Shown here piece after piece: positions 1 to 64,000 of a stretch of 64,000 nt of DNA (its first letter is position 1; every line of letters begins with the position of its first letter). The notes under the pieces were generated by a model. That model searched no databases. It saw only the letters and a program-made list of their open reading frames with translations, and had not been told where the DNA came from. Origin of the DNA: an uncultured Flavobacteriaceae bacterium. GTDB taxonomy: Bacteria > Bacteroidota > Bacteroidia > Flavobacteriales > Flavobacteriaceae. Both the position numbers and the translations under genes were made by a program. Location: NCBI GenBank assembly GCA_905479835.1, contig CAJQNZ010000009.1, forward strand, positions 62,001 through 126,000, given 5' to 3'.

Positions 1-263
1 AAAACTGTCATTACAAGATTTGGAAATTTAGGGTTATATCCTAAAGGATTTAGCATAAATTTCCAACGATATGCGCGTGATAAGTGACTTAATATTCCGA
101 AAATTAACGATAAAAAAACCCAATAATAATTAGCCGTTTTAAAAGAATCTATAATTGCGATTTTATCTTCAGGAGTAAGTTTGGATAGAAAATTCCAAAT
201 TAAAAAAACCCCTAAAAAAATAGGGAGTGAAGTAATAAGTATTTTCTTAACTTTTTTATTCAA
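1..263 (-). CDS. Lysylphosphatidylglycerol synthase TM / UPF0104-like membrane protein, N-terminal part (truncated by window edge)
   Basis: Reverse-strand open frame from a TTG (261-263) running off the left edge: MNKKVKKILITSLPIFLGVFLIWNFLSKLTPEDKIAIIDSFKTANYYWVFLSLIFGILSHLSRAYRWKFMLNPLGY...; follows panD as often seen in flavobacteria. Confidence 0.6.
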   Translation of the reverse strand, partial: MNKKVKKILITSLPIFLGVFLIWNFLSKLTPEDKIAIIDSFKTANYYWVFLSLIFGILSHLSRAYRWKFMLNPLGYNPKFPNLVMTV

Positions 264-267
264 TTTA

Positions 268-618
268 TTAAGTTAATAAATTGGTTTCTTCATTTGGAAA
301 AACAATCCATGGCTTGAAAGTCTTAGCTGCTTCAAAATCCATAATAGCATATGTGAAAAGAATAACAACATCTCCAACAGCAACTCTTCTAGAAGCGGCT
401 CCATTAAGAATAATTTCTCCTTTTTTACGTTCGCCAGGAATTACATAGGTTTCTAGACGCTCACCATTATTATTATTTACAATTTGGATTTTTTCACCTT
501 CAATAATATTAGCAGCATCCATTAAATCTTCATCAATAGTAATACTACCAATGTAATTTAAGTCAGCTCCTGTAACTTTTACGCGATGAATTTTAGATTT
601 TACGACAGTAATTTTCAT
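268..618 (-). CDS. panD: Aspartate 1-decarboxylase
   Basis: 116 aa; pyruvoyl-type decarboxylase motif [17 protein letters not shown]; adjacent to panC. Confidence 0.95.
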
Positions 619-653
619 AGTACAAAATTAAGTTATTTTTTTAAAGAAGTAAT

Positions 654-1493
654 TTATAATCTGATATTATCTATCAATCGAATTTTACCTGCAAAAACCG
701 CAATGAAAGCACGATAGTTTTTTTCTATGCTTTTTTCTGAGATAGTCTGTAAAGTTTCTTCATCAGCGATTTCAAAATACTCCAATTTTAATAAGGGATG
801 TTCTTTAAATTTTTTCTCAACCCATTTATAAACTTTATAGGTGTTTTTCTTAGCAAATTTCTTTTTTGCTTTTTTTAAAGTTTTATAAATAAATGGTGCA
901 GCATCACGATTTTTTTCTGTCAATCTAGCATTCCGAGAACTCATTGCGAGTCCATCGATTTCTCTATAAATTTCGCAACCTTCAATATGTACTGGAATTT
1001 CATGTTTCTCGACTAGTTTACGAATGATTTGTAACTGTTGAAAATCTTTTTCGCCAAAATAAGCGTTGGTCGGCTTTACAATTTCAAACAATCTTTTTAC
1101 AATAGTTCCAACTCCATCGAAATGACCATTTCGAAACTTTCCTTCCATTTGATGTTCTAGTCCATCAAAATTGAAAGATTCCGATTGAATTTTTTGATTA
1201 TATATATCATTAGCAATTGGTGTGAAAACAACATCACAGTTGATAGTTTTAAGCAGTTTAAAATCTGCTTCAAGCGTTCTTGGATATTTTTTTAAATCCT
1301 CTGTATTGTCAAACTGTGTAGGATTTACAAAGATACTTACAACGACAATATCATTGTTTTTTTTAGCTTGATTAATTAATGAAAGATGACCTTGATGTAA
1401 GGCACCCATAGTAGGAACAAACCCAATTCTTTTATTAGAATAGGCTAAAGATAAAGATTGTTGTAGATCTTTTATTTTTTCAAAAATCAACAT
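654..1493 (-). CDS. panC: Pantothenate synthetase
   Basis: FVPTMGALHQGHLSLI and VSIFVNPTQF motifs. Confidence 0.96.
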   Translation of the reverse strand: MLIFEKIKDLQQSLSLAYSNKRIGFVPTMGALHQGHLSLINQAKKNNDIVVVSIFVNPTQFDNTEDLKKYPRTLEADFKLLKTINCDVVFTPIANDIYNQKIQSESFNFDGLEHQMEGKFRNGHFDGVGTIVKRLFEIVKPTNAYFGEKDFQQLQIIRKLVEKHEIPVHIEGCEIYREIDGLAMSSRNARLTEKNRDAAPFIYKTLKKAKKKFAKKNTYKVYKWVEKKFKEHPLLKLEYFEIADEETLQTISEKSIEKNYRAFIAVFAGKIRLIDNIRL

Positions 1494-1596
1494 TAAGCAT
1501 TGTTAATTACTGTTAAAACACCGCAAACTTACTCTTTTACAGTCAAAAATTGCATAAATTTTCGTAATTTTGCACAAAATTAATTTTAAGAAGTTA

Positions 1597-2415
1597 ATGA
1601 AAGATAAAAGAATATTATATGTGTCTTCTGAGGTAGTTCCTTACTTACCAGAAACAGAACTAGCTAGATCCTCATTTGATATTGCAAGGATGGTTCATGG
1701 AAAAGGCGGACAGACTAGAATTTTTATGCCACGTTTTGGTGTTATTAATGAAAGAAGACATCAATTACATGAAGTAATTAGACTGTCAGGAATGAACTTG
1801 ATAATTAACGATGTAGATATGCCGTTAATTATTAAAGTTGCTTCTATTCCAAAGGAAAGAATGCAAGTTTACTTTATTGATAATGATGAATATTTTAAGC
1901 GTAAAGCCACCATTAAAGATGAAAAAGGAGAGTTGTTTACTGATAACGATGAAAGAATTATATTTTTTATAAAAGGAGTTATTGAAACAGTAAAAAAATT
2001 GAACTGGGCTCCAGACATTATACACGTTCATGGATGGATGGCTGCTTTATTGCCACTTTATCTTAAAGAATATTATAAAGACGATGCGCTGTTTTCAAAC
2101 AGTAAAATTGTTACTTCAATTTACAATAACGGTTTTGAAGGAACGTTGAATAAAGAGTTGGTTAAGAAAATTTCTTTTGACAATATAGACCTTGAAAAAA
2201 TTGATTCTTTAAAAGAACCAAATCACAACAACCTACTTAAAATTGCAATTGAAAATTCAGACGCTGTAATATCTGGAAGTGAAGACAATAGCGAGGAATT
2301 AATTTCTTATGCGAAATCATTAAATATTCCAGTGCTTGATTATCAATCTTTAGATAATTTAGAAGATGCTTACTTGAATTTTTATCAAACAGAAGTATTA
2401 CCAGAAGAAAATTAA
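1597..2415 (+). CDS. Glycogen/starch synthase N-terminal-domain family protein (short)
   Basis: MKDKRILYVSSEVVPYLPETELA...KGGQTRIFMPRFGVINERRHQLHEVIRLSG; ATG at 1597 preferred over the listed TTG at 1570, which lies inside a TAATTTTG promoter box. Confidence 0.75.
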   Translation: MKDKRILYVSSEVVPYLPETELARSSFDIARMVHGKGGQTRIFMPRFGVINERRHQLHEVIRLSGMNLIINDVDMPLIIKVASIPKERMQVYFIDNDEYFKRKATIKDEKGELFTDNDERIIFFIKGVIETVKKLNWAPDIIHVHGWMAALLPLYLKEYYKDDALFSNSKIVTSIYNNGFEGTLNKELVKKISFDNIDLEKIDSLKEPNHNNLLKIAIENSDAVISGSEDNSEELISYAKSLNIPVLDYQSLDNLEDAYLNFYQTEVLPEEN

Positions 2416-2428
2416 ATCACTAAAATTT

Positions 2429-3922
2429 ATGACAACAAAAGTTGTAAAAATTATAAAACAAGTGTCATTTGTTTTATTAATAGGAATCATTTCTTGTGAA
2501 TCGGATATAGAAGGAGTGGGTGTTAATCTAGTTGATAATGGTGCTTTTGAGACAAATTCATATAGTTCAGAAATAATTTCATATAATCATAATATTGATA
2601 ATGTAAAGGCTAATATGCTAGGTCAATATCTTTTAGGAGTTTATAAAAATGAAGATTTTGGACAGATAGAAGCTTCTATAGTTTCTCAATTAACATTTGA
2701 AGATGCTCTTTTTTCAGGATTTGGAGACAGTCCATCGATAGATAGTGTTCTTGTTTCAATTCCTTACCATGCAACTCGTCAAGCAGACGATAATGATAAT
2801 GGTTCTCCAAAGTTTGTTTTAGATTCAGTATTTGGAAATAAAGATGTCGCGTATAACTTGAGTGTATATGAAGTGGAAACTTACTTGAACACGTTAAATC
2901 CCTCTGATCCCTCAGAAGAATTGGATTACTATTCAGATCAATCTTATGATTTTAATCCTACGGCATTATATACAGGATTATTTAAGCCAAACGAAAAAGA
3001 TACGGTTGCATATATAGAAAGACCATTGCTGGCAGATAGAGACACAATAAAAATGCCTGGAGCATTGCCTTTTATTCAAATACCATTGGATAAAGAGTTT
3101 TTTACAAATAACTTTTTATTCAATTCATCAGCATTTCAATCTAAAACAGCGTTTATTGATTTTTTTAGAGGGTTGTTGATTCAAGCAACTCCAGCCTCAG
3201 ATCCAGAAGCATCTATCACATCTTTAGATTTAAGTACTGCTACGATGTCAATTTATTATACCAATACTGTTGACGCAGTTAAAACGAAACAGACTTTAGA
3301 GTTTAGTTTTAGCGGTGTATCTTCCAATAATGGAATAACATCAACACTTTATAATCGAGATTATTCTTCATCCAATGCAGAGCCTTTTATTACGAATCCT
3401 AATACCTTATTAGGCGATGAAAAATTATATATACAAGGAGCCTCAGGCTCAATGGCATTAATAGATGTATTTGCAAATGAAAATATTGAAGAAATTCGAA
3501 ATAACAATTGGTTGATTAATCAAGCAAATTTAATTTTCTATATAGATCAAAGTTCTGATTTGTCCTTACTACCAGAAAGATTGTTTTTATATAATTATCA
3601 AGACAACACACAATTAACTGATGCGTTGACTGAAACAGCAACATATGATGGATTATTAGAAAATGACGAAACAGGAAATCCTTGGAGATACAAGATTAAT
3701 ATTACAGATTATATATCCAATGTTTTAAAACTTGATGATCCTTTAGAGCCAACGAAATTAGGTTTAAAAGTTTTTAATACTTCAGATTTTCCAACAATTG
3801 TTGGAGATGAAAGTGTAAGTGATTTAAGTTGGACAATTAAAGGGGTTGTAGTTCATGGAAATACAACTACAGATATTGATAAAAGAAGTAAATTGGAAAT
3901 TATTTATTCGGAAATTAATTAA
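2429..3922 (+). CDS. DUF4270-family lipoprotein
   Basis: N-terminal signal with lipobox (IGIISCESD); family recognised by sequence and by position before glmS. Confidence 0.75.
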   Translation: MTTKVVKIIKQVSFVLLIGIISCESDIEGVGVNLVDNGAFETNSYSSEIISYNHNIDNVKANMLGQYLLGVYKNEDFGQIEASIVSQLTFEDALFSGFGDSPSIDSVLVSIPYHATRQADDNDNGSPKFVLDSVFGNKDVAYNLSVYEVETYLNTLNPSDPSEELDYYSDQSYDFNPTALYTGLFKPNEKDTVAYIERPLLADRDTIKMPGALPFIQIPLDKEFFTNNFLFNSSAFQSKTAFIDFFRGLLIQATPASDPEASITSLDLSTATMSIYYTNTVDAVKTKQTLEFSFSGVSSNNGITSTLYNRDYSSSNAEPFITNPNTLLGDEKLYIQGASGSMALIDVFANENIEEIRNNNWLINQANLIFYIDQSSDLSLLPERLFLYNYQDNTQLTDALTETATYDGLLENDETGNPWRYKINITDYISNVLKLDDPLEPTKLGLKVFNTSDFPTIVGDESVSDLSWTIKGVVVHGNTTTDIDKRSKLEIIYSEIN

Positions 3923-3933
3923 GTCAACATCAT

Positions 3934-5790
3934 ATGTGTGGAATAACGGGTTATATAGGCTTTAGAGATGCGTATCCAATAGTAATGAATGGATTAAAAC
4001 GATTGGAATATCGTGGATATGATAGTGCAGGAATAATGATGTATGATGGGAAGTCTATGAATCTTTCTAAAACAAAAGGTAAAGTTTCAGATCTAGAAGA
4101 AGTTACTGAAACTGATTCAAAAAGAAAAAAAGGAAATATAGGAATAGGTCATACAAGATGGGCAACTCATGGTGTACCAAATGATACAAACTCTCACCCT
4201 CATTTTTCTCAATCTGGAGACTTAGTTATTGTTCACAACGGTATTATAGAAAACTATGATACTATTAAAAAAGAACTTATCAATCGTGGTTATAAGTTCA
4301 ATAGCGATACAGATACGGAGGTTCTTATTAATCTTATTGAAGAAGTAAAAAAGAATGAAAAATGTAAATTAGGAAAAGCAGTACAAATTGCTTTAACAAA
4401 TGTCACTGGTGCTTATGCAATCGCAGTTTTTGATAAAACAAAACCAAATGAAATTGTAGTTGCACGCTTAGGAAGTCCTATTGCTATTGGTGTAGGAAAC
4501 GATTACAAAGAGTTTTTTGTAGCTTCAGATGCTTCTCCTTTTATAGAATATACAAAAGATGCTATTTATTTAGAAGATGGCGAATTAGCAATTATAAAAT
4601 TAGGAAGAGAGGTTCGTGTACGTCAAATAAATAATGATAAAGTAGTAGATCCTACAATTCAAGAACTTCAAATGAGTTTGGAGCAGATAGAAAAGGGTGG
4701 TTACGATCACTTTATGTTGAAAGAAATCCACGAGCAACCAAAAGCAATTACAGATACATATAGAGGAAGAATGCTTGCTGATCAAGGAATCATTCGTATG
4801 TCAGGAGTTGATGATAATCTTCAGAAATTCTTAAATGCTGAAAGAATTATTATTGTAGCTTGTGGAACATCATGGCATGCAGGTTTAGTTGGAGAATACC
4901 TTTTTGAAGATATGGCTCGTATTCCTGTTGAGGTAGAATATGCATCAGAATTTAGATATAGAAACCCAATTATAAGACCCAACGATATTGTGATTGCGAT
5001 TTCTCAATCCGGAGAAACTGCGGATACTCTTGCTGCTATTAAATTGGCAAAATCAAGCGGAGCATTTGTTTTTGGAGTATGTAATGTAGTAGGTTCATCG
5101 ATAGCTAGAGAAACACATGCAGGAGCGTATACGCATGCAGGACCAGAAATAGGAGTAGCATCTACGAAAGCGTTTACAACACAGATTACAGTTCTCTCTT
5201 TAATTGCATTAAAGTTAGGTCAAGCAAAAGGAACTTTATCAAAAACAGTTTTTCACACCTATTTACAGAGAATGCAATTAATACCTGAAAAAGTTGAGAA
5301 GTTATTGCAAATTGATGAAAAGGTAAAAGAAATTGCAGCAGTTTATAAAGACGCTAAAAATTGTTTATATTTAGGAAGAGGTTTTAATTTTCCTGTAGCA
5401 TTAGAAGGCGCTTTAAAATTAAAAGAGATTTCTTATATTCATGCAGAAGGTTATCCTGCAGCAGAAATGAAACACGGACCTATAGCATTGATTGATGAAA
5501 ACATGCCAATTTTTGTAATTGCGACCAACAAGGGGCATTATGAAAAAGTAGTAAGTAATATTCAAGAAATTAAAGCACGTAGTGGAAAAATTATTGCTAT
5601 AGTTACTGAAGGCGATATAGAGGTAAAGAGAATTGCTGATCATGTGATTGAAATTCCAGAAACTGAAGAAGCACTAACTCCATTGTTAACTACAATACCA
5701 TTTCAATTATTATCATATCACATTGCAGTGATGTTAGAAAAAAATGTAGATCAACCTAGAAATTTAGCGAAAGCTGTAACGGTAGAATAG
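3934..5790 (+). CDS. glmS: Glutamine--fructose-6-phosphate aminotransferase (isomerizing)
   Basis: MCGITGYIGFRDA N-terminal Ntn nucleophile, SIS domains (CGTSWHAGLVGEYLFE, SQSGETADTLAA), C-term PRNLAKAVTVE. Confidence 0.97.
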   Translation: MCGITGYIGFRDAYPIVMNGLKRLEYRGYDSAGIMMYDGKSMNLSKTKGKVSDLEEVTETDSKRKKGNIGIGHTRWATHGVPNDTNSHPHFSQSGDLVIVHNGIIENYDTIKKELINRGYKFNSDTDTEVLINLIEEVKKNEKCKLGKAVQIALTNVTGAYAIAVFDKTKPNEIVVARLGSPIAIGVGNDYKEFFVASDASPFIEYTKDAIYLEDGELAIIKLGREVRVRQINNDKVVDPTIQELQMSLEQIEKGGYDHFMLKEIHEQPKAITDTYRGRMLADQGIIRMSGVDDNLQKFLNAERIIIVACGTSWHAGLVGEYLFEDMARIPVEVEYASEFRYRNPIIRPNDIVIAISQSGETADTLAAIKLAKSSGAFVFGVCNVVGSSIARETHAGAYTHAGPEIGVASTKAFTTQITVLSLIALKLGQAKGTLSKTVFHTYLQRMQLIPEKVEKLLQIDEKVKEIAAVYKDAKNCLYLGRGFNFPVALEGALKLKEISYIHAEGYPAAEMKHGPIALIDENMPIFVIATNKGHYEKVVSNIQEIKARSGKIIAIVTEGDIEVKRIADHVIEIPETEEALTPLLTTIPFQLLSYHIAVMLEKNVDQPRNLAKAVTVE

Positions 5791-5813
5791 ATCTTATTTT
5801 TTAGACAGAAATA

Positions 5814-5844
5814 AAAAAACTCAACGTATTTCGTTGAGTTTTTT
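5814..5844. terminator. Bidirectional intrinsic terminator between convergent genes
   Basis: AAAAAACTCAACG-TATTT-CGTTGAGTTTTTT perfect stem with A/T tails. Confidence 0.9.
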
Positions 5845-5846
5845 GT

Positions 5847-6455
5847 TTATAATTTATCGTGAATTTTAGTAGAAATAGCATCATTCCAGAGTGTGAGAAT
5901 ATCAGTAGCAACACTTGCGCCACTTCCTGCAGCAATAGAGAACTGACTTCGCCATCCTGCAATTGTTCCGCATACATATAGTCTTTCTTTAATTAAATGA
6001 TCGGAATTCCGTAATTGAATCCGATCTTTCATAGGATTGGCTCGAATGTGCGGTTCAATGTAACTCTCTAACCCTTGTATTGAAAAAGGTTTGGAATAAT
6101 TTAATGCCACTACGACTATTTTAGAATAAAAGATATTTTTATTGGTAGTAATCTGATAATTAGAATCTTGTTCTTGAATGGAAATTACCTTTTGATCATC
6201 TATTTGAAATATGTGAGGATACAGATCAGAAAGTTGTTTTTTCCCCGAAACTAATAAATCTTTTCCTTTGGTTCCAGGCTCTAAACCAAATACATTATTG
6301 AAAAGTGCATTCTGTAAATGAGAACTTTTCTGATGTGCAATAATTCCAATATTTTTATCTATTGCAAATGGTTTTTGTTTCGCAGATCCAAGAACTAAAG
6401 CGCATTGTATTCCAGCAACTCCACCTCCTATTATCAATGCGTCAAATTTCACCAT
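5847..6455 (-). CDS. NAD(P)/FAD-dependent oxidoreductase, minimal thioredoxin-reductase-like
   Basis: DALIIGGGVAGIQCALVLG Rossmann motif and C-terminal LYVCGTIAGWRSQFSIAAGSGASVATDI FAD motif; only 202 aa. Confidence 0.8.
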   Translation of the reverse strand: MVKFDALIIGGGVAGIQCALVLGSAKQKPFAIDKNIGIIAHQKSSHLQNALFNNVFGLEPGTKGKDLLVSGKKQLSDLYPHIFQIDDQKVISIQEQDSNYQITTNKNIFYSKIVVVALNYSKPFSIQGLESYIEPHIRANPMKDRIQLRNSDHLIKERLYVCGTIAGWRSQFSIAAGSGASVATDILTLWNDAISTKIHDKL

Positions 6456-7034
6456 TTAAAATAACAACTTAATATTGGCAGTAAATAATTTCACGGAAAT
6501 AGCAAGTAATATTACTCCAAAAACTTTTCGAATAATTTGGATTCCATTTGGGCCTAAAATTCGCTCTATTCTGGACGATGTTTTTAACACCAAATAAATC
6601 AAAGTAACATTCAAAAACACTGCAATGATAATATTTTCAATATAAAATTCTGCACGTAAAGAAAGCAATGTTGTTAAACTTCCAGGTCCTGCTATTAATG
6701 GAAAGGCAAGAGGAAATACAGAAGCAGTTATAGCATCACCTCCAGTATCTTTATATAAAGTTATTCCAAGAATCATTTCTAATGCAATAAAAAACAAAAT
6801 AAACGAACCTGCAACTGCAAATGAGTTGACATCAATACCTATAAGAGACAATAAACTCTGCCCTACAAATAAAAATGCGATCATTATAAAACCAGAAATT
6901 ATGGATGCTTTTCCAGATTGGATATGCCCTGATTTTTTACGTAAATCAATAACTATTGGGATATTTCCAATAATATCAATTACTGCAAATAAGATCATAA
7001 ATGCAGTAAAAACCTCTTTAAAGTTAAAATTCAT
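6456..7034 (-). CDS. MarC family integral membrane protein
   Basis: 192 aa, multiple TM segments, FPLAFPLIAGPGSLTTLL motif. Confidence 0.9.
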   Translation of the reverse strand: MNFNFKEVFTAFMILFAVIDIIGNIPIVIDLRKKSGHIQSGKASIISGFIMIAFLFVGQSLLSLIGIDVNSFAVAGSFILFFIALEMILGITLYKDTGGDAITASVFPLAFPLIAGPGSLTTLLSLRAEFYIENIIIAVFLNVTLIYLVLKTSSRIERILGPNGIQIIRKVFGVILLAISVKLFTANIKLLF

Positions 7035-7127
7035 TCCTTTTTATTTTTCAGCAAAATTAATAAACAAACTTTACTTTAAAGTTATTAAATTATAAAATTC
7101 TGAAATTAAAAAGACTATTTTTACAAC

Positions 7128-7721
7128 ATGATTCAATTAGGAAAAACCATTATATCTGAAGATATAATAGAGAAGGAGTTTGTATGTAATTTGAGTGCAT
7201 GTAAAGGAGCGTGTTGTATTGATGGAGATGCAGGAGCGCCTTTAAGTAAAGAAGAATTACCGATATTAGAAAGTATATATAATAATGTAAAACCTTTTTT
7301 AACAAAACAAGGAATTAAAGCAATCGAAGAACAAGGATTATATACAACCAATGAAGAAGGTGAATATGAAACGACTCTTGTCGAAGGAAAAGATTGTGCT
7401 TATGTAATTTATGATGAAAAAAAAGTAGCTCTTTGTGGTATTGAGGAAGCATATAATCAAGGAGAAATAGACTGGAAAAAACCAGTTTCTTGCCATTTAT
7501 ATCCAATAAGAGTCCAAGATTATAGCGAGTTTTCTGCTGTAAATTATCATAAATGGGAAATATGCGATGACGCCTGTTCATTGGGAAAAGAATTACAAGT
7601 TCCAGTCTATAAATTTGTGAAACAAGCATTGGTGAGAAAATTTGGAGAAAATTGGTATGCAGAATTAGAAAAAGTAGCTCAAGAATTTCAAAAGGCTAAA
7701 AACAATAACAAGCTTCCATAA
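7128..7721 (+). CDS. DUF3109 family cysteine-rich protein
   Basis: CNLSACKGACCIDGDAGAPL and CHLYPIRV cysteine motifs. Confidence 0.85.
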   Translation: MIQLGKTIISEDIIEKEFVCNLSACKGACCIDGDAGAPLSKEELPILESIYNNVKPFLTKQGIKAIEEQGLYTTNEEGEYETTLVEGKDCAYVIYDEKKVALCGIEEAYNQGEIDWKKPVSCHLYPIRVQDYSEFSAVNYHKWEICDDACSLGKELQVPVYKFVKQALVRKFGENWYAELEKVAQEFQKAKNNNKLP

Positions 7722-7746
7722 AAAAATAAAATTTTTAATTTTTTTA

Positions 7747-7767
7747 AATTTTCTTTAAAAGAAAATT
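7747..7767. repeat. Perfect 21-bp odd palindrome upstream of nrdB
   Basis: AATTTTCTTT-A-AAAGAAAATT read directly. Confidence 0.6.
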
Positions 7768-7823
7768 GACAATCTGACGTTTTACTTTAAACGCAACAAA
7801 CTCAACTACTCAAGAATTTTTAT

Positions 7824-7846
7824 TAATTATAAGCTGCTTATAATTA
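7824..7846. promoter_or_regulatory. Perfect 23-bp odd palindrome upstream of nrdB, candidate operator
   Basis: TAATTATAAGC-T-GCTTATAATTA read directly. Confidence 0.5.
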
Positions 7847-8025
7847 GACTTTTATGCTGTTTTTTAATTTTTAAAATTAATTGAATTTATACAGTTTTGT
7901 TAAAAACTCCCCTACGATTGTGAATAAGTATGACTTTCATTTCTAATCAAAAAGTTGAATATTTGTTTTTCACGATAAGAAGAATTAATCGGATCAATCA
8001 ACCTTTAGAAAAGCACCATTTAAAA

Positions 8026-8997
8026 ATGTCACAAATAGAACCTATTTTACAAGAAAACAAAAACAGATTTGTGATTTTTCCAATTCAACATCACGATATT
8101 TGGGATTGGTATAAAAAGCAACAGGCAATGATCTGGACTGCAGAAGAAATAGATTTGGAGCCAGACATTAAAGACTGGGAGCATAAATTGACTGATGATG
8201 AACGTTATTTTATAAAACATGTTCTTGCATTTTTTGCGGCGAGTGATGGAATTGTAAATGAAAACCTTGCTGAAAACTTTGTGAATGAAGTGCAATATTC
8301 AGAAGCAAAATTCTTTTATGGATTTCAAATTATGATGGAGAATGTACATTCAGAGGTATATTCATTATTGATTGACACTTATGTGAAGAACGAAGCAGAA
8401 AAGGATGAATTATTTAGGGCTATTGAAGTGTTTCCGGCTATTAAAGAAAAGGCTGAATGGGCATTGAAATGGATAGATAGCGATAGTTTTGCTGAGAGAT
8501 TAATAGCATTTGCAGCAGTTGAAGGTATTTTCTTTTCAGGAAGTTTTTGCTCAATCTTTTGGATGAAAAAAAGAGGATTACTTCCAGGATTAGCATTCTC
8601 AAATGAATTAATTTCAAGAGATGAAGGTTTACATTGTGACTTTGCAGTGCACCTCCATAATAATCATATGGTAAATAAAGTGCCAAAGGAAAGAATTACA
8701 AAAATTTTAACCGATGCTTTAGATATAGAAAGAGGATTTATTACAGAATCATTACCAGTAAGTTTGATAGGAATGAATGCTAAGTTGATGACACAATATT
8801 TAGAATTTGTCACAGATAGATTGTTACAAGAGTTTGGATGTGAAAAGGTATATAATTCTACCAATCCTTTTGATTTTATGGAAATGATTTCATTGGAAGG
8901 AAAAACAAACTTCTTTGAAAAAAGAGTTTCTGAATATCAGAAAGCAGGTGTTAAATCCGGAGGAACAGGAAGCATTTCTTTTGACGCTGATTTTTAA
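8026..8997 (+). CDS. nrdB: Ribonucleoside-diphosphate reductase class Ia small subunit
   Basis: [65 protein letters not shown]-term SFDADF; ATG at 8026 (MSQIEPIL) preferred over listed 7930. Confidence 0.96.
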
Positions 8998-9134
8998 AAA
9001 AACCCCCATAAAATGGCACTTTTTTAATTGAAAAGTGACCAATATTTTGTTTCCATATTTTTTGGAAACTTTCAAAAATTACATCTGTTTGACTTTTTAA
9101 TTCAAACGGTAATAAAACAATAACCTAAACCAAA

Positions 9135-9150
9135 TTCTAGAATTCTAGAA
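9135..9150. promoter_or_regulatory. 16-bp palindrome TTCTAGAATTCTAGAA upstream of nrdA, candidate operator
   Basis: Tandem pair of the self-complementary 8-mer TTCTAGAA, 35 bp before the nrdA ATG. Confidence 0.4.
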
Positions 9151-9184
9151 ATTTTAAAAGGCTAACCAAAAAACTATTAAAAGT

Positions 9185-11563
9185 ATGTTTGTAGTAAAAA
9201 GAGACGGCAGAAAAGAACCAGTGATGTTCGATAAAATCACGGCAAGAATTCGTAAAATGTGTTATGGATTAAATAAAATAGTAGAACCTACTAAAGTCGC
9301 CATGAGAGTAATTGAAGGTTTATATGATGGAGTTACAACGTCAGAATTGGACAACCTTGCTGCTGAAACTGCTGCAACAATGACTGTTCAACATCCTGAT
9401 TATGCAAAACTTGCTGCAAGAGTTGCTGTTTCTAATTTACATAAGAATACCAAAAAAACATTTTCAGAGGTTGTCACGGATTTGTATGAATATGTAAATC
9501 CAAGAACTGAAAAAAAAGCACCATTAATTGCAGATGATACTTACAAAGTAATTATGGACAATGCTGCTAAGTTGGATTCTACAATTATTTATAATCGTGA
9601 TTTTAATTACGATTATTTTGGTTTTAAAACATTAGAGCGTTCTTATTTATTAAAATTAAATGGAGAAATTGCAGAGCGTCCACAACATATGTTGATGCGT
9701 GTTGCTGTAGGTATTCATGGGAATGATCTTGATGAGGCGATTGCAACATATGAGTTGATGAGTAAAAAATTCTTTACACATGCTACACCTACATTATTTA
9801 ATGCTGGAACACCTAAACCTCAAATGTCTTCTTGTTTTTTACTTCAAATGCAAGACGATAGTATTGACGGAATTTATGACACTTTAAAACAAACGGCTAA
9901 AATTTCACAATCTGCTGGTGGAATAGGATTGTCTATTCATAATGTACGAGCAACAGGATCTTATATAAGAGGGACTAATGGTACTTCTAACGGTATTGTA
10001 CCAATGTTGAAAGTATATAATGATACTGCAAGATATGTAGATCAAGGAGGAGGAAAGCGTAAAGGATCATTTGCCATGTATATTGAACCATGGCATGCAG
10101 ATGTATTTGAATTTTTAGATTTAAGAAAAAATACAGGAAAAGAAGAAATGAGAGCGCGTGATTTATTTTATGCAATGTGGATTCCTGATTTATTCATGAA
10201 ACGTGTACAAGAAGATGGTGAATGGACATTGATGTGTCCAAACGAATGCCCTCATTTATTTGACACCTACGGAGACGAGTTTGAAAAATTGTATGAAGGC
10301 TATGAGCAAGTAGGCAAAGGGCGTAAAAAGATAAAGGCACGTGAATTGTGGGAAAAAATCTTAGAAGCGCAGATTGAGACAGGAAATCCTTATATGTTGT
10401 ATAAAGATGCGGCAAATCGTAAGTCCAACCAGAAAAATCTTGGAACAATTCGTTCTTCCAATCTTTGTACAGAGATTATGGAATACACTGCCAAAGACGA
10501 AGTTGCAGTATGTAACTTAGCATCTATTGCAGTATCAATGTTTGTAAGTGAAGATAAAGAAGGAAAGAAATATTTCAATCACAAAAAACTATTTGATGTA
10601 ACCAAAAAAGTTACACGTAATCTAGATACAGTTATCGATAGAAATTATTATCCAGTAATTGAAGCTCAAAACTCTAATTTCCGTCACAGACCAGTAGGAC
10701 TTGGGATTCAAGGATTGGCAGATGCATTTATTCAATTGCGATTACCATTTACTTCTGATGAAGCGAAGCAATTGAATCAAGAGATATTCGAAACATTGTA
10801 TTTTGCCGCTGTTACTTCTTCAATGGAAATCGCAAAAGCAAAAGAGCCATATTCAACATTTAAAGGTTCACCAATGAGTGAAGGAGAATTCCAATTTAAT
10901 ATGTGGAATGTCTCAGAAGATGATTTAAGCGGACGATGGGATTGGAAGAAACTACGTAAGCAAGTAATGAAACACGGTGTAAGAAATTCATTATTGGTTG
11001 CACCAATGCCAACGGCTTCTACCTCACAGATTCTTGGAAACAACGAAGCGTTTGAACCATATACATCTAACATTTATACGCGTAGAGTATTATCAGGAGA
11101 ATTTATTGTTGTAAACAAGCATCTATTAGAAGATTTAGTAGAATTGAATCTATGGGATAATGACATGAAAGAAAGTATCATGCGCGCTAATGGTTCTATC
11201 CAACATATCGAAGAAATCCCTCAAGACCTGAAAGAACTGTATAAGACAGTTTGGGAATTGAGTATGAAAGACATTATTGATATGGCACGTCAGAGAGGAT
11301 ATTTTATTGATCAATCTCAATCGATGAACTTGTTTATGCAAGATCCAGATTACGCGAAATTAACTTCAATGCATTTCTACGCATGGAAAAGTGGTTTAAA
11401 AACAGGAATGTATTATCTAAGAACAAAAGCGGCAGTAAATGCAACACAGTTTACACTTTCTAAAAAGAAAGATGAAGAAAAACCATTGACTCCAGAAGAA
11501 TTAAAAGAAATGTTGATCGCATCACAGAACAATCCAGACGATTGTGAAATGTGTGGGTCTTAG
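9185..11563 (+). CDS. nrdA: Ribonucleoside-diphosphate reductase class Ia large subunit
   Basis: N-terminal ATP-cone ([20 protein letters not shown]), [29 protein letters not shown] catalytic loop, C-terminal CEMCGS. Confidence 0.97.
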
Positions 11564-11586
11564 ATTTATTTAATCCCAAAGTTTTT

Positions 11587-11620
11587 AAAACCTCAGCAAA
11601 TTAAAATTTGTTGAGGTTTT
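11587..11620 (+). terminator. Intrinsic terminator after nrdA
   Basis: AAAACCTCAGCAAATT...AATTTGTTGAGGTTTT hairpin followed by T-rich tract. Confidence 0.85.
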
Positions 11621-11666
11621 TTATTTATCAGGAACTATTATATTTGACTATTAAAATTTAAGAATC

Positions 11667-12191
11667 ATGAAAATACTAGGAATAGGATCAAGAATAAAAC
11701 ATGCAGAATATGGATTAGGAGTTGTGACCAATGTCACTGCCATACATTATTGGGTAACTTTTATAGAAGCAGGACTAGAAACCATCGATATTGACAGTGA
11801 TATAGAAGTAATTGACGCAGTAGAAGATGAAGTAGATACAGTGAGTTTTTATGAAGTGGAAAGTACATTAAGAAGTATCTTAAAAAAATGGAGCGACGCT
11901 TCAGAAATTGTTCCTATCGCTGATAAATGGAAAGGAGGCAACCTTATTCTAGAGCCCAAAGACACCAATCTTCAAAGTAAAGAAATTCCAATTGGCACTT
12001 TCTTTCATAAGATCGTAATGGTAAGAGATCGAATAAGAGTGATGGAGCAGAAAATAAACTCAAGTAATCTAGACGATCAGGATAAAGTGGATTTACAACA
12101 ATATATTACGCGTATATACGGAAGTTTTACAACTTTCAATGTACTGTTTAAGAATAAGTCTCAACAATTCTCGGGAAGTAAAAAGAACTAG
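11667..12191 (+). CDS. Conserved hypothetical protein with SH3-like N-terminus (IGSRIKHAEYGLGVVTNV)
   Basis: 174 aa ORF with its own upstream gap and a downstream terminator; N-terminus resembles CarD/TRCF-type 'G..V.H..fG.G.V' folds. Confidence 0.7.
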   Translation: MKILGIGSRIKHAEYGLGVVTNVTAIHYWVTFIEAGLETIDIDSDIEVIDAVEDEVDTVSFYEVESTLRSILKKWSDASEIVPIADKWKGGNLILEPKDTNLQSKEIPIGTFFHKIVMVRDRIRVMEQKINSSNLDDQDKVDLQQYITRIYGSFTTFNVLFKNKSQQFSGSKKN

Positions 12192-12204
12192 AGTATTAAA
12201 GCAT

Positions 12205-12234
12205 AAAAAAAGGCGCTAATTAGCGCCTTTTTTT
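12205..12234. terminator. Bidirectional intrinsic terminator
   Basis: AAAAAAAGGCGCTA-AT-TAGCGCCTTTTTTT. Confidence 0.92.
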
Positions 12235-12248
12235 ATAATAAAGAATTA

Positions 12249-14507
12249 CTATTCTCTTGAAGCATGTGCTTCCAATAAATTCATAGTTGCTTTTATTAAA
12301 TCTTCTGTTTCTAATAATATACTAAAGTATAATGTAGTGTTTTTAGGACTTGATTCTGTAGTTCTAGTTCGCTCAACTTGGATTTGTGCATATTTAGAAA
12401 CATCTTTAAGCAGTGCTTGTTTTTCTTCTAATAAAGATGAAATCTGATTAAAAGCTTGTAGGTCAAACACAGCACTTGTTTTAGTAAGCACCTCATTTAA
12501 TTTTACACTAATTTCTTTTAACTCTTTAGCTTGATTTTTATTTAATGCTTTATGATTATTATTAATATGTTTATGACTCACCTTAGAAATAAATCCAACT
12601 GACTGAGCAATATCTTGAATATCACCGATTACATCAATATAAAAAGTACTTGCCCTTACAGATGTCTCATCTAGATTTTTAATGAAGTAGAAAATATTAT
12701 TTTGTAAATCTTCAATTTCATCTTCTAATTTTACAACTGTTTTTCTAGTTTTCTTTAAGGTAGGTAAATCTTGGTTTATTAAACCATTTATAGCACTTTC
12801 ATTTATTTTACTAACTCTTTTTAACGCTTTAGAAATATTAGATGCACTTTCCTTAATCACACCTTGGACTGATTTACTCTCAGTTCTATATAAAGTATCT
12901 TCTGCTTTTGTTTCTTTTGATGATTTAACATGCTTTATTGAATTTCTAACCAATAATAACACGGCTAAAAACAACAATACAGCAATCATAGAAGCACCTC
13001 CTAAATGAATTAGATAAGCAGCAACTCCTGCAGCAATAAATGCCGTAATGGCTGTTCCAAACCATCCGCCAATGACATTTAATACTCCAGCAACTCGATA
13101 TACTGCACTCTCACTTCCCCATGCTCTATCAGCAAGCGATGTACCCATAGCAACCATAAATGTTACATATGTTGTAGATAATGGTAATTTATATGAAGTA
13201 GCAATAGAAATTAAAATTCCAGCAACCATTAAGTTTACAGCTGCACGAACCATATCAAATGCTGGTAATTCATGAGTTTTACCTTGCGCTAGTTCAATTA
13301 TAGGTTTTTCAAACTGTTCCTCAATTTTATTTTTTGCTGAAGACGGCAATACATAAGAAATATATTTAGAGAGTAACATTGCACCTCTTACCAATCCTCT
13401 AGACAAGAAATTTGGTTGGAAACGTTCTTGAGTTTCACCTTGACTTGATAAATCTAAAGATGTTTTTAAAACACCTCGAGATTTACTAGAAAACCATAAT
13501 GTCAATACCATGATCATTCCTGCAATAAATAATAACAGGGTTGGCGTTGGTACTTTTTTACCTAAAACATCCATTGCAAATTCCGTTGCTGGAATTCCAC
13601 TTCCGACCCAAGCCTCATATGATTGCCAAGCAGCGATAGGAACTCCAATAAAGTTTACCAAATCATTTCCTGCAAATGCCAATGCCAATGCAAATGTTCC
13701 TACAATAATTATAAGTTTGTAAATATTAATTTTGAAGAAATTAATAAATACATAGGACAATACTGACCATATCACAAAACTCACTGCAACAATAGAAAAC
13801 ACATTATCTTCAAGGAAATCTTTAATAGTGGCTCCTCCTATAAAATCAAAACTTTGTTTTGCAATATCTGCACCTTTAATTCCCTTCATTAATATGAAGT
13901 ATACCATTGATGTTAATGCAACACCACCAAACAATGCTCCAACCCATTTTGCTTTCTTTTCAAAATTAAAAGATAATAACAAACGAGAAATATATTGAAC
14001 AAAAGCACCGACTGAAAATGCAACTACTACAGAAAGTAATATTCCAAAAATAATTTGTGTTGCTTTAGCTGTATTAATATAATTAGTTACTTCAGAAAAA
14101 CTCCCACCATCAGCACCAATTTTAATCAATGCAACAGCAACAGCAGCACCCAATAATTCAAATACAATAGAAACTGTAGTTGAAGTAGGCATACCAAGCG
14201 TATTGAAAAAATCCAATAAAAGAATGTCGGTAATCATAACCGCCATAAAGATGATCATGATATCACTAAACATAAACATGCCAGGATTAAAAATACCCTT
14301 CCTTGCTACTTCCATCATTCCGCTAGAAAAAATAGCTCCACAAGCAATACCAATACTTGCTACAATCATTATGGTTCTGAAAGAAATTGCTTTAGAACCT
14401 ACAGCAGAATTTAAAAAGTTTACTGCATCATTACTGACACCTACCACTAAATCAGCAATAGCAAGTATCGCAAGAGCGACAATCATTAATAAGTAAATAT
14501 TATCCAT
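12249..14507 (-). CDS. PiT-family inorganic phosphate transporter with C-terminal PhoU/DUF47-like helical domain
   Basis: DLVVGVSNDAVNFLNSAVGSKA and GNDLVNFIGVPIAAW PiT signatures; C-terminal about 200 aa helical. Confidence 0.9.
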   Translation of the reverse strand: MDNIYLLMIVALAILAIADLVVGVSNDAVNFLNSAVGSKAISFRTIMIVASIGIACGAIFSSGMMEVARKGIFNPGMFMFSDIMIIFMAVMITDILLLDFFNTLGMPTSTTVSIVFELLGAAVAVALIKIGADGGSFSEVTNYINTAKATQIIFGILLSVVVAFSVGAFVQYISRLLLSFNFEKKAKWVGALFGGVALTSMVYFILMKGIKGADIAKQSFDFIGGATIKDFLEDNVFSIVAVSFVIWSVLSYVFINFFKINIYKLIIIVGTFALALAFAGNDLVNFIGVPIAAWQSYEAWVGSGIPATEFAMDVLGKKVPTPTLLLFIAGMIMVLTLWFSSKSRGVLKTSLDLSSQGETQERFQPNFLSRGLVRGAMLLSKYISYVLPSSAKNKIEEQFEKPIIELAQGKTHELPAFDMVRAAVNLMVAGILISIATSYKLPLSTTYVTFMVAMGTSLADRAWGSESAVYRVAGVLNVIGGWFGTAITAFIAAGVAAYLIHLGGASMIAVLLFLAVLLLVRNSIKHVKSSKETKAEDTLYRTESKSVQGVIKESASNISKALKRVSKINESAINGLINQDLPTLKKTRKTVVKLEDEIEDLQNNIFYFIKNLDETSVRASTFYIDVIGDIQDIAQSVGFISKVSHKHINNNHKALNKNQAKELKEISVKLNEVLTKTSAVFDLQAFNQISSLLEEKQALLKDVSKYAQIQVERTRTTESSPKNTTLYFSILLETEDLIKATMNLLEAHASRE

Positions 14508-14580
14508 TTTTTATTGTTTTAATGTGTTGTAAAAATAATTTGTAATTATTAGTTAAATGTTACCTGAATGTTATGATTTC

Positions 14581-15783
14581 TTAAAAGTGTATGTCAAACT
14601 GTAGTCTATACATTAAACCATTATTACTTTCGTCCTTAGACATATAACTAATATCAGATTGAATCTTTAATTTATGACCAGCAATATATTTAGAAACACC
14701 CAACGTATACTGATCCTCAGGATTTTTACCTGTAACACTTTTATTCAATTCAATGTTGGTATATCTTCCTGAAATTTCCCAGTCCTTTGCAAGTAAATAT
14801 CCAGCTTGTAAATTTAATCCATTTCCTACTTGAACTTCGTCACCAGTTAAAGTTCCATCTGAGTTTTTAGCAAAAGGATCTTTAGCATCTCTATCAGCAT
14901 ATTCCGCCATTAAAGAAAATCCTTGATATTTAAACATTGCATCAATAAAAACAGTATTGATATTTGTTTCATAGAAACCGTCATCCGTTACCATGTAAGA
15001 CCCTTGATTACTTCTATTTTTTACAGCATTATTGTTATGATCATAAGTAACTCCAATGGCCAGTTTCGCATTTTTTTCACGATTTAAATCACTTCCAGAA
15101 TAATCTCCTTTACTCGCAAAGTTTCCAAAAGGAAGAAATTCTAATCTTCCCGTATATTGATGTCCACCGATATTTCCTGTAGTAATATTTCTACCTTCAC
15201 CTTGAGCAATAGAGAAAATTTCTTTTACGATAAATTTTTCTGACAAATTAAAATGATGTCTTAATTGAATGCCTACATCTCTATCAATATTGAAACGACT
15301 ATTTAAAAGAGAACGATCAACTTGTTGTAAGTTTCCTGAAGATACTACACGTTCTCTGTTTCCAGGTAATTTAGTCTGACCAAACCACAATTCAAAATTT
15401 TCATGAAAATTCCATTTTACAACAGCATCAAGAATATATCTAGGAGCATTACTTGTAAATTCAGAAGCTCCAGAAATATCTCTATTCGACAATCCTAGTT
15501 CGATTTTGTATTTTAACTTAGGTGAAAAAGCAAATCCGTCAAACTTTAAACGAGCACGACGTACAAGGAAATTTGATTCTGGATTGGTTAAATCGCCTTC
15601 TTCAATATCCCATGAATTGACACTTAGAAATTGCATTCTAGCCCCTATTTTCATAGTAAAAGTACTATCTTTTCCTACTAGATTAAATAATCCTTTTCCA
15701 AATTTAGGTGCGTTTGTTTCTTGCGCGTTTACAATGATAAATGTAAATATAAAGCATACAAGAAGTATGTTTTTTAGTTTCAT
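14581..15783 (-). CDS. Phosphate-selective porin O/P family outer-membrane protein
   Basis: Signal peptide; GARMQFLSVNSWD..NFLVRRARLKFDGFAFSPKLKYKIELGLS porin motif; C-term beta strand ending in F. Confidence 0.85.
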   Translation of the reverse strand: MKLKNILLVCFIFTFIIVNAQETNAPKFGKGLFNLVGKDSTFTMKIGARMQFLSVNSWDIEEGDLTNPESNFLVRRARLKFDGFAFSPKLKYKIELGLSNRDISGASEFTSNAPRYILDAVVKWNFHENFELWFGQTKLPGNRERVVSSGNLQQVDRSLLNSRFNIDRDVGIQLRHHFNLSEKFIVKEIFSIAQGEGRNITTGNIGGHQYTGRLEFLPFGNFASKGDYSGSDLNREKNAKLAIGVTYDHNNNAVKNRSNQGSYMVTDDGFYETNINTVFIDAMFKYQGFSLMAEYADRDAKDPFAKNSDGTLTGDEVQVGNGLNLQAGYLLAKDWEISGRYTNIELNKSVTGKNPEDQYTLGVSKYIAGHKLKIQSDISYMSKDESNNGLMYRLQFDIHF

Positions 15784-15949
15784 AAAAGTATTAGTTTTTG
15801 TCTTTGCAAATAACTGATACTAATGTAAATTTAACGTTAACAGACTATTACTATAATAATAATTTTACACTTTAAAAATAGTAGTTAAAAAAGTTGTTAT
15901 AATAAAATATAGCAGTATAATTTGATCTTTTAAAAAATTATTAAAAATC

Positions 15950-16288
15950 ATGGATATATTATATATTTGTAAAAAAAAGAAATTGTTAAAAAAATCTATT
16001 TCTACACTACTATTGTTTTTATTTTTGGGAATAGTCATTTCACCAACAGCAATTATTGTGATTGATAGCAGTATAGATATTTCTTTTTTTAATGAGTTTA
16101 CAGAAGAAAGTGAGGAAAAAGGAAATAAAAAGAATAGTGAGATAGAATCATTTTTTTTTGAAAGCGCTTTAAAAGTTCAGACACTTATTTTAATTCAAAA
16201 AAAAAAGAGAGCCTTCTATGTATTTAAAAAATATGTAAAGCCTCATTTAAACTTAGTTTTTCCACCTCCTGATTATTTATTCTTTTAA
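15950..16288 (+). CDS. Small hypothetical membrane-associated protein
   Basis: 112 aa, single hydrophobic segment, C-term FPPPDYLFF; placed directly before sulP; start uncertain. Confidence 0.5.
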   Translation: MDILYICKKKKLLKKSISTLLLFLFLGIVISPTAIIVIDSSIDISFFNEFTEESEEKGNKKNSEIESFFFESALKVQTLILIQKKKRAFYVFKKYVKPHLNLVFPPPDYLFF

Positions 16289-16375
16289 AATCAGTCTTTT
16301 ACTTTTTTAATTCATTTCAATTTTTTATAGTCTCATATTAATTAAAGCTATAAAATTCACAACAAATTTAAAATT

Positions 16376-18238
16376 ATGAAGAATTTTTTTTCAAATATAA
16401 AAGGAGATGCATTTGGTGGTATTACCGCTGGAATTGTTGCATTACCACTAGCGCTTGCATTTGGTGTCTCATCAGGATTAGGTCCTAGCGCAGGCCTTTA
16501 TGGAGCTATTTTTATTAGTTTTTTTGCAGCTCTTTTTGGAGGTACAAGTACACAAATTTCTGGACCTACAGCTCCAATGACAGCTGTAAGTATGGTCGTT
16601 ATTGCCGCTATTATTGTTGCAAATGATGGTAGTGTAGAGAAAGCAATGCCAATTATTTTAACTGTATTCCTACTCGCAGGATTGATGCAAATTGTATTAG
16701 GTTTTCTAGGGATAGGACAATACATTCGATTTATACCATACCCTGTAGTTTCGGGTTTTATGACTGCAATTGGTGTTATAATACTCATTACACAAATACT
16801 ACCCTCTTTAGGCTATTATCCTAAAGAAGATATGAACTTTGTAGAACAATTTAAGCCTCAAGCAGAGGAACTTATTCTTGAAAATATTTTAAAAGAAGAA
16901 GCAGGAGAAGGTATATTGGTTCTTGAAGATTTTAGAGAAACCATTAACAGAGCCGAAAAAATTTCACAAGCAGATATATTAAAAGAATCACAGACATTAG
17001 CCACAAAAGAAGCTTCAGGAGTTTTAGGATCAATAAAAGTAATGCCTAGAGCATTAAAAAATATTAATTGGTTAGAATTGATATTAGCATTTGCAACAAT
17101 TTTTATAATTTATGGATTTAAGCGAATCACTACAGCAATTCCAAGCACTTTAGTTGCTCTAATTGTTGTTTCAGGCATTGCCATTGGATTTGGATTAAAC
17201 TATAGACCAATTGAAGAAATTCCTAGTGGATTACCAGTTCCGAATCTCGAAATTTTTACAGGTTTTAAGTTGAGTAATATTACTCCTTATATTTTTACAG
17301 CATTGACACTAGCATTATTGGGAGCGATTGATTCGCTTTTAACAAGTGTTGTTGCTGATAATATGACTAAAACGAAGCATAAACCAAATAAAGAATTAGT
17401 AGGTCAGGGTATTGGGAATAGTATTGCTGCCGTTTTTGGAGGTATTCCAGGAGCGGGTGCAACAATCCGTACAGTTGTAAATATTAATTCTGGAGGAAAA
17501 ACCAAATTATCAGGGATGATTGCAGGTGTAATGTTATTTATTATTCTACTAGCATTAGCTCCACTCGCTTCAAAAATCCCAGCAGCAGTTTTAGCAGGAA
17601 TTTTAATTACTGTAGGTATAGGTGTAATGGATTATAAAGGTTTAAAGGCAATTCCTAGTTTGCCAAAAGATATAAAGTTGGGGCCATTAAAATTGAGCTC
17701 AGAGGTTATGATTATGCTTGTAGTACTAGTACTATCTTCTTTTTGGAACTTGGTATATGCAGTAGGTATTGGTCTGGTAATAGCTTCTCTTATGTTCATG
17801 AAGAAAATTGGTGATTTAACAGGAGAACGTAGTGATGTCAAATCGTTAAAAAAAGAAGAAGCATGGGCAGACGAAATAGGATTTCCAAAAAACTTTAAAG
17901 AAGAGGTTTTTGTGAAGCATATTAAAGGGCCTTTATTTTTTGGTTCAACAAGTAACTTTCAGCAATTAACATTACAGATTCCAGATTCTGCGCATTTCGT
18001 TATTATGAGATTGGATAGAATGCAGTATATGGATCAGACTGGATTGTATGCGATGGAAGATATGTTACAAGATTTAAAAAGCAAGGATATTGACACTCTA
18101 TTTGTTGGTTTATTAAAACAACCAAGATATATGATGGAACGAATTGATATCATTCCAGATTTTATTGGTGAAGAAAAAATATTTGAAGATTTCGATAGTT
18201 GTATAGACTGGATTAAAGAGAATGTAGAGATTTCATAA
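16376..18238 (+). CDS. SulP family inorganic anion transporter with STAS domain
   Basis: GGITAGIVALPLALAFGVSSGLGPSAGLYGAI; C-terminal STAS (FVIMRLDRMQYMDQTGLYAMEDM). Confidence 0.93.
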   Translation: MKNFFSNIKGDAFGGITAGIVALPLALAFGVSSGLGPSAGLYGAIFISFFAALFGGTSTQISGPTAPMTAVSMVVIAAIIVANDGSVEKAMPIILTVFLLAGLMQIVLGFLGIGQYIRFIPYPVVSGFMTAIGVIILITQILPSLGYYPKEDMNFVEQFKPQAEELILENILKEEAGEGILVLEDFRETINRAEKISQADILKESQTLATKEASGVLGSIKVMPRALKNINWLELILAFATIFIIYGFKRITTAIPSTLVALIVVSGIAIGFGLNYRPIEEIPSGLPVPNLEIFTGFKLSNITPYIFTALTLALLGAIDSLLTSVVADNMTKTKHKPNKELVGQGIGNSIAAVFGGIPGAGATIRTVVNINSGGKTKLSGMIAGVMLFIILLALAPLASKIPAAVLAGILITVGIGVMDYKGLKAIPSLPKDIKLGPLKLSSEVMIMLVVLVLSSFWNLVYAVGIGLVIASLMFMKKIGDLTGERSDVKSLKKEEAWADEIGFPKNFKEEVFVKHIKGPLFFGSTSNFQQLTLQIPDSAHFVIMRLDRMQYMDQTGLYAMEDMLQDLKSKDIDTLFVGLLKQPRYMMERIDIIPDFIGEEKIFEDFDSCIDWIKENVEIS

Positions 18239-18263
18239 ATCACTTTAAAAAGTATGTTTTTAT

Positions 18264-18297
18264 AAAAGGGTTTGTCAATATTGGCAACCCTTTTTTT
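18264..18297 (+). terminator. Probable intrinsic terminator after sulP
   Basis: AAAAGGGTT...AACCCTTTTTTT. Confidence 0.75.
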
Positions 18298-18342
18298 GTC
18301 AAGTTTATTCTTCTATTTTTTTATCAAAAACCACTATATTGC

Positions 18343-19701
18343 ATGAGTAAAATTATAGAAATGAACTGGGAACAACTACTGTCATTAAAAAGAAGTGGAG
18401 ATACATCTTTAAGATTAAGAAAAGATCAAGACGAAACGCGTTTGGGATTTGAAGTAGACTACGATCGAATAATTTTTTCAGATTCTTTCAGAAGTTTACA
18501 AGATAAGACTCAAGTTGTTCCACTTTCTAAAACAGATTTTGTTCATACACGTTTAACACATAGTCTTGAAGTAAGTGTAGTTGCAAGGTCTTTAGGAAGA
18601 ATTGTAGGGAAAAAATTGATAGAAAAATATCCTAATCTCCAAGAAAAAGGATACCAAGCCAATGATTTTGGAGCAATCGTTGCAGCAGCGGCATTGGCAC
18701 ATGATATTGGAAATCCACCTTTTGGACATTCTGGAGAAAAAGCAATTGGAGAATACTTTAAAACAGGAAATGGTCAACAGTTTAAAAATAATCTGACGGA
18801 TAAGCAATGGCAAGACTTGATAGATTTTGAAGGGAATGCGAATGGTTTTAAAATTTTAACTGAAAGTAGAGACGGTGTAAATGGAGGATTGAGATTATCA
18901 TATGCTACTTTGGGAGCATTTATGAAATACCCTAAAGAATCGTTACCAAAAAAACCTACAGATCATATCGTTGATAAAAAATATGGCGTTTTTCAATCTG
19001 AAGTAGAAGCGTTTAAAGATGTTGCTAAAGAATTAGGCTTGGTAAAGTTACGTGAAGACGAGCATATGGCATATAATCGTCATCCACTAGCATATTTGGT
19101 TGAGGCTGCAGATGATATTTGTTATACTATAATAGATTTTGAAGATGGCATAAATCTAGGATTGATAGATGAATCTTTCGCTTTGGAATATTTAATCAAT
19201 TTGGTAAGAGATACTATTAATTCTGAAAAATACCACCAATTAAAAACCAAGAAGGATAGGGTTAGTTATTTAAGAGCCTTGGCAATAGGTAATTTGATCA
19301 ATGAAACAGTAAACGTGTTTTTAGAAAATGAAAATCTCATCTTAAAAGGAGAATACAATCTTTCATTACTAGATAAATGTAAGTACGAAGCACAGATTAA
19401 CGACATCATAAAGATAAGTATAGAAAAAATATATAAAAGCAAAGATGTAATTGAAAAGGAAGTTGCCGGATATAAAATTTTATCTGACCTTTTAGATGTT
19501 TTTATTACTGCAGTTAATAATAGATATGACCATAAAGCAACCAATTATGACAAATTGATTTTTCAACTCCTTCCTGAGAATTTTCAACATACCAAAGAAT
19601 CAATGTATGATAGGATTTTCACAATCTGTAGTTTTATTTCAACAGTTTCAGATAGTTATGCAACATTGTTACATAGAAAAATTAAAGGAGAAGTTTTTTA
19701 A
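18343..19701 (+). CDS. dgt: Deoxyguanosinetriphosphate triphosphohydrolase-like dNTPase
   Basis: HTRLTHSLEVSVVARSLGR and ALAHDIGNPPFGHSGE HD-domain motifs. Confidence 0.93.
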   Translation: MSKIIEMNWEQLLSLKRSGDTSLRLRKDQDETRLGFEVDYDRIIFSDSFRSLQDKTQVVPLSKTDFVHTRLTHSLEVSVVARSLGRIVGKKLIEKYPNLQEKGYQANDFGAIVAAAALAHDIGNPPFGHSGEKAIGEYFKTGNGQQFKNNLTDKQWQDLIDFEGNANGFKILTESRDGVNGGLRLSYATLGAFMKYPKESLPKKPTDHIVDKKYGVFQSEVEAFKDVAKELGLVKLREDEHMAYNRHPLAYLVEAADDICYTIIDFEDGINLGLIDESFALEYLINLVRDTINSEKYHQLKTKKDRVSYLRALAIGNLINETVNVFLENENLILKGEYNLSLLDKCKYEAQINDIIKISIEKIYKSKDVIEKEVAGYKILSDLLDVFITAVNNRYDHKATNYDKLIFQLLPENFQHTKESMYDRIFTICSFISTVSDSYATLLHRKIKGEVF

Positions 19702-21457
19702 TTTCTTTAAGAATAGATTTTCTATCTAGACCTATTATTTCTTGTAATTCAGAAACGGTTGCATGTTCAATAAAATGATCAGGAATCCCAATTCTTTTAA
19801 TAGTCTTGGTATGGTAGTTATTTTCTGAAGCATATTCTAAAATAGCACTCCCAAATCCACCTATAATAGTTCCATCTTCAACGGTAATTATTTTATCAAA
19901 CGAGTCGAAGATATCATCCAATAATTTTCTGTCAAGTGGCTTAACGAATTTAATATTATAATGAGCAATGGTATTTTTGGGAAGTTCGTTTTCGACTTCA
20001 ACAATGGTATTTCCAATAGTTCCTACTGAAAGAACAGCGACTTTATTTCCTGTTGATAATTGTTTTCCTTTCCCTATTTCAATTTTGGAAAACGGAGTTC
20101 TCCAGTCAACCACAGTTCCACGACCTCTTGGATACCGTATAGCAATAGGATGATTTATACCAAGTTGAACGGTATATAAAATATTACGCAACTCCTCCTC
20201 GTTCATTGGAGCGTAAATAAACATGTTGGGAATCAATCTTAAATAAGCAATATCAAAAACACCATGATGTGTAGGGCCATCTTCACCTACAAGTCCAGCT
20301 CTGTCAAGACAGAAAATTACTGGAAGATTTTGAAGCGCAACATCATGAATGATTTGGTCATAAGCACGTTGTAAAAATGTAGAATAAATATTACAATAAG
20401 GAATCATTCCTTGAGTAGCCAGTCCAGCAGAAAATGTTACTGCATGCTGCTCAGCAATTCCCACGTCAAACGCTCTTTCAGGAAAAGCGTCCAACAAAAA
20501 TTTTAATGAACTTCCTGTAGGCATTGCAGGTGTTATACCTATAATCTTTTTATTTTTTTCTGCTAATTCTACCAATGTTAATCCAAAAACATCTTGATAT
20601 TTTGGAGGTAAATTTTCTACAGATTTGGAGATGATATTTCCGGTTACTTTATCAAACTTTCCTGGAGCGTGATATTTTACTTGGTCTTTTTCAGCATTTG
20701 AAAGCCCTTTTCCTTTGATAGTTGTAATATGTAAGAATTTTGGTCCTTTGATTGATTTTAAACGAGTTAATTCTTTTAGTAACGCGTTGATATCATTCCC
20801 ATCAATAGGCCCAGAATAGTTAAAATTCAAGGCTTCAATAATATTATTTTTTCGTACGGCTTTTCCTGCTTTTACATTGGTAAAATATTCTTTTAAAGCA
20901 CCTACACTTGGGTCAATTCCCATTGTGTTGTCATTAAGAATAATTAAAAAATTTGCATCTGTAACTCCTCCATGATTCATTCCCTCAAATGCCATTCCAG
21001 AAGCAATTGAAGCATCTCCGATTACAGCGATATGCTGCTTCTCAGTATCGCCTTTCAATTTTGAAGCAACTGCCATTCCTAGGGTCGCAGAAATTGAAGT
21101 TGAACTATGCCCTACACCAAATGTATCGTAAACACTTTCTCCACGTTTTGGAAAACCAGAGATTCCGCCCAATTGACGATTGGTGTGAAAAATTGACTTA
21201 CGTCCAGTTAATATTTTATGACCATAAGCTTGATGACCGACATCCCAAACCAATAAATCATTAGGTGTATCAAAAACATAGTGTAGTGCAATAGTCAATT
21301 CTACAACACCTAGGCTTGCGCCAAGATGCCCTTCTTTAGTAGCAACAATATCAATGATAAAATCACGTAATTCTTGCGCAACTAGAGGTAATTCACTACT
21401 TGAAATTTCACGTAGATCTTTAGGAGAATGAATATTTTTTAAAATGAAATTTTCCAT
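19682..21457 (-). CDS. dxs: 1-deoxy-D-xylulose-5-phosphate synthase
   Basis: HLGASLGVVELTIALHYVFDTP, VIGDASIASGMAFEG, DRAGLVGEDGPTHHGVFD; overlaps dgt by 20 nt tail-to-tail. Confidence 0.96.
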   Translation of the reverse strand: MENFILKNIHSPKDLREISSSELPLVAQELRDFIIDIVATKEGHLGASLGVVELTIALHYVFDTPNDLLVWDVGHQAYGHKILTGRKSIFHTNRQLGGISGFPKRGESVYDTFGVGHSSTSISATLGMAVASKLKGDTEKQHIAVIGDASIASGMAFEGMNHGGVTDANFLIILNDNTMGIDPSVGALKEYFTNVKAGKAVRKNNIIEALNFNYSGPIDGNDINALLKELTRLKSIKGPKFLHITTIKGKGLSNAEKDQVKYHAPGKFDKVTGNIISKSVENLPPKYQDVFGLTLVELAEKNKKIIGITPAMPTGSSLKFLLDAFPERAFDVGIAEQHAVTFSAGLATQGMIPYCNIYSTFLQRAYDQIIHDVALQNLPVIFCLDRAGLVGEDGPTHHGVFDIAYLRLIPNMFIYAPMNEEELRNILYTVQLGINHPIAIRYPRGRGTVVDWRTPFSKIEIGKGKQLSTGNKVAVLSVGTIGNTIVEVENELPKNTIAHYNIKFVKPLDRKLLDDIFDSFDKIITVEDGTIIGGFGSAILEYASENNYHTKTIKRIGIPDHFIEHATVSELQEIIGLDRKSILKEIKKLLL

Positions 21458-21647
21458 AAATTATAATACAAATTTACAATATTTTTATTCTACAATGAAT
21501 TCAAAATAAGTTATATAATTTCCCTTATTTCACACCTATCGTTATTAACATATTTTATTTTTTTTGTTAAAAATAAAATATTCATTATATTTACTTAACA
21601 ATTTTAATCCCAAAAAATACATATGTATAACTTTAAAATTTATTGCT

Positions 21648-23915
21648 ATGAAAAAATTATTACTTTTTTTAACTATTATTCTTTTAGGCACTCAAGTCTC
21701 CACAGCTCAAGTTCCTGTAAATGATTTAATACAAAATGCTACCTTGGTAAATGAATCTCCTTTTGTTGAAAATAATGTAAGGTTAGATTTAGCTACCTCT
21801 AGTTCAGGAGGACAAACGAGTTGTAATACAGCTGACTTCAAAGTGGTTTATTATAAATTTACAGCTCAAACTAATGCAACGATAAATATACTAGTTGAAG
21901 ATGATCGTGACCCTATTGGAAATTTCTTTGCTATTTTATATTCGGCTCCAGATTTAAATGCTACAAGTGACACTCAATTATCCCAAGTTTCTGGTTGCAA
22001 TTATGGAAACACTTCAGGAACAATTACAGCTGGAACGACATATTATTTGTTAGTTCACAGAGAAACAGGGGCTTTTACTAAAATAACTATTGATATCGCT
22101 CAATCTGTTCCAGATTCAGAAAGTACTATTCTTTCAGATATTTATAATAATACTGATGGGCAGAATTGGACAAATCAAGACAATTGGAATAGCACGGATC
22201 CTGTATCTTCTTGGCATGGTGTAACCGTAAAAAACGAAAATATTTCAAAAATTGTTTTAATAAACAATAACCTTATAGGCTCAATACCTGCATCAATTTC
22301 AAATCTGCAGAATCTAGAAGAGGTAAATTTTAGTTTTAATAAATTAAGTGGAGAAGTACCAGATTTAAGTACAATTTCAACGTTAAATTCCTTAGATTTA
22401 AATAGTAATGACTTTTCATTTCAAGATCTTGAAACTAATTATTCAGGGAACAGTTCTTTACAGAGTTTTAAATATCAAACTCAAAATCTAAGAGATACTG
22501 AAGACTCATTCGATGGCATACTTGGTGATGATTATACTTTAACAATGACTCCTATTCCTGGAACTAATGTCCAGTATCAATGGTATAAAAAACGATATAA
22601 TTATTTTGATAAGAGCGATGAAATAATTCCTGGAGCCACAAGTAACACCTATGTTATTTCTGGATTAACCGAAGATGATATGGATGTGTATATCTGTAGA
22701 GCTACAAGTTCGACCATTACAGATTTAACCATTGAACGAAATAGTATAGAAATAAAAGGAGAGGTTTCTCAATTACAAAAAGATGCTTTAATTGCTATTT
22801 ATAATTCCACCAATGGAGATAACTGGAACAATAACACCAATTGGCTTTCTGCTGAACCTATTTCTACATGGCATGGAGTAACAGTTACCGGAAATAAAGT
22901 TACTAAATTAGATTTTTATAACAACAACTTGACAGGTACTTTACCTCCAGAAATTGGAAATTTAACAGGACTAGAATGGTTATCTTTTTACTTTGGAAAT
23001 AGTATCAATGGAGCTTTACCACCAGAAATTGGAAATTTAACCGAACTTAGAGTTCTTAGTTTTGAAATCAATAATTTTACAGGTGAAATCCCACCTTCCT
23101 ACAGTAACTTAACAAAATTAAGAGGGCTTTGGCTATATAACAATCAACTTTCGGGAAACGTTCCAGAATTTATAAATACATTTACCAACCTTGTGTTTTG
23201 TGATATTAGCCAAAATAGTCTTAGCGGTACTTTACCTGATTTTACTGGGTTGTCGAAATTAACATACTTGAAAATTGATAATAATCATTTTGTTCCAAAT
23301 GATTTTTCTGATCAATTTAATGATTATTTGAACTTAGAAAATAGTTGGAGTAATTCCTCTTACTATTCGCCACAGTTCACCTTAGATGTTGAGGAAGAAC
23401 TGAGCGGGGTTGAGGGAGATGATATAACATTGACATTAACAGATATTCCCGATACAAATAGAATAGAGCAAAATAAATTTACTGCAAATGCTTATCAATG
23501 GTTTAAAGATAACATAGCTATCACTGGAGCAATTGAAAATAGTTATACCATTACCAACTCTCAAATAAGTGATAGTGGTATTTATTATTGTGAGATTACA
23601 AATCCTGATATACCTGATTTAATAATCAAACGTGAGATTATCACGGTAAATATTGGTTCCTTATCTGTTGATGATGAACTTCAAAAAGCAGTAAGAATAT
23701 ATCCTAACCCATCAATTAGTAGTATTAAAATTAGTTTACCTCAATATGAAAATATTACGGCTTCTCTTTTTGATATGAGAGGAAGGTTAATTTTAAAAAC
23801 CAGTTTTACTAAAAGGAATGAAGAGATAAATATTTCTCATTTACAAGTTGGACTTTATATGTTGAGGATTGAAGTAGATGATAAAATTGCTCTTAAAAAA
23901 ATAATAAAACAGTAA
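21648..23915 (+). CDS. Secreted LRR / Ig-like repeat protein with T9SS type A sorting domain
   Basis: Signal peptide at ATG 21648 (MKKLLLFLTIILLGTQVSTAQ); plant-type LRRs (LPPEIGNLT); two Ig-like segments (YQWYK.., YQWFKDN..); C-term RIYPNPSIS...GLYMLRIEVDDKIALKKIIKQ. Confidence 0.85.
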   Translation: MKKLLLFLTIILLGTQVSTAQVPVNDLIQNATLVNESPFVENNVRLDLATSSSGGQTSCNTADFKVVYYKFTAQTNATINILVEDDRDPIGNFFAILYSAPDLNATSDTQLSQVSGCNYGNTSGTITAGTTYYLLVHRETGAFTKITIDIAQSVPDSESTILSDIYNNTDGQNWTNQDNWNSTDPVSSWHGVTVKNENISKIVLINNNLIGSIPASISNLQNLEEVNFSFNKLSGEVPDLSTISTLNSLDLNSNDFSFQDLETNYSGNSSLQSFKYQTQNLRDTEDSFDGILGDDYTLTMTPIPGTNVQYQWYKKRYNYFDKSDEIIPGATSNTYVISGLTEDDMDVYICRATSSTITDLTIERNSIEIKGEVSQLQKDALIAIYNSTNGDNWNNNTNWLSAEPISTWHGVTVTGNKVTKLDFYNNNLTGTLPPEIGNLTGLEWLSFYFGNSINGALPPEIGNLTELRVLSFEINNFTGEIPPSYSNLTKLRGLWLYNNQLSGNVPEFINTFTNLVFCDISQNSLSGTLPDFTGLSKLTYLKIDNNHFVPNDFSDQFNDYLNLENSWSNSSYYSPQFTLDVEEELSGVEGDDITLTLTDIPDTNRIEQNKFTANAYQWFKDNIAITGAIENSYTITNSQISDSGIYYCEITNPDIPDLIIKREIITVNIGSLSVDDELQKAVRIYPNPSISSIKISLPQYENITASLFDMRGRLILKTSFTKRNEEINISHLQVGLYMLRIEVDDKIALKKIIKQ

Positions 23916-23943
23916 AAAGTTATAATTCATCAGGAATAGAATT

Positions 23944-23997
23944 ATCACCAATATAAATTTTAGTTTTACAAACAAAACTAAAATTTATATTGGTGAT
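23944..23997. terminator. Long perfect hairpin: 24-bp stem, 6-nt loop, followed by T-rich tract
   Basis: ATCACCAATATAAATTTTAGTTTT-ACAAAC-AAAACTAAAATTTATATTGGTGAT. Confidence 0.8.
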
Positions 23998-24181
23998 TTT
24001 ATTTTGTATCCCACCTTAAATTAAAGCAAAACTATTTTTTAGAAGTGCTTCCTAGTTTCATTGCTTGGCATTTTTTATATATTGCAAACTAAAATTTCAT
24101 TCAATATACATACAATACAAGAATTACCCAATCTGTAATACAAAATCCCTAATTCTAGTATATATTAAAAATGATTTGTGA

Positions 24182-24189
24182 TAATTTTG
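24182..24189 (+). promoter_or_regulatory. Putative Bacteroidetes -7 box (TAnnTTTG) upstream of tadA
   Basis: TAATTTTG, 22 nt before ATG. Confidence 0.4.
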
Positions 24190-24211
24190 TTTCTTAAACT
24201 TTTCAATTTAT

Positions 24212-24661
24212 ATGCAGAAACCTTTTGACGATAGTTACTTTATGAAACGTGCCCTTCAAGAGGCAGAAATGGCTTTTGAAAAAGGAGAAATTCCTGTTGG
24301 CGCTGTGATTGTGTGTAAAAATCAGATTATTGCTCGAGGACACAACCTCACGGAAACCTTAAATGATGTAACTGCGCATGCTGAAATGCAAGCATTCACA
24401 TCAGCCGCAGATTTTCTTGGAGGAAAATACTTAAAAGAATGCACTTTATATGTAACACTTGAGCCTTGTCAGATGTGTGCAGGAGCGAGTTATTGGTCGC
24501 AGATAGATAAAATTGTATTTGGAGCGAGAGATGATCAAAGAGGCTTTATGAATATGAAAACTACCTTGCATCCTAAGACTAAAGTTATTTCAGGAGTTAT
24601 GGAAGATGAGTGTGGAGAGTTGCTGACTCGATTCTTTATTGAAAAAAGAAACTTAAACTAA
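24212..24661 (+). CDS. tadA: Nucleoside deaminase / tRNA adenosine(34) deaminase
   Basis: HAEMQAF and PCQMCAGA zinc-deaminase motifs. Confidence 0.92.
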   Translation: MQKPFDDSYFMKRALQEAEMAFEKGEIPVGAVIVCKNQIIARGHNLTETLNDVTAHAEMQAFTSAADFLGGKYLKECTLYVTLEPCQMCAGASYWSQIDKIVFGARDDQRGFMNMKTTLHPKTKVISGVMEDECGELLTRFFIEKRNLN

Positions 24662-24885
24662 TTCTTATCAACGTCTTTAAAAATAGATTTATCATATTTA
24701 AAACTTGATAAATCTTTCTTTCTATAACGATGGAAAATAAATAAAGGCATTACCAAGAAAGAAATCGTAAGAACCCCAAGCCCTACAATTGCATCACCTC
24801 TGAAATGAGAAATACTTTTTAAATAAAATCCAGTTGCAATTAATCCAATAGCAATGATTAAAAAAGCGATAATAAAGTATTTCAT
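24658..24885 (-). CDS. Small two-TM conserved hypothetical membrane protein
   Basis: 75 aa with two hydrophobic helices; stop overlaps tadA end by 4 nt. Confidence 0.65.
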   Translation of the reverse strand: MKYFIIAFLIIAIGLIATGFYLKSISHFRGDAIVGLGVLTISFLVMPLFIFHRYRKKDLSSFKYDKSIFKDVDKN

Positions 24886-25073
24886 AATTTCAATTAATTA
24901 ATAGATGACAAATTTACAAAAATCAAAGGGTAACTTCAATCAATTTTCTTCAATAGACAGTTAATAGTATTGATTCATAAATTGAATTATTTTTTTTTGA
25001 GGAAAAATTCATTAGAATAAAAGTAAATAAATTTATCAATTAGAATTGAGAATAATTTATTTAATTTGGCAAT

Positions 25074-25784
25074 ATGAAAAAGTATATCAAAGACATCGTT
25101 GAAATAAACGATAATAAGAAGAGTAGGTATTTTTCTATTTTTATACAGACGCTCATATTAATTTCAATAATTACATTTTCCGTTGAAACAGTTCCTGACT
25201 TAAAACCTCAAACAAGAGCAATTTTGCAATCTATAGAATTGTTTAGTGTTATTGTATTTACAGCAGAATATATCTTAAGAATTTATGTTGCTGATAGTAA
25301 ACCAAAATTTATTTTTAGCCTTTTTGGAATCATTGATTTTTTAGCAATAATTCCTTTTTATTTGGCATTTGGAGTTGATCTACGCTCGCTAAGAGCATTA
25401 AGGTTCTTACGATTGTTTAGAGTCTTAAAATTGGTTCGTTACAACAACGCTATGAATCATTTTACCAAGGCAATCAAAATGGCTAAAGAGGAGATTTTTT
25501 TATTTATTTTCATTACGCTTATTCTCATTTATTTTTCTGCTGTAGGGATTTATTATTTTGAAAATCAAGCACAACCAGAACATTTTTCTTCCATATTTGA
25601 CAGCCTTTGGTGGGCAATAATTACATTAACAACAGTTGGTTATGGTGATGTGTATCCAATAACTGTTGGCGGAAAAGTTTTTACTTTTTTTATTTTGATG
25701 ATAGGTTTGGGAATTGTAGCCATACCTACAGGAATTATTTCTTCAGCACTTACTAAGTCGATAGATAAGAAAGGGGTGGAATAA
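25074..25784 (+). CDS. Voltage-gated potassium channel family ion transporter
   Basis: S4-like RSLRALRFLRLFRVLKLVR and selectivity filter TTVGYGD. Confidence 0.92.
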   Translation: MKKYIKDIVEINDNKKSRYFSIFIQTLILISIITFSVETVPDLKPQTRAILQSIELFSVIVFTAEYILRIYVADSKPKFIFSLFGIIDFLAIIPFYLAFGVDLRSLRALRFLRLFRVLKLVRYNNAMNHFTKAIKMAKEEIFLFIFITLILIYFSAVGIYYFENQAQPEHFSSIFDSLWWAIITLTTVGYGDVYPITVGGKVFTFFILMIGLGIVAIPTGIISSALTKSIDKKGVE

Positions 25785-25785
25785 A

Positions 25786-25806
25786 AAATCCCGCTTTCGC
25801 AGGATT
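25786..25806. terminator. Putative bidirectional terminator
   Basis: AAATCC-CGCTTTCGCA-GGATTT between convergent genes. Confidence 0.55.
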
Positions 25807-25813
25807 TGATTTT

Positions 25814-27568
25814 TTATGATTTTAGATTGAGTTTCAAACTCAATTCTGTCAGTTGTTCGTCGTCAATAAATGCTGGAGCGTCAATCATGACATCTCTACC
25901 AGAATTATTTTTTGGGAACGCAATAAAGTCACGAATCGTTTCTTGTCCGCCAAGAATTGCAACCAGTCTATCCAAACCAAAAGCCAATCCGCCGTGAGGA
26001 GGAGCGCCATATTCAAAAGCATCCATTAAAAAACCAAATTGTGCTTTTGCATCTTCTTCAGAAAAACCTAAATGTTTTAACATGGTTGCTTGCATTTGCT
26101 TGTCATGAATTCTGATTGAACCTCCACCAATTTCATTTCCATTCAACACCAAATCGTACGCATTTGCTTTAACTGCTCCAGGATCTGTGTCTAACAATTC
26201 CATTTGCCCAGGTTTTGGCGAAGTAAATGGATGATGCATCGCATGATAATGTCCAGTTTCTTCATCCAACTCTAATAATGGGAAATCGATTACCCAAAGT
26301 GGTGCAAAAACTTTAGGATCTCTTAATCCCATCCGTTCTGCCAATTCCATTCTCAACGCAGATAATTGTGCTCTTACTTTATTTGTTTCACCAGACAAAA
26401 CGCAAATTAAATCGCCTTTTTTAGCGTCAGTTTTTTCAGCCCATTTTGCCAAGTCTTCTTGATCGTAAAATTTATCTACTGATGATTTGAATGTTCCATC
26501 TTCATTTACACGACAATAAATCATTCCTAAAGCACCAACTTGCGGTCTTTTTACCCATTTTATAATATTATCAATCTCTTTTCTTGTATGAGAATTTCCT
26601 CCAGGAACTGCAAAACCAATAACCAATTCAGCCGAATTAAAAACGCCAAAATCTTTATGTTGTGTAACATCGTTTAATTCTCCGAACTCCATTCCAAAAC
26701 GGATATCTGGTTTGTCATTTCCATACAAACGCATCGCATCATCGTATAACATTCTTGGAAACTTATCAACCTCAACACCATTCACTTCTTTAAGTAAATG
26801 ACGCGTTAATCCTTCAAATACATTTAAAATATCTTCTTGCTCTACAAATGCCATTTCGCAGTCAATCTGTGTGAATTCTGGTTGTCTATCTGCGCGTAAA
26901 TCTTCGTCTCTAAAACATTTTACAATCTGAAAATACTTATCCATTCCACCAACCATCAATAATTGCTTGAATGTCTGAGGAGATTGTGGCAACGCATAAA
27001 ATTGCCCTTCATTCATTCTAGAAGGAACGACAAAATCTCTAGCGCCTTCTGGAGTCGATTTAATCAAATAAGGAGTTTCAACTTCTATAAATTCTTGGTC
27101 AGACAAGTATTTACGAACTTCCATCGATACTTTATGACGGAAAATCAAACTATCTTTTACAGGATTTCTACGTATATCCAAGTATCTGTATTTCATTCTG
27201 ATGTCTTCACCTCCATCTGTTTCATCTTCAATGGTAAAAGGCGGCGTTATAGAAGCATTCAAAATTGTCAATTCAGAAACTAGAACTTCTATTTCACCAG
27301 TTTCAATATTTTTATTTTTTGATTGACGTTCAATCACAGTTCCTTTTACTTGAATTACAAATTCTCTTCCTAAAGATTTTGCTTGCTCCATAATTTCTTT
27401 TGGAGTACGCTCTTCATCAAAAATTAATTGAGTAATTCCGTATCTATCACGTAAATCTACCCAAATCATAAAACCTTTGTCGCGTACTTTTTGTACCCAA
27501 CCAGAAAGGGTAACCTCTTCACCTATATGAGACAATCTCAATTCTCCATTCGTATGACTTCTATACAT
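25814..27568 (-). CDS. aspS: Aspartyl-tRNA synthetase
   Basis: [33 protein letters not shown], class II motifs, [13 protein letters not shown]. Confidence 0.97.
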
Positions 27569-27609
27569 ATCTATCTAAAAATTATGGTGCAAATTTAGTA
27601 ATTAAAGAC

Positions 27610-27637
27610 TTGTTGTAAAAGATAGTTTATATATTTG
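27610..27637 (+). promoter_or_regulatory. Putative Bacteroidetes housekeeping promoter for rsmI: TTG-N17-TATATTTG
   Basis: TTG at 27610-27612 and TATATTTG at 27630-27637; ATG at 27643. Confidence 0.5.
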
Positions 27638-27642
27638 TTTAT

Positions 27643-28314
27643 ATGAGCAAATTATATTTAGTTCCAACACCTATTGGAAATCTTGATGATATGACTTTCA
27701 GAGCGATTAAAGTGCTCAAAGAAGTTGATTTAATTCTTGCAGAAGACACACGAACTTCTGGTAAATTATTAAAACATTTTGAGATTTCTACTCATATGCA
27801 ATCTCACCACATGCACAATGAGCATAAAATGGTTAATAGAATTGTGGAGCGAATAAAAAGTGGAGAAACAATTGCTTTAATTTCTGATGCTGGAACTCCT
27901 GCCATTTCTGATCCTGGATTTTTACTGTCAAGAGCAGCTATTGAAAACGGAATTGAAGTAGATTGTCTTCCTGGAGCAACGGCATTTGTACCTGCACTTG
28001 TGAATAGTGGATTACCAAATGACAAGTTTGTCTTTGAAGGATTTTTACCAGTGAAAAAAGGACGACAAACGAGACTTTTATTACTAGCGGAAGAAACTCG
28101 AACGATGATTTTTTATGAATCTCCTCATAAATTGGTCAAAACGTTAGGGCATTTGGTAGAATATTTTGGTGAAGATAGACCTGTTTCTGTTTCTAGAGAA
28201 TTGACCAAAATGTTCGAAGAAACCATTCGCGGAACAGTTACAGAAGTCTTAGCGTATTACACCAATAAACCTCCAAAAGGTGAGATTGTGATTGTTGTAG
28301 GAGGGAAAAAATAA
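27643..28314 (+). CDS. rsmI: 16S rRNA (cytidine(1402)-2'-O)-methyltransferase
   Basis: LYLVPTPIGNLDDMTFRAIKVLKEVDLILAEDTRTS. Confidence 0.96.
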   Translation: MSKLYLVPTPIGNLDDMTFRAIKVLKEVDLILAEDTRTSGKLLKHFEISTHMQSHHMHNEHKMVNRIVERIKSGETIALISDAGTPAISDPGFLLSRAAIENGIEVDCLPGATAFVPALVNSGLPNDKFVFEGFLPVKKGRQTRLLLLAEETRTMIFYESPHKLVKTLGHLVEYFGEDRPVSVSRELTKMFEETIRGTVTEVLAYYTNKPPKGEIVIVVGGKK

Positions 28315-28350
28315 CCAATTAGTTAATTCAGCAATTTGATAATGTAACAA

Positions 28351-28376
28351 TTGTCTGTTCGAGCGCAGTCTAGAAC
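28351..28376 (+). repeat. Dispersed intergenic repeat copy 1
   Basis: TTGTCTGTTCGAGCGCAGTCTAGAAC; 23/26 identical to 30636-30661. Confidence 0.7.
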
Positions 28377-28413
28377 TTTTGCTTTGAGTTTATTATCTAT
28401 AGTTGAAAATTTG

Positions 28414-28989
28414 ATGAAAAATCTAATTTCTCATATAAAACAATGTACCATTTGCGAAGAGCATTTGGCTTTAGGTCCACGACCTGTTCTAGCAGCACAT
28501 AAAAATTCTAAAATTGTCATTATTGGTCAAGCGCCAGGAACAAAAGTTCATGCTTCAGGAATTCCTTGGGATGATGCTAGTGGAAGGCAATTACGAAAAT
28601 GGTTGAATGTTACGGATGAAGAATTTTACGATGTAGAAAAGTTTGCCATAATTCCTATGGGATTTTGTTATCCAGGAAAAGGGAAATCGGGAGATTTACC
28701 TCCCAGAAAAGAATGTGCTCCTCAATGGCATCAAGAATTGTTTGACAAGCTGCCTAATCTTGAGTTGATTATTTTAATCGGAATGTATGCACAAAATTAT
28801 TATTTAAAACAAGCCGCAAAAAGAACATTAACTGAGACTGTAGACAATTATCCTGAATATTTACCTAAATATTTTGTATTGCCACATCCATCACCGAGAA
28901 ATCGATTTTGGTTTACTAAGAATCCGTGGTTTAATGAAGAGGTAATACCTGAGTTGAAGAGACGAGTTGGAGGAATTCTAAAGTTGTAA
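28414..28989 (+). CDS. Uracil-DNA glycosylase family protein
   Basis: [30 protein letters not shown] and LPHPSPRN motifs; ATG 28414 preferred, since the listed TTG start at 28351 lies within the repeat. Confidence 0.9.
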
Positions 28990-30615
28990 GTCTACAAACT
29001 CAAATTTGTTTCCACTAAAAAGCCCTTTATCAGAAAGTTTTAAATCTGGAATTACTAATAACGCCATAAAAGAAAGTGTCATAAAAGGCGCTCTCAGCGT
29101 ACAGCCTAATTCCTTTGCCATAACATCAATTTCTTGATAGTTTTTTCCTGCTTCCCAGCCATTTTCAGCACTCATAATTCCAGCAACAGGTAAGGCAAGG
29201 TTTTTCTTTAAGTTTCCATTTACAGCGCAAACACCTCCTTTGTTTTCTATTATCAGATTTACTGCATTGCATATTTCTTCGTCTGAAGTTCCCACAACAA
29301 CAATATTATGACAATCATGAGCAACTGAACTTGCAATAGCGCCTTTTTTCAATCCAAAATTCTTGATAAAAGCAATCGAAGGTTTTACGTCTTGATAACG
29401 ATTTACAACCGCCATTTTTAAAATGTCATTTTCAACATTGGAAATTAAATTTCCGTCTTTTAAGATTGCTTCAGCATGAATTTCATTGGTAATTAATTCT
29501 CCATCCAAGGCTTCAATCACTCGAACTTTTTCTGAAGTTGCTTCTACTTTAAAATCCGAAATTGATTTTGGAGTAACATTGAAATTATTTGGTTTGTCAA
29601 ATGGAACGGATTTAATAAAAGATTTTCCATTTTCAGCGACTAATTCGCCGTCAATATAAGTTTGTAAGACTTTGAAGTCAATCAAATCCTCCACAACAAT
29701 AAAGTCCGCAGTATCACCATTTTGTAATAATCCAACATTCATGTTGTAGTGCTTTACTGGATTAATACAAGCAGATTTTAATACTTTAAAAACATCAATT
29801 CCTTTGGCAACTGCTCGAGCACATAATTGGTTGATATGACCTAGAATCAAATCATCAGGATGTTTATCATCCGAACAAAACATCATGTTTTCATAATGCT
29901 CAGGAAGCAAATCAATCAATGCTTCAAAATTTTTCGCTGCACTACCTTCACGAATCAATATTTTCATTCCAAGAGCCAATTTTTCATTAGCCTCATCATA
30001 AGTAAAACATTCATGATCTGTTGAAATTCCAGCAGAAATATATTTTTCAGCATCTTTTCCTCTTAGTCCTGGAGCGTGACCGTCAACTGGTTTGTCAAAA
30101 TGTTTTGCCCAAGCAATCTTTTTTAAAACTTCATCATGATCAAACAAAACTCCTGGATAGTTCATCATTTCTGCCAAGTAGTTAATATCAGGCGAAGACA
30201 ATAATTCTTTAATATCCTCTGAATCAATAATAGCTCCTGCAGTTTCAAAAGTGGTTGCAGGAACACATGATGGAGCACCAAAATGAAATTTTAACGGAAC
30301 TTGTTTCCCGTTTTCGATCATATAATAAACACCATCTTTTCCAAGTACGTTTGCAATTTCGTGAGGATCGGAAATAGTTCCTACAGTTCCATGTAAAACT
30401 GCTAAACGAGCAAATTCAGAAGGCACCAACATCGAACTTTCAATATGTATATGTGCATCTACAAATCCTGGAAGAATATAGTTTTGGATAGTGTGATTCT
30501 TTTCTTTTACTGATGCTATTTTTCCATCAAGAATAGAAACTTCAGCAGAAAATATTTTTCTGTTTTCAATATCAACAAATTGCCCTTGAATAGTTTTCAT
30601 ATTACTGTTGTTCAT
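28978..30615 (-). CDS. ade: Adenine deaminase
   Basis: [52 protein letters not shown]. Confidence 0.95.
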
Positions 30616-30635
30616 TTAGATAAAATTCTTTCAAC

Positions 30636-30661
30636 TTGTCCGTTCGAGCTCAGTCGAGAAC
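30636..30661 (+). repeat. Dispersed intergenic repeat copy 2
   Basis: TTGTCCGTTCGAGCTCAGTCGAGAAC; direct orientation relative to copy 1. Confidence 0.7.
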
Positions 30662-30741
30662 TAAAAAAGCACTAGACTTTATCAGTTGGTCAGAATCAAG
30701 TCTTTATTCTAGACTCTAACAGCAAAGCGGTCTAATATCTT

Positions 30742-31332
30742 TTATACGTGTTTTCCAACTTCAAAACCATGTTTCCCAAGAAATTGATTTCCGCTTTCAA
30801 TAGCATCTCCTTCGAGAGTTGTTCCCATAGAATCATTCCAACGATTTAAATATCCGAAGAGAGAAATTACGCCCAACATTTCTACAATTTCGCCTTCATC
30901 CCAATATTTATATAACTCCGTTTTGATGGCTTCATCCACAGCATTTGGGACCATAGAAGCAGCTAATGAAAAATCTAATGCTGCACGTTCGGCATCAGAA
31001 AATGCTGCATGCGTCTTGTATTCCCATATATTATCCAGTTGCTCTTGCTCTGCACCATAACGTTCAGCAGCACGAATTGCATGTGCTTGGCAATAGCGAC
31101 ATCCTGTTGCGTTACTTGATACCCAAGCAATCATTCTTTTTAATGCTGATGTTACGCGTCCTTCATTTGCCATTACGGCTTTATTTAAGTTGATAAAGGC
31201 TTTAGAAATTGCAGGTCTACGTTGCATGGTTAAGACAGAATTCGGACAAAATCCAAGTGTTTCATTAAAAAATTCTGCTAATTTTTTTGTTTCTATATCG
31301 TGTTCGGCAGATAAAGGTGTTACTAAAGGCAT
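30742..31332 (-). CDS. Carboxymuconolactone decarboxylase / AhpD-like peroxidase-related protein
   Basis: VSSNATGCRYCQAHAIRAAERYG CxxC..H motif; start at MPLVTPLSAEHD preferred. Confidence 0.88.
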   Translation of the reverse strand: MPLVTPLSAEHDIETKKLAEFFNETLGFCPNSVLTMQRRPAISKAFINLNKAVMANEGRVTSALKRMIAWVSSNATGCRYCQAHAIRAAERYGAEQEQLDNIWEYKTHAAFSDAERAALDFSLAASMVPNAVDEAIKTELYKYWDEGEIVEMLGVISLFGYLNRWNDSMGTTLEGDAIESGNQFLGKHGFEVGKHV

Positions 31333-31392
31333 ATGATTTGTTTTATTTTTAAGATTGTAAACAATATTACAAAAAAACGACATAGAATATGT

Positions 31393-31400
31393 TAAATTTG
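31393..31400 (+). promoter_or_regulatory. Putative Bacteroidetes -7 box for osmC-family gene
   Basis: TAAATTTG, 20 nt before ATG. Confidence 0.4.
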
Positions 31401-31420
31401 AAACTTAATAGACTAAAAAT

Positions 31421-31834
31421 ATGGCAAAAATAGAAGTAATTTGGAAAGACAATATGTTGTTTGAAGCAAATCACGATGATGGATCATTCATGATTGATAA
31501 TCCAGTTGATGATTTAGAAAGTAGAGGAATGAGTCCAAAAGCGTTAATGTTGAGTTCGTTGGCTGGATGTGGAGGATTGGATGTTGTTTCGTTATTGAAA
31601 AAAATGCGTGCAGAAGTAGATGATTTAAAAATTCAAGTAACTGCTGATTTAACAGAAGAACATCCTAGAATTTATAAAGATGTCGTTGTTACATATCGTT
31701 TCTTTGGGTCTGACTTTAAAAAAGACAAGATTCAAAAAGCAGTTGACCTATCAGTTGAAAGATATTGTGGTGTATTAGAAATGTTCCGTAAATTTACTGA
31801 TGTAACTGTGAATATTGAATATATTGAGCAGTAA
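31421..31834 (+). CDS. OsmC family protein
   Basis: SSLAGCGGLDVVSLLKKMR and ERYCGVLEMFRK, Cys pair typical of OsmC/Ohr. Confidence 0.9.
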   Translation: MAKIEVIWKDNMLFEANHDDGSFMIDNPVDDLESRGMSPKALMLSSLAGCGGLDVVSLLKKMRAEVDDLKIQVTADLTEEHPRIYKDVVVTYRFFGSDFKKDKIQKAVDLSVERYCGVLEMFRKFTDVTVNIEYIEQ

Positions 31835-31860
31835 CATCTAATTAATAATTGCTATTACTA

Positions 31861-33555
31861 ATGCGTTGGACATTAAAACCTATTCCTGAAAAAGAAAAAA
31901 TCATAAAGTTATCTCAAGAACTAAAAGTTTATCCTATAGTTTCGAAACTACTTTTACAACGAGGAATTGAAACCTATGATGCGGCTAAAAATTTCTTTCG
32001 CCCAAACATAAATCATCTTCACAATCCATACTTAATGAAAGATATGGACAAGGCAGTCAAAAGAATTGAATTGGCAATTTCTCAAAATGAGAATATTCTC
32101 ATTTTTGGAGATTATGATGTTGATGGAACGACATCAGTTTCACTAGTTTATTCCTATTTAAAATCTTTTTACTCTAATGTTGCTACTTATATTCCTGATA
32201 GATATGACGAAGGGTATGGCATATCAACTCAAGGAATTGATTTTGCAGAAGACAATAATTTTTCGCTGATTATAGCTCTGGATTGTGGAATTAAAGCGAT
32301 TGATAAGGTTATTTATGCATCCGAAAAGAAAATTGACTTTATCATTTGTGATCATCATAGACCTGGAAAAGAACTTCCAAAAGCTGCAGCAGTTTTAGAC
32401 CCAAAAAGAGAGGATTGTGAATATCCTTATGATGAATTATGTGGTTGTGGAGTTGGTTTTAAATTGATACAAGCATTGTCTCTAAATAGAGAAGAAACAA
32501 TGGATGACTTGTTGCCCTATTTAGATTTAGTAGCAACAGCAATTGCAGCAGATATTGTTCCGATGACTGGAGAAAATAGAATATTGGCTTATTATGGATT
32601 GATAGTTATTAATAAAGCACCACGTCCTGGAATCAGAGCCTTAATTCATTTGCCAAAAAAAGAGTTGACAATTTCTGATGTTGTTTTTGGAATCGCTCCA
32701 AGAATTAATGCTGCCGGAAGAATTAAACATGGACAATATGCTGTAGAAATATTGACAGAAACTAATTTAGATATTGCAGTTGAATTGGCTAAAGAAATTG
32801 AACAAAATAATATAGACAGAAAAGAACTAGATAAAACGATTACGAATGAAGCACTTCAACAAATTGAAACAGCTAATGAACAGCAAAAATTTTCAACTGT
32901 TGTTTATCATGAAGCTTGGCATAAAGGTGTTATTGGTATTGTGGCTTCTCGATTGATAGAGACCTATTATAGACCTACACTTGTATTTACTAAAAGTGGC
33001 GATAAGTTGGCTGCATCCGCACGTTCTGTAAAAGGATATGATGTTTACAACGCTCTAGAAAAATGTTCTGCTTTTATAGAGCAATTTGGAGGTCATAAAT
33101 ATGCTGCAGGATTGACTTTAAAGCCAGAAAATTATAAGAAGTTTAAAGAAAAATTTGAAGAAGTAGTCAGAGAATCAATGCCTGAAGAATTGAGAATTCC
33201 AGAGGTTTTAATTGATGCAGAAATTGAACTGGGAGACATTACTCCTAAATTTTTTAGGATTTTAAAGCAGTTTGCCCCTTTTGGGCCCAGAAATATGAGA
33301 CCTGTTTTTATGACAAGTACATTGCGAGATAATGGTTATGGAAAACAAGTAGGTGATGACAAGAGCCATTTAAAATTAAACATTATAAGTGGCGCTGATA
33401 AAAAGACCTACAATGCTATTGGATTTGGGCTTGGAGATCAATTGGATTCAATTAAAAAAAACGGATCTTTTAACGCTGTTTTTAATATAGAAGAGAATCA
33501 ATGGAATGGAAATATTTCTTTACAACTACAATTAAAAGATATTAAAATAGTATAA
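31861..33555 (+). CDS. recJ: Single-stranded-DNA-specific exonuclease
   Basis: IFGDYDVDGTTS, ALDCGIKA, CDHHRPG DHH motifs; GGHKYAAGLTL DHHA1. Confidence 0.95.
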   Translation: MRWTLKPIPEKEKIIKLSQELKVYPIVSKLLLQRGIETYDAAKNFFRPNINHLHNPYLMKDMDKAVKRIELAISQNENILIFGDYDVDGTTSVSLVYSYLKSFYSNVATYIPDRYDEGYGISTQGIDFAEDNNFSLIIALDCGIKAIDKVIYASEKKIDFIICDHHRPGKELPKAAAVLDPKREDCEYPYDELCGCGVGFKLIQALSLNREETMDDLLPYLDLVATAIAADIVPMTGENRILAYYGLIVINKAPRPGIRALIHLPKKELTISDVVFGIAPRINAAGRIKHGQYAVEILTETNLDIAVELAKEIEQNNIDRKELDKTITNEALQQIETANEQQKFSTVVYHEAWHKGVIGIVASRLIETYYRPTLVFTKSGDKLAASARSVKGYDVYNALEKCSAFIEQFGGHKYAAGLTLKPENYKKFKEKFEEVVRESMPEELRIPEVLIDAEIELGDITPKFFRILKQFAPFGPRNMRPVFMTSTLRDNGYGKQVGDDKSHLKLNIISGADKKTYNAIGFGLGDQLDSIKKNGSFNAVFNIEENQWNGNISLQLQLKDIKIV

Positions 33556-33594
33556 AAAAAGGGCTAAAATTTTATAATTTCAGCCCTTTTTTTT
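33554..33594. terminator. Bidirectional intrinsic terminator after recJ
   Basis: AAAAAAAGGGCT...AGCCCTTTTTTTT. Confidence 0.88.
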
Positions 33595-33607
33595 AAGAAC
33601 AGTATGA

Positions 33608-34312
33608 TCACAGTTTGTGGTAATAGTTTAAGACTTTTACAACATCAAACTCGTTTTTAAAATTTATCTTATTAGAAGATATATATTTTTTCAATTCAGA
33701 AGTTTTATCACCTAAACTTTTCAAAACGGCTTTTTTACTAAGTCTGGTTTTGACATATTTTTCAGATTTATTTTTAAGATAGTATGTGGTTTTCTCCTTA
33801 TATTCTCTTGCAAAATTATTATTTGTGCCAGCACCTTTACTTAAATTTGGATCAAAAACATATTTTTGAGTATCCTTAATTAAATAATTTGTTTTGGTTA
33901 AATTATTGACAACCTCATAGAATTTAGTTTTATTTTCAGCGTTTTTAAAACTAGAACGCGGTACTTTAGAAAAATAGTGTTTGATATACTTTCCTTTTTC
34001 TTCTATTACAAATCCTGTCACACTGTAATCTCTCACTTTAAAGCCACTTCCATCTTTAGCCTTTAAGACAATTGCTCCTTCTAGTTGATCAAATAGAATG
34101 TTATCTTGATGTGAAAAAATAGAATCACTTAAAATAATATAACCTTCATTCCAGTCTTCTAGTAAGTATTTTGATCCATTTATGGTATTATTCTCAGTAA
34201 TTAATAATATTGTATCACCACTAAAATTTTCGTTATCAGTTGTAATAGGGTTATTGGTTTGTGAAAATGCAATAAATGAAGTTAAGGCGAAGATAAAAAA
34301 TAGTTTTTTCAT
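33608..34312 (-). CDS. Secreted hypothetical protein
   Basis: 234 aa with signal peptide MKKLFFIFALTSFIAFSQ; no family recognised. Confidence 0.65.
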   Translation of the reverse strand: MKKLFFIFALTSFIAFSQTNNPITTDNENFSGDTILLITENNTINGSKYLLEDWNEGYIILSDSIFSHQDNILFDQLEGAIVLKAKDGSGFKVRDYSVTGFVIEEKGKYIKHYFSKVPRSSFKNAENKTKFYEVVNNLTKTNYLIKDTQKYVFDPNLSKGAGTNNNFAREYKEKTTYYLKNKSEKYVKTRLSKKAVLKSLGDKTSELKKYISSNKINFKNEFDVVKVLNYYHKL

Positions 34313-34379
34313 AACATTGTATATTAATAGGTTTAACTTTAATTCAATCAGTAATAATATTATAAATATAGTGAAAATA

Positions 34380-35417
34380 TCACTTTTCTTTTATTAAATA
34401 AATATAAACTGGAAAATGATCACTATATCCTCCAGTAAAAGTATCATTATTTGACCAACTTCTATATGGATATCCTTTATACTGTCCTTTACTATTGATT
34501 AAATATTTTGGATTAAAAATTCCGGCTTTATAAAATTTATAGGAAGTATAATTACTGTTTTTAACAAATAAATTGGATGAAAAGATAATTTGATCAAATA
34601 GATTAATATTATCTCGAAATCCTAACGAACCGATTCCTCTTTTAAACATTTTTTCAAATGGATTGTATAGAGATTCAGATTTAGAATTCAACATTTTTTT
34701 TATGCTAATGGAATTTGGATCATCATTAAAATCTCCAATTGTTAAGATTTTAGCATTTTGATTCTGATTCCTTAGTTCAGAAATTATGGTAGAATTAAGT
34801 TCCGCAGATTTTTTTCTCAGGTATTCGGTTTTATTTGCGCCACCTCTTTGGGAGGGCCAGTGATTTACAATTATATGAATTAACTCACTATCTAGATATC
34901 CAGAAACTAACAATTGATTTCTAGTCTTCACACGATACCCTTTATCATTCCATGCTTTTAATTCATACACTTTATAATCTGATGGACTAAAAACGGTTGT
35001 TCTATACAATAACGCAACATCAATTCCTCTCCAATCATGAGATTCAATATGTATATAATCGTATTTTTTATTTTTTAAATATTCAGAATTTAAAAGATCG
35101 TTAATTACAGTGTCATTTTCAATTTCTGCAATTCCAATTATAGCAGGACTTTTTCCACTTTTTTCCTTCCCAATTTCAGAAAGCACTCTTGCCATATTGT
35201 TGATTTTATTCCAATATGCTTTCGTTTTATTCCCTTTCATTTTAAGAATGGGACTGTATTCATCTTTTGTCTTGGAATTGTCTATTGTGTCAAATAAATT
35301 TTCAAGATTATAAAACGCAATTGTATTGATTTTATACTCTTTTTTTTTCTCATTTTGAGAAAAACACGAAGTAATTGCACACACCAATAATAGTGTACAT
35401 ATTGTAACCTTTTTCAT
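34380..35417 (-). CDS. Endonuclease/exonuclease/phosphatase (EEP) family protein, predicted lipoprotein (paralog A)
   Basis: FYNLENLFD, IAEIEND, VNHWPSQRGG, IGDFNDDP, GYSDHFPV; N-term MKKVTICTLLLVCAITSC lipobox. Confidence 0.9.
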   Translation of the reverse strand: MKKVTICTLLLVCAITSCFSQNEKKKEYKINTIAFYNLENLFDTIDNSKTKDEYSPILKMKGNKTKAYWNKINNMARVLSEIGKEKSGKSPAIIGIAEIENDTVINDLLNSEYLKNKKYDYIHIESHDWRGIDVALLYRTTVFSPSDYKVYELKAWNDKGYRVKTRNQLLVSGYLDSELIHIIVNHWPSQRGGANKTEYLRKKSAELNSTIISELRNQNQNAKILTIGDFNDDPNSISIKKMLNSKSESLYNPFEKMFKRGIGSLGFRDNINLFDQIIFSSNLFVKNSNYTSYKFYKAGIFNPKYLINSKGQYKGYPYRSWSNNDTFTGGYSDHFPVYIYLIKEK

Positions 35418-35481
35418 AGCATTGAAAATTTAAAATCGAAACTTGTTTTTTAAATTAAGTTTCAGATGTTGGTTGTATGTT

Positions 35482-36531
35482 TTATTTTTTTTCTCTTATT
35501 AAATGCATATACACAGGATAATGATCACTATATCCTCCTGTATATGTACCCCAAGAAAAACTTCTAAAAGGATATCCTTTATACCTTCCTTTATTACTTA
35601 TTAAATATTTAGGATTATATATTCCAGCCTTTTTCATTTTATAACTTGAGTAATCTTTGTCTTTTGATAATAATTGAGAGCTAATAAGAATCTGGTCAAA
35701 TAAATTTATATTATCTCTATAACCAGCAGTATTTAATCCTCTTCTGAACATATCTTCAAACGGATTATAGATGTCATTTTCTTGAACATCAGTTTTCTTC
35801 ATTTTGGTCTTCATGATATTCTTAAAACTTGATTCCATGGGGTCATCATTAAAATCTCCCATGGTTATAATTTTAGCATTTGGTTCGTTTTCTCGAATTT
35901 GCTTCATGATTTTAACATTTAAAGCTGCGGCTTTTTCACGAAAAGGAATACTTCTTGTTCCACCTCTTTTAGAAGGCCAATGGTTTACGATTACATGAAT
36001 CATTTCTCCATCTAAATATCCTGAGACTAATAACTGATCTCTAGTATAAATTCGCTCACCTTCATTATTATATATAAGTAATTCAAAACTTTGATGATTT
36101 ACAGGTTTAAAAAAACGAGCTTGATATAAAAGACCAACATCAATTCCACGCTTATCAGGAGAATCATAATGGATTATTTTATATCTATTTTTCTTTAAAA
36201 ACTTTCCTTTGACAATATCATTCAGAACAGTATCATTTTCAATTTCTACAACACCTATAATTGCAGGACTATTTCTAGCGTCTTTTTTTCCGATATCTGA
36301 AAGAACACTTCCTAGCTTGTCAATTTTATCCCAATAAACAGTTGATCTATTACTTTTCAATTCCATCATTGGACTTGCTTCATCATTTTTAGCTGTATTA
36401 TTAATAGTGTCAAAAAGATTTTCAAGGTTGTAGAAAGCTAATGTCCTTATTTCATATTCTTTATTTGATTTTTGAGCTTGTACTCCATGACTGATTGAAA
36501 ATACAAGAAAAAATAGAAGTAATCTTTTCAT
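35482..36531 (-). CDS. EEP family protein, predicted secreted (paralog B)
   Basis: Same EEP motifs (VVEIEND, VNHWPSKRGG, MGDFNDDP, GYSDHYPV); signal peptide MKRLLLFFLVFSISHGVQAQ. Confidence 0.9.
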   Translation of the reverse strand: MKRLLLFFLVFSISHGVQAQKSNKEYEIRTLAFYNLENLFDTINNTAKNDEASPMMELKSNRSTVYWDKIDKLGSVLSDIGKKDARNSPAIIGVVEIENDTVLNDIVKGKFLKKNRYKIIHYDSPDKRGIDVGLLYQARFFKPVNHQSFELLIYNNEGERIYTRDQLLVSGYLDGEMIHVIVNHWPSKRGGTRSIPFREKAAALNVKIMKQIRENEPNAKIITMGDFNDDPMESSFKNIMKTKMKKTDVQENDIYNPFEDMFRRGLNTAGYRDNINLFDQILISSQLLSKDKDYSSYKMKKAGIYNPKYLISNKGRYKGYPFRSFSWGTYTGGYSDHYPVYMHLIREKK

Positions 36532-36625
36532 TTATAGTTGTTTGTTTATTTGGTAAAAATAAAACAATATTCGAGCCAAACAATAAGTTCTTTTAAATTT
36601 AACTTAAAATTTCAAGTAAAAAATG

Positions 36626-36633
36626 TAATTTTG
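36626..36633 (+). promoter_or_regulatory. Putative Bacteroidetes -7 box upstream of TonB-dependent receptor
   Basis: TAATTTTG, 38 nt before ATG. Confidence 0.4.
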
Positions 36634-36671
36634 TTTTGCGTTTTTTAAATGCATAAACAGAAAACTTTTAT

Positions 36672-39461
36672 ATGAAAAAAACAATTATTTCAATGCTTTT
36701 GATTGCACTCCCTTTTTGGGTTATAGCTCAATCAACAGGTGTTGTAAAAGGAATTGTTTCAGATAGTGATACAGAATTACCACTATCGGAAGCAACAGTA
36801 GTTGTTGAAGGGTTAAAAAACACATCTTCAACTGGAAGTGATGGAAAATTTATTTTAAATAATGTTCCAATTGGAGCTCAAAAAATAAGTGTTAATTTAG
36901 ATGGTTATGAAACACAGATTTTCCCAATTAATTTAGAATCTGAAAAAGAAGTAGATCTTGGAGAAATTTTTCTATTTAAGAAGTATGTTCAAGATATTGA
37001 TGCAGGAGTTGTACTTCTTTCAGAAGACGATTTAAACGACGATGAAGGCGGTGCTGACAACACTGCGGGATTATTACAATCTTCTAGAGATGTTTTTTTA
37101 AATACTGCTGCATTTGAATTTAGCGCAACATTTTTCAGGCCACGAGGTTTCAATTCTGAAAATGGAAAGCTTTTGATCAATGGAATTGAAATGAACAAGA
37201 TTCAAAATGGAAGACCACAATGGAGTGATTGGGGAGGGTTAAATGACGCGCAGAGAAATCAAGTTTTTTCAAATGGGTTGGCTCCTTCTGAATATACTTT
37301 TGGAGGTGTTGGTGGATCGAATAACATTATTATGAGGGCTTCTGAATATAGAGAAGGAGCAAAAATATCTTATGCCGCTTCTAATAGAAGTTACACAGGT
37401 CGTGTGATGGCAGGATATTCTTCTGGACTGAATGATAAAGGATGGGCTTATTCAGTATTAATGTCAAGAAGATATGGAAATGAAGGTTATAATGACGCTA
37501 CTTTATATGATTCTAATTCGATTTTTATAGCTGTTGAAAAAGTATTTAATGATCAACACAGTTTAAACTTTACTAGTTTTTATACGCCAAACAGAAGAGG
37601 AAAATCATCTCCAAATACGGACGAAGTATTTGATTTAAAAGGAAGAACATACAATTCTTTTTGGGGATACCAAGATGGTAGTAAGCGTAATTCAAGAGAG
37701 CGAGAAATTGAAGAACCAGTATTTATGTTAAATCATTACTGGAATTTAAGTGAGAATACTACATTGAATACTAATATTGCTTATCAAACAGGAAAAATAG
37801 GAAATAGTAGAATTGATAATGGTGGAACGAATTTATTAACCAATTCTTTAGGGGAAGAATTTCTTATAGGAGGAGGTTCCAATCCTGATCCAACATATTA
37901 CCAAAAATTACCAAGTTATGCTTTGAGAAATGGAAGCATATCTAATGCTTACTTGTCGCAACAAGAATTTCAAAATGACGGACAGATTGATTGGAATTCA
38001 TTATACCAAGCAAATCTTTCAAATGGGAATTCAATTTATGCATTGTACGAAGATAGAAATGATGATGATCAGTTTACCTTTAACACAATCCTTCGTAGTC
38101 AATTAAATGACAACGTTGCATTGAACGGTTCTGTTTCCTATCGTAATTTAAAGTCTCATAATTTTGCTAATATGCTAGACTTATTGGGAGGAGATGGCTA
38201 TTTAAATGTAGATTCATTTTCTGAAACAATTGATGAAGCACAAAATGATTTAAGAAATCCAAATAGATTGGTTCAAGTAGGAGAAAAGTACAGATACAAT
38301 TTTGAAATAGAAGCAACTATTATTGATGCATTTGCACAAGCACAGTTTCAATATGATAAAGTTGATTTCTATGTTGGAGCAAAAATTGCAACGACAGATT
38401 ATCAAAGAAACGGATTATATGAAAATGGACGTTTCTTAGGAAATAGATCATTTGGAGAAAGTGAAAAAGTATCTTTTTCTAATTTCAGTACCAAAGGAGG
38501 ACTTACATATAAAATTACTGGGCGTCATATTTTAGATTTTAACGCTGGATACTTAACCAAAGCGCCAACTGTAAGAAACACCTTTTCGAATTCTCGAGAA
38601 AATAACGATATAGTTGTAGGTTTAACCGATGAAAAAATTACTTCAGCAGATATAAGTTATATTCTTAGAACTCCAAAGGTGAAGGCTCGTGCGACTGGAT
38701 ATTATACAAAATTTGAAGATGCTACTGAAATTTCTTTTTTCTATGCAGATGGAATCAGTGGAATCAGTGATACTGAGTCTGCCGCATTTGTTCAAGAAGT
38801 ATTAACAGGAGTCGATAAGCGTAATATTGGTTTAGAGTTTGGAATTGAAGCTCAAGTTACACCGACTATTAAATTGAAGGGAGCTGCTGCAATCGGAGAT
38901 TATGTATATGATAGTAATCCGAATCTTTATTTAGCTTCAGATGATTTTGATGAAAATATTGAATTTGGCGAATCTGCGCTAAAAAATTACCATGTTGCTG
39001 GAGGACCTCAGCGAGCAATGTCTGTTGGGTTTGAATATCGTGATCCAGATTATTGGTGGTTTGGAGCAACAGCAAATTTCTTTTCAAATGGATATGTAGA
39101 TGTCGCACCAATTACAAGAACAAGTAATTTTAGTTCAGACCCTATTGATGGATTACAGTTCAATGATTATGATCCAGAATTGGCAAGAGATTTATTGGCT
39201 CAAGAAAAATTTGACAACTATATGTTGGTAAATGTAATAGGAGGAAAATCTTGGAAAATAGATGATTATTATGTTGGTGTTTTTGCAACGGTAAGTAATA
39301 TATTAAATGAAGATTATAAAACTGGAGGTTTTGAACAATCTAGAAACGCTAATTTCAGAGAGTTACGTGATGATCAAGCTCTTGACACGCCAGTATTTGG
39401 ATCAAGGTATTGGAAAGGATTTGGAACATCTTACTTTGTAAGTGTTTACTTCAGATTTTAA
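36672..39461 (+). CDS. TonB-dependent receptor with CarboxypepD_reg-like N-terminal domain
   Basis: Signal peptide; GVVKGIVSDSDTELPLSEATVVVEGLKNTSSTGSDGKFILNNVPIG; plug RPRGFNSENGKLLINGIEMN; beta-barrel ending in SVYFRF. Confidence 0.92.
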   Translation: MKKTIISMLLIALPFWVIAQSTGVVKGIVSDSDTELPLSEATVVVEGLKNTSSTGSDGKFILNNVPIGAQKISVNLDGYETQIFPINLESEKEVDLGEIFLFKKYVQDIDAGVVLLSEDDLNDDEGGADNTAGLLQSSRDVFLNTAAFEFSATFFRPRGFNSENGKLLINGIEMNKIQNGRPQWSDWGGLNDAQRNQVFSNGLAPSEYTFGGVGGSNNIIMRASEYREGAKISYAASNRSYTGRVMAGYSSGLNDKGWAYSVLMSRRYGNEGYNDATLYDSNSIFIAVEKVFNDQHSLNFTSFYTPNRRGKSSPNTDEVFDLKGRTYNSFWGYQDGSKRNSREREIEEPVFMLNHYWNLSENTTLNTNIAYQTGKIGNSRIDNGGTNLLTNSLGEEFLIGGGSNPDPTYYQKLPSYALRNGSISNAYLSQQEFQNDGQIDWNSLYQANLSNGNSIYALYEDRNDDDQFTFNTILRSQLNDNVALNGSVSYRNLKSHNFANMLDLLGGDGYLNVDSFSETIDEAQNDLRNPNRLVQVGEKYRYNFEIEATIIDAFAQAQFQYDKVDFYVGAKIATTDYQRNGLYENGRFLGNRSFGESEKVSFSNFSTKGGLTYKITGRHILDFNAGYLTKAPTVRNTFSNSRENNDIVVGLTDEKITSADISYILRTPKVKARATGYYTKFEDATEISFFYADGISGISDTESAAFVQEVLTGVDKRNIGLEFGIEAQVTPTIKLKGAAAIGDYVYDSNPNLYLASDDFDENIEFGESALKNYHVAGGPQRAMSVGFEYRDPDYWWFGATANFFSNGYVDVAPITRTSNFSSDPIDGLQFNDYDPELARDLLAQEKFDNYMLVNVIGGKSWKIDDYYVGVFATVSNILNEDYKTGGFEQSRNANFRELRDDQALDTPVFGSRYWKGFGTSYFVSVYFRF

Positions 39462-39494
39462 ATTTTAAATAAAAAGAATAATAAAAATAAACTC

Positions 39495-40922
39495 ATGAAA
39501 GCAATTAAATTTTTACAAATAACAACATTCGCGATACTTACTATGGCAGTAGTATCTTGTGTGGACGACAATGAATACGATGTACCACCTACAGCAACTC
39601 AAGTTGAACCAGTTGTAACGGTTAATTCAAGTATTGAAGCTATGAAAGGAGCTCTTGATCAGCATTTCGCATCTGAAGGAGAGTCTAAAATGACTATGGA
39701 TGTTGAGTCTGATTTAGTATTTTCTGGATATGTTGTTTCTAATGATCTTGCAGGGAACTTTTTTGAATCAATAGTTTTACAAGATAGTCCAAGCAACCCA
39801 ACAGGAGGAATTGAGGTATTGATTGATAAATCTTCTTTATTTGAAACATATGAATTTGGAAGAAAAGTATATATAAAAATGGCTGGATTAAGTATTTCGT
39901 ATGAAGATGGTGAAGATAATGATCCTACTGATACTGCTGCTGCTGGTAGATATACTATAGGTGTTGATAATGGAGGTTTTGGTCTTGATGAAATTCCTCA
40001 GTTTTCATATTTAGAAAATGTTCTTAGATCTACAGAAACGGCTGAAATAGTTCCAACTATGGTTTCAGCTTCAGCGTTTTCTGAAGACAATATTAATACT
40101 TTTATACAATTGACAGATGTTCAATTTGTGAAATCACAATTAGGTAAAACATATGCTGGAGAACCTACAGATCAATTTGACGGATTTAGAAATGTTGTTA
40201 GTTGTACAGATGAAGCAGGAGCAGTATTGCAGACAAGTACATTCTCAGATTTTAAATCATATCTGTTACCTTCAGGAGTAGGAACTTTAAATGCAGTATT
40301 GGCTAAAGATTTCCGTGCTGATTTCTTTGTGATTATTGCAAATTCTCCTATAGATATTGACTTTACTAATCCGGAGAGATGTGATCCAGTAGTTCTTGAG
40401 TGTGATGGATCAACATCAAATGCAAGTACTGTTTTTGATGAAGATTTCGAAGGAGTTTTTAATAGTGCAGATTTATCAGCACTAGGATGGACTAATATTA
40501 ATGTGTCTGGAGGAAACGAATTATATGAAAGTAATTCATTCAGTGGCGATCGATATATGAAAATATCTGCTTTTGGAACTGGAGAAAACCCAATGGAAAC
40601 ATGGATGGTTTCTCCATCAATTAATTTAGATAGTTCTACGGAAGAAGAATTGAGTTTTGAAATTTCATCTAACTTTGAATCTGGACAAATTATTACAGCC
40701 TTAATAACTGAAAACTTTACAGGGGATGTGTCGACTACAGAGTGGACTCAACTTGATGTTGCAATTCCAGTAGGTGATGGAGGTTTTGGAGATTTTGAAA
40801 CGCTATCAACCAATATTTCTTGTTTGAATGGAAACGTGAATGTTGCTTTTAAATATTTAGGAGCCGCAGGAGCCTCAGAAACAAGATACCATATTGACGA
40901 TGTGAAAATTACGGGATTATAA
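39495..40922 (+). CDS. DUF5689 / choice-of-anchor J domain lipoprotein
   Basis: Lipobox AVVSCVDD; DLVFSGYVVSNDLAGNFFESIVLQD; C-term WMVSPSINLD...YHIDDVKITGL. Confidence 0.82.
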   Translation: MKAIKFLQITTFAILTMAVVSCVDDNEYDVPPTATQVEPVVTVNSSIEAMKGALDQHFASEGESKMTMDVESDLVFSGYVVSNDLAGNFFESIVLQDSPSNPTGGIEVLIDKSSLFETYEFGRKVYIKMAGLSISYEDGEDNDPTDTAAAGRYTIGVDNGGFGLDEIPQFSYLENVLRSTETAEIVPTMVSASAFSEDNINTFIQLTDVQFVKSQLGKTYAGEPTDQFDGFRNVVSCTDEAGAVLQTSTFSDFKSYLLPSGVGTLNAVLAKDFRADFFVIIANSPIDIDFTNPERCDPVVLECDGSTSNASTVFDEDFEGVFNSADLSALGWTNINVSGGNELYESNSFSGDRYMKISAFGTGENPMETWMVSPSINLDSSTEEELSFEISSNFESGQIITALITENFTGDVSTTEWTQLDVAIPVGDGGFGDFETLSTNISCLNGNVNVAFKYLGAAGASETRYHIDDVKITGL

Positions 40923-40940
40923 TAAATAGAAATAGTAAAT

Positions 40941-40974
40941 AAAAAACGCCGTTCAATATTGAACGGCGTTTTTT
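40941..40974. terminator. Perfect palindromic bidirectional terminator
   Basis: AAAAAACGCCGTTCAATATTGAACGGCGTTTTTT. Confidence 0.93.
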
Positions 40975-40979
40975 ATGTC

Positions 40980-41951
40980 TTAATTTTTCTTTAAATAGGC
41001 AAGTACAGGAAAGTGATCGCTATAGCCTCCTTGATACCATCTTCCTATAAAAGTTCTATAAGGCATTCCTTTATTTTTTCCTCTGAATACTTTTAAAAAG
41101 TCTCTGCTGAAGATTTCCGCATATTTAAAAGAATGCTCATTTTCCTTTTCTTCCATAAAATTTTTGGAAAAAATTATTTGGTCAAATAAAAACCAATCCT
41201 TTTTATATTTTAAAGAACCATTTCCTTTGGCATATAAACTTTCCATGGGATTGTATAAATCTTCTTGTACCAATGTTTCTTTAATACTTTTAGTAGTAGG
41301 ACCATCATTGAAATCACCCATGATAATGATTTTTGGGTTTTCAGATTTTGCTCTTAAATCGTTTATTATTTGTCGATTCAGTTCAGCCGCTTTGACGCGT
41401 TTGTATTCTGTAGTTTCTGCGCCATCTCTTCTTGAAGGCCAATGATTCACCAATATATGCATCAACTCGCCGTTTAATTTTCCTTTTACAAGTAAAACAT
41501 CTCGTGTTAAATCTCTTTCACCTTCGGTATTATCTATCAGTAATGGAAAAACTTTAGAATCAATTAATTCAAAAAATTGCTTGTTATAGATCAATCCTAC
41601 ATCAATACCACGTTCGTCAGGAGAATTATAATGCACATAATCATACTCAATTCCTTTCAGGTCTTTGGAGTGTATTAAATCGTTTAAAACAGCCTTGTTT
41701 TCTACTTCAGCTATTCCTAGTATTATAGGAGGATGAAAAGATTTTTCAAGACCTATCTGTTTTATAACCTTGCTCAACTTTTTTATTTTCTTATGATATT
41801 TTTTTTGACTCCATTTTAACCTTCCATTTGAAGTAAAATGATCATCTAGTATTGACGGATCATCTGTTGTGTCAAATAAGTTTTCTAGATTGTAAAAAGC
41901 AATTGTAAATGCTTTGGAATCTTGACCTTTTGATTTAAAATATGATAACAT
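40980..41951 (-). CDS. EEP family protein without signal peptide (paralog C)
   Basis: FYNLENLFD, IAEVENK, VNHWPSRRDG, MGDFNDGP, GYSDHFPV; N-term MLSYFKSKGQDSKAFTIAFYN lacks a signal sequence. Confidence 0.9.
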   Translation of the reverse strand: MLSYFKSKGQDSKAFTIAFYNLENLFDTTDDPSILDDHFTSNGRLKWSQKKYHKKIKKLSKVIKQIGLEKSFHPPIILGIAEVENKAVLNDLIHSKDLKGIEYDYVHYNSPDERGIDVGLIYNKQFFELIDSKVFPLLIDNTEGERDLTRDVLLVKGKLNGELMHILVNHWPSRRDGAETTEYKRVKAAELNRQIINDLRAKSENPKIIIMGDFNDGPTTKSIKETLVQEDLYNPMESLYAKGNGSLKYKKDWFLFDQIIFSKNFMEEKENEHSFKYAEIFSRDFLKVFRGKNKGMPYRTFIGRWYQGGYSDHFPVLAYLKKN

Positions 41952-42021
41952 AGTAGTTCTTTAAGATTGTAAAGTACAAAATTTGGTGTAATGATATATC
42001 AGATAGCAATTAAGTTATTTG

Positions 42022-42029
42022 TACATTTG
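42022..42029 (+). promoter_or_regulatory. Putative Bacteroidetes -7 box for hflX
   Basis: TACATTTG. Confidence 0.4.
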
Positions 42030-42055
42030 CAAACACCTTTTTAGTGTACAGTTCA

Positions 42056-43276
42056 ATGATTGAAGAGAAAAAAGCAACATCTGAAAAAGCGGTTTTAATC
42101 GCAGTAATTTCTCAATACCAAGATGAGGAAAAGACCAATGAGTATTTAGACGAATTGGAATTTCTCACATTGACTGCTGGAGGAGTTGCCGTAAAACGAT
42201 TTTCACAAAAAATGGAAAGACCGAATCCTAAAACTTTTTTAGGTGCAGGAAAATTGGATGATGTAAAGGATTATATTGAACAGAATGATATAGGAACGGC
42301 AATTTTTGATGATGAACTTTCTCCTGCTCAATTAAGAAATATTGAAAAGATATTGGATTGTAAAATTCTTGATAGAACGAATTTAATTCTCGATATTTTT
42401 GCACAAAGAGCTCAGACTTCCTATGCTCGTACTCAAGTAGAGCTAGCTCAGTGTCAATATTTATTGCCTCGATTGACAAGATTATGGACACACTTAAGTC
42501 GTCAAAAAGGGGGAATAGGAATGAGAGGTCCTGGAGAAACAGAAATTGAAACAGATAGGCGTATTGTCCGTGATAAAATTTCAGGACTTAAGAAAAAATT
42601 GATTACGATTGATAAACAGATGGCAATTCAGCGAAAAAACCGTGGAAGAATGGTTCGAGTTGCATTGGTAGGTTATACGAATGTTGGGAAGTCAACATTG
42701 ATGAATGTTGTAAGTAAAAGTGATGTATTTGCCGAAAATAAATTGTTTGCAACATTAGACACAACCGTCCGTAAAGTTGTAATTAAAAACATTCCCTTTT
42801 TATTGACCGATACGGTAGGATTTATAAGAAAATTACCTACTCAATTAATAGAGTCTTTTAAATCAACGCTAGATGAAGTTCGTGAAGCAGATTTATTACT
42901 ACATGTTGTAGATATTTCTCACCCAAATTTTGAAGATCATATTGATTCTGTGAATAAGATACTTGACGAAATAGAAAGCGCAGATAAGCCTACTATTTTA
43001 GTTTTTAACAAGATTGATGCTTATACACATAAGACGATAGATCAAGACGATCTGGTAACTGAAAAGTCTAAAGAATATTTCACACTAGAAGAGTGGAAAA
43101 AAACATGGATGAATGAACTAGGCGAGAATTGTATTTTTATGTCAGCTCTGAATAAAGAGAATTTAGAAGAATTTAGAAAAAAGACATTTGAAGAGGTGAA
43201 GAAAGTTCACATTCAGCGTTTCCCCTATAATGATTACTTATATACAGAATACAATGATAAAGGAGAAAGTATTTAG
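42056..43276 (+). CDS. hflX: GTPase HflX
   Basis: GGIGMRGPGETEIETDRR, VGYTNVGKSTLMN, TDTVGFIRKLPTQLIESFKSTLDE. Confidence 0.96.
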   Translation: MIEEKKATSEKAVLIAVISQYQDEEKTNEYLDELEFLTLTAGGVAVKRFSQKMERPNPKTFLGAGKLDDVKDYIEQNDIGTAIFDDELSPAQLRNIEKILDCKILDRTNLILDIFAQRAQTSYARTQVELAQCQYLLPRLTRLWTHLSRQKGGIGMRGPGETEIETDRRIVRDKISGLKKKLITIDKQMAIQRKNRGRMVRVALVGYTNVGKSTLMNVVSKSDVFAENKLFATLDTTVRKVVIKNIPFLLTDTVGFIRKLPTQLIESFKSTLDEVREADLLLHVVDISHPNFEDHIDSVNKILDEIESADKPTILVFNKIDAYTHKTIDQDDLVTEKSKEYFTLEEWKKTWMNELGENCIFMSALNKENLEEFRKKTFEEVKKVHIQRFPYNDYLYTEYNDKGESI

Positions 43277-44352
43277 TCTTCTTTAGCGTCAATTATACCA
43301 TGTCGTTTTGCTCGTTTTGCCCAGGTTTTTCTTGCAAGATCTTGCATATCTGCTACTTGATCACTTTCGTCCATAATTTCCAATCCGAGTAACGTTTCAA
43401 TTACATCTTCTTGGGATACAATTCCACTTGGCGCTCCGAATTCATCAACAACAAGTGCTATATGTTCTCTTTTTTCAACTAATGTTTCAAATAATGAAGG
43501 AATAGGATAATTACGTTCTATAACAAGTATTTCACGTTTTATAGAGCTTAGTTTTTCTTTACCTTTACCTTTTACAATACTTTCGAGCATTTGATCTTTA
43601 AGAAAATATCCAGTAATATTATCACTATCTTCTCCATATATGGGAATTCTTGAAAATTTTAATTCAGGATGTTGAGTATAAAAGTCATTAATAAGCGTAT
43701 CCTCATTCGCAGAAATAATAACTGTTCTTGGAGTCATTACATGTTTTGCTAAAACCTCTTTAAAATTCAACATATTTCGGATAACTTTACTTTCTGATTT
43801 TTGAAAAACACCTTCTTGTTCTGCTATATCAGCCATTGCAAGAAATCCTTCACGACTCAAGATACTTCCATGCCCTTTACCACCAATTAATTTAGTCGTC
43901 AATTGTAAGAGCCATAAAATTCCAGTCCATTTTAATGGAAAGATTAACATTTTAAGTGCTTTGTCAGTAAAATTTGCCAATTGTTTCCAATAGGTTGCGC
44001 CTATAGTTTTTGGAATAATTTCAGATAAAACGAGAATTAAAAAAGTCATAATAGCCGATACTATTCCGACAGTATTTATGCCCATTATATTTATTTTATA
44101 ATCCAATGATTCTGCCTGAACACCTACAAGAATAGCACCAACTGTATGTGCGATTGTATTCAATGTAAGTATTGCAATTAAAGGCTTGTCTACATCTTTC
44201 TTTAAAGCCTTAAGCGAAGTTGCATAAGATTTTCCTTCTTTCTTCTTTAAATTTAAGAAAGTAGGAGTAATGCTTAAAAGAACGGCTTCCAATATGGAAC
44301 ATAGGAAGGAAAAGAAAATTGAAATAAACGCGTAAAATAAAAGTAATGCCAT
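43273..44352 (-). CDS. CNNM / hemolysin-CorC family transporter (DUF21 + CBS)
   Basis: DUF21 TM region, VLSEIIPKTIG, MTPRTVI, FGAPSGIVSQEDVIETLLG. Confidence 0.92.
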   Translation of the reverse strand: MALLLFYAFISIFFSFLCSILEAVLLSITPTFLNLKKKEGKSYATSLKALKKDVDKPLIAILTLNTIAHTVGAILVGVQAESLDYKINIMGINTVGIVSAIMTFLILVLSEIIPKTIGATYWKQLANFTDKALKMLIFPLKWTGILWLLQLTTKLIGGKGHGSILSREGFLAMADIAEQEGVFQKSESKVIRNMLNFKEVLAKHVMTPRTVIISANEDTLINDFYTQHPELKFSRIPIYGEDSDNITGYFLKDQMLESIVKGKGKEKLSSIKREILVIERNYPIPSLFETLVEKREHIALVVDEFGAPSGIVSQEDVIETLLGLEIMDESDQVADMQDLARKTWAKRAKRHGIIDAKED

Positions 44353-44391
44353 GAATTATTTTTTAGTGCAATTTACAGTAAAATTTTATAA

Positions 44392-44422
44392 AAAAAAGTC
44401 CTGAAATTATCAGGACTTTTTT
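44392..44422. terminator. Bidirectional terminator
   Basis: AAAAAAGTCCTGA-AATTA-TCAGGACTTTTTT. Confidence 0.88.
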
Positions 44423-44441
44423 ATAAAATTAATTTTTAAAT

Positions 44442-45374
44442 TTAAAAAGCGTAATTCATACCAAATAACCAATAGGATTGTAAATCGTTATCAATAGAAT
44501 CAAATGTAGGGGTAACATCTCCAGCAACAACATTATTTAATGCGTTACCTAATGCTTCTTGCTTGTTATTTCTTAATCCAATTTCAAGACCAACTCCAAT
44601 ACCTTTCCATAAAGTATAACCAAAAGAGTTTATCCAAGTCCAGCTTGATAAATCAGAACTCTTATAACTTTGAAAAGCAGATAAGTTAGATTTTAAATTT
44701 ACAGCACCTATTGAAGTCGTGTAATCTGCAACGATTTTCGCACCCATTGAAGAATCATAAACAGCATCAGAATCACTGAATACAAAATTATAATTTAAAG
44801 GATGGATTACAACTACCAGATTATCCATAGGAGTCCAAGTCATACCAACACCTAGATCTAAATATCCAGGATCATTGAAATTGTCCAATATAGTTGTTCT
44901 GTATTCTCCCAATGCAGAAACAGCCCATTTATCACTTATTTTTCTTCCATATAATGAAGAGATATTGAATACATCTGTAGCAGATGTAAAATCTTCTGTA
45001 CTTTCTCCATCTACATCTTTATTATCAAGTTTAACCCAACTTAAATTAACATTTGCAGAGTTTCTCCAGAAATATTTTTCTTCTAATAAATTGGCGAATG
45101 CATTTATAGTAATTCCAATATTACCAGCATTTGAATTGTAAGCCTCTCTTGAATACCAGTTATTGAAACCAGAAAGGTTTCCACCTATAGTTCCAAAAGC
45201 TCCTTTCTTCCATCCTGGAAGTGCATCAATTTGACTTTGCAAGGCATCAACTTCTCCTTGAAGAACTGCAATAGATTCTTTTTTCGGCGCTTGTTGTGCT
45301 TCTAATTCTTCTTTTGTTTGTGCATTAACAGTTATTGCTAATACCATAACCATTGTAAAGAGTATTTTTTTCAT
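44442..45374 (-). CDS. DUF3078 family outer-membrane-like protein
   Basis: Signal peptide from M at 45374; GTIGGNLSGFNNWYSREAYNSNAGNIGI.. beta-barrel; C-term GMNYAF. Confidence 0.8.
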   Translation of the reverse strand: MKKILFTMVMVLAITVNAQTKEELEAQQAPKKESIAVLQGEVDALQSQIDALPGWKKGAFGTIGGNLSGFNNWYSREAYNSNAGNIGITINAFANLLEEKYFWRNSANVNLSWVKLDNKDVDGESTEDFTSATDVFNISSLYGRKISDKWAVSALGEYRTTILDNFNDPGYLDLGVGMTWTPMDNLVVVIHPLNYNFVFSDSDAVYDSSMGAKIVADYTTSIGAVNLKSNLSAFQSYKSSDLSSWTWINSFGYTLWKGIGVGLEIGLRNNKQEALGNALNNVVAGDVTPTFDSIDNDLQSYWLFGMNYAF

Positions 45375-45448
45375 TTTAATATTTTTTAAAATTTTGTGCA
45401 AATATACTTATTTTCTCTTATGACCCTAATTTATTTTAAAAGTCACAT

Positions 45449-45952
45449 TTATTTACTCTTAAATAAAGGAACAGTTGAACATGCTTCACCATACATAATT
45501 GATTTTGCAACAAGAATTAACTTAGTAATTAACTGTATATATGCAGTTTCTGGAATCGGTTTTTCAGCACACCCTTTTATAATTACAGGCATGTCTTTAT
45601 AGGATTCAAACGGCATTTGAGAAATAATATCTTGAAAAATAGAAGTTTCTAACTCTTTTAAATTTCCAATAATTATTTTTTTGGCAAATGAAGCCAATTC
45701 AGTTGTTACTAGCATATAAGCCCAAGAAGGAATAATTGCATCGGTAGAACAATTGAGCGCAACATAAGAATCTTTATATTGACTCCAATCATGCTCTTTA
45801 ACATAAGTTCTGAATTCTTTTTCTTTTAAAATAATTTCTTGAAATAGCCAGTCTTTTATGTCAATAACTATACGATTCCCTTGAGGATAATAATCTTCAA
45901 GATCGATTGTGATTAGTTTACTCTGAGCAACTTTATTTACAATTTCTTTCAA
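45449..45952 (-). CDS. DUF2480 family protein
   Basis: LITIDLEDYYPQGNRIVIDIKDWLFQEIILKEKEFR; located next to SUF-associated genes. Confidence 0.85.
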   Translation of the reverse strand: MKEIVNKVAQSKLITIDLEDYYPQGNRIVIDIKDWLFQEIILKEKEFRTYVKEHDWSQYKDSYVALNCSTDAIIPSWAYMLVTTELASFAKKIIIGNLKELETSIFQDIISQMPFESYKDMPVIIKGCAEKPIPETAYIQLITKLILVAKSIMYGEACSTVPLFKSK

Positions 45953-45961
45953 AAGAGATAT

Positions 45962-46282
45962 TTATAAAAATCCTAATTCTAACTTTGCCTCTTCACTCAT
46001 CATATCTTGTGTCCAAGTAGGATCAAATGTTATTTCAACTTCAGCTCCTTTTACTTCTTCAAGTGTTTTTACTCTTTCTTCAACTTCAAGAGGTAATGTT
46101 TCAGCAACAGGACAGTTTGGAGAGGTTAATGTCATCAATATTTTCACATCATTCTCTTCACTTACCATAACGTCGTATATTAATCCAAGTTCATAAATAT
46201 CAACTGGAATTTCAGGATCGAAAATTGTTTTTAATACAACAACAATTTTATCTCCTATACTTTGTGCGTTGTCTTGTGTCAT
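45962..46282 (-). CDS. DUF59 / MIP18-type SUF Fe-S assembly protein
   Basis: IFDPEIPVDIYELGLIYDV and MTLTSPNCPVAETLP. Confidence 0.93.
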   Translation of the reverse strand: MTQDNAQSIGDKIVVVLKTIFDPEIPVDIYELGLIYDVMVSEENDVKILMTLTSPNCPVAETLPLEVEERVKTLEEVKGAEVEITFDPTWTQDMMSEEAKLELGFL

Positions 46283-46309
46283 TTTTTTAATTTTAAGTGT
46301 AATTTACAA

Positions 46310-46735
46310 TTATTGAGTCACTTTAGACTGATAACCGAGTGCATACAATTTTATTTTTTTTATCATTGATACCAATCCGTTGGCTCTTGTTGGAGATAAA
46401 TGCTCTTTTAAACCTATCTCATTTAAAAATTCAGTATCTGAATCCATGATATCTTTTGGATGTTGATTACTATATACACGCAATAATAAAGCAACCATTC
46501 CTTTAGTTAAAATAGCATCACTATCGGCAGTAAATTTAATTATATCATTCTGAAAATCAGAATATAACCAAACTTTTGATTGACACCCTTTTATTAGGTT
46601 TTCATCCAATTTATTTTCATTATTAATCAACGGCAAAGATTTTCCAAGTTCAATGAGATATTCATATCGTTCCATCCAATCATCAAATAGAGAGAATTCA
46701 TCAATAATTTCTTCTTGTATTTCTTTGATAGTCAT
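46310..46735 (-). CDS. sufE: SufE family protein
   Basis: RYEYLIELGKSLP, LIKGCQSKVWL Cys motif, SPTRANGL. Confidence 0.93.
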   Translation of the reverse strand: MTIKEIQEEIIDEFSLFDDWMERYEYLIELGKSLPLINNENKLDENLIKGCQSKVWLYSDFQNDIIKFTADSDAILTKGMVALLLRVYSNQHPKDIMDSDTEFLNEIGLKEHLSPTRANGLVSMIKKIKLYALGYQSKVTQ

Positions 46736-46745
46736 TTTTTAAATA

Positions 46746-46753
46746 TATTTTTG
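46746..46753 (+). promoter_or_regulatory. Putative Bacteroidetes -7 box for pfkB-family gene
   Basis: TATTTTTG. Confidence 0.35.
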
Positions 46754-46834
46754 CAAAGGTATATACATCACAACAATTAATAGCAAATATTAGACCAAAT
46801 AATTAATTGCTTGAGTATTGTAATGAAAGAAATT

Positions 46835-47761
46835 ATGAGTAAATTATTAGCAGTCGGTACGGTAGCATTTGACGCAATTGAAACACCATTTGGAAAAACA
46901 GATAAAATTCTTGGAGGTTCAGGAACCTTTGTAGGATTGGCAGCATCACAGTTTGGTGTGGAAACAGGAGTTGTTTCGGTTGTAGGAGGAGATTTTCCAC
47001 AATCTTATTTAGACATGATGAATTCCAAAGGAATAAATACTTCTGGTATTGAGATTATCAAAGAAGGGAAAACATTTTTTTGGAGCGGAAAATATCATAA
47101 TGATATGAATTCAAGAGATACATTGGTTACTGAATTGAATGTTTTAGAAAATTTTACACCTGTAGTTCCTGATAGTTTTAAAAATGCTGGAATTGTAATG
47201 TTGGGAAATTTACATCCTTTAACTCAAGCTTCTGTTCTTGATCAAATGACTGAACAACCTAAACTTGTTGTACTTGACACAATGAATTTCTGGATGGATA
47301 TCGCATTGGATGATTTACATGCTGTTTTAAAGCGAGTAGATGTAATTACAATTAATGATGAAGAGGCTCGTCAGTTAAGTGGAGAATATTCACTTGTAAA
47401 TGCTGCAAAAAAAATTCACACAATGGGTCCAAAATATGTGGTGATTAAAAAAGGGGAACATGGAGCCTTACTATTTAATGATGGTAAAATGTTTTATGCT
47501 CCAGCATTACCCCTTGCTGAAGTTTTTGACCCTACAGGAGCAGGAGATACATTTGCAGGAGGTTTTTGTGGATACCTAGCTAAGACTGAAAATATTTCAT
47601 TTGAAAATATGAAAAATGCAATTATATATGGTTCCAATTTAGCTTCGTTCTGTGTAGAAAAGTTTGGAACTGAAAGAATGCAAAACTTAAATAAAGAGGA
47701 AGTGTATAAGCGCTTGGAGGCGTTTAAAGAATTAACACAATTTGATATAGAATTATCATAA
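46835..47761 (+). CDS. PfkB family carbohydrate kinase
   Basis: GGSGTFVGLAASQFG and DPTGAGDTFAGGFCGYLA. Confidence 0.92.
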   Translation: MSKLLAVGTVAFDAIETPFGKTDKILGGSGTFVGLAASQFGVETGVVSVVGGDFPQSYLDMMNSKGINTSGIEIIKEGKTFFWSGKYHNDMNSRDTLVTELNVLENFTPVVPDSFKNAGIVMLGNLHPLTQASVLDQMTEQPKLVVLDTMNFWMDIALDDLHAVLKRVDVITINDEEARQLSGEYSLVNAAKKIHTMGPKYVVIKKGEHGALLFNDGKMFYAPALPLAEVFDPTGAGDTFAGGFCGYLAKTENISFENMKNAIIYGSNLASFCVEKFGTERMQNLNKEEVYKRLEAFKELTQFDIELS

Positions 47762-47766
47762 ATAGG

Positions 47767-47795
47767 AATCCGCGTATAATAACGCGGATTTTTTT
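47767..47795 (+). terminator. Intrinsic terminator after pfkB-family gene
   Basis: AATCCGCGT-ATAATA-ACGCGGATTTTTTT. Confidence 0.88.
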
Positions 47796-47824
47796 ATACT
47801 AAAAAGTAACAATCTAAAGAAACA

Positions 47825-49723
47825 ATGAGCGACGCTATTAAACACGAATGTGGAATTGCATTGGTAAGACTTTTAAAACCACTTGATTTTTACAAGCAGA
47901 AATATGGCACGGCATTTTATGGTATAAATAAAATGTACTTGTTAATGGAAAAACAGCACAATCGTGGTCAAGATGGAGCAGGATTTGCAAGTGTAAAATT
48001 TGACATGAAACCAGGATCTCGCTATATCAGTAGAGTCCGTTCGACTGAACAACAACCTATTCAAGATATTTTTGCTCAAATAAACCAACGTTTAAACAGG
48101 ATTCTTGAAGAGAATCCAACTAAAATCCATGATACTCAATGGCAGAAGGAAAATATGCCTTATATCGGCGAACTTTCTTTAGGGCATGTGCGTTATGGAA
48201 CATTTGGAAAAAACAGCATTGAGAGTGTACATCCCTTTTTACGTCAAAATAATTGGAAACATAAAAGTTTAATAGTTGCAGGAAACTTTAATTTGACCAA
48301 TTCTAATGAGATCATGCAAGAATTGGTTGAGTTAGGTCAACATCCTAAAGAAAATACGGATACAGTTTCTGTGATGGAAAAAATAGGACATTTTCTAGAT
48401 GATGAAGTTGAAAAAATATATCAAAAATGTAAGAAAAAAGGGATTAGTAAAAAAGATGCATCTTCCGTTATTGCAGAAAAATTAAAAGTTCATAAAGTTT
48501 TAAAAAGAGCAGCTAAAAGTTGGGATGGAGGATATGCAATGGCCGGATTGATGGGTCATGGAGATGCATTCGTATTGCGGGATCCAGCAGGAATACGTCC
48601 AGCATTTTATTATCAAGATGATGAAGTTGTAGTTGTTGCATCCGAGCGACCAGTTATTCAAACAGTTTTTAATGTTCCTATCGAAGAAGTAAAAGAACTT
48701 GAAAGAGGGCATGCGCTTATTGTAAAAAAAGATGGAGAAGTAAGTATCAAGCCAGTTTTAGAACAATTACCGAAAAAATCATGTTCGTTTGAAAGAATTT
48801 ATTTCTCTCGAGGAAGTGATGCGGATATTTATCAAGAAAGGAAAAACTTAGGAAAAAATGTATTTCCACAGATTCTTTCTAGAATCAATCAAGATATAGA
48901 AAATACGGTCTTTTCTTTTATTCCAAATACTGCAGAGACATCTTTTTATGGAATGTTCGAAGCTGCAGAAGATTTTTTGAACAGGCAAAAAACAAAGATT
49001 TTACTCGATGGTAATCATGCTCTTTCTGCTGAGAAAGTAACGAAGATATTATCTGTAAGAGCAAGAATGGAAAAAATTGCGATAAAAGATGTAAAACTTC
49101 GAACTTTTATCGCTGATGATAATTCAAGAGATGATCTTGTTGCGCATGTATATGACGTTACTTACGGAGTTGTAAAACCAACTGACAATCTTGTAATTAT
49201 TGACGATAGTATTGTCAGAGGAACGACATTGAAAAAGAGTATTATTAAAATTTTAAATAGATTAAATCCAGAAAAAATAGTGGTAGTTTCTTCCGCTCCT
49301 CAGATTCGTTATCCAGATTGTTATGGAATTGATATGGCTAGAATTGGAGACTTTATTGCTTTCAGAGCAGCATTGGAGTTACTTCATGAAACAAAACAAT
49401 ATCACATTGTAGATGAAGTATACGAAAAATGTAAATCACAGAAAGAAATAGAAGGTGCAGAAGTTCAGAATTTTGTAAAAGAGATTTACGCTCCTTTTTC
49501 TGACCAACAGATTTCTGACAAAATTGCTCAGATGTTGAAAACAGAAGAAGTGAATTGCGATGTAGAAGTGATCTATCAGACTGTTGAAAACCTTCACAAG
49601 GCATGTCCAGACCATAAAGGAGATTGGTATTTTACTGGTGATTATCCAACTCCAGGAGGAATACGAGTTGTGAATTCAGCCTTTATTAATTTCTATGAAG
49701 GAAGAAGTGAAAGAGCATATTAG
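47825..49723 (+). CDS. Amidophosphoribosyltransferase-like protein (long PurF paralog)
   Basis: ECGIALVRLL Ntn Cys, EKQHNRGQDGAGFAS, PRPP loop LVIIDDSIVRGTT. Confidence 0.9.
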   Translation: MSDAIKHECGIALVRLLKPLDFYKQKYGTAFYGINKMYLLMEKQHNRGQDGAGFASVKFDMKPGSRYISRVRSTEQQPIQDIFAQINQRLNRILEENPTKIHDTQWQKENMPYIGELSLGHVRYGTFGKNSIESVHPFLRQNNWKHKSLIVAGNFNLTNSNEIMQELVELGQHPKENTDTVSVMEKIGHFLDDEVEKIYQKCKKKGISKKDASSVIAEKLKVHKVLKRAAKSWDGGYAMAGLMGHGDAFVLRDPAGIRPAFYYQDDEVVVVASERPVIQTVFNVPIEEVKELERGHALIVKKDGEVSIKPVLEQLPKKSCSFERIYFSRGSDADIYQERKNLGKNVFPQILSRINQDIENTVFSFIPNTAETSFYGMFEAAEDFLNRQKTKILLDGNHALSAEKVTKILSVRARMEKIAIKDVKLRTFIADDNSRDDLVAHVYDVTYGVVKPTDNLVIIDDSIVRGTTLKKSIIKILNRLNPEKIVVVSSAPQIRYPDCYGIDMARIGDFIAFRAALELLHETKQYHIVDEVYEKCKSQKEIEGAEVQNFVKEIYAPFSDQQISDKIAQMLKTEEVNCDVEVIYQTVENLHKACPDHKGDWYFTGDYPTPGGIRVVNSAFINFYEGRSERAY

Positions 49724-49739
49724 AATTAAGGAAACAGTT

Positions 49740-49782
49740 AAAATTAAAAAACCCAAAGCAACGCTTTGGGTTTTTTAATTTT
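49740..49782. terminator. Bidirectional terminator with 20-bp stem
   Basis: AAAATTAAAAAACCCAAAGC-AAC-GCTTTGGGTTTTTTAATTTT-type hairpin. Confidence 0.9.
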
Positions 49783-49797
49783 TATAAAAAGTGAAAC

Positions 49798-50406
49798 TTA
49801 TTTAGCTTCAGCGTAACGTCTTTCAACTTCGTTCCAATTGATCACATTAAAAAATGCTTGTACGTAGTCAGGACGACGGTTTTGATAGTTCAAGTAGTAT
49901 GCATGTTCCCATACATCTAATCCTAAAATAGGTGTTCCTCCGCAAGAAACTCCAGGCATTAAGGGATTGTCTTGATTAGGAGTAGAACAAATCTCAACTT
50001 TTCCTCCTTTATGAACACATAACCAAGCCCATCCAGAACCAAAACGAGTTCCTGCAGCCTTAGTAAAAGCATCTTTAAAAGCGTCTACTGATCCATAAGC
50101 AGCTTCAATTGCATCTTTTAAATCTCCTGATAAATATCCTTTTCCTTCAGGATTCATTACTTCCCAGAATAATGAGTGATTGTAAAACCCTCCACCATTA
50201 TTTCTAACACCAGCATTATTCATATCAAGATTTTCAAGAATATCTTCAATAGATTTTCCTTCAAGATTTGTTCCTGTAATTGCAGCATTTAATTTTGTTG
50301 TATATCCATTATGATGTTTACCATGGTGAATTTCCATAGTTCTTGCATCTATATTTGGTTCTAGCGCGTCATACGCGTATCCTAATTTTGGTAACTCAAA
50401 AGCCAT
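49798..50406 (-). CDS. Superoxide dismutase (Fe/Mn)
   Basis: [33 protein letters not shown]. Confidence 0.96.
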
Positions 50407-50522
50407 AATTATATATTTTATTGTTAAGTTAAATTTCTTTTTTCAAAGGTAGTAAAGAAAACCGATACTTTGAAATATGTAGATTGATACAATTTATACG
50501 AGTATCAATTTCTATTATAAAC

Positions 50523-51545
50523 TTAATATTTAGCATTTTCAGGATATTTAGCCATAAACTCTTCGGCTACTTTTACCATATTTTTACTTCCGCAAAAGAA
50601 AGGTACACGTTGGTGTAATTCCGTTGGATCAATTTCCATGATACGCTTGTATCCATCAGAAGCAACTCCATTTGCTTGCTCAGCAAGAAAAGCCATAGGA
50701 TTGCATTCATATAACAACCTCAATTTTCCTTTTGGAGATCTTGTACTTGTAGGATAGATATAGATTCCTCCTTTAATCATATTTCTATGAAAATCTGAAA
50801 CTAAAGAGCCAATATAGCGAGATGTATAAGGTCGATTGTCTTCTTCCGCTTGACAATATTTCAAATAATCCTTAACTCCTTGAGGAAAATGAACGTAATT
50901 CCCTTCATTAATTGAATAAATATCTCCATCCTCAGGAAATTTCATATCTGGATGTGAAAGATAAAATGTACCAATAGCTGGATTTAGTGTAAATCCATTA
51001 ACACCATGACCTGTTGTAAATACAATCATTGTAGAAGTTCCATATACAATATATCCAGCGGCAACTTGTTCAGTCCCTTTTTGTAAAAAATCTTCTAGTT
51101 GAGCAGGAGAACCAATAGGTGTTACTCTTCTATAAATAGAAAAAATAGTACCTACAGATACATTCACATCAACATTGGATGAACCATCAAGTGGATCAAT
51201 TAAAACAACATACTTGTTATCGTTTTTCCCATTACTACTCTTTATTGAGACATAATTATCTTCTTCTTCACTTGCAATCCCACAGACAATTTGACGGTTA
51301 GTCATTGTCTGCATAAAGATATCATTAGCATAAACATCAAGTTTTTGTTGTGTCTCACCTTGAATATTGGTATCTCCAGCACTTCCTAAAATATCGACCA
51401 ATCCAGCCTTATTTACTTCATGATTTACTACTTTAGCGGCTAGACGAATGGAATTTATAAGTCTTGATAATTCACCAGAAGAATATTGAAAGTGTTTTTG
51501 ATTGCCAATAATAAATTCTCCAAGGGTTGAATGCTTTTGAGTCAT
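50523..51545 (-). CDS. fbp: Class I fructose-1,6-bisphosphatase
   Basis: [47 protein letters not shown]. Confidence 0.96.
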
Positions 51546-51607
51546 AACGTTTTTAAACTATTAGAATACAAATATCGCATTTTTTAATTTTAAAACATTT
51601 AAATTAT

Positions 51608-52090
51608 ATGAATTTCTCAATCAGAAAAGGAGTAAAAAGTGATGCTGGGTCAATTTTAAAATTGATACATGAACTTGCAATTTTTGAAAACGAACCTGAA
51701 GCAGTTGAAGTAACTGTTGAAGATCTTGAAAAAGATGGTTTTGGAAAAAACCCTTTATTTCAAGTAATAGTTGCAGAAAAGCAAGATGAGGTTGTAGGAA
51801 TGGCGTTGTATTATTATCGATATTCTACTTGGAAAGGGAAAACGATCCATTTAGAAGATTTAATTGTTACTGATGCTATGAGAGGAAAAAATATAGGAGG
51901 AGCCTTGTATGAAACAATTTTGAAACAAGGGTATGAAGAGAAGGTTCGTCGAGTAGAATGGGTTGTTCTGGATTGGAATACTCCGGCGCGTGATTTTTAT
52001 TTAAATTCGGGAGCCAAAATTCTAGAAGGATGGGAAACGGTTCAAATGAATGAAGACGGAATTAAAAAGTATGTTTTAAATAGAATGTAA
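51608..52090 (+). CDS. GNAT family N-acetyltransferase
   Basis: IHLEDLIVTDAMRGKNIGGALYETI; SSAT-like. Confidence 0.9.
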   Translation: MNFSIRKGVKSDAGSILKLIHELAIFENEPEAVEVTVEDLEKDGFGKNPLFQVIVAEKQDEVVGMALYYYRYSTWKGKTIHLEDLIVTDAMRGKNIGGALYETILKQGYEEKVRRVEWVVLDWNTPARDFYLNSGAKILEGWETVQMNEDGIKKYVLNRM

Positions 52091-52101
52091 AAGTTTATAA
52101 A

Positions 52102-53349
52102 ATGAAAATTTTCAAATTTGGAGGCGCATCTGTAAAAAATGCAGATAGTATAAAAAATGTAGCAAAAGTCTTACAAAATGAAGGGTTAAATAACAAGCTT
52201 GTAGTGATTTCTGCAATGGGAAAAATGACCAATGCATTTGAAGAAATTGTCAATTCATATTGTGATAAAAGTGAAAATTTAACAAATAAAATCTCACATG
52301 TAAGAGATTTTCATTATTCAATTTTAAATGATTTATTTTTAAATAAATCACATTCGATTTATATAACTGTTGAGCAGTTATTTGCTCAAATGAGCGAATT
52401 TATGGCTCAAAATAAATTAAAGGATTATAATTACATTTATGATCAGATAGTAAGTAATGGTGAATTGTTATCTACTCTTATCGTAAGTGCATATTTGTCT
52501 GAAATTGAGATTAAAAACACTTGGATTGACGTAAGAGATTTTATCAAGACCGATAGTTCCTATCGAGATGCTCAAGTTGCTTGGGACTTGACAAATGAAA
52601 TAATATCAAATGAGATTGATATAAATGAACTTACCATTACACAAGGGTTTTTAGGAGGAAGTGAGGGAAAAACAACAACACTAGGAAGAGAAGGTTCTGA
52701 TTATACTGCGGCAATTTTCGCATATTGTCTTGATGCAGAAAGTGTAACCATCTGGAAAGATGTTGATGGTGTTTTAAATGCGGATCCGAGACACTTTCAA
52801 GACACAACATTACTAGATGTTATATCTTATGAAGAGGCTATTGAGCTTGCTTTTTATGGCGCATCTGTAATTCATCCCAAAACTTTAAAACCACTTGAAA
52901 ATAAATTGATTCCACTTCAAGTTCGATCGTTTTTAAATTTAGAAAAAAAAGGAACAATAGTTCAAAAAGGTATAGGTATTTCTCCAAAAGTTCCTTGTTT
53001 TATTTTGAAGGAAAAACAAATATTAATTTCTATTTCAGCACTCGACTTTTCCTTTATGGTGGAGCATAACTTAAGCGACATTTTTAAAGAATTACATAAA
53101 TATAGATTAAAAGTGAATTCAATTCAAAATTCAGCATTAAGTTTTTCTGTATGCGTTGAAGACAATTTTAACAATATCAACAAGTTTTTAAAAGAGATAA
53201 AAGTCAAGTATAAAGTTATATATAATGAAAATGTAACGTTATTTACAATTCGACATTTTGACACAAAAACAATATCTGAAATCGAAAAAAATCATAAAGT
53301 ATTATTGAAACAAATAAGTACAGAAACCATCCAAATTGTAGTAGAATAG
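52102..53349 (+). CDS. Aspartate kinase
   Basis: MKIFKFGGASVKNADSIKNVAK, TTTLGREGSDYTAAIFA, VDGVLNADPR. Confidence 0.94.
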   Translation: MKIFKFGGASVKNADSIKNVAKVLQNEGLNNKLVVISAMGKMTNAFEEIVNSYCDKSENLTNKISHVRDFHYSILNDLFLNKSHSIYITVEQLFAQMSEFMAQNKLKDYNYIYDQIVSNGELLSTLIVSAYLSEIEIKNTWIDVRDFIKTDSSYRDAQVAWDLTNEIISNEIDINELTITQGFLGGSEGKTTTLGREGSDYTAAIFAYCLDAESVTIWKDVDGVLNADPRHFQDTTLLDVISYEEAIELAFYGASVIHPKTLKPLENKLIPLQVRSFLNLEKKGTIVQKGIGISPKVPCFILKEKQILISISALDFSFMVEHNLSDIFKELHKYRLKVNSIQNSALSFSVCVEDNFNNINKFLKEIKVKYKVIYNENVTLFTIRHFDTKTISEIEKNHKVLLKQISTETIQIVVE

Positions 53350-53355
53350 ATTTTG

Positions 53356-53363
53356 TACATTTG
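53356..53363 (+). promoter_or_regulatory. Putative Bacteroidetes -7 box
   Basis: TACATTTG, 25 nt before ATG 53388. Confidence 0.4.
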
Positions 53364-53387
53364 TTTGTTTTAAAAATTTAAAAATAA

Positions 53388-55205
53388 ATGGGCTTAGTTA
53401 CCGCCAAAGAAGTTGCAAAAGCAGTAAATCTTGATAAATATGGGTTTATTGGGACTTTTTGTGGTTGGTTATTGATGAAATTACTCAGAATCTCTACGCT
53501 TAATAAAATTTATAATAAACACAAGCACCTTTCTGACGTTGCTTTTTTTGATTCGTTACTTGATGATCTACAGATTCAATTTGAAATTCCGGAAGAAGAT
53601 TTAAATCGTATTCCAAAAGAGGGAGCTTTTATAACAATTTCCAATCATCCTCTAGGAGGAATAGACGGGATTCTACTACTGAAATTATTAGTAAAAAAGC
53701 GTCCAGATTATAGGATCATTGCCAATTTTTTATTGCATAGAATTGAGCCAATGAAGCCCTATATCATGCCAGTAAATCCATTTGAAGATAGAAAAGACGT
53801 TAAGTCTAGTGTTGCAGGAGTTAAAGAAGCTTTAATGCACATTAGAGAAAATAGGCCTTTAGGAATTTTTCCAGCAGGAGAAGTTTCTACATATAAAGAT
53901 GGAAAGTTAATGGTTGATAAACCTTGGGAAGAAGGAGCAATAAAGTTGATCAAAAAAGCCAATGTTCCTATTATTCCTATTTATTTTCATGCAAAAAACA
54001 GTCGTCTTTTTTATGTACTTTCAAAAATAAATGACACGTTGCGAACTGCAAAATTACCTTCGGAATTGTTATCTCAAAAACAGCGAGTAATTAAAGTAAG
54101 AATAGGAAAACCTATTTCGGTTAAAGATCAAGATGAATACGATTCTTTAGATGATTTTCACGAATTTATCAGAAAGAAAACATATATGCTTGCCAATCCT
54201 TTTGAAAAAGAAGGAAAAACAATTTCTGAAGCTGCGAATTCATTAAAAATTCCGAAAGAGCCAAAGCAGATTGTCTCTCAGAAAGATGTGAACCCTATGA
54301 TTGAGGAAGTTAATGTATTAAGGGAGAACGGAGATCGGATGATGGAGAGTAAAAATTATGAAGTTTTTTTTGCAAGTGCAGATAAAATTCCAAACCTATT
54401 ATATGAGATTGGAAGATTGCGAGAAATTACATTTCGAGAAGTAGGAGAGGGAACCAACAATTCTATAGATTTAGATGATTTTGATAAGCATTATCACCAT
54501 CTTTTTTTATGGGATTCATTAAAAAAACGGTTAGTTGGAGCCTATAGAATGGGACTTGGAGACACTATTTATAAAAAGTATGGAATTGAAGGATTTTATG
54601 TTCAGACGCTTTTTAAGTTTGAACCAGAAATGTTCACCATGATGAGTAAAACCATCGATATTGGGAGAGCATTTATTGTAAAAGAATACCAACAAAAACC
54701 GATGCCTTTGTTCTTTTTATGGAAAGGAATTGTTCATGTAACCTTGCGTTATCCCGAACATAAATATTTAACAGGAGGTGTAAGTATTTCCAATCAATTT
54801 TCAAATTTTTCAAAATCTCTTATGATTGAGTTTATGAAATCGCATTATTACGATCCTTATATTGCTCAATATATTCACCCTAAAAAAGAATATAAAGTAA
54901 AGTTGAAAGATGCAGATAGAGAATTTGTTTTTGACGCGACACAATCTGATTTAAACAAATTTGATCGAGTTATTGACGAGTTGGAACCAGGAAATTTAAG
55001 AATGCCAGTTCTTATTAAAAAATACATTAAACAGAATGCTAAATTGGTTGCTTTTAATGTTGATCCGAAATTCAATAACGCTATTGATGGACTTATATTT
55101 TTAAAAATTTCTGATATTCCAGAAAGCACTGTACGTCCAGTAATGGAAGAATTTCAAGCCGAACTTGAGCAAAAGGCTGCTTCTGTTGAAGAAAATTCAA
55201 AGTGA
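53388..55205 (+). CDS. Bifunctional acyltransferase: N-terminal PlsC/lysophospholipid acyltransferase + C-terminal GNAT/OlsB-like N-acyltransferase (OlsF-like)
   Basis: ISNHPLGGIDGILL and FPAGEVSTYKDGKLM (PlsC-like); C-terminal LREITFREVGEGTNNSIDLDDFDKHYHHLFLWD...GAYRMGLG (hemolysin/OlsB-like). Confidence 0.85.
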   Translation: MGLVTAKEVAKAVNLDKYGFIGTFCGWLLMKLLRISTLNKIYNKHKHLSDVAFFDSLLDDLQIQFEIPEEDLNRIPKEGAFITISNHPLGGIDGILLLKLLVKKRPDYRIIANFLLHRIEPMKPYIMPVNPFEDRKDVKSSVAGVKEALMHIRENRPLGIFPAGEVSTYKDGKLMVDKPWEEGAIKLIKKANVPIIPIYFHAKNSRLFYVLSKINDTLRTAKLPSELLSQKQRVIKVRIGKPISVKDQDEYDSLDDFHEFIRKKTYMLANPFEKEGKTISEAANSLKIPKEPKQIVSQKDVNPMIEEVNVLRENGDRMMESKNYEVFFASADKIPNLLYEIGRLREITFREVGEGTNNSIDLDDFDKHYHHLFLWDSLKKRLVGAYRMGLGDTIYKKYGIEGFYVQTLFKFEPEMFTMMSKTIDIGRAFIVKEYQQKPMPLFFLWKGIVHVTLRYPEHKYLTGGVSISNQFSNFSKSLMIEFMKSHYYDPYIAQYIHPKKEYKVKLKDADREFVFDATQSDLNKFDRVIDELEPGNLRMPVLIKKYIKQNAKLVAFNVDPKFNNAIDGLIFLKISDIPESTVRPVMEEFQAELEQKAASVEENSK

Positions 55206-55241
55206 GATTTATTACCTCGAGTTTATATATTTATTTTTTTA

Positions 55242-55739
55242 TTAGCAACAATTACTTGCAGGATCACAACTTGATATCTGAGCGTTTAAACCTTTTTCTT
55301 TAACTTCAGAGATACCACAGATATCAATAGCCTTACAACGTGTATCTTCAATACTTAGTTTGAAAATAATTGCATTATCTTTTACTTCAAACTCTTGAAT
55401 ATACAATTGTGCAGTATTAAAAGCCGCGTTACTATATTCAATTTTAACTTCAGATTCATTGTCGTAGGGTTTTAAGTTTCCGACTCTATTAAGTATTTCT
55501 AATGCTTTGTCAACTTTCATGTAATCTATTTTACCCAATTCTTGAGGGCTTTCCCATAATTGAATAATTGTTTCATTCCATGCATCCGTTTTTCCTCCAC
55601 AATCAACAGAATCAATTTTTATATGTTTTACTTCAGTGATATGATAATTTGTCCCAACCAATAAATTGGGTGCATATTCAAAGAGTAGTCCTTTCTCTTT
55701 ATTTTTCTCTAATACGGATAATAATTCTTTTGTTCTCAT
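55242..55739 (-). CDS. DUF6428 family protein
   Basis: 165 aa, CDPASNCC C-terminus, immediately downstream of arsR. Confidence 0.75.
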   Translation of the reverse strand: MRTKELLSVLEKNKEKGLLFEYAPNLLVGTNYHITEVKHIKIDSVDCGGKTDAWNETIIQLWESPQELGKIDYMKVDKALEILNRVGNLKPYDNESEVKIEYSNAAFNTAQLYIQEFEVKDNAIIFKLSIEDTRCKAIDICGISEVKEKGLNAQISSCDPASNCC

Positions 55740-55754
55740 GACGATTCTATTTGT

Positions 55755-55770
55755 ATCGTATTATTACGAT
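55755..55770. promoter_or_regulatory. Candidate ArsR operator 2 (upstream of DUF6428 gene)
   Basis: ATCGTATTATTACGAT, one mismatch from the core of the arsR palindrome. Confidence 0.7.
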
Positions 55771-55788
55771 GGTTAATGTAAAATTTTT

Positions 55789-56112
55789 TTAGCAACAATT
55801 TTGTTTAGTTCTATTAAAGAAAGTGTCAACAATTTTCTGAAACATTTCAAAACGTTCGATATCGATACAATAGCAAACACTTTTTCCTTCAAATGTTCCT
55901 TTGAGCAGGCCTGCATTATTGATCACCTTTAAATGTTGAGAAATCGTCGATTGTGACAAACCTATTTCTTCAACAATATCATTGCAGATACAAGATTCTT
56001 GTGTGCTTATATATTGCATAATAGCAACTCTAGCAGGATGAGAAAACACTTTAGCTATTTGAGCAATGTCATTTACGTATTGCGGATATATTTCTAATTT
56101 AGATACTCCCAT
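55789..56112 (-). CDS. ArsR/SmtB family transcriptional regulator
   Basis: SCICNDIVEEIGLSQSTISQHLKVINNAGLLKG winged HTH with CxC motif; C-term NCC. Confidence 0.94.
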   Translation of the reverse strand: MGVSKLEIYPQYVNDIAQIAKVFSHPARVAIMQYISTQESCICNDIVEEIGLSQSTISQHLKVINNAGLLKGTFEGKSVCYCIDIERFEMFQKIVDTFFNRTKQNCC

Positions 56113-56121
56113 AATATATGG

Positions 56122-56163
56122 TATTCAATTTAATATCGTAATATTACGATATTAAATTGAATA
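56122..56163. promoter_or_regulatory. Perfect 42-bp palindrome upstream of arsR, candidate operator 1
   Basis: TATTCAATTTAATATCGTAAT|ATTACGATATTAAATTGAATA. Confidence 0.85.
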
Positions 56164-56219
56164 AAAAAACTCTTTTGTAAAAAAATGAGTCATTATGGTG
56201 TTTTTAAAATGTGATTAAA

Positions 56220-56606
56220 TTATTCAAAGGCAGAATCTATAGGCTCCCATAATTCAATTTTATTACCATCATTGTCAAGTATCCAACCAAATTTTCCGTA
56301 ATCGTATTCTTGTATTTCACCAACAATCGTAACCCCTTCTTCTTTGAGAATTTCTATAAGTCCAATTAAATTTTCTACACGATAATTGAACATAAAATCT
56401 TTTTCTGAAGGACCAAAATAGTCAGTGTCTTTTTTAAAAGGGCTCCATTGAGTTGAGCATTTATTTCCATCTTTATCTTTCCACCAGAACGTACAGCCCC
56501 AATCATCGGTATTAAAACCTAAATGTTTTTTATACCAATCTTTAGTTTTATTGGGATTTGTTGTTTTAAAAAATAACCCTCCTATTCCTGTAACTCTATT
56601 TTTCAT
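56220..56606 (-). CDS. VOC (glyoxalase/bleomycin-resistance) family protein
   Basis: GIGGLFFKTTNPNKTKDWYKKHLGF...FGWILDNDGNKIELWEP. Confidence 0.9.
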   Translation of the reverse strand: MKNRVTGIGGLFFKTTNPNKTKDWYKKHLGFNTDDWGCTFWWKDKDGNKCSTQWSPFKKDTDYFGPSEKDFMFNYRVENLIGLIEILKEEGVTIVGEIQEYDYGKFGWILDNDGNKIELWEPIDSAFE

Positions 56607-56607
56607 T

Positions 56608-57066
56608 TCACTTCTTTTTTATATTAGATTCATACAGATCAATCCATTGATTAACGGTAAATTTAGTACATAATTCAGCAATTAGATCATATGGAATATC
56701 ATCCATTTTTTTAAATCGAATACAACTTTTCCCCATATCCAATTTCTTTTTGGAATGTTTGGGATATTCTTTTATGAACCAATCAGAAACTTCTTTTTTA
56801 GCATAAATTCCACTATGATATAAATTAATTGAATTTTTCTGAGATGCGATATTCATAAAAGGCAAAGGCAGTTTAGGATCACAATGATAACCGTCAGGAT
56901 ATATATAGTGAGGAATATAATAACCAATCATATTATAATTAATTCCTTCTTCAAACCCTTTTGGCAAATTTTCTTTAATAAGACTTCGTAATTTCTCCAC
57001 AACTATTTTTCTTTCCTCAGGAAGTTGAGAAATATAATCTTCTGGAGAGGTTGCCTCGTATTTCAT
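56608..57066 (-). CDS. DUF1801 / YdhG-like protein
   Basis: SPEDYISQLPEERKIVVEKLRSLIKENLPKGFEEGINYNMIGY. Confidence 0.85.
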   Translation of the reverse strand: MKYEATSPEDYISQLPEERKIVVEKLRSLIKENLPKGFEEGINYNMIGYYIPHYIYPDGYHCDPKLPLPFMNIASQKNSINLYHSGIYAKKEVSDWFIKEYPKHSKKKLDMGKSCIRFKKMDDIPYDLIAELCTKFTVNQWIDLYESNIKKK

Positions 57067-57093
57067 TTCAATAACTTTAAGAATTACAAGTTA

Positions 57094-58029
57094 CTAAAAA
57101 TTTGCTTTAATTTTATCTACAATCGTTTGTGCCAGTTTAATTTTAGACTCAACAGTCCATCCAGCAACATGAGGAGATAATAATACGTTATCAGCATTGA
57201 TTAAGTATTCAAATGATTCTGGTAATGTATCATTTTCAAATAAATTTTCAAAAGATCCTTTTTCGTATTCCAGCACATCCAATCCAGCACCAAGAACCTT
57301 TCCGTTCTTCAATCCTTCAACCAAATCAGAAGTAACAACAGCCGATCCTCTTGCAGTATTTAAAAGCCAAAAACATTTTGAAAACCCATTAATCAATTGC
57401 TCATTCACCATATTATGTGATAACTCATTAAAAGGAGTGTGAATACTTAACACATCAGACTTTTCTTGTAGCTCTTTAAGAGTAACTTGTCTAGAATTTA
57501 CATCTCCTACACCTTCTTTTATATCATAACATATCACTTCCGTTTCAAATCCTCGCAACTTCTTGGCAAATGATTTCCCCATATTTCCATAACCTATCAA
57601 TCCTACAGTTTTCCCATCCAATTCTATTCCGCGATTATCCTCACGTAGCCATTTCCCTTCACTTATTTCTCTATCTGATTTATTTAATTTATTAAAAAGA
57701 GAAAGTAACATTCCGAGAGTATGTTCACCTACTGCATTTCGATTTCCTTCAGGAGCAGCGATTAATAATATATTTTTATTTTCAGCATATTCACAATCAA
57801 TACTTTCAAGTCCAGCTCCAACTCTAGCAATAAATTTTAGATTTGTTGCAGCATCAAGAAATTGACGATCAATTTTAAATCGACTGCGAATTACAATTCC
57901 GCTGTAGTCCTTAATTTTTTGTTCAATTTTGATTTTTGAAGATGAATAATCTTCTTCATTCGAATATCCTAAATCATTGAGTTGATTTATTAACAATGGA
58001 TGATTGCTATCAAGATGAAGGATTTTCAT
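57094..58029 (-). CDS. D-isomer-specific 2-hydroxyacid dehydrogenase (phosphoglycerate dehydrogenase-like)
   Basis: GKTVGLIGYGNMGKSFAKKLRGF, LLNTARGSAVV, LSPHVAGWT. Confidence 0.92.
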   Translation of the reverse strand: MKILHLDSNHPLLINQLNDLGYSNEEDYSSSKIKIEQKIKDYSGIVIRSRFKIDRQFLDAATNLKFIARVGAGLESIDCEYAENKNILLIAAPEGNRNAVGEHTLGMLLSLFNKLNKSDREISEGKWLREDNRGIELDGKTVGLIGYGNMGKSFAKKLRGFETEVICYDIKEGVGDVNSRQVTLKELQEKSDVLSIHTPFNELSHNMVNEQLINGFSKCFWLLNTARGSAVVTSDLVEGLKNGKVLGAGLDVLEYEKGSFENLFENDTLPESFEYLINADNVLLSPHVAGWTVESKIKLAQTIVDKIKANF

Positions 58030-58031
58030 TT

Positions 58032-58850
58032 TTAATATTGCTCATTATCATTAGGGAAATCTTGACTTTTTACATCATTGATATAACCTTTAAATGCATT
58101 GGTCATGTCGTCATATAAATTCAAGTATCTACGAAGAAAACGTGGATTAAATTCATGTGTCATCCCTATCATATCGTGTGTAACAAGAACTTGACCATCA
58201 ACACCATTTCCAGCTCCAATTCCTATTACTGGAATTGATATACTTTTAGCAACTTCTTTAGCAAGTGTCGCTGGAACTTTTTCCAATACAATTGCGAAAC
58301 AGCCCAATTTTTCAAGTAATAAAGCATCTTCTTTTAGAGTCTTTGCTTCCTCTTCCTCTTTGGCTCTGACGGTATAGGTTCCAAATTTATAAATGGATTG
58401 TGGAGTTAATCCAAGATGTCCCATAACGGGAATACCAGCGTTTAAAATTCGTTTTATAGATTCTTTAACTTCACTTCCTCCTTCAAGTTTTACTGAATGT
58501 GCTCCACTTTCTTTCATAATCCTTATTGCAGAACGCAAGGCTTCTTTTGGATCTGATTGATAACTCCCAAAAGGTAAATCAACAACTACAAGACAACGAT
58601 TAATAGCTCTAATTACTGAACTTGCATGATAGATCATCTGATCTAGTGTAATCGGAACTGTCGTTTCATGTCCAGCCATTACATTGGAAGCAGAATCACC
58701 AACAAGAATAACGTCAATTCCAGCGTTATCAACAATTTTCGCCATTGTGTAATCATAGGCAGTTAACATAGAGATTTTCTCTCCATTACGTTTCATATCA
58801 ATTAATGATTTCACAGTAACGCGTTTATATTCTTTTTTTGCTACAGACAT
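58032..58850 (-). CDS. panB: 3-methyl-2-oxobutanoate hydroxymethyltransferase
   Basis: ISMLTAYDYTMAKIVDNAGIDVILVGDS, GHLGLTPQS, IPVIGIGAGNGVDGQVLV. Confidence 0.96.
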   Translation of the reverse strand: MSVAKKEYKRVTVKSLIDMKRNGEKISMLTAYDYTMAKIVDNAGIDVILVGDSASNVMAGHETTVPITLDQMIYHASSVIRAINRCLVVVDLPFGSYQSDPKEALRSAIRIMKESGAHSVKLEGGSEVKESIKRILNAGIPVMGHLGLTPQSIYKFGTYTVRAKEEEEAKTLKEDALLLEKLGCFAIVLEKVPATLAKEVAKSISIPVIGIGAGNGVDGQVLVTHDMIGMTHEFNPRFLRRYLNLYDDMTNAFKGYINDVKSQDFPNDNEQY

Positions 58851-59047
58851 TTTTAGTTTTTTATACTTTCATTACAAAAGTAATAAAAAAGACGCGGTAT
58901 TTTTTTATATTTAAAATTGAAAGTATTTAAATTAGGAAAAAAGCAATAAAGAAAAATAGTCAGTTATTATGTATTTAGTTAATATACTAGATGATTATTT
59001 TGTTGTAATAAATTGTTATATTTAACTTTTATAAGCCTCCTTTTAAT

Positions 59048-59842
59048 ATGATTGAAAGTAATAGAGAAGAATATATTATCAAACTTGAAAATAAAATTAA
59101 AGAATTAGATTCAAGTTTGAAAAAGAAAAATCAGGACTTTACGAATGCCCAAAAAGAAATAAATGTTTTTTTAAGTAACTTAACTCATAACTTGAAAAAT
59201 CCTTTAGGGACGATATATTCTTTCTCAGAAATGATTTTAGAGGGTCAGAAAAATTTTCAATTTGGAAAAACAGAAAAATATTTAAATGTAATTCATAATT
59301 CCTCTAAATTTTCAATAAAATTATTAAATGAGTTTGTTTATTATTCTAAAATTATTTCACATGAATTTTCTTTAGAACGAACAAAGGTAGATTTTGTCAG
59401 TATCATAAAAAAGGTGCTAAAAAAACACGAAAGCATACTAGAAGAAAAACAGATATCAATAAAAATAAATGTTTCTCCGGTGAACGTCTATTTATACTTG
59501 GATGAAAGTATTATTTCTAGGGCGATTGAAAACACTATAAATAATGCGATAAGGTATTCTGCTGAAGGCTCTGAAGTTATAGTTGAAGTATTTGAAAAAA
59601 AGAATGAGTTAATTTTAATCGTTGAAGATAAAGGAATCGGAATAAGCGAAGAAAATCTTCCCAAAATATTTAACGAGTTTTTTGTTGTCAACACTTATTC
59701 TGAAAATAAGGAAAAATGTATAGGATTAGGTTTATCAATTTCAAAAAAAATAATTGAGTTGCATAATGGAATCATTAAAGTGGAAAGTGAAGAAAATAAA
59801 GGAACAAAGCTTATGATATCTTTACCTATTTCAGTTGATTAA
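59048..59842 (+). CDS. Soluble sensor histidine kinase (coiled-coil, DHp, HATPase)
   Basis: LTHNLKNPLGTIYSFSEMI H-box; NTINNAIRYS, EDKGIGISEENL, GLGLSISKKIIELHNG. Confidence 0.9.
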   Translation: MIESNREEYIIKLENKIKELDSSLKKKNQDFTNAQKEINVFLSNLTHNLKNPLGTIYSFSEMILEGQKNFQFGKTEKYLNVIHNSSKFSIKLLNEFVYYSKIISHEFSLERTKVDFVSIIKKVLKKHESILEEKQISIKINVSPVNVYLYLDESIISRAIENTINNAIRYSAEGSEVIVEVFEKKNELILIVEDKGIGISEENLPKIFNEFFVVNTYSENKEKCIGLGLSISKKIIELHNGIIKVESEENKGTKLMISLPISVD

Positions 59843-59919
59843 TAAATTTCAAAAAAACAATTTTAATAAGATAATTTTAAAAATGTACATTTGATATTAG
59901 AATAACCCCAATTAACATA

Positions 59920-62900
59920 ATGATGAATAAGAAAGTTAACCCCAAAGCTGTTCTTAAGAGTCCTGTATTAAAGGGCACTAGCAATGCTATTATTTCAAAA
60001 AATGATTTTGAAAAATATTTTTATTTTTTTGAATACTCACCTATTCCCTTTTGGATACAAGATTTTTCAAGCGCTAAACTCTATTTAGATAACATTGCTA
60101 AAAATAACAAATGCGATGTTAAAGCGTACGTTAAAGAAAATCCAGAAATACTTTTAAAAGTACGGGAATTGGTCGAGTTGAAAAACGTCAATCTTGCGGC
60201 TGTAAAACTGTATAAGGCTAAAAACAAAAAAGACTTAATCCAAAATCAGCAACAATCCTTTACGGAGCACTCCAATGTAAGTTTTTCCAAATTAGTTAAA
60301 GATCTATTACTAGGAATAACAGAAACGGAAATAGAAACATTAAATTATAATTTTAATGGAGAGTTAATAAATATTAGAATAAAATTCAAAGTTGCTCAAG
60401 GAAGTGAAGAATCACTTGAAAATGTTGTTGTTTCTGTTGAGGATATTTCCCAAGTAATAAAATCTAGAAATCAATTAATTGAAAATGAAAACATATATAA
60501 AAACTCACAATCAATAGCTAAAATAGGGAGTTGGTTTTATAATTACGATAATCAAGAACTTAACTGGTCAGATGAACTTTATAATTTTATAAACCTTGAA
60601 CCTAATGATTATGAAATAGATGTTAATTTTTATTTAGACTATGTACATCAAGATGATAAAGAAATAATAGGAGATTTTTCTACGGAAACATTGATTAAGA
60701 ACCCTAACCAAACCCTCAATTATAGAATTATTACTTCAGAAGGAGAAGAAAAATATATTCAAGAGAACAGAAGTGTTTTAATTAAAAATCAGAGAATCAT
60801 AAAAATTATTGGAATTTGTCAAGATATCACAGAAACTGTTTTATCAAAACAAAAGTTAAATGCTACGACCAATTTATTTCACAATGCCATATCAAGTGTT
60901 CAAGAAGGATTTATAATTCTTGATAAAAACTCCAACTATAAATTTGTAAATATTTCAGCAGCTGAAATTCTAGGAAAAGAGGTGGATTATTTAATAGGTA
61001 AAAATATATGGGATGAGTTTCCTGAAAAAAAAGGAGACTTATTTTATGATAATTATTACAAATGTTTAAAGCAAAAAGAACCCATAACATTTGAAAATTA
61101 TTTTGAGCCATGGGATAAATGGTTTGAAAATAAAATAACCCCTTTTGAAGATGGAGTATTGATGTTATTTCACGATATAACAGATCAAAAAATTAATGAA
61201 AATAAAATAAAAGCTGCTTATAATATTATTAATAAAAGTTCTTCGGTTGCTATACTCGCAAGAAATGAAAGAGACTTTCCTATAGAATTTGCCTCTGATA
61301 ATATAGTTGATTTATTTGGGTATTCATATTTAGATTTCTTAACAGGAAAAGTAAAAATGCATGAAATGGCGCATCCTGAAGACTTGAATCATATACGTTC
61401 TGCAGTTTTTTCGTTAATAAAAGATTCAAATAAGGACTCTTTTAAACCAGAACCTTATAGAATTATTACCAAAGAAGGTCAAACGAAATGGATACAAAGC
61501 AGTCTAGATGTTATTAAAAATTCTGAAGGGGCTATCACCCATATTCAATCAATAGCAGAAGACATAAGTGAAAGGGTAAAAAAAGAAAAACTTGAAGAAG
61601 TAGTTTATAATATTTCTAAATCTGCAATTTTAATAGACAATTTTAAAGAGTTCAATTTATTGGTTAAAAATGAATTGCATAAAGTTCTTGATACAAGTAA
61701 TTTTTATATTGCTATGTATAATAAAGAAACAGATATTATCACGACCCCAGTTTTTGTTGATCAAACAGAAGAGATAGAAGAATTTCCTGCAAAAAACACA
61801 TTGACAGGATATTTAATTAAAAAAAATAAATCATTATTAATAAACAGTAAAGAATATAACGTTTTAATTGAAAAAGGAGAAGTAAAATTGATAGGGAATG
61901 AAATGGCTGTATGGCTTGGAGTTCCTCTTATAATTAAAGACGAAGTAATCGGAGCCATAGTTGTTCAAAGTTATACTAATGAATCTGCCTATGACCAATG
62001 TGATTTGTTCCTTTTAGAATATGTTGCAACAGAAATCAGTACCATAATTCAACAGAAAAAGGCAGATAGTGATTTGCAGACAGCATTAATTAGAGCACAA
62101 GAATCTGATAGGCTGAAGTCTTCATTTTTAGCAAATATGAGTCATGAAATCAGAACCCCTATGAATGGAATCATTGGTTTTTCAGAATTATTTTTAAGAC
62201 CAAACCTGACTGAGAAAGAAAGAAAAAAATATGCTGAAGTAATTATTAATAGTAGTAAACAATTATTATCAATAGTAAATGACATTTTAGACATTTCCAA
62301 AATTGAAGCAGGAGCTATCGTTTTAAATTATGAAAAAGTAAATATTAATGACTTATTAGATGACTTAAAAACTTTTTATAACTCCACTGCGATTGAAAAT
62401 AATTTAAAGTTAAAATGCCATAAGAGCCTTCCTTATATGGAAAGTAATGTTGAAATTGATAAAACCAAACTCCATCAAGTATTGACAAACTTACTCTCGA
62501 ATGCTTTTAAGTTTACTGATTTTGGAAGTATAGAATTTGGATATGTTTTAAAAGGAAAATACTTAGAATTTTTTATAAAAGATTCAGGAATTGGGATAGA
62601 AAAGAAATGGCAATCAAAAATATTTGAAAGGTTTACACAAGTCAATCATGAATTAAATGAAAAGCATAAAGGAACAGGATTAGGATTGTCAATATCGAAA
62701 AGATTTATTGAATTGTTTAAAGGTAAAATATGGTTAGAATCTGATAAAAATGGTTCAACAGTTTATTTTACAATACCCTATATTAAAACACAAAAGAAAA
62801 AAAATATAAGTTCCCAAAAATCATTACTTGATATTAAAGATCATGAAATAACAATCTTAGTGGTCGAAGATGAAGAGTACAATATGCTTTATATAAACGA

Positions 62901-63222
62901 ATTATTTTCAAGGACTAAATTTAAATTATTAGAAGCTTATAACGGTAAAGAAGCTGTTGAATCTGCAATAAAAAATCCAGACATAGATTTAATTTTAATG
63001 GATATAAAAATGCCGATAATGAATGGAAATGAAGCAATGAAAAAAATAAAAAAGAGGAACCCTAATATTCCTATAATAGCATTATCAGCATTTGCAATAG
63101 AATCAGATAAAGGAGTAACTATTGATGAAGGGTTTGATTATTATTTGACTAAACCTTTAGATAAAAATCAATTATTCACTATAATTGGAACTATTATGAA
63201 AGAGTCTTTTATAAAGAAATGA
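59920..63222 (+). CDS. Multi-PAS, GAF hybrid sensor histidine kinase with C-terminal receiver
   Basis: Several PAS/PAC units (e.g. ITEGEEKYIQENR-like, KEGQTKWIQSSLDVIKN), GAF-like LIKKNKSLLINS..VPLIIKDEVIGAIVVQSY, NMSHEIRTPMNGIIGFSELF, receiver VVEDEEYNML...LILMDIKMPIMNG. Confidence 0.93.
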   Translation: MMNKKVNPKAVLKSPVLKGTSNAIISKNDFEKYFYFFEYSPIPFWIQDFSSAKLYLDNIAKNNKCDVKAYVKENPEILLKVRELVELKNVNLAAVKLYKAKNKKDLIQNQQQSFTEHSNVSFSKLVKDLLLGITETEIETLNYNFNGELINIRIKFKVAQGSEESLENVVVSVEDISQVIKSRNQLIENENIYKNSQSIAKIGSWFYNYDNQELNWSDELYNFINLEPNDYEIDVNFYLDYVHQDDKEIIGDFSTETLIKNPNQTLNYRIITSEGEEKYIQENRSVLIKNQRIIKIIGICQDITETVLSKQKLNATTNLFHNAISSVQEGFIILDKNSNYKFVNISAAEILGKEVDYLIGKNIWDEFPEKKGDLFYDNYYKCLKQKEPITFENYFEPWDKWFENKITPFEDGVLMLFHDITDQKINENKIKAAYNIINKSSSVAILARNERDFPIEFASDNIVDLFGYSYLDFLTGKVKMHEMAHPEDLNHIRSAVFSLIKDSNKDSFKPEPYRIITKEGQTKWIQSSLDVIKNSEGAITHIQSIAEDISERVKKEKLEEVVYNISKSAILIDNFKEFNLLVKNELHKVLDTSNFYIAMYNKETDIITTPVFVDQTEEIEEFPAKNTLTGYLIKKNKSLLINSKEYNVLIEKGEVKLIGNEMAVWLGVPLIIKDEVIGAIVVQSYTNESAYDQCDLFLLEYVATEISTIIQQKKADSDLQTALIRAQESDRLKSSFLANMSHEIRTPMNGIIGFSELFLRPNLTEKERKKYAEVIINSSKQLLSIVNDILDISKIEAGAIVLNYEKVNINDLLDDLKTFYNSTAIENNLKLKCHKSLPYMESNVEIDKTKLHQVLTNLLSNAFKFTDFGSIEFGYVLKGKYLEFFIKDSGIGIEKKWQSKIFERFTQVNHELNEKHKGTGLGLSISKRFIELFKGKIWLESDKNGSTVYFTIPYIKTQKKKNISSQKSLLDIKDHEITILVVEDEEYNMLYINELFSRTKFKLLEAYNGKEAVESAIKNPDIDLILMDIKMPIMNGNEAMKKIKKRNPNIPIIALSAFAIESDKGVTIDEGFDYYLTKPLDKNQLFTIIGTIMKESFIKK

Positions 63223-63288
63223 ATATCCTAGAAATAAGAGCATAATGCATAAAATATTTTCTATATTTATTTTTTGATAATTATTTAA

Positions 63289-63858
63289 ATGACAACCAAT
63301 ATTATTCACACATTAGCGCCTGAAAAATGGGTATCTGCTTACTCTGATTACTTGTATAATTATACAATAACTCGTGTAAGCAATAGTGAAATCGCAAAGG
63401 ATCTTGTACAAGAAACTTTTTTTGCAGGATTAAAATCTATGAAAAATTTTCAAGGAAAAGCAAGTGAACGCACATGGTTGATTTCTATTTTGAAAAGAAA
63501 AATTATAGATTATTATCGTAAAATTAATTCTACTAAAGGAAAAGCAGAAGTGAGAATGAACTTTTATAATGATGGAGAAAATGAAGGAGATTGGCTAGAA
63601 GAACGTGTTCCTAATTCTTGGTCTGAAGATGCAGATAGACATATAGAAAATAATGAATTGAAAGTTACATTAGAAGATTGTATCGATAATTTACCAGAAA
63701 AATATGGAATGGTTTTTAAAATGAAAACAATTCAAGGTTTTGAAACTGAAGAAATCTGTAAGGAATTGGATATTACTGCGTCCAATTTATGGGTTATCAT
63801 CCATAGAGCTAGAACACAGTTGAGAAGATGTATGGAAGATAATTGGTTTAATACATAG
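63289..63858 (+). CDS. ECF-type sigma-70 family RNA polymerase sigma factor
   Basis: DYLYNYTITRVSNSEIAKDLVQETFFAGLKSMKNFQGKASERTWLISILKRKIIDYYRK; sigma4 region LPEKYGMVFKMKTIQGFETEEICKEL. Confidence 0.94.
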   Translation: MTTNIIHTLAPEKWVSAYSDYLYNYTITRVSNSEIAKDLVQETFFAGLKSMKNFQGKASERTWLISILKRKIIDYYRKINSTKGKAEVRMNFYNDGENEGDWLEERVPNSWSEDADRHIENNELKVTLEDCIDNLPEKYGMVFKMKTIQGFETEEICKELDITASNLWVIIHRARTQLRRCMEDNWFNT

Positions 63859-63860
63859 AA

Positions 63861-64000
63861 ATGAAAAGTAAAATAAAAATTTCTTGTGATGAAGCAACAG
63901 CTATATGTGATAAAAATCAATATGGCCAAGCTTCTTTATTTGATAAAATCAAATTGAACATACATTTTATAAGATGTAAATTCTGTAAGTTATATACCAA
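63861..64000 (+). CDS. Zinc-finger anti-sigma-factor-like small protein, truncated by window edge
   Basis: ATG 63861, 2 nt after sigma stop: MKSKIKISCDEATAICDKNQYGQASLFDKIKLNIHFIRCKFCKLYT; HxxxCxxC motif. Confidence 0.75.
   Translation, partial: MKSKIKISCDEATAICDKNQYGQASLFDKIKLNIHFIRCKFCKLYT

Follow-up and report, generated by a model that had tools for sequence, protein, structure and literature searches.

The window, a 64,000-nucleotide stretch of DNA from an uncultured Flavobacteriaceae bacterium, contains a group of six open reading frames, all of which were found at the positions and on the strands claimed for them by the sequence-only reading (Table 1). Two divergent units, one made up of the genes for EEP B, EEP A and a hypothetical protein and the other of the receptor and DUF5689 genes, are bracketed by two hairpins, with EEP C located outside. 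The perfect terminator that had been proposed between the DUF5689 gene and EEP C is indeed present, and the receptor and DUF5689 genes are probably co-transcribed. A motif scan of the divergent intergenic region revealed the sequence TAnnTTTG, similar to a Bacteroidota -7 element, on the receptor side, while no conserved regulatory motif was apparent; the window contains no Rfam elements or tRNAs. The hypothetical protein has no Pfam or NCBIfam matches. Similar genes are present in one relative (G009, two copies) and absent from another (G005), and the protein is a genus-level companion outside the conserved part of the locus.

Table 1. Genes and other features of the locus, in window positions.
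Feature	Position	Strand	Remarks
Terminator-like hairpin	33554..33593	.	18-pair stem and T tail; lies between recJ and the EEP B-A-hypothetical unit, which converge
Exported hypothetical protein	33608..34312	-	234 aa, pI 9.4
EEP A	34380..35417	-	Receptor-linked EEP clade; exported, probably as a lipoprotein (lipobox ITSC)
EEP B	35482..36531	-	Receptor-linked EEP clade; exported, with a signal peptide; adjoins the receptor gene and is divergent from it
Divergent intergenic region	36532..36671	.	140 bp, common to EEP B and the receptor
TonB-dependent outer-membrane transporter	36672..39461	+	Orthologue of RA0C_RS04915 (neighbourhood, identity to the L097 protein, TonB-dependent transporter fold, CarbopepD_reg_2)
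DUF5689 and choice-of-anchor-J lipoprotein	39495..40922	+	Orthologue of RA0C_RS04920 / M949_1556 family
Terminator	40939..40976	.	17-bp perfect stem, bidirectional; between the DUF5689 gene and EEP C
EEP C	40980..41951	-	Neighbour; separate EEP clade without signal peptides

The three proteins of the endonuclease/exonuclease/phosphatase (EEP) family match PF19580 with scores of 316 (A), 331 (B) and 365 bits (C), against a cut-off of 27. As the sequence-only reading had stated, all three contain the family motifs FYNLENLFD, E, NHWPS, GDFND and SDH (with GDFNDG in EEP C); the catalytic motifs are invariant across 19 aligned sequences. The same reading described three EEP paralogs around the receptor. 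There are three, but they are better described as two plus one: the receptor-linked EEPs, including A and B of the window, form a single clade (support values of 100/99 in one tree and 100/97 in a second), while EEP C falls in a different clade in both trees. By a hydrophobicity heuristic (SignalP was not used), signal-peptide-like amino-termini are found in 64 of 66 linked-clade proteins of the order-level set and 34 of 35 class-wide, and in none of the 18 members of the EEP C clade. EEP A and EEP B arose from a single exported EEP by tandem duplication at the genus level. EEP C is probably cytosolic and, since it belongs to the other clade, in which signal peptides are absent, and lies behind the terminator, it is not a member of the module. 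The EEP catalytic domain is shared with the extracellular ExeM/NucH nucleases (NF033681), to which there are weak matches for EEP B (26 bits) and EEP C (34 bits) and none for EEP A; A and B are, however, single-domain proteins, far under the 300-bit cut-off of that family.

The receptor contains a CarbopepD_reg_2 domain (45 bits). All of the 50 best PDB matches to its predicted structure are TonB-dependent transporters or complexes of these, with E-values from 3e-20, and the model, which is of low confidence (pLDDT 62) and in which the plug is poorly built, has the plug and 22-stranded barrel fold of a TonB-dependent transporter. In a class-level profile search, the receptor family is separated from other receptors by a sharp gap (E-values of 8e-112 or lower versus 1e-40 or higher). 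The adjoining lipoprotein matches DUF5689 (PF18942) with 155 bits, so that both identities given by the sequence-only reading stand. Its carboxy-terminal domain is predicted to be a jelly-roll. A nucleic-acid-binding fold was considered for the DUF5689 part and set aside: the listed Foldseek matches each consist of one jelly-roll or similar domain some 170 residues long, and we take these to correspond to the carboxy-terminal domain and not to DUF5689. Most DUF5689 proteins, that of the window included, have a lipobox followed by acidic residues, a pattern shared with flavobacterial surface lipoproteins, which suggests display on the cell surface.

This arrangement is similar to SusCD-type PULs in pairing a surface lipoprotein with a TonB-dependent transporter that has an amino-terminal carboxypeptidase-regulatory-like domain. 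It differs from them in several respects: Pfam and NCBIfam searches give no SusD/RagB-family match for the lipoprotein, which instead combines DUF5689 with choice-of-anchor J; no glycan enzymes were found; and in the transporter the Pfam barrel domain is not matched and the plug match is slightly under the cut-off.

The closest functional information comes from Riemerella anatipestifer. A transposon screen in this species led to RA0C_RS04915, an outer-membrane protein with a carboxypeptidase-regulatory-like domain, and RA0C_RS04920, with DUF5689 and choice-of-anchor J domains; both are unlike known competence proteins, and markerless deletion of either leaves no detectable transformants (PMC8459023). 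Mutants in tonBA and tonBB show lowered transformation, tonBA without an iron defect (PMC8383284). Our scan of named genomes yielded R. columbina (L096) and R. anatipestifer CCUG25054 (L097). In the latter, the order is ComEC, a 145-residue protein, a carboxyltransferase and an EEP, followed by the divergent receptor and DUF5689 genes. This corresponds one for one to locus tags 04895 to 04920, with 04895 (ComEC), 04915 and 04920 fitting exactly; because of this match, RA0C_RS04910 is very probably the EEP, an assignment made by counting genes in another strain. Sequence identities to the L097 proteins are 37% for the receptor and 25% for the lipoprotein. By sequence and gene order, the window pair is orthologous to RA0C_RS04915 and RA0C_RS04920, with the same adjacency and order. 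Both genomes encode ComEC and DprA. The window differs in having its EEP duplicated and comEC on another contig.

The linkage to an EEP is what the present analysis adds to the published pair. In the published study, RA0C_RS04910 figures only in a check of transcription, where it is the gene upstream; an EEP is missing from the published uptake model, which ascribes the step that produces single-stranded DNA to an unidentified protein, and none was recovered in the screen, which covered 3,000 mutants and was not saturating (PMC8459023). In the literature searched (without preprints and most subscription journals), no deletion phenotype of RA0C_RS04910 was found.

The sequence-only reading had made the conservation of EEP, receptor and DUF5689 genes in relatives its first check, and the neighbourhood is conserved across much of the class. 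Of the 80 Weeksellaceae loci from named genomes, 79 have a divergent EEP ahead of the receptor-DUF5689 pair (in the 80th the contig ends 1.1 kb upstream). Coordinate comparison shows the same for 37 of the 39 relatives sampled in which the receptor is complete, the exceptions being G029 and G036. Forty class-level loci from 14 further families comprise 28 with a divergent EEP, two with a co-directional one, four with an EEP within a few genes and six with none, so that the EEP is adjacent in 30 of 40 loci and 13 of 14 families. Together with f1, f3, f5 and f10, adjacency extends to 17 families. The EEP-receptor gap in relatives measures between -9 and 232 bp. There are one to three EEP genes per genome, and yet one adjoins the receptor in nearly every relative, which puts the arrangement far beyond chance (we estimate about 0.1–0.2% per genome, for two EEP genes among some 3,000).

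Given this conservation, it is quite unlikely that the receptor and lipoprotein take up DNA with the EEP as a bystander, a general exported nuclease that happens to share the intergenic region. Besides the adjacency across 17 families, receptor-positive genomes at the order level for which EEPs were listed all have one, the fragmentary G013 excepted. Two observations do fit a bystander. An EEP lies within 1.5 kb of the receptor in 45 of 58 loci, and the 13 exceptions all belong to genus g44, a Flavobacterium-like clade that keeps the receptor and has the EEP elsewhere, mostly 16–62 kb away on the same contig. A linked-clade EEP also persists in four genomes in which receptor and DUF5689 were not found: G145, G253, G051 (a genome of 345 kb) and G017, where DprA is absent as well. 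The EEP thus probably has some use independent of the receptor. Replacement of the EEP by another nuclease in g44 was considered and rejected; the upstream gene in the loci scanned encodes an MFS transporter, and the EEP has simply moved. A PAS histidine-kinase/response-regulator pair was likewise dismissed as a linked regulator: it is close in four of 92 loci, in Flavobacteriaceae, and was judged to be general. Several neighbours of about 735 residues that were first taken for the PAS kinase are PLD-family, peptidase or radical-SAM proteins.

Further secreted nucleases are encoded within four genes of the receptor in 13 loci, all but one (L051) outside the Flavobacteriales. They comprise EEPs with T9SS tails (L274, L275, L276, L283, L287 and L293), PLD-family proteins with T9SS tails (L277, L286, L301 and L306), which are presumably nucleases rather than lipases, and Endonuclease I (L289, L292 and L051, the last from the family of the window organism). 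Three of the PLD proteins are fused to DUF5689. The evidence for such fusions consists of Pfam matches, of 44–53 bits in the PLD proteins and of 28.3 bits, just under the cut-off of 28.6, in one EEP protein; this protein, a relative of 1,446 residues, joins ExeM-like, DUF5689-like and EEP regions. EEP fusion proteins were not recovered with a DUF5689 profile of our own making. Recruitment of unrelated nuclease families to one receptor is our best evidence on the ligand, and nucleic acid is well supported as the likely one. The earlier proposal of an uptake and degradation system is thus retained as regards the TonB-dependent transporter, the surface lipoprotein, the exported nucleases and the probable ligand, but not as regards EEP C.

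The EEP family also includes phosphodiesterases that act on lipids and inositol phosphates. The receptor could then import a small nutrient or signal required for competence, the substrate of the EEP being this molecule or the head groups of lipids, with no DNA passing through the receptor; phosphate and iron do influence Riemerella transformation (PMC8383284). We regard this as very improbable: the loss of transformation is total rather than partial, and the linked Endonuclease I and PLD-family proteins (the latter putative nucleases) have unrelated folds of which the shared likely substrate is nucleic acid.

More weight, although still unlikely as the primary function, can be given to nutritional scavenging, in which DNA or RNA fragments would be imported for phosphate, nitrogen or nucleosides and transformation in Riemerella would be a by-product. 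Secreted nucleases recur at the locus, a split 5'-nucleotidase gene accompanies the module in family f34 (L299 and L287), and the EEP can be retained where receptor and DprA are both absent. On the other hand, the flanking genes identified are mostly housekeeping genes, with no nucleoside transporters or phosphatases among them, a SusD-type partner is not matched, and the sole known phenotype of the Riemerella pair is loss of transformation (PMC8459023). For the last reason DNA import for transformation is favoured as the main role, being better supported than a nuclease-based analogue of a PUL, as the sequence-only reading would have it. The four genomes with a receptor-less EEP and the 5'-nucleotidase in one family nevertheless speak against a role exclusively in transformation, and feeding on DNA may be a second one.

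In favour of DNA import for transformation, the genome of the window organism encodes ComEC (G000:C29) and DprA (G000:C32). Against it, a DUF1343 (NamZ_N) protein, essential for transformation in R. anatipestifer (PMC8459023), has no match in this genome, which is 82% complete; it is present in three congeners. None of the ComECs covered by a motif scan has the metallo-beta-lactamase motif that has been proposed as the strand-degrading nuclease in other systems, which would allow for a nuclease distinct from ComEC. DprA is present in all 70 receptor-positive genomes, and every DprA-negative genome is without receptor; as many of the DprA-negative genomes are tiny f16 genomes and 58 DprA-positive genomes have no receptor, this co-occurrence, confounded by phylogeny, was given little weight.

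Taken together, the locus is probably a TonB-dependent DNA-import module that serves transformation, with the EEP as candidate DNA-processing enzyme. The surface DUF5689 lipoprotein would capture DNA and work with the transporter, which would spend TonB energy to move it across the outer membrane. This DNA would also be the substrate of the exported EEP A and EEP B, which would most probably cut or trim it on the cell surface or within the periplasm and thereby allow it to thread through the transporter or to become single-stranded ahead of ComEC; ComEC, DprA and RecA would then complete natural transformation. Besides the relocated and receptor-less EEPs and the lack of an EEP among the screen hits, two observations speak against this. 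The window receptor and lipoprotein are strongly acidic (pI 4.7 and 4.05; receptors class-wide are basic), which is unexpected for DNA-binding surfaces and which we count against DNA import. F. johnsoniae has the receptor-lipoprotein pair, yet was not transformed under one condition (PMC8459023).

A nuclease gene next to a DNA-uptake pair across much of the class is a testable candidate for the missing uptake step, and the conserved module predicts that many members of a major bacterial phylum import DNA in this way. DUF5689, a domain of unknown function, gains a likely context as well. More tentatively, and with rather more doubt than for the module itself, a TonB-energised transporter instead of a retracting pilus may import DNA in Bacteroidota generally, loaded by DUF5689, with a dedicated exported EEP for cutting or strand separation and secreted nucleases of other folds added in some lineages, a single machine for transformation and for feeding on DNA.

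The lipoprotein family has been encountered before in another setting. According to the account in PMC12566107, M949_1556 of R. anatipestifer (NF052645) was studied for its antigenicity and role in pathogenicity, not for DNA uptake (Zou 2015). The lipoprotein of the R. anatipestifer transformation locus (L097) matches NF052645 with 591 bits, above the cut-off of 475, while the window protein matches over its full length at 216 bits, below it.

An ExeM-like, a DUF5689-like and an EEP region are joined in a single protein with a weak T9SS tail, which suggests that DUF5689 is a module associated with nucleases. In the bacterial family f34, a 5'-nucleotidase encoded close to the DNA-uptake module is divided between two adjoining reading frames: one specifies the C-terminal domain, the other a metallophosphatase-like portion whose N-terminus resembles a twin-arginine signal.

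In two genomes, the receptor gene is broken into two reading frames and has apparently decayed. The EEP remains in both, adjoining the receptor in G034. The 345 kb, endosymbiont-sized genome G051 keeps an intact EEP of the receptor-linked clade, with a signal peptide, while both DprA and the receptor are absent.

The window's genome also encodes a receptor paralogue (25–30% identity), a more typical SusC/BtuB-like receptor, which is found in most relatives. In several Flavobacteriaceae a few genes separate it from the DNA-uptake locus, and at locus L038 it adjoins phosphoglucose isomerase.

The lipoprotein of the Riemerella transformation locus belongs to the M949_1556 family, the antigenicity and pathogenicity of which have been investigated separately from transformation; no link between the two was drawn in the literature found. 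At four Flavobacteriaceae loci (L038, L039, L219 and L220), a PAS-rich histidine kinase and a receiver-domain protein are encoded directly past the DUF5689 gene, forming a possible local regulator.

Coordinates of the features described
Feature	Location	Remark
ExeM-like/DUF5689-like/EEP protein	L314:2688-7028	1,446 aa
Split 5'-nucleotidase	L299:10685-12363
Split 5'-nucleotidase	L287:1637-3245
Split receptor	G034:C1:1616647-1619357
Split receptor	G193:C19:401339-404096
EEP without receptor	L254:4322-5443	G051
Receptor paralogue	L319:6632-9382	G000, contig 1
Riemerella lipoprotein	L097:12840-14249
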